Shown piece after piece: positions 1-19,023 of a stretch of DNA of 19,023 nt. Source of the stretch: Bacillota bacterium (lineage in GTDB: Bacteria; Bacillota; Bacilli; Alicyclobacillales; SLC66); assembly GCA_021797415.1 (NCBI GenBank), contig JAJZZT010000310.1, positions 1 through 19,023 of the forward strand. Reading direction: 5' to 3'. Made by a program: the position numbers and the translations under genes. How positions within the stretch are numbered: position 1 is the first letter of the stretch; each line of letters begins with the position of its first letter. The notes under the pieces are model-generated. The model ran no database searches. It saw only the letters and a program-made list of their open reading frames with translations, and had not been told where the DNA came from.

Positions 1-669
1 GCGCTGGGCCAGCCCTTCGGCGATGGCCGTCTTCCCGACGCCCGGCTCGCCGATCAACACCGGGTTGTTCTTGGTTCGTCTGGACAGGACCTGGATCACC
101 CGTTCAATCTCGTTCGCCCGCCCGATTACCGGATCAAGCTTCGAGTCGCGGGCAAGCACCGTGAGATCGCGCGCGAGTCCGTCCAGCGTCGGGGTCGCGG
201 CCGTCTGCGAAGCGTCGGCATTGGCCTCGGGCGCATCGCTGCCGAGCAACTGCAGGACCTGCTGGCGGGCCTTCCCGAGGCTCACGCCCAGATTTGTCAG
301 CACGCGCGCGGCGATGCCCTCGCCTTCGCGAATCAGCCCGAGCAGAATGTGTTCCGTTCCGATGTAGTTGTGCCCCAATTTGCGCGCCTCGTCCATCGAC
401 AGTTCAATGACCTTCTTGGCGCGCGGCGTATAGGTCGTCCCCGTCGTGTTTCCCGGTCCCCGGCCAATGATCTTCTCGACCTCGCGCTGGACCTTCTCGC
501 TGCTGAGACCGAGACTGACCAGCGCTTTGGCCGCAATCCCTTCCCCTTCGCGCACAAGGCCAAGCAGGATATGTTCTGTCCCGACACCCGGATGACCCAG
601 GCGAACCGCCTCTTCATGCGCCAGCGTCAGCACCTTTTGCGCCCGTTCCGTGAAACGATTGAACAACAT
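1..669 (-). CDS. clpC: ClpC, AAA+ unfoldase of the ClpCP protease (N-terminal part, cut by window edge)
   Basis: Class III heat-shock ATPase that unfolds substrates, including arginine-phosphorylated proteins, and feeds them to ClpP in the cytoplasm. Only the first 223 residues are present; the gene continues beyond position 1. Visible are two Clp_N repeats, each with the hallmark GTEHILLG (about residues 4-60 and 79-135), a linker of about 30 residues, then the start of the first AAA+ module with VIGR near residue 177 and the Walker A motif GEPGVGKT at 207-214. The ATG at 669-667 has a strong ribosome site (GGGGAGG) just upstream. It is the last visible gene of the leftward ctsR-mcsA-mcsB-clpC operon, 41 bp after mcsB, and is expected to be controlled by CtsR. 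The two N-repeats and the McsB neighbour favour ClpC over ClpB or ClpE. Confidence 0.97.
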
Positions 670-710
670 GATCCTCCCCTCACTTCACACCGGATTCATG
701 ATCGCAATTC

Positions 711-1772
711 TCAACTCTCCTGCCGCATGCGATCGCGTATCATCGCCGCGCGCTTGCCGTCGCGCTCCTGCGGCGTCATCTCCTGTCCGAAAAACATCTG
801 CAAAAACGCGGGCTGCGTCGCCACCATCAACTCTTTCAGAATACTGGCCGACACGCCTTTTATGATGCCCAGATCGATGCCGAGCCGCACATCGGACAAG
901 CGCTCCATCGCTTCTTTCGAATCGATCTGCCTTGCGTACGCCAAGATCCCGAATGACCGGCAGACCCTGTCCTCGATCCTTTCGCGCGCCTCCCGCATCA
1001 GATGCTGGCGCGCATTGCGCTCGTGGTCGATGATCTGCAACGCAACCGCGTTCAAATGATGAAGAATCTCCTGCTCCGACTGTCCCAGCGTAATTTGATT
1101 GGAAATCTGAAACAGGTTCCCAAGCGCATCGGACCCTTCGCCGTAGATGCCCCGCACCGCCAGCCCGACATGACCGACCGCTGACAGGATGCGGTTGATC
1201 TGCCCGGTCATCACCAGAACCGGCAGGTGCATCATGACCGATGCCCGCATCCCCGTGCCAACATTGGTCGGGCAGGCGGTGAGATAACCTTTCTGCTCAT
1301 CAAACGAAAAGTCAAGCGTATGTTCAAACGCGTCGTCCAGCCGATCCGCCAGATGGAATGCCTCCACAGGCTGGTATCCCGGCAACACACACTGAATGCG
1401 GAGGTGGTCCTCCTCGTTCACCATCGCGCTCAATTCTTCATCTATCCGCAACAGAATCGCGCCGACGCGGGACTCTAACAGCGCCGGGCTGACGAGGTGT
1501 TTTTCCACCAGCACCTGCCGCATCACGGGCGTCAGGTCGCGCATGGGCAGCATATGAAATTCGCCCAGCTTGCGCACCTCGTCCGTCTGCGCCGCACGCG
1601 CGACCTCTTCCAGCATCCGCTGCTGATCCTGCTCCGCTGCGATCATCGGAAACACCTGATCCTCCAGGTTGCGCGCCAGCCGCACGCGACTGCTGATCAC
1701 GACATCCGCTTCCGGACCGTCCTCTTTCAGCCACTTCCCGCTCGTGCGATGAATGAAATCACTCACCGACAT
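711..1772 (-). CDS. mcsB: McsB, protein-arginine kinase
   Basis: Phosphagen-kinase-fold enzyme that phosphorylates arginine side chains on proteins, tagging them for ClpCP and inactivating CtsR; it is activated by McsA. The 353-residue product has the usual family length. It shows the nucleotide-binding SSRVRLARN near residues 27-35, the active-site loop CPTNVGTGMRAS with Cys167, and the GEGSDALGNLFQISNQ segment that follows. The frame is open for 15 more codons upstream, but the ATG at 1772-1770 is chosen because GGAGG lies 8 nt ahead of it and the protein then begins MSVSDFIHRTSGKW, as in the family. The gap to mcsA is 125 bp, which is wide for this operon; nothing convincing is seen in it. 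Confidence 0.97.
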   Translation of the reverse strand: MSVSDFIHRTSGKWLKEDGPEADVVISSRVRLARNLEDQVFPMIAAEQDQQRMLEEVARAAQTDEVRKLGEFHMLPMRDLTPVMRQVLVEKHLVSPALLESRVGAILLRIDEELSAMVNEEDHLRIQCVLPGYQPVEAFHLADRLDDAFEHTLDFSFDEQKGYLTACPTNVGTGMRASVMMHLPVLVMTGQINRILSAVGHVGLAVRGIYGEGSDALGNLFQISNQITLGQSEQEILHHLNAVALQIIDHERNARQHLMREARERIEDRVCRSFGILAYARQIDSKEAMERLSDVRLGIDLGIIKGVSASILKELMVATQPAFLQMFFGQEMTPQERDGKRAAMIRDRMRQES

Positions 1773-1897
1773 ACTGCGCACCTCCGTTGCGCCCGTTTTC
1801 CACAGCCGCGAGAGCATTACCCACGCCGCTCCACACCGTTAAACGGCATGCGCCGGACCCCCATTCGCCCGCGCAAACACTTCGTCCCATGGCCTGT

Positions 1898-2419
1898 TCA
1901 CCCGGTATCCGCGGAAAGCTGCTGCTCAAGGATCCGGATCTTGTCCCGCAAGGCGGCGGCTTCTTCAAACCGTTCTTCCGTAACGCATTCCTGCAATTTG
2001 CTTTTCATATTCGCCAACTCCCGCCTTGCCGTCGCCCGACCGCCGCGACGGTGGGGGATCTTGCCCACATGCCGGTCGGAACTCTGCACGCGCTTTAGCA
2101 GACCGTCGAGTCCGGACGCGAACGCCTTATAGCAGTGTGGACAGCCGAAACGCCCCACCTGCGAAAACTGGGCAAATGTCATGCCACAGTGATCACAGCG
2201 CAGCGCCGGGGCCGCGGCGCGCTCGGCGACAGCCGGGTCGAGATTCATCAGACCGGTCAGCAACTGATTCACCGAAAAAGGGCCGCTGACCATCTGATAG
2301 GCGTGTGCGCCCTTCTCGCGGGCGCAAGCTTCACACAGGTGAAACTCCGTCTTTCGTCCCTGCACGATCTCGGTAAAATGAACGGTCGCCGGCCGTTCGC
2401 CGCATTCCTCGCACAACAT
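1898..2419 (-). CDS. mcsA: McsA, zinc-binding activator of McsB
   Basis: Partner protein that activates the McsB arginine kinase and helps regulate CtsR. The 173-residue product begins MLCEECGERPATVHFTE and carries two pairs of CxxC motifs: CEEC and CEAC at the N-terminus, CDHC and CPHC in the middle, consistent with zinc binding. The C-terminus has a UVR motif (RRELANMKSKLQECV through EERFEEAAALRDKI), followed by a short basic and acidic helix. The start is the ATG at 2419-2417, preceded by GGTGGAG. Nine upstream in-frame codons exist but add non-conserved residues ahead of the zinc site. It lies second in the ctsR operon, separated from ctsR by a 14-bp tandem repeat. Confidence 0.96.
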   Translation of the reverse strand: MLCEECGERPATVHFTEIVQGRKTEFHLCEACAREKGAHAYQMVSGPFSVNQLLTGLMNLDPAVAERAAAPALRCDHCGMTFAQFSQVGRFGCPHCYKAFASGLDGLLKRVQSSDRHVGKIPHRRGGRATARRELANMKSKLQECVTEERFEEAAALRDKIRILEQQLSADTG

Positions 2420-2436
2420 GCTTCTCCACCTCACCA

Positions 2437-2478
2437 TCAACCGCAAGCCGTCAATCGCAAGCCGTCAACCGCAAGCGG
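2437..2478. repeat. Three head-to-tail 14-bp repeats filling the ctsR-mcsA gap
   Basis: Copies are 2437-2450, 2451-2464 and 2465-2478, with plus-strand consensus TCAAYCGCAAGCSG. Two single-base differences separate the copies. The array ends exactly where the ctsR stop codon begins, and each unit contains a TCA (TGA on the coding strand). The unit carries a small self-complementary CCGC-TT-GCGG in its last copy. It probably arose by replication slippage; no function is visible. Confidence 0.85.
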
Positions 2479-2949
2479 TCATTTTTCTACCTGGTGGACA
2501 AATACCGCCGAAAGCATCGCGCACAACACGCGGGCGCGGATCTCATCGCGATCGGGGAGCGGCAGCGCGAGCACGTCGCGCGAGAGGGCCATGCGCATGA
2601 TGTCCGCCTCGCGTTCCGAGAGCATCTCGTCGCTCTCCAGGCGCCACACGATATCCTCCGCCTCCTTTTGCGGGATGCTCTCCCCGACTTTCTGAACCAA
2701 CTGCTCGATCTTATTGATATGCTCCGCCGCGATCCGCTTGATGCGGATATACCCGCCGCCGCCGCGTTTCGACTCGACCACGTACCCCTTCTCAAGGGTG
2801 AAGCGCGTCGCGATCACATAATTGATCTGGGACGGCACGCAGGAAAAGCGTTCGGCGAGTTCGCCGCGCTGCACCTCGATCATGCCCACACGGCTGTCCT
2901 TCAATCTCTCCAGGAGATAGGACTCGATCTGGTCCGCTGTGCTTCTCAC
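2479..2949 (-). CDS. ctsR: CtsR, transcriptional repressor of class III stress genes
   Basis: Winged-helix dimeric repressor that binds a heptad direct repeat in front of clp operons and is relieved on heat or protein stress through McsA/McsB/ClpC. The 156-residue product has the family signature: CVPSQINYVIATRFT, then the GGGGYIRI wing (glycine-rich tetrad) at about residues 60-67, and a C-terminal dimerisation region. The preferred start is GTG at 2949-2947 (MRSTADQIESYL), with a GGGGAGG ribosome site about 10 nt ahead. A TTG nine bases further upstream would overlap that ribosome site and is unlikely. As first gene of the operon it has a readable sigma-A promoter and its own operator, so it should be autoregulated. 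Confidence 0.97.
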   Translation of the reverse strand: MRSTADQIESYLLERLKDSRVGMIEVQRGELAERFSCVPSQINYVIATRFTLEKGYVVESKRGGGGYIRIKRIAAEHINKIEQLVQKVGESIPQKEAEDIVWRLESDEMLSEREADIMRMALSRDVLALPLPDRDEIRARVLCAMLSAVFVHQVEK

Positions 2950-2975
2950 GCATCGCAACCCTCCCCGCGCCTGAC

Positions 2976-2992
2976 CTTGACTATCATTGACC
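2976..2992 (-). promoter_or_regulatory. CtsR operator ahead of ctsR
   Basis: On the coding strand this reads GGTCAAT-GAT-AGTCAAG. It matches the known CtsR heptad pair RGTCAAA-N3-RGTCAAA except for the last base of each half. It sits just downstream of the -10 box, over the expected transcription start, a position where bound repressor would block initiation. The presence of CtsR itself as the next gene makes the assignment strong. Confidence 0.85.
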
Positions 2993-3002
2993 TTTCGTTT
3001 TC

Positions 3003-3031
3003 ATTATATACGCCACCGCCACCCGTGTAAA
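3003..3031 (-). promoter_or_regulatory. Sigma-A promoter of the ctsR operon
   Basis: On the minus strand, TTTACA (3031-3026), 17 bases, then a perfect TATAAT (3008-3003). Spacing is optimal, and the operator at 2976-2992 overlaps the predicted start of transcription. Confidence 0.85.
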
Positions 3032-3090
3032 GTCGCTCTACGGCAAATATGCGGAAAACCAGAAACCCGCCGCTCCGTTGCCCCGGCCAA

Positions 3091-3164
3091 AATCCCGACC
3101 ATAATCCAGGTCAGAATTCCGGACAGAATACCTCGTCAGAATCCCGAACAGAAAGCGCCGTCAG
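3091..3164. repeat. Degenerate 12-13-bp tandem repeat (about six units)
   Basis: Successive units begin at 3091, 3103, 3115, 3127, 3140 and 3152. Each reads roughly AATYCCGRNCAG on the plus strand (for example AATCCCGACCAT, AATTCCGGACAG, AATCCCGAACAG). The last unit is the most diverged and overlaps the stop codon of the HAD gene. The array occupies the gap between the HAD gene and the ctsR promoter. Function unknown. Confidence 0.7.
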
Positions 3165-3832
3165 GGCGAACCGATATCGAGCTCCAGCAGATCCGCGAAA
3201 CCGTGGATCACCCGGTCCGCCTTCGCCACCTCCACCTCTCCAAATCCGAATGCGCAACCGACGGTAAACAGGCTGTTCTCCTTTCCGGCTTCGATGTCCG
3301 TGTATCGGTCCCCCGCCATGACGGCCTGCCTGTGCGGAATTTCGCGCAACGCGAGGCGGACGAGATCGACCTTGGAGGCCACCCCCGCGCCGCTCGCAGT
3401 GTACAGTCCGGAGAACAGGGGCGCGATCCCGAAGTGCCGCACGATCGCCTCCACATAAGGCTGCTGGCCGTTGCTCGCCACCGCGAGTGTGGCCCCTTCA
3501 CGATAAAGGGTGCCCAATGTTTCCGCGACCGAATCGTACAACTGGCCAGAACCCTGCCGGATAAGGCCGATTTCTTCTTCGAGCAGGAGAGCGTCGGCCG
3601 TCGCCTGCTGCGCGAGACTCAATGGGCTACCGTACAGGGCCGCCCAGATTTTATCGTGCGTGAGCCCGAAGGTCGACGTGATCCGCTTCTCGGTCAGATC
3701 CCCAGGCATGGGAACGCCGTTTTCCGCCATGCGTTCCAGGGCGAGATAAAAAGCGGGCACAGCAACCGGCTCCGTGCGAAACATTGTCCCGTCCATGTCA
3801 AACAGCCAGAGTTGTCCCGCGCGATTTTGCAT
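3161..3832 (-). CDS. HAD-superfamily hydrolase, phosphoglycolate-phosphatase-like
   Basis: Predicted cytoplasmic phosphatase of 223 residues. All four HAD motifs are seen: I = FDMDGT (nucleophile Asp12, acid/base Asp14), II = Ser120 in VASNG, III = Lys154, IV = GDRYTDIEAG with Asp175 and Asp179. A helical cap of about 85 residues lies between motifs I and II, as in the Gph/PgmB-like subclass. Substrate cannot be told from sequence. The ATG at 3832-3830 has GGAGG 7 nt upstream. It reads towards ctsR but the ctsR promoter lies between, so it is probably a separate unit. A short tandem repeat overlaps its stop codon. Confidence 0.88.
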   Translation of the reverse strand: MQNRAGQLWLFDMDGTMFRTEPVAVPAFYLALERMAENGVPMPGDLTEKRITSTFGLTHDKIWAALYGSPLSLAQQATADALLLEEEIGLIRQGSGQLYDSVAETLGTLYREGATLAVASNGQQPYVEAIVRHFGIAPLFSGLYTASGAGVASKVDLVRLALREIPHRQAVMAGDRYTDIEAGKENSLFTVGCAFGFGEVEVAKADRVIHGFADLLELDIGSP

Positions 3833-4102
3833 GCTTCATCCTCCACACCACACTCAAGCATTCACGACGAAACCGATCAACTGTCCCCATATCATCGTTT
3901 CCCCATGTTACCATAGGTGATACTGCTCTCGTAAGCTTTAACAGTGAAATTAGCGAAGTCCCGCCAATCAACCATCCGCACCTTCACGGCTCTCCGCCTT
4001 GCAGGATTCCCGGAGATTGCGGCGAAAAAATAGAAATTGCAACGCGGAAGAAGCCATTCATAAAATATAGATAATTAATTTTTAAGGAGGCCTTCGGTTC
4101 AT
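3833..4102. other. Divergent intergenic region between HAD gene and tandem glycosyltransferase
   Basis: About 270 bp with no convincing ORF, increasingly AT-rich towards the right. It must hold the start signals for the leftward HAD gene and the rightward glycosyltransferase. A plausible rightward promoter is listed separately; I could not fix a leftward promoter with confidence. Confidence 0.6.
4039..4068 (+). promoter_or_regulatory. Possible promoter for the tandem glycosyltransferase
   Basis: TTGCAA at 4039-4044, 18 bases, TAAAAT at 4063-4068, in an AT-rich stretch that precedes AAGGAGG (4084-4090). The ribosome site lies 12 nt before the ATG, slightly longer than usual. Assigned by eye only. 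Confidence 0.5.
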
Positions 4103-6139
4103 ATGCCCGTTCGCATACCCGCCACAATCCTGATGCCGTTTTTCAATCACATCTCAACAACCATTGAATCGGTGAACGCGCTGTTCAGCAACTTTGATTT
4201 GCCGGAAGAGCTTGTGCTCATTGATGATGGTTCGACAGAAAGCCTGGAATCCCGCGCCAAGGAGATCGTCATTCCTGCAGACGTTACAGTCAAACTGGTG
4301 CGGCTACCGCGCAACGGCGGCTTCATCGAAGCGGTGAACACTGGTTTTACATACGCCGAACACCCTTTTATCGTTCTGCTGAACAATGACACCATTCCGT
4401 TACCCGGTTGGTTGAATGCCCTCTATGAAACCATGGAGCGATTCCCGGATGCGGGCGCGGTCGGTTCCAAATTGTTGACGAAGGAATATCGCGTTGAAGA
4501 AGCAGGTGGTGTAATTCTCTACCACGGCGAGGCGGTTCAACTGGGAGCCGGTCTCAATCGCCATGATCCTTCTGTCAACTTTCTGCGCAAGGTCTCCTAC
4601 TGTTCCGGCGCCAGTTTGATGATCCGCCGCACTGCGCTGGGCGATACAGCCGAGTTTTTACTGGAAAGCGCCTATGGACGCGGTTACTACGAGGACACCG
4701 ACTTATGCGAGCTGCTGCGTTCCAAGGGATACAATGTTTACTACCAGCCTCGATCAGAGGTTGTACACCTCGGCAGTCAAACATTTGGCAGAGGTATCGA
4801 GCATGACCTCCTGATGCGACAAAACAGGATGCAGTTCTGTGAACGCTGGATGGACCGTCTTTCGCGCCGACTGATTGAAACCACACTTGATCCGGCAGAC
4901 AACTACATCCCTCTTCCTTCATCTCGACCAAAAATAACCATCATAATCTTGTGTTGGAACGGTTTAGAATATACTAAACAGGCCATCGCCAGTATCCAGG
5001 CATCCACATCGCTGGATTATATTCTTGTACCGGTGGACAACGGTTCAACGGACGGTACTCCCGAGTATCTACGTAACCAAGCGGAACTTCATCCGTGGAT
5101 TAAGCCGGTGTATTTGGAATACAACACAGGATTTGCGGGCGGAATAAACGCAGGTTTGGCAACCGCCACAACGGAGTTCATCGCGATTCTCAACAATGAC
5201 GTGGTCGTCACATCTGGCTGGTTGGAAAGAATGCTCGTCCACTTTTACCAATTTCCAACGCTCGGCCTCATCGGGCCGATGGCATGCAATGTATCCGGCG
5301 TACAGAACATCCCCTTCTCTTCCTCTCTTGATGCACTGGATCCGTTTGCACGAATGATTTTCGCGAAGAATGCAGGTACTGTTATGGCCACTCAGAGAAT
5401 CGTCGGCTTTGCTTGGGTTATGCGCCAAGAAGTCCTTCATAAGGTAGGCGGTTTTCATCTCGATTTTGGCAAGGGAAACTACGAGGATGACGATTACTGT
5501 ATCCGGGTGCTGAATTCTGGTTATCAGATCGGCGTTGCGCAAGATGTCTTTATCTACCATAAGGGGAGCGCATCATGGAACAGCCGGGAGTGGCAGCATT
5601 CCATGAATGTGAACCTGGAGGTTCTCCATAAACGATGGGGTCAGGTATGGTCTCCCGATGGTCGTTGGATTGAATGGACACCGCAAGCATATCAGCGAAA
5701 CCGCGATTATTTCCCGCCAGTGTCAAAATGGGAGGATATGCAACAGTGGCTGCGTGTTGAATTGAACGCGGCTCAAGACGCCGACGTGGCAAATTTTGCT
5801 GTGCAAAGTTTCATGCATACAGACAATCAGGCATTTCTGATCTACGCCGCGCTGTCAACGTTGCGGCTGCCACTTCCCGAACATGCCCTACGCATCGTCC
5901 TGGCAGCGCCAAAAGACCGCACTGAGGTAGAAGCGCTCAAACTGTGGATCAGTGTACTTTCATTGTATAGTCTCAAACAAACGGAGGATATGCGGCAAAC
6001 CGTACAACTTGCGCGGGATTCCGGCTACGCCCTGCCGGATCCGCCGGAATCCGCCATAGAATGGGACCTGCAGTGGAGAGAACTGCAGGCGCAATGTGAA
6101 ACTGTGTTTTCAGAATCAAAAAGCACCGGAAACGACTGA
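4103..6139 (+). CDS. Tandem GT2 (GT-A fold) glycosyltransferase
   Basis: A 678-residue protein with two complete family 2 glycosyltransferase domains. Domain 1 (about residues 7-255) shows LIDDGST, the nucleotide/metal site LLNNDT and the acceptor-side EDTDLC. Domain 2 (about residues 272-520) shows VDNGSTDGT, ILNNDVV and EDDDYC. The NND form of the metal motif resembles rhamnosyl- or glycan-chain transferases. The last 150 or so residues lack a recognisable motif and look helical. No signal peptide or membrane segment is seen, so it is probably cytosolic or peripheral. The gene is visibly more AT-rich than its neighbours and stands alone on the plus strand, converging with prfB 11 bp away, which fits acquisition by transfer. 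Acceptor unknown; flagellin or a surface glycan is possible by context only. Confidence 0.88.
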   Translation: MPVRIPATILMPFFNHISTTIESVNALFSNFDLPEELVLIDDGSTESLESRAKEIVIPADVTVKLVRLPRNGGFIEAVNTGFTYAEHPFIVLLNNDTIPLPGWLNALYETMERFPDAGAVGSKLLTKEYRVEEAGGVILYHGEAVQLGAGLNRHDPSVNFLRKVSYCSGASLMIRRTALGDTAEFLLESAYGRGYYEDTDLCELLRSKGYNVYYQPRSEVVHLGSQTFGRGIEHDLLMRQNRMQFCERWMDRLSRRLIETTLDPADNYIPLPSSRPKITIIILCWNGLEYTKQAIASIQASTSLDYILVPVDNGSTDGTPEYLRNQAELHPWIKPVYLEYNTGFAGGINAGLATATTEFIAILNNDVVVTSGWLERMLVHFYQFPTLGLIGPMACNVSGVQNIPFSSSLDALDPFARMIFAKNAGTVMATQRIVGFAWVMRQEVLHKVGGFHLDFGKGNYEDDDYCIRVLNSGYQIGVAQDVFIYHKGSASWNSREWQHSMNVNLEVLHKRWGQVWSPDGRWIEWTPQAYQRNRDYFPPVSKWEDMQQWLRVELNAAQDADVANFAVQSFMHTDNQAFLIYAALSTLRLPLPEHALRIVLAAPKDRTEVEALKLWISVLSLYSLKQTEDMRQTVQLARDSGYALPDPPESAIEWDLQWRELQAQCETVFSESKSTGND

Positions 6140-6150
6140 AAACCCTCCGG

Positions 6151-7279
6151 TCACATCCCGCCGCCCTGCCTGCGCTGCAGGTTCCAGCGCAGGTAGGCGT
6201 TCACGAAACCGTCCAGATCGCCGTCGGCCACTGCCTGAACATTGCCGACCTCGTGGCCCGTCCTGTGATCCTTGACCAGCGAATACGGGTGGAACACGTA
6301 CGAACGGATCTGGCTGCCCCACGCGATGTCCTTCTGCTCGCCGCGCAGAGCCGCCACCTCCGCCTCCTGCTCCTCCCGTTTCTTCTCCAGCAGCCGGGCG
6401 GCCAGAATGCGCATCGCGACCGCCCTGTTCTGGATCTGCGACCGCTCGCTCTGGCAGGTGACCACGACGCCCGTCGGAAGATGCGTGATGCGCACCGCCG
6501 AATCCGTCGTGTTGATGTGCTGTCCGCCCGCTCCCGTGGCGCGGTACGTGTCGATCTTGAGATCCTCCTGGCGGATGTCGATCTCGATGTCCTCATCCAT
6601 CTCCGGAATCACGTCCACAGACGCAAACGACGTGTGCCGTCTTCCCGAGCTGTCGAACGGGCTGATGCGGACAAGGCGGTGCACGCCCTTTTCCGCTTTC
6701 AGATACCCGTACGCGTTGTGACCTTTCACCAACAGCGTGACGCTCTTCAATCCCGCCTCGTCGCCGTCAAGATAGTCGAGCGTTTCGACTTTCCAGCCCC
6801 TGCGTTCGCAAAACCGGGTGTACATGCGAAGCAGGATCAGCGCCCAATCCTGCGATTCCGTCCCGCCAGCGCCGGGATGCAGCTCGACGATCGCGTTGTT
6901 CTTGTCGTATTCGCCGTTAAGCAGCAATTCGAGTTCAAAATCGTCCAGCGAACGCTCCAGGCCGACCGCTCCATCGTCCAGTTCGCGAAAAAGCTCGCGG
7001 TCGTCTTCCTCCTGCGCCAGTTCGAGCATGACGCCGGCATCCTCCAGGCTCGTCCGCAAAGCGTCGAACCGCTCGACGAGATCGCGCAGCGCGTTGGCTT
7101 CCGCGATGGTCCGTTGCGCGTTGCCCTGGTCGTCCCAGAAAGAAGGATCGGCCATCAACGCCTCCAGTTGGGCGATGCGCGCACTCTTCGCCCCTACGTC
7201 AAAGAGACCTCCCGATATCCGCCAAGCGCTGGTCCATATTTTTCAAAACACCGCGCAACTCACCGAACGTTTCCGCCAT
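6151..7279 (-). CDS. prfB: Peptide chain release factor RF2, expressed by programmed +1 frameshift
   Basis: Recognises UGA and UAA stop codons and triggers peptide release. The gene is in two frames: 26 codons from ATG 7279 ([20 protein letters not shown]...) to an in-frame TGA at 7201-7199, then the +1 frame from GAC at 7200 to the stop at 6151, giving about 375 residues. The stop-codon recognition motif SPF (in [10 protein letters not shown]) and the catalytic GGQ ([14 protein letters not shown]) are intact. AGGAGG lies 7 nt before the ATG. It lies downstream of secA on the same strand, the usual secA-prfB order in Bacilli. The apparent internal stop is the normal autoregulatory device of this gene, not a lesion. 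Confidence 0.97.
7198..7213 (-). promoter_or_regulatory. RF2 autoregulatory frameshift signal
   Basis: On the coding strand: GGGAGG (7213-7208), a 3-nt spacer TCT, the slippery codon CTT (7204-7202), then TGA followed by C. This matches the known prfB signal of an internal Shine-Dalgarno element three bases before CUU UGA C. When RF2 is scarce, ribosomes pause at UGA and slip +1. Confidence 0.95.
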
Positions 7280-7321
7280 TCAAAATCCTCCTGATCGCCG
7301 TCCGAGACGGTCCATTCTCTT

Positions 7322-7375
7322 TCAAATTGCGTAATGATCCCCATCGGCGGCGGACTGCCGGCGGCGGAAATCCAT
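7322..7375 (-). CDS. Candidate 17-codon ORF between secA and prfB
   Basis: ATG at 7375-7373, stop at 7324-7322, product starting MDFRRRQSAADG. A GGAGG (within 7381-7390) lies at a workable distance upstream, the main reason to list it. It is arginine-rich, has no recognised relatives and ends 42 bp before the prfB start. It could be a leader peptide or chance; confidence is low. Confidence 0.25.
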   Translation of the reverse strand: MDFRRRQSAADGDHYAI

Positions 7376-7391
7376 TTGCTCTCCCTCCGGA

Positions 7392-7482
7392 AAGGGGTGT
7401 GCGCAGGCAGTTCGTTCAACCGGCCGTTCAACCGGACAAGGGGTGTGTGCGGCAACCCGTTCAACCGGCCGTTCAACCGGAC
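7392..7482. repeat. Two 45-bp tandem repeats, each with an internal 12-bp duplication, at the end of secA
   Basis: Unit 1 is about 7392-7437 and unit 2 is 7438-7482. Each begins AAGGGGTGTG and ends with two copies of GTTCAACCGGMC (7414-7437 and 7459-7482, 24 bases identical between units). One indel and a few substitutions separate the left parts. The second unit covers the last codons and stop of secA. This is hierarchical repetition: 12-bp units inside 45-bp units. Confidence 0.85.
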
Positions 7483-9860
7483 GTGGAAGAGTACGTCGGC
7501 TCCCGCTCCGGCAGGTCGCCCTGGACCGACACCTGGGCTTTGAAGACGTAGGTCACAACCTCTTCCTGGATGCTGTGAATCATGTCGTTGAACATCTGGA
7601 AGCCTTCCTGCTGGTAGGCGGTGAGCGGATCGATCTGGCCGTACGCGCGCAGGTGGATGCCCTGGCGCAGCGTCTCCATGGCGTCGATATGATCCATCCA
7701 CTTGGCGTCCACCGAGCGCAACACGACAACGCGTTCCAGCTCCCGCAGAAATTCGCCGAGCTGCTCCTCCCGCGCCTGGTATTCGACCTCAATCTGGTCG
7801 TACAGGAAATCCTGCAATTCTTCCCTCTCCAAACGGCGGAGTTCTTCCTCCGTCAGACGGCCCGGAGTCAGGAACACGTGCTCCCCGTAGTCGATCAGGC
7901 CCTTGATATCCCAGTCCTCCGGAACCTGATCCACAAGGCAGTACGTCTGCAGCATGAAATCCACAAGATCATGGCACATGCCCGCCACGATTTCCCGCAG
8001 ATTCTGTTCTTCCAGAATCTTCATACGCTGTTTGTAGACCACTTCCCGCTGTTTGTTCATCACGTCGTCGTACTTGAGCACGTGCTTCCGGATATCGTAA
8101 TTGTTCGCCTCGACTTTTTTCTGCGCCCGTTCGATCGCCCGCGTCACCATCTTGTTTTCGATCGGCTGGTCTTCCTCGATTCCCAGTTTATCCATCAGGC
8201 CCATGATGTTGTCGGCGCCGAACAGCCGCATCAGATCGTCCTGCAAAGACAGATAGAACTGGGACGAGCCCGGATCTCCCTGGCGACCCGAACGGCCGCG
8301 CAACTGATTGTCAATCCGGCGGCTCTCATGCCGCTCCGTGCCGATGATATGCAGGCCGCCGACCTCCGCCACGCCGAGGCCGAGCAGAATGTCGGTCCCG
8401 CGTCCGGCCATGTTCGTGGCGATCGTCACCAGGTTGGGTTCCCCAGCGTGCGACACGATTTCCGCCTCCCGCTCGTGGTGCTTTGCGTTCAGCACCTGGT
8501 GGGAAATGCCGCGCGCCTTCAGCAGGCCGGAAAGATACTCGGACTTTTCGATCGAGGTCGTCCCCACGAGAACCGGCTGCCCCACCTTGTGTCGCCTGGC
8601 AATTTCGTCGACCACCGCGTTGAATTTGCCCTTCACGCTCTTGTAGACGACATCCGAGAGGTCCTGGCGCTGGTTGGGCTTATTTGTCGGAGTGGTCATG
8701 ACATCCATGGCGTAGATATCGATGAGTTCCTGCTCTTCCGTCTTGGCTGTCCCGGTCATTCCAGCCAGTTTACGGTACATCCGGAAGTAGTTTTGCAGCG
8801 TGATCGTCGCGAGGGTGCGCGACTCGTTCTGCACCTTCACGCCTTCCTTGGCCTCGATCGCCTGGTGCAGACCGTCGCTGTACCGCCTGCCCTGCATCAT
8901 GCGGCCCGTGAATTCATCGACGATCACCACTTCCTCGCCGAGCACGACGTAATCCTTGTCGCGGTGCATCAGCGCGTGCGCCTTGAGAGCCTGCGTGATA
9001 TGGTGATTGATCGTGATATGGTCGGGGTCGTAGAGGTTTTGCAGGTGAAAGTATCGCTCCGCCTTATGAACGCCGTTCTCCGTAAGATTCGCGGTCCTGG
9101 CCTTCTCATCGAACGTATAGTCGTCTTCGTGTTTCAGGGAGCGCACAAACAGGTCCGCCATGAAATACAGGTCGGTCGACTTCTCCGCCGGACCCGAAAT
9201 GATGAGCGGCGTGCGCGCCTCGTCGATGAGAATGCTGTCCACCTCGTCGACGATGGCGTAGGCGAGCGGACGCTGTACCATCTCCGACAGGCTCAGGACC
9301 ATGTTGTCCCGCAGATAGTCGAAGCCGAACTCATTGTTGGTCCCGTATGTGACGTCTGCCCGATACGCTTCCTGCTTTTCGGCGTGCGACATGCCGTGGA
9401 TATTCAGTCCCACGGTCAGCCCCAGCATCCGATGGACCTGCCCCATCCACTCACTGTCGCGCTTGGCCAGATAGTCGTTGACCGTCACGATGTGCACGCC
9501 GTCTCCGGTCAGTGCGTTCAGATAGGCGGGAAGCGTGGCGACCAGCGTCTTGCCTTCGCCTGTCCGCATTTCCGCAACGCGCCCCTGATGAAGGACAATC
9601 CCACCCACCATCTGCACGTCAAAATGGCGCATGCCAAGCACACGTTTCGCGGCTTCCCGGACAACCGCAAACGCTTCTGGCAGGATGACATCGAGTTTTT
9701 CACCGTTTGTGTGGCGCTCTTTGAACAGAGCCGTCTGTCCGCGCAAGTCCTCGTCGGACAACGCTTCGAAACGCGGTTCCAGTTCGCGGATTCGGTCAAC
9801 CGTCCGGAACATTTTTTTCAATTCCCGTTCATTGCCCAGAAGCTTGTCTAACAACCCCAT
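7473..9860 (-). CDS. secA: SecA preprotein translocase ATPase, without the C-terminal zinc motif
   Basis: Motor ATPase that drives secretory proteins through SecYEG at the membrane. The 795-residue product carries Walker A MRTGEGKT at 98-105, [14 protein letters not shown], the [10 protein letters not shown] motif, and NMAGRGTDI with [13 protein letters not shown] in the second motor domain. These mark a housekeeping SecA. The protein ends about 18 residues after the helical scaffold ([11 protein letters not shown]) and lacks the CxCxSG...CC zinc-binding tail of many SecA proteins; B. subtilis SecA is 841 residues. A 45-bp tandem repeat covers the stop codon. ATG at 9860-9858; the nearest GGGGAG is about 13 nt upstream, so initiation may be modest. 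prfB follows downstream. Confidence 0.97.
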
Positions 9861-10147
9861 GGATAGGGTGTCACTCCCCTCGCTTCAGGAGGTGCCCGGA
9901 CCACCCCTGGCGCGTGAACGCGCACAAGGAACACACGGTCCGTCGGCAAACCCGGCTACAGACCTTTATTGTACTGTTTTTACCGTCGGCGCACAACCCA
10001 TCCTGCCCCGCGTCCAGATCCCATCAATCCCATCGCATTCATTCGCGAAATTTATTGCCTTTTTCCTTTTCCATCTTTTTATAGCAACTCGAACCAACCC
10101 TTATGCCAGCGGGTTCCTGCATAATGGAATCCTGCTCCGGTCATCCC
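9861..10147. other. Intergenic region upstream of secA
   Basis: About 290 bp between the GT2 gene and secA, both leftward. It contains a likely secA promoter (9968-9996), and an AT-rich stretch around 10045-10095. No clear intrinsic terminator for the GT2 gene was recognised: no strong hairpin followed by a T-run on the minus strand. Confidence 0.55.
9968..9996 (-). promoter_or_regulatory. Probable secA promoter
   Basis: On the minus strand TTGTGC (9996-9991), 17 bases, TACAAT (9973-9968). The -10 box is one base off consensus and the spacing is ideal. It lies about 110 bp ahead of the secA start, giving secA its own promoter independent of the GT2 gene. Confidence 0.6.
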
Positions 10148-10972
10148 TCAGGAAAGGATCAAATTGGCGCACAATTGCCGGATCAGCATTGTGATCTGGG
10201 CATATAATTCAGCAGGCAAAGCCATCGCCTTCGAATTTAACAATATCTTGGAATAAATTTTCAGCATTACCCGCTCGCGGAACTTTGGATCACGCTCCAT
10301 CTCCCAGGTCAATGACTCCTCTCTCAGTCGATATCCCCCCATTGGAAAGGGAATGAAGCCAAATCGGCAACGCCCGATCCACGAAAGTCGTATCCATAGA
10401 TCCCAGTCCTCCAGTGCCCGCAGATGCTCGTTATAGGGCCGTTCGCCAAGCACATCCCGGCGGACCAGCGAGAAGTTGTCTATAAAATTTCCCCGCAGAA
10501 GAGGGATGGACATCGCACCCATGTCCGCCGCGACATCGGCCCGTATCTTATCACCATAGAAATTCCCGACGACATTGCCCCTGGTATCGATCAGGGCCAT
10601 GCCAAGTACGAAGATATCCACATCCGGATGAGCGACGGTCTCCCGTTCGAGAATTTCAAAGATCCTGTCGTGAACAAGATTATCTCCATCAAGTAACAGC
10701 ACATAGGACCCGCGGGAATGAGAAACGGCGATATTGCGCGTTGCGGCAAGACCCCTGTTTTCCGAATTATTGATATTGACTATCGGGATGTCCTGCGCAA
10801 GATCGTGCGCGATCTGTTCCACCTTCTGCCGTGTATCGTCCGTCGAGGCATCGTTGACAACAATGATTTCAACCTGACCGGAGACGGCTTTGGAGGCGCG
10901 AATGACACTTTGAAGACAGACTTCCACATAATCCTGGACGTTGTAGCATGGGATCACCACCGAATACTTCAT
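10148..10972 (-). CDS. GT2 family glycosyltransferase
   Basis: A 274-residue GT-A-fold glycosyltransferase. N-terminal KYSVVIPCYN, then VVNDASTDDT, the metal-binding LLLDGDN (DGD in place of DxD), and EDWDLWIRL near residue 185, which holds the catalytic-base position. The C-terminus is helical with no membrane segment. The start is ATG at 10972-10970 with GGAGGT a few bases ahead. Its first base is the last base of the methyltransferase stop codon, so the two are very likely translated together. Donor and acceptor sugars cannot be assigned; pairing with a methyltransferase suggests building and capping of a methylated sugar. Confidence 0.9.
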   Translation of the reverse strand: MKYSVVIPCYNVQDYVEVCLQSVIRASKAVSGQVEIIVVNDASTDDTRQKVEQIAHDLAQDIPIVNINNSENRGLAATRNIAVSHSRGSYVLLLDGDNLVHDRIFEILERETVAHPDVDIFVLGMALIDTRGNVVGNFYGDKIRADVAADMGAMSIPLLRGNFIDNFSLVRRDVLGERPYNEHLRALEDWDLWIRLSWIGRCRFGFIPFPMGGYRLREESLTWEMERDPKFRERVMLKIYSKILLNSKAMALPAELYAQITMLIRQLCANLILS

Positions 10973-11673
10973 CACGCCACCTCCAGGAAGAGTATGGCTC
11001 TGTACATGTCAAGTGCGGATTCCTGACTGTGAAGAACGTTTAGGTAATGAATCTCGTTGAGAAGTTTGACTTTCAACGGCCCGGATACGTGAATACCGAT
11101 GCAGCCCAGATAATGCATGATGCGATGCGTATTCATCAGCCGACTGGTCATCTTAAACCCACTGTCGCAAGCAAGTTTTACAATCTCATCAACTCCAGGA
11201 TGCTGTAGCGAAAGGTGCTCCAGCAGCCAATCCGGCAGACGACCCTGCGAATCAAGAAACATCCCCGTTTCAACATCGAGTTGATATCCTGCCTCTCTGG
11301 TCGGAAACGTAAGGATGAGGTGTCTTCTTGTGATTCTCCTCATGGTCATGAAGAATAGACCCCTCTCCGGAAGGGGGATGTGCTCCAGAACATCGACCGC
11401 GCAGACCACATCAAACGTCTTTTCAAGGTCATAAGGATGTACGTGATGGATAGGAGTTAGATTCGCCACCTCCGGGACGATCGGATTGATATCTATCCCG
11501 AAATACTTGCCGTTGAACACGCTCCCCAGCCCAATATTCCCACACCCGTAATCCAGAATATCCGCATTCAGAAGCTCATGCACAACAAGAAAATCGAGAA
11601 TGGGCTCGTACCGATAGAGCCAATCGATCGATGATTGCTGAAGATTAAGAAACGGACTATCTATCGTATACAC
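10972..11673 (-). CDS. Class I SAM-dependent methyltransferase
   Basis: A 233-residue protein with the SAM-binding motif ILDYGCGNIGLGSVF (about residues 39-53), the acidic end of strand 2 (FGIDIN), and FDVVCAVDVLEHIP (motif II/IV region), as in the Methyltransf_11/UbiE-like group. No metal-binding or catalytic residues identify the substrate. The start codon is GTG at 11673-11671 with GGAGG 8 nt upstream; no ATG alternative fits. It overlaps the following GT2 gene by one base. Its leader contains the palindromic repeat at 11694-11739, so transcription from upstream must pass through a strong RNA hairpin. Less GC-rich than hpf or the flagellar genes. Confidence 0.85.
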   Translation of the reverse strand: MYTIDSPFLNLQQSSIDWLYRYEPILDFLVVHELLNADILDYGCGNIGLGSVFNGKYFGIDINPIVPEVANLTPIHHVHPYDLEKTFDVVCAVDVLEHIPLPERGLFFMTMRRITRRHLILTFPTREAGYQLDVETGMFLDSQGRLPDWLLEHLSLQHPGVDEIVKLACDSGFKMTSRLMNTHRIMHYLGCIGIHVSGPLKVKLLNEIHYLNVLHSQESALDMYRAILFLEVA

Positions 11674-11693
11674 AATTAGTGCCTCCTACAGGC

Positions 11694-11739
11694 GGGATAT
11701 GTGATAAACCGAATTTTCGCGGGCTTTATCACACGTCCC
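11694..11739. repeat. Palindromic repeat, copy A, in the leader of the methyltransferase gene
   Basis: Arms at 11694-11708 (GGGATATGTGATAAA) and 11725-11739 (TTTATCACACGTCCC) enclose a 16-nt loop beginning CCGAAT. The same structure recurs at 14395-14441, with shared loop sequence and a compensatory T-A to G-C change in the stem. The element ends about 20 bp before the GTG start codon of the methyltransferase gene. It is not followed by a T-run in either direction, so it is not a standard terminator. Confidence 0.8.
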
Positions 11740-11797
11740 CAATGAATTGCCAACTATACTACACACCTCACACACAGTGATCGGAACACGCAGCCTT

Positions 11798-11837
11798 GCG
11801 GCAAGCGAAAGAAGACCGCGCTTCCTCCGCTTGCCGC
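11798..11837 (-). terminator. Strong hairpin after the small membrane-protein gene
   Basis: A 17-bp stem (10 perfect base pairs GCGGCAAGCG/CGCTTGCCGC, then 7 more with two G-T wobbles on the minus strand) and a 6-nt loop. It starts about 15 bp after the stop codon of the 11853-12116 gene. No T-run follows, so it may be a weak terminator or an mRNA 3'-end stabiliser. Confidence 0.5.
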
Positions 11838-11852
11838 CGCGCCCAGCCCCGC

Positions 11853-12116
11853 TTACGACGAATGCATCCCCCGGTTGTACTCGTACTCGCCGTTTGCCAC
11901 ACCCACAATCAGCGCGGCGAGCAACACCTTGGCCCAACTGTCGTCCACCGCGCGCAACAGCGCAACCGCCGCAAGCGCGATGAGCAGCGTCGCCGCCATG
12001 GCGACGAACAGCGAAGTGAAGCCCGTCATCTTGCGCAGGTTCCAAAACAGCAGATGGGCAACCTTCCATACCGCAAGGAAGGCGACAATCTGTCCAATCC
12101 AGACCAGGACGCCCAC
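11853..12116 (-). CDS. Small multi-pass membrane protein of unknown function
   Basis: An 87-residue hydrophobic protein with two clear membrane helices (VLVWIGQIVAFLAVWKVAHL near residues 3-22; LFVAMAATLLIALAAVALL near 35-53) and a third weak one (VLLAALIVGVA), ending in a short polar tail. A basic loop (NLRK) follows helix 1, suggesting an inside loop. I prefer the GTG at 12116-12114 because GGGGGGAG lies just ahead of it. An ATG at 12134 adds six residues but has no good ribosome site. It lies downstream of hpf and the 25-codon ORF and is followed by a strong hairpin. I do not recognise the family. Confidence 0.7.
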   Translation of the reverse strand: MGVLVWIGQIVAFLAVWKVAHLLFWNLRKMTGFTSLFVAMAATLLIALAAVALLRAVDDSWAKVLLAALIVGVANGEYEYNRGMHSS

Positions 12117-12168
12117 GCTCTCTCCCCCCAGCATCCCAACCCCGCCATCACACCCTCTACCAGCATAT

Positions 12169-12246
12169 TCAAAGCGCCAGTCCGCCTTTCCCGGCCTGCG
12201 GCGGAATGGATAGCGGGAAGTAGATCGCCTGCACAGGGGACTTCAT
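12169..12246 (-). CDS. Candidate 25-codon small protein between hpf and the membrane-protein gene
   Basis: ATG at 12246-12244 with AAGGGAG 5 nt upstream, one of the better ribosome sites in the window. Stop at 12171-12169. The product starts MKSPVQAIYFPLS and ends GKGGLAL; it is not obviously a membrane helix. It sits in the otherwise empty gap between hpf and the small membrane-protein gene and would be co-transcribed. I do not recognise it; it may also be a decayed gene remnant. Confidence 0.4.
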   Translation of the reverse strand: MKSPVQAIYFPLSIPPQAGKGGLAL

Positions 12247-12308
12247 CACCACTCCCTTGGTCCGGAAGAGTCGCGATATCGACAAATCGACCGACGCCGC
12301 GCAGGAAA

Positions 12309-12878
12309 TCAGCGCGTTTCGATCAGCCCGTACTGGCCGTCATGCCGCCTGTACACGACGTTCGTTTTATTTGTATTCGCATCTGCGAATACAAAAAAAT
12401 CATGCCCGAGCATGTCCATCTGCATGATCGCTTCATCAATATGCATGGGCTTCATGTCGAATTCTTTCTTGCGGACAACCGTCAGTTCAGCGTCGCTCTC
12501 CTCTTCCTCGGTGTGTTCCGCGCCGCGCGACAGGCGCTGCCCCGTTTTCGCCCGGTTCCCTTCCGCCTTTTGCCGCTGGTCGACTTTCTGCCCCACTCTA
12601 TGTTTATACTTGGCCAATTGTTTTTCCAGCTTGTCTACCACCATGTCGATCGAAGCGTACATATCGGGAGACCTCTCCTCCGCGCGCAACAGCAGATGCG
12701 CGATCGGCATCGTCACCTCCACGCTGTGCACGTCGCGCGTGACAGCCATGGTGACATTGACCTCCTTGGTCTCCTCCGCTTCCCGATACCGGTTCAAACG
12801 GCCCAGTTTTTTTTCAACATACTCCCTCAAGGCAGGTGTCACATCCAGATGATGGTCTCCACGAACGTGAATCTTCAT
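12309..12878 (-). CDS. hpf: Long-form ribosome hibernation-promoting factor
   Basis: Dimerises 70S ribosomes into inactive 100S particles in stationary phase or stress. The 189-residue product has an N-terminal RaiA-like domain (MKIHVRGDHHLDVTPALREY, residues 1-100), an acidic linker (HTEEEESDAE), and the C-terminal dimerisation domain of long HPF (VVRKKEFDMKPM...EAIMQMDMLGHDFFVF). The ATG at 12878-12876 has GGGAGG 8 nt ahead. The open frame continues upstream but without conservation. A sigma-A-type promoter lies close upstream. In Bacillus the gene is next to secA; here a methyltransferase, a GT2 and a membrane-protein gene intervene. Confidence 0.96.
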   Translation of the reverse strand: MKIHVRGDHHLDVTPALREYVEKKLGRLNRYREAEETKEVNVTMAVTRDVHSVEVTMPIAHLLLRAEERSPDMYASIDMVVDKLEKQLAKYKHRVGQKVDQRQKAEGNRAKTGQRLSRGAEHTEEEESDAELTVVRKKEFDMKPMHIDEAIMQMDMLGHDFFVFADANTNKTNVVYRRHDGQYGLIETR

Positions 12879-13181
12879 CTTCGGATCCTCCCTTCTTATA
12901 AAATAGTATAGCATTGCCCACAGAGCGCGGCAAAAAGAAGTTTTGTCCCCGGCGCACGCGCCGGACTCTCCCGCGCATCCCCACCGACCGGCGGATCGCG
13001 CAGTGCCGACTGGTGAATCTCGCAGTCTCAACTGAACATGACCGCGGTCGCCGCACTGTGTTATGTTAGGTTTATCTTGGGAACTTGCGAGGAAACCCGC
13101 CCCCGCGCCGTTGTACAGACGCGTGTCCGATACATAGATCCGTATCTGTTACATCGCGCAAAAAACCAATGGAGGAGTACA
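12879..13181. other. Divergent region between hpf and the sigma-like gene
   Basis: About 300 bp. It holds the hpf promoter on the left. On the right is a small inverted repeat GATAC-N8-GTATC (about 13130-13147) near the sigma-like gene, which could be an operator. No rightward promoter of sigma-A or flagellar sigma-D type stood out. Confidence 0.5.
12905..12933 (-). promoter_or_regulatory. Probable hpf promoter
   Basis: On the minus strand TTGCCG (12933-12928), 17 bases, TATACT (12910-12905), about 27 bp ahead of the hpf start codon. It resembles a sigma-A promoter. I see no clear sigma-B-type pair. Confidence 0.6.
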
Positions 13182-13769
13182 GTGGAGTATCCGGCAAACG
13201 ACTTCACACCCGAACAAATGAGCTACCTGAAACGCCTGGCGATCAGACTCGCAGGACTGCGCAAAAGCGCCGCCATCGACGCCGATGACCTCGTCGGGGC
13301 AGCGGCCCTGCGCTGGTGGCAGTTCTGTCTGCGCCAGGGGCTCAGTTGCGCCTGTGATGCAAACGACATCCTCTTCCGGCAGCAGAGCAAGTACGGCATG
13401 CGCGACGCCCTGCGGGACTCTTCGCCCGTGAAGGTCACCCGCACAGAACAGGCGAAACTGCGCGCATACGAAACCCCCTACACGGTGGATCTCGAACACG
13501 CTGTCAATCTTTCAGCCGGCGTTGTCTATGAAGATCACGAACTGTGGATGGATGTAATCCACGCACTGCAACAACTGGAGGATCGCGAACGGCTCATCAT
13601 TTCTCTCTTCGTGGAACACGGCTACACATTTACGGAAATCGCCTACGCGATGGACGTTTCCATATCGACCGTCACGCGCGCCTATCACCAGGCATTGGAC
13701 AAGGTCAAAAAAAATTTACTCGGAGTCCGGAAACTGCGCAAAAAAAAAGCAAATACGACCGAAGTATAG
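13182..13769 (+). CDS. Sigma-70-family-like protein upstream of flgM
   Basis: A 195-residue protein with a plausible region 2 at residues 12-88 (LKRLAIRLAG...DADDLVGAAALRWWQF, then KYGMRDALRDSSPVKVTR, resembling regions 2.4-3.0) and a clear region 4 at 123-180 (LQQLEDRERLIISLF, then the HTH TFTEIAYAMDVSISTVTR). It has no long region 1 or 3, so it is shorter than typical SigD/FliA. The start is GTG at 13182, with GGAGG six bases upstream, although the frame is open 48 codons further. The C-terminus is lysine-rich and coded partly by a run of nine A. flgM follows after 18 bp, so they are probably co-transcribed. It could be a diverged flagellar sigma factor or a different regulator; function is inferred. 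Confidence 0.75.
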   Translation: MEYPANDFTPEQMSYLKRLAIRLAGLRKSAAIDADDLVGAAALRWWQFCLRQGLSCACDANDILFRQQSKYGMRDALRDSSPVKVTRTEQAKLRAYETPYTVDLEHAVNLSAGVVYEDHELWMDVIHALQQLEDRERLIISLFVEHGYTFTEIAYAMDVSISTVTRAYHQALDKVKKNLLGVRKLRKKKANTTEV

Positions 13770-13787
13770 AGTGAAGGGGGAGACAGA

Positions 13788-13997
13788 ATGGACCAGTCGT
13801 TCATTCGGCCTGTTTCCGGCCCGACAGGCGCAAGCCCGGCGGCGCAGAACGAAGGAAAAACGCAACAGGGAGCGCCGTACAGATCTTCAAGAGCGGCCGA
13901 TCTCGAACGCGTCAAGCAAGCCATCGCGAACGGGGCGCACACGGTTGATCTCGGTACGCTTGCCCGCGCCCTGATTGACGGCAAACACATCGGTTGA
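13788..13997 (+). CDS. flgM: FlgM, anti-sigma factor for the flagellar sigma factor
   Basis: Small protein that binds and inhibits the flagellar sigma factor (SigD/FliA) until the hook-basal body is finished. The 69-residue product has a poorly conserved, disordered N-terminal half and the family's C-terminal helix pattern (RVKQAIANGAHTVDLGTLARALID), which contacts sigma. GGGGGAG lies just before the ATG at 13788. It is shorter than the B. subtilis protein (88 residues). Identification also rests on the downstream flgN-flgK-flgL order. Confidence 0.88.
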   Translation: MDQSFIRPVSGPTGASPAAQNEGKTQQGAPYRSSRAADLERVKQAIANGAHTVDLGTLARALIDGKHIG

Positions 13998-14043
13998 TCC
14001 CGGCGGACCATCGGGGGCGGCATCTGCGGAATGGAGCGGGCGC

Positions 14044-14346
14044 ATGGATATGGAAACAAGCGATACGGCGGCGCAGTGCATCGCGCAGCTTGAGAAGTTG
14101 AACAAACAGGTCATGGACGCGCTTATCGCCAATGAAGTGGGACGAATCGAAGAACTCGTCGTTGAACAGTGCGTCTGGGCGCGCAAGCTGCAGGGCAGTC
14201 CCGTCGGAGAGGCGGAACGCGAACGGTTGAAGAGGCTGACGGATGCGATACAGGCACAGCAGGCGCTGGTGGGACAAGCGTTGCTCATGGTCGAAGGCGT
14301 CATGCAGACGCTTGCCGGTCATCTTGCATTTTCCCGCGTGGGCTAA
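14044..14346 (+). CDS. flgN: FlgN-like export chaperone for hook-associated proteins
   Basis: Cytoplasmic chaperone for FlgK and FlgL. The 100-residue product is predicted to be almost wholly helical (AQLEKLNKQVMDALIANEV..., AEREREL-like segments), the expected fold of this poorly conserved family. The family is assigned mainly from size, helix pattern and position between flgM and flgK. The ATG at 14044 has GGAG seven bases upstream; the frame is open upstream into flgM but that part is not needed. A 393-bp repeat-rich gap follows. Confidence 0.75.
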   Translation: MDMETSDTAAQCIAQLEKLNKQVMDALIANEVGRIEELVVEQCVWARKLQGSPVGEAERERLKRLTDAIQAQQALVGQALLMVEGVMQTLAGHLAFSRVG

Positions 14347-14357
14347 AGCGCGTCCGA

Positions 14358-14556
14358 TTCAAAAAGAGGGCAGGTAAGACCCACGCAGTGCAATGGGACA
14401 TGGGATCAACCGAATCTGCAGTGGACTTTATCCCATGTCCCATTGGGAGCAGACAGAAATACGGACCGAGCGTACGTTTTTGGTACGTGAGGGAGCATTT
14501 CTGGCGATGACGCCGCAATGCGCCGGGGAGTTCTACCCACTTTTTGAACTACCTCT
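14358..14556. mobile_element. MITE-like repeat, copy 1 (interrupted)
   Basis: A 148-bp core, 98% identical by eye (3 differences) to copy 2, plus a 51-bp insertion at 14394-14444. The ends are inverted repeats: TTCAAAAAGAGGGCAG at the left, and CTACCCACTTTTTGAA at the right (TTCAAAAAGTGGGTAG when complemented). An internal hairpin CGTAC-N7-GTACG lies near 14471-14487. Within the core the frame TERTFLVREGAFLAM... stays open to a TAA at 14558-14560. No transposase is present, so any movement would need one in trans. Confidence 0.7.
14394..14444. repeat. Palindromic repeat, copy B, inserted in MITE-like copy 1
   Basis: 51 bp present in copy 1 and absent from copy 2, where CAA is followed directly by GGAAGC. 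Its ends are inverted repeats: CAATGGGACATGGGAT pairs perfectly with ATCCCATGTCCCATTG (16 bp, partly using the flank). Core arms are 14395-14409 and 14427-14441, with a 17-nt loop starting CCGAAT. It is related to copy A at 11694-11739 in arms and loop. This supports insertion as a unit, although deletion from copy 2 cannot be excluded. Confidence 0.8.
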
Positions 14557-14568
14557 ATAAGGATCCAG

Positions 14569-14716
14569 TTCAAAAAGAGGGCAGGTAAGACCCACGCAGT
14601 GCAAGGAAGCAGACAGAAATGCGGACCGAGCGTACGTTTTTGGTACGTGAGGGAGCATTTCTGGCGATGACGCCGCAATGCGCCGGGGAGTTCTGCCCAC
14701 TTTTTGAACTACCTCT
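14569..14716. mobile_element. MITE-like repeat, copy 2 (uninterrupted)
   Basis: 148 bp, with element ends best set at 14567-14710: AGTTCAAAAAGAGGGCAG at the left and CTGCCCACTTTTTGAACT at the right, 18-bp terminal inverted repeats with one mismatch. No obvious target-site duplication is seen. It is separated from copy 1 by ATAAGGATCCAG. The plus-strand frame MRTERTFLVREGAFLAM opens at ATG 14619; copy 1 has ATA there. The element ends 30 bp before the flgK start. Confidence 0.7.
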
Positions 14717-14739
14717 CACAGAAAGGATGGACCGCCGTC

Positions 14740-16224
14740 ATGCAGATCTCAACATTCCTTCCACTCAACACCGGCATGACGGCTCTGAATGCCGCATCCC
14801 AGGCGGAAAGCGTGATCGCCAACAACATCGCGAACGCCAATACGCCGGGCTATGCGCAGGAAGTCGCACAACTGGGCGAATACGGATCGTTCCCGGTACT
14901 CCCGTCAGGCAACGCGCCGCTGCTGTCCGGCCAGACGGGCGAGGGCGTCACCGTGAATCAGGTGACGCGGCAGATCAGCGCTTTCTACAACGCCCAGGAC
15001 CGGGCCAATCAGGGATCGTACCAGATGTACAAAACGCACAACGATATCCTCACACAGATCGAAGGCATCCTGAACGAACCCAGTTCGCAAAGCATGCAGC
15101 ACGCGCTGGACCAGTTCTTTGCATCCTGGCAGACACTGTCCACAGACCCCGGCAATACGGCGGCCGCACAGGCGGTGGTATCCCAGGCGCAGAGCCTTGG
15201 GCAGACCTTCCAGACGGTGGGCAACCAACTCTCCGCCATGCAGGCAAACCTTCAAACGGTGGTCGGCACCGCACAATCATCCGCGCAGGGCGGGCCTTCC
15301 GGACAACTGGGAGAACTCGTGTCGTACGCCGCGCAGGTTGCGCAACTGAACTCGCAGATCGTGAGCGCCGGCCAGACCGGCGCGAGTCCCAACACGCTGG
15401 AAGACCAGCGCAGCGTTCTTCTCGACAAGATGGCGCAGTTGGCCAACATCAAGTATTTCCAGGATCCGCAGATGACAGGCGGGGCGACTCCGGCGCAAAA
15501 GTACCCCGGATACCTCGATGTCACACTGTCGGCAGGCAACCAGACGATTTACCTGGTGGGACCGCCGGGATCGCCCTCGCAGCCCGCGCCGACCGACGCG
15601 GCGCTCCTAGGCGCGATCACATCCGGCTCGATCGCGGGGAATGTGGCGGGCATCACGGATGTGCGCAACACGCTGGCTTACTTAAACGCATATATGAAGA
15701 ACCTCGCATCGCAGGTCAACCAGGCGTACGGCGGCGCCGTTTTCAATGTGAATCCGGCCGGAACAGGCACACCGCCCGCAGACAGTCCGGTCGTGTACCT
15801 GACGACCGCCTCCGCCTTCACGGCGTCCTCCCTGTCCACCGCGGGCTCCGCAAATCCGGGAAACAACAGCACGGCGCAGGCTGTCGCAAACGTGCAGAAC
15901 GCGACGACGGCATTTTCCTATAATCTTTATAACTCGATAACAGGCGTTCCTTCCTCCGCACAGAATTTCACCGGGACGTTCGACCAGGGAGTCGCCCAGG
16001 TCGTCTCGTCCATAGGAACCGAAACGGCGAACACCATTTCGAGCGAACAGACGGCAAACGCGCTCGCACAGCAGTCGTCCCAGTTGCGCCAGTCGGTGTC
16101 CGGCGTCGACATCAACCAACAGGCGGCACAGATGGTGCAGTATCAGAACGCGTACAGCGCGGCGGCCAAATTCATCACCGTGTTTGACCAGATGATCCAG
16201 ACGCTGTTGAGCAGCGTGCCATAA
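14740..16224 (+). CDS. flgK: FlgK, flagellar hook-associated protein 1
   Basis: Forms the first junction layer between hook and filament; exported by the flagellar type III system and chaperoned by FlgN. The 494-residue product has the N-terminal rod/hook-type motif (ALNAASQAESVIANNIANAN, then TPGYAQEV) and the matching C-terminal helix (VDINQQAAQMVQYQNAYSAA...FDQMIQTLLS), as all FlgK/FlgE-type axial proteins do. The middle is Ala/Ser/Thr/Gln-rich. The start is ATG at 14740, with AAAGGA about 12 nt upstream. Twelve further codons upstream run into the MITE-like repeat and are not conserved. flgL follows after a 262-bp repeat-rich gap. Confidence 0.95.
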   Translation: MQISTFLPLNTGMTALNAASQAESVIANNIANANTPGYAQEVAQLGEYGSFPVLPSGNAPLLSGQTGEGVTVNQVTRQISAFYNAQDRANQGSYQMYKTHNDILTQIEGILNEPSSQSMQHALDQFFASWQTLSTDPGNTAAAQAVVSQAQSLGQTFQTVGNQLSAMQANLQTVVGTAQSSAQGGPSGQLGELVSYAAQVAQLNSQIVSAGQTGASPNTLEDQRSVLLDKMAQLANIKYFQDPQMTGGATPAQKYPGYLDVTLSAGNQTIYLVGPPGSPSQPAPTDAALLGAITSGSIAGNVAGITDVRNTLAYLNAYMKNLASQVNQAYGGAVFNVNPAGTGTPPADSPVVYLTTASAFTASSLSTAGSANPGNNSTAQAVANVQNATTAFSYNLYNSITGVPSSAQNFTGTFDQGVAQVVSSIGTETANTISSEQTANALAQQSSQLRQSVSGVDINQQAAQMVQYQNAYSAAAKFITVFDQMIQTLLSSVP

Positions 16225-16235
16225 TTTCCCGTCCG

Positions 16236-16389
16236 GGGCCGGCGCCTGCTCTGTGCCCGGCGGGATCCGCGCCATGGACAAGGTTCGATGGGGCTTCGTC
16301 ATCCTCTTTGCTCGTCGCGAGTTCCGCACCATGGACAAAGTTTGCTGGGCCGTCGCCCTGCCCTATGCCCGGCGAGTTCCGCGAAGCGG
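16236..16389. repeat. Three degenerate ~55-bp tandem units between flgK and flgL
   Basis: Units start at 16236, 16290 and 16347. Shared blocks are GGGCCGKCGCC, TGCCCGGCGRG, TTCCGC and CCATGGACAARG (the last in units 1 and 2 at 16272-16283 and 16329-16340). Unit 3 is truncated and continues into an inverted copy of its own start. Unlike the clean 14-bp array by mcsA, these copies are well diverged, so the array is older or under selection. No ORF with a ribosome site uses it. Confidence 0.65.
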
Positions 16390-16423
16390 TGTCTGAGCAG
16401 AGGGCATAGGGCAGGGCGACGGC
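16349..16423. repeat. Perfect 22-bp inverted repeat before flgL
   Basis: Arms 16349-16370 and 16402-16423 are exact reverse complements; the left arm runs from GCCGTCGCCC to CTATGCCC. The 31-nt loop contains its own small hairpin (CCGC-GAA-GCGG). In RNA this would be an extremely stable stem of mostly G-C pairs. No T-run follows, so it is not a classic terminator; it could end or protect the flgK message, or be a mobile palindrome. Confidence 0.9.
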
Positions 16424-16486
16424 TGGCAGCGGAATCGCATTTTCAGGATAGACAGGCTTTGACGAAGCAGGTGTGGGGGTGAGCAG

Positions 16487-17404
16487 GTGAGAGTCACGCA
16501 GAACATGATGACGCAGCAATTCCTGTACAACCTCACGCAGGACGCACAGCGCATGCAGAACGCCCAGGTGCAGATGTCCACGGGAAAAGTGCTGAACCAA
16601 CCGTCGGACAACCCGCTCGCGGTGTCGCAGGTTATGTCCGTCAACGCGACGCTCAGCCAGATCACGGCTAACCAGAGCACCATCTCGGCTGGCCTTACCT
16701 GGATGAAAAACAGTTCCGCCGCCATCCAGTCGATCATCAGCCAACTGCAGCAGGTACAGGGCACCGTGCTGCAGGGATTGAACGCTCCGTCAAACAGCGC
16801 ATCCGGGGACGCCGCGCTCTCACAGACGGCAAAACAATTGGCGGAAGCGGTCAACCAGGTCCTGGACAGCAAGCAGGGCAACCGCTACCTGTTCGGCGGC
16901 ACGGCGACAGCCACGGCGCCGTCCGGTTACGCGGGATACGGCGGCGCGGCGAGCGCGCCGCCAGGCGCGACACAGCCGATCGCCTACACGATCATGTCCG
17001 GCGTCCAGGTCAACGTCAATGCGACCGCAGGCGCGATGTTTCTCACCACGTCCGCCGGCGCAACCAGTGACCTCCAGGGGACGCTGCAGAGCATCGTGAC
17101 CGACCTGGCGAACGGCAACCACGCCGCACTGTCGCAGGATCTGTCGAATCTGAACGCCAACCTGAACCAGGTCGTCAATATCAACGCGGATCTGGGGACG
17201 CGCATCCAGCGCATGACATCCGCGCAGAACCTGATGAATCAGTACTCGCAGCGGATGACCACCCAAAAGGGGGTGATCGTTGACGCAAATATGGCCCAGG
17301 TCATCACCCAGTTCAACACTGACCAGACCGTGTTCCAGGCGGCGTTGAAGATGGGGGCGGGCATCCTGTTGCCTTCGCTTGTCAGCTATCTGCCGAACGG
17401 CTGA
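16487..17404 (+). CDS. flgL: FlgL, flagellar hook-associated protein 3
   Basis: Second junction protein between hook and filament. The 305-residue product begins MRVTQNMMTQQFLYNL and carries the flagellin-like helix MSTGKVLNQPSDNPLAVSQ (about residues 31-49). It ends with helices typical of FlgL (MTTQKGVIVDANMAQVITQF...). GNRYLFGG near residue 140 is the family's usual mid-domain motif. The start codon is GTG at 16487, with GGGGGTGA upstream. A 71-bp gap, containing two copies of GCAGCACAT (17427-17444), leads to flagellin. Confidence 0.94.
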   Translation: MRVTQNMMTQQFLYNLTQDAQRMQNAQVQMSTGKVLNQPSDNPLAVSQVMSVNATLSQITANQSTISAGLTWMKNSSAAIQSIISQLQQVQGTVLQGLNAPSNSASGDAALSQTAKQLAEAVNQVLDSKQGNRYLFGGTATATAPSGYAGYGGAASAPPGATQPIAYTIMSGVQVNVNATAGAMFLTTSAGATSDLQGTLQSIVTDLANGNHAALSQDLSNLNANLNQVVNINADLGTRIQRMTSAQNLMNQYSQRMTTQKGVIVDANMAQVITQFNTDQTVFQAALKMGAGILLPSLVSYLPNG

Positions 17405-17475
17405 TCGGCGGCGGGATCCAGCAGTTGCAGCACATGCAGCACATACATCCGACGGATTGAAAGGAAGTGCTTCAC

Positions 17476-18312
17476 ATGTCGTTGAGCTTCAGCGTAAACA
17501 ACAACGCTTCGGCGAGTAATATCCTGAACAACCTCAATTATGTTCAAAATGAATTGAACACCTCATACGCCCAGTTGTCCTCCGGCAACCGGATCAACAG
17601 CGCCGCGAACGACCCGGCCGGCTACGCCATCTCGCAGCAGATGACATCCCAGGTCAACGGCCTGAACCAGGCGACGCAAAACGCCCAGAACGGCGTGAGC
17701 TTGGTCCAGACGGCGACAGGCGCGATGAACCAGGTCGAGAGCATCCTGCAGACGATGAACACGCTGGCCGTCGAAGCAGCCAACGGCACCCAGACATCCA
17801 GCGACCTTGCGAATCTACAGACGGAATTCACATCACTACAGAATCAGATCAGTACAATCTCAACCACGACCCAGTTTAACGGCATGACACTCCTTCACGG
17901 AACTTACGCAACCTCACCGATGATATTGCAGATTGGAGCACAGAATGGGCAGTCCTTACAGTTCACCATTCCGACCGTCAACAACACCAGTCTCAACATC
18001 GGGACATCATCAATATCAATCGCCACTCAGGCGTCCGCCCAGGTTGCAATTGCGAGCGTTCAGTCAGCGATCTCGCAGTTGTCGGGTTATCAGGCATCGC
18101 TCGGCGCCATCCAGGATCAGTTGAACTACACGATTTCCAATCTCCAGAACTCGTCGCAGAACCTTCAGAACGCGGAATCGACCATCACCAACACGAACAT
18201 GGCGACCGCCTATACGCAGTTCAGCCAGGAGCAGGTCCTGCAACAGGTCGGCCTCGCCATGCTCGGGCAGGCGCAGCAACAGCCGGCGGCCATCCTGAAG
18301 TTGCTCAGTTAA
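17476..18312 (+). CDS. hag: Flagellin, filament subunit
   Basis: The 278-residue product is a compact flagellin, close to B. subtilis Hag in size. The N-terminal D0/D1 region shows YAQLSSGNRINSAANDPAGY and NAQNGVSLVQTATGAMNQVE. The C-terminal D1/D0 region shows LGAIQDQLNYTISNLQNSSQ and ends QQQPAAILKLLS. The central variable segment is only about 60 residues (roughly 135-195), rich in Thr, Ser and Asn, where O-glycosylation would fall if it occurs. ATG at 17476 with AAAGGA 10 nt upstream is preferred over a start three codons earlier. No sigma-D promoter (TAAA-N15-GCCGATAT) was seen in the 71 bp before it, unlike the usual arrangement. fliW and csrA are not between flgL and this gene, unlike in B. 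subtilis. Confidence 0.95.
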   Translation: MSLSFSVNNNASASNILNNLNYVQNELNTSYAQLSSGNRINSAANDPAGYAISQQMTSQVNGLNQATQNAQNGVSLVQTATGAMNQVESILQTMNTLAVEAANGTQTSSDLANLQTEFTSLQNQISTISTTTQFNGMTLLHGTYATSPMILQIGAQNGQSLQFTIPTVNNTSLNIGTSSISIATQASAQVAIASVQSAISQLSGYQASLGAIQDQLNYTISNLQNSSQNLQNAESTITNTNMATAYTQFSQEQVLQQVGLAMLGQAQQQPAAILKLLS

Positions 18313-18368
18313 GCTCCGCCGATTCAGGGAAAGACCAAAGGACGCCCTGCGGCACAGTCAGTACCACC

Positions 18369-18410
18369 GCTCCCGCCCGCGTGATCGCGGCGGGAGCCTC
18401 CTCAGGGAGG
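18369..18410 (+). promoter_or_regulatory. Hairpin pair between flagellin and fliD, second one covering the fliD ribosome site
   Basis: First stem: GCTCCCGCC (18369-18377) with GGCGGGAGC (18389-18397), 11-nt loop. Second: CCTCC (18397-18401), loop TCAG, GGAGG (18406-18410), where GGAGG is the fliD Shine-Dalgarno element. They share base 18397. The first stem has no T-run; it may mark the 3' end of a stable flagellin message, and the second could lower fliD translation. Confidence 0.6.
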
Positions 18411-18420
18411 TGGCCATCAA

Positions 18421-19023
18421 ATGTCGATCAACCTGCTGCAACAGTTGAACACGATTTCCAACCCCTCGGGCAATGGGGTGCCCGTCGCACAGTACGTCCA
18501 GGAGTATCAGTCCGTCCTGACCCATCAACTGGAGTCGGCGCCAAACCAGGAGTTGAGCGCGCTGTCCACGCAGCAGAGCGCGCTCACCGCGCTGCAGTCG
18601 GCGCTCGGCCAGTTCCAGTCCGCGACGCAGACGCTGGCCAGCCTGCAGGCATGGACGCCCGTCACCGTGACCTCCAGTTCGTCCGCGTTTTCCGCGACCG
18701 CCCAGGCGGGAGCCCAGTCCGCAACGTACAACATCAGCGTGACGCAGCTCGCACAGAGCCAACTCGATGTCGCCACCGTCGGACAATCTTCGGCAAGCGG
18801 ATCGTCCTCCATCGCGGCGGGTTCTTTCACCATCACGTCCAACAACGGCGGAACCGCCACGGTCAACATCACGGCGAACGAGAGTCTCAACAACATCGTC
18901 GCCGCGATCAATCAGTCCAGTTCCACGACGGACGTTTCGGCCAGCATCATCAACAGCGGCAGCGGCAGCACCCCGTACTACATCGCGCTGCAATCGACGC
19001 AGACCGGGAGCAGTTATGGATTC
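18421..19023 (+). CDS. fliD: FliD, flagellar filament cap protein (N-terminal part, cut by window edge)
   Basis: Forms the cap under which flagellin subunits fold into the growing filament. 201 residues are present before the right edge. The N-terminal helix-rich segment (YVQEYQSVLTHQLESAPNQELSALSTQQSALTALQSALGQF) and the following WTPVTVTSSSSAFSATAQ and ATYNISVTQLAQSQ blocks match the start of FliD. The N-terminal start has an unusual asparagine/glycine-rich lead (NTISNPSGNGVP). ATG at 18421 with GGAGG 10 nt upstream; that site is in a small hairpin. Placement directly after flagellin fits the usual hag-fliD order. Confidence 0.93.
   Translation, partial: MSINLLQQLNTISNPSGNGVPVAQYVQEYQSVLTHQLESAPNQELSALSTQQSALTALQSALGQFQSATQTLASLQAWTPVTVTSSSSAFSATAQAGAQSATYNISVTQLAQSQLDVATVGQSSASGSSSIAAGSFTITSNNGGTATVNITANESLNNIVAAINQSSSTTDVSASIINSGSGSTPYYIALQSTQTGSSYGF

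Follow-up and report, generated by a model that had tools for sequence, protein, structure and literature searches.

The gap between a short ORF at the flgN position and flgK of a Bacillota bacterium holds two near-identical repeats, one of them split by a short palindrome, and raises the question of which form came first, what the palindrome and its host repeat are, and how either could have moved there. The window, i.e. the whole stretch of DNA that was analysed, comprises 19,023 nt of contig JAJZZT010000310.1, and relatives were collected by a FlgK search. FlgK is 83% identical in the closest relative (locus L001, genome G001), followed by Alicyclobacillus montanus with 44%. The host repeat is termed M157 and the palindrome family PAL, and the features of the locus are as follows.

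11694–11739, no strand: second PAL-family palindrome, decayed, 46 bp, found as a degenerate pattern match
13975–14346, + strand: short ORF at the flgN position, directly 5' of the array, without Pfam match
14347–14556, + strand: M157 copy 1, palindrome-interrupted, aligns with 46 relatives; 14349–14556 scores 78.4 bits with a covariance model that excludes this copy but includes its near twin, copy 2, as one of 24 sequences
14391–14394, + strand: left 4-bp flank CAAT of the palindrome (CAAG in the empty site), from the copy 2 comparison and length bookkeeping
14395–14441, no strand: 47-bp putative IS1182-type MITE of the PAL family, ends GGGACATGGGAT and ATCCCATGTCCC
14442–14445, + strand: right 4-bp flank ATTG of the palindrome, from the copy 2 comparison and length bookkeeping
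14557–14559, + strand: ATA spacer between the M157 copies, read from the sequence
14560–14716, + strand: M157 copy 2, uninterrupted, with the empty site GCAA^GGAAGC; fold z −6.4; covariance-model score 165.5 bits, by construction, as copy 2 is itself in the model
14740–16224, + strand: flgK, directly 3' of the array (PF22638, PF00460, PF06429)

Copy 1 carries 51 extra bases that copy 2 lacks, bounded by 16-bp perfect inverted ends (14391–14406 and 14430–14445), both as claimed by an earlier, sequence-only reading. Its count of three differing bases outside the insert is correct for the shared core, but further differences exist at the extreme left tip, and its two 148-bp repeats are real but cover only what both copies share of a 157-bp element that has inverted ends of its own. 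The site GCAA^GGAAGC is unbroken in copy 2 and in all 46 aligned M157 relatives (20 from G012, 21 from G017, four from G014, and one from G019), and GCAAGGAAGC is the M157 consensus at the insertion position. As copy 2 and these relatives all run through, the palindrome was inserted into copy 1, and the pair is the before-and-after record it had been taken for, with orthologous or paralogous sites that lack the palindrome. Replication slippage can delete perfect palindromes, so both copies might once have been filled and copy 2 might have lost its palindrome by precise deletion, the outcome that the sequence-only reading had set against its own view. With nothing inserted at this position in 46 of 46 aligned copies from four genomes and with the consensus reading GCAAGGAAGC there, such a loss is scarcely credible.

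The flgN–flgK junction of G001 reads ...GGGTTAAGGGAGGATCGACCGTCATG, without the repeat and with the gene order of the window, including a short ORF at the flgN position in the same place. The A. montanus junction has no repeat either, the covariance model detected no M157 at loci L001 and L002, and none was found in the whole genomes G001 and G002. Judging from the repeat-free G001 junction, the M157 array was most likely acquired once the lineage had separated from that of G001.

The extra 51 bases are real but best read as a 47-bp element (14395–14441) plus 4 bp, not as one unit. The flanking tetramers CAAT and ATTG form no direct repeat in copy 1, where an intact target duplication is not visible, and their divergence from CAAG exceeds that seen between copy 1 and copy 2 elsewhere. 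CAAT is probably the remnant of a 4-bp target duplication and ATTG its diverged partner. The palindromic relative reported 2.7 kb away was recovered at 11694–11739 through a degenerate 25-base core common to both palindromes, which matched twice in the window and never in 200 shuffles; the pattern was built from both palindromes, and the second match alone is the surprise. Other repeats in the window comprise a 22-bp perfect inverted repeat with a 31-nt spacer in the flgK–flgL gap (16349–16423), adjoined by a 57-bp imperfect tandem duplication (16260–16373), repeated CGTTCAACCGGCCGTTCAACCGGAC units between secA and prfB (7406–7494), and 14-bp tandem repeats of the CCGTCAACCGCAAG type between ctsR and mcsA-like genes (2434–2481).

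The dispersed copies expected of a mobile palindrome are abundant in three of the 18 family genomes: the PAL end pattern GGGACATGKGATAAA (at most one mismatch) was found 41 times in G001, 108 times in G012, and 24 times in G013, as well as once or twice in five further family genomes, while the reversed pattern, used as a control, was found in none of G001, G012, and G013. Read with their flanks, the PAL copies are pairs of inverted ends. Relaxed end patterns yielded 53 distinct copies, counting in both window copies and the composites described below, of which 27 have the modal length of 120 bp and 16 are no longer than 63 bp, compared to 47 bp for the window element. Family ends read GGGACATGTGATAAA, and the copies are short, gene-less, and bounded by terminal inverted repeats, as is typical of MITEs. 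Two copies are unusually long (L225, G012 C126, 194 bp; L221, G001 C76, 191 bp), the central hairpin unit having apparently been repeated in tandem. The window palindrome as DNA query had matches at E ≤ 0.1 in four of the 18 genomes, the best full-length one being 79% identical (E 8e-4, G001 C84), and on these sequence grounds it is a diverged PAL member. A scan of viral_contigs with a 15-base PAL end returned 16 loci; neither the 120-bp PAL nor the array matched plasmids or phages by BLAST.

PAL occupies a CTAG-like target of 4 bp. Among 106 flanks, C, T, A, and G occur at the successive positions in 86, 72, 73, and 89, respectively, and exact CTAG is present on both flanks of 13 of the 53 copies, on one flank of 18, and on neither of 22. 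Direct flank identity (15 of 53 copies; shuffled, 10.0) shows just a modest excess because the target itself is nearly fixed, and duplication is better supported by length bookkeeping. The length added equals the element plus 4 bp at three nested insertions, namely in the window (target CAAG), in the G012 composites (target CTTG), and at G012 C248, where GGGT-CGAG-AACTCT, the intact form as taken from G018, became GGGT-CTAG-[PAL]-CAAG-AACTCT. The single G014 composite has one base beyond element plus 4 bp.

These ends and this target recur in an IS1182-family element. In G039, a genome of the same order, an element bounded by GGGTCCTGTGATAAA and GGGTCCTGTGAAAAA is present 12 times (1844 bp in ten copies, 1640 and 1841 bp in the others), each time with CTAG on both sides. 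By our own count, the ends of this element share 13 and 12 of 15 bases with GGGACATGTGATAAA and 11 of 15 with the left PAL end of the window. Its transposase matches NCBIfam NF033551 (transpos_IS1182) with an E-value of 1.4e-70 and 238.6 bits, below the cut-off of 270. A full-scoring IS1182-family element (455.6 bits) adjoins PAL copies in G012 and has other ends, also with CTAG. From the similar ends and the shared CTAG target we conclude that PAL is probably an IS1182-type MITE, with this family as the candidate transposase type. PAL also resembles IS-derived MITEs in being gene-less and of internally shortened lengths. Unlike in IS1182-family elements, no transposase was found between PAL ends among 16 PF01609 and eight PF13358 matches in G001, G012, G013, G014, and G017; M157 ends were likewise found around none of the PF01609 and PF13358 transposase loci. 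Searches about 3 kb inward from single PAL ends in G001, G012, and G013, allowing up to three or four mismatches in the partner, returned only MITEs, broken ends, or chance gene matches.

The sequence-only reading had assigned the palindrome to the REP or IS200/IS605 type, which a Y1 transposase would mobilise in the form of a single-stranded DNA hairpin. REP/REPIN elements with their RAYT (Y1) transposase are likewise small palindromes moved in trans, the window palindrome is short, gene-less, and dispersed in relatives, and the CTAG at its foot superficially resembles REP tags. IS200/IS605 elements, however, are not known to make a target duplication, whereas the three nested insertions each added 4 bp. 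PAL departs from REP/REPIN in that its terminal inverted repeats abut a CTAG-like target and in that an IS1182-family element has similar ends and the same target. Moreover, Pfam identified no Y1 domain among the 16 main window proteins (two without any match) and no transposase at all, the latter as already noted from the sequence. We consider the REP or IS200/IS605 assignment very improbable; what stands of the earlier proposal is a mobile, gene-less palindrome that most likely moves in trans. As a probable IS1182-type MITE, the window palindrome adds one more example to a known kind, here caught in a filled/empty pair.

What the sequence-only reading overlooked is that the surrounding repeat, too, is a MITE, and the less ordinary one of the pair. 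The M157 consensus ends are AGAGCCTGTTCAAAAAG and AGAGGTTGTTCAAAAAG, and most copies are 156–160 bp long. Of 85 copies, 65 have the same 3 bp on both sides, compared to a mean of 12.8 and a maximum of 22 after shuffling; at 2, 4, or 5 bp there is no excess identity. The duplications are mostly ATA, TAA, and TAT. ATA, which also separates the two window copies, is the commonest (23 of 65). Dispersed copies of M157 thus combine inverted ends with a duplication of fixed length, as MITEs do, and this 3-bp duplication together with the copy number indicates that M157 moves by DNA transposition. Searches detected it in ten of 18 family genomes (E ≤ 0.01) and, across the order, in 13 of 59 (E ≤ 1e-6), with 46 matching stretches in G012, some of them parts of one copy, and 32 in G017. 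G018 has 94 + 86 M157-type end matches, and the copies read (e.g., among L389–L408) are of a diverged 159-bp type. M157 has diverged along much of its length in the forms from G016 and G018 and mainly in the end stem in those from G057 and G058, yet the hairpin and motifs are kept in all of them. Solo remnants of about 22–29 bp in G017 (L226, L227, L228) consist of two fused ends with ATA or TAT flanks, apparently through internal deletions between short repeats.

No transposase partner for M157 was found by end-pattern searches of G017 and 49 genomes of the order or in fetched flanks, nor was one seen at solitary M157 ends of G017 or at 30 loci that matched the end pattern in other genomes. 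A 152-bp G018 element as query retrieved only itself and one weak partial match, the G018-type M157 had no BLAST match among plasmids, and scanning viral_contigs with an M157 end returned zero loci. For the 39 copies inspected, neighbouring ORFs were co-directional in 22 of 33 cases upstream and 16 of 28 downstream, a weak bias in gene orientation; the counts rest on mechanical ORF calls, which misjudged the window itself.

The conserved fold of M157 was analysed in an alignment of 24 chosen copies, i.e. L277 and 23 of the 85 distinct ones, the row for the window being wider by two bases. Of the 44 consensus pairs, 29 show changes on both sides, and 97.3% of cells are paired; sliding the helix partners cuts pairing to 30.7–48.5%, and none of 500 shuffles equalled M157 in any of five measures. 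GAGTTCT is present in all 24 copies, and GGT(A/C)AGA is nearly fixed. The strand running from GGTAAGA to GAGTTCT, which in the window has the sense of the flagellar genes, folds, as a consensus, at −69.7 kcal/mol compared to −53.2 kcal/mol for the other strand. Non-Watson–Crick cells comprise 29 G.U versus five A.C on the forward strand and 21 versus 16 on the reverse. Deviations within single genomes, summed over five, comprise 26 G.U versus eight A.C, these cells not being independent events. Taken together, the pair changes on both sides, the nearly fixed loop motifs, and the better fold of one strand suggest that M157, once inserted, may also have been kept as an RNA hairpin. No Rfam family matched the window array, five M157-relative loci, or seven alphaproteobacterial loci (see below) at gathering score, and sub-threshold matches were to microRNA, viral, and sRNA models only.

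PAL served as a control for this interpretation, and its result is mixed. Its two strands fold near-symmetrically (−40.2 versus −41.6 kcal/mol), yet 11 of the 31 pairs of this plain palindrome also have both sides changed, and G.U outnumbers A.C with either strand folded (21:13 and 19:8). Part of the G.U bias of M157 therefore reflects the method, the fold-energy contrast between M157 and PAL is the cleaner comparison, and covariation alone does not prove RNA function; palindromic MITEs may show paired change in general. M157 could accordingly be an ordinary MITE, in which template switching between the arms or gene conversion, and not selection on RNA, produced the paired changes. The behaviour of PAL speaks for this, but such correction should erase asymmetric internal loops, and those of M157 persist (GAGTTCT in 24 of 24, GGT(A/C)AGA nearly fixed) along with a one-strand bias in energy and G.U counts, whereas PAL is near-symmetric in fold energy. 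We regard the ordinary-MITE explanation as quite possible, if short of probable.

M157 and PAL nest repeatedly. Five composites were fetched (four from G012, one from G014), each with a 120–121-bp PAL in the arm of helix 4, a position different from that in window copy 1. In the folds of all five, PAL forms a side hairpin. The minimum-energy structure of window copy 1 likewise has PAL folded into a separate hairpin; it retains the outer stem and apex of M157, and the region between these two is partly rearranged. Three of the five composites have a 3-bp duplication of their own (L182, TAA; L184, AAA; L185, TAT), which indicates that the composite itself has moved.

Long hairpins with the apex AGCGTAC..GTACGTGAGCAC, as in M157, were also observed on alphaproteobacterial plasmids (20 records, seven stretches of which, L549–L555, were read). 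The hairpins of L551 and L552 lie between convergent gene ends, that of L552 is CTAG-flanked, and the L549 and L555 stretches are near-identical and derive from two Sphingobium strains. Hairpin repeats with the same apex are present on the viral contigs L507 (13134–13270) and L452 (858–995), which were preselected by the apex motif (matched by at least 80 loci, of which 80 were scored); the L507 repeat had no BLAST match among phages. The covariance model (R1) was rejected as proof of kinship: the alphaproteobacterial repeats scored 23–35 bits, and a plain PAL hairpin (L306) scored 36.8 bits, from which it follows that R1 responds to long hairpins generally. Their putative kinship to M157 rests on the apex motif and is a lead only.

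We tentatively put forward, as a possibility on which we would not rely, a joint reading in which M157 would be a mobile structured RNA, with selection for a defined fold acting on its sense strand. The GGTAAGA/GAGTTCT internal loops and the apex GAGYGTACG..GGTACRTGAG would be its nearly fixed parts, belonging to no Rfam family; the element would reach tens, probably about a hundred, copies per genome and may have kin in Alphaproteobacteria with the same apex and other outer stems; and inserted palindromic MITEs would be accommodated as side hairpins that leave the host fold mostly intact, such that composites travel on.

Among known repeats, the bcr1/BCR repeats of the Bacillus cereus group resemble M157 in being short, dispersed, of mobile character, and present in tens of copies per genome. 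According to PMC6542083, BCRs reach 130 copies in one strain, their mobility is linked to a TTTAT motif, and no group other than that of B. cereus is reported to have them. Compared by description, M157 differs in its order and in its A/T-rich duplications, which are 3 bp and not TTTAT. The Correia/NEMIS elements of Neisseria are small MITEs with inverted ends and target duplication, and their transcripts form stem-loops cut by RNase III (PMC2229807, PMC10969869). M157 is likened to them by description, and its stem-loop is predicted, whereas RNase III cutting is known for Correia/NEMIS. Our literature search retrieved no paper joining IS1182, MITE, and CTAG, one (PMC3852290) with IS1182 and MITE alongside other terms, and nothing on miniature inverted-repeat in Alicyclobacillus. 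Among the matches listed for a motif, all papers were unrelated by title; most subscription journals lie outside the searched literature, so the element may be published.

The position of the array, in sense orientation between the flgN-position ORF and flgK, further raises the possibility that it regulates flgK: within the flagellar operon, its hairpins could terminate or attenuate transcription or be a site for RNase III. The predicted fold is stable and Correia/NEMIS provide precedents (PMC10969869 and PMC2229807), but G001 keeps the gene order without the array, and by eye no T-run follows the hairpin. We regard regulation of flgK as unlikely.

The explanation that we consider probable for the locus as a whole is that of two nested, unrelated, gene-less transposons: M157, and subsequently an IS1182-type PAL moved in trans. 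M157 would have entered the gap between the flgN-position ORF and flgK first, twice in tandem, after the split from G001. The 47-bp PAL, an internally shortened MITE of IS1182 type, would then have inserted at CAAG of copy 1 with a staggered 4-bp duplication that has since decayed. An IS1182-family DDE transposase, acting in trans, would bind the GGGACATGTGATAAA-like ends as double-stranded DNA and join them to CTAG-like tetramers. M157 would have spread by DNA transposition through a transposase and then also have been kept as an RNA hairpin.

The nested pair provides a clear natural record of the polarity of a MITE insertion and ties a bacterial palindrome family to IS1182-type ends and a CTAG target. 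M157, with its conserved fold, is the more interesting part. A palindrome nested in a host element does not necessarily immobilise it, as the composites demonstrate, and if the M157 fold is selected as RNA, the success of a MITE may hinge on how its transcript acts in host messages.
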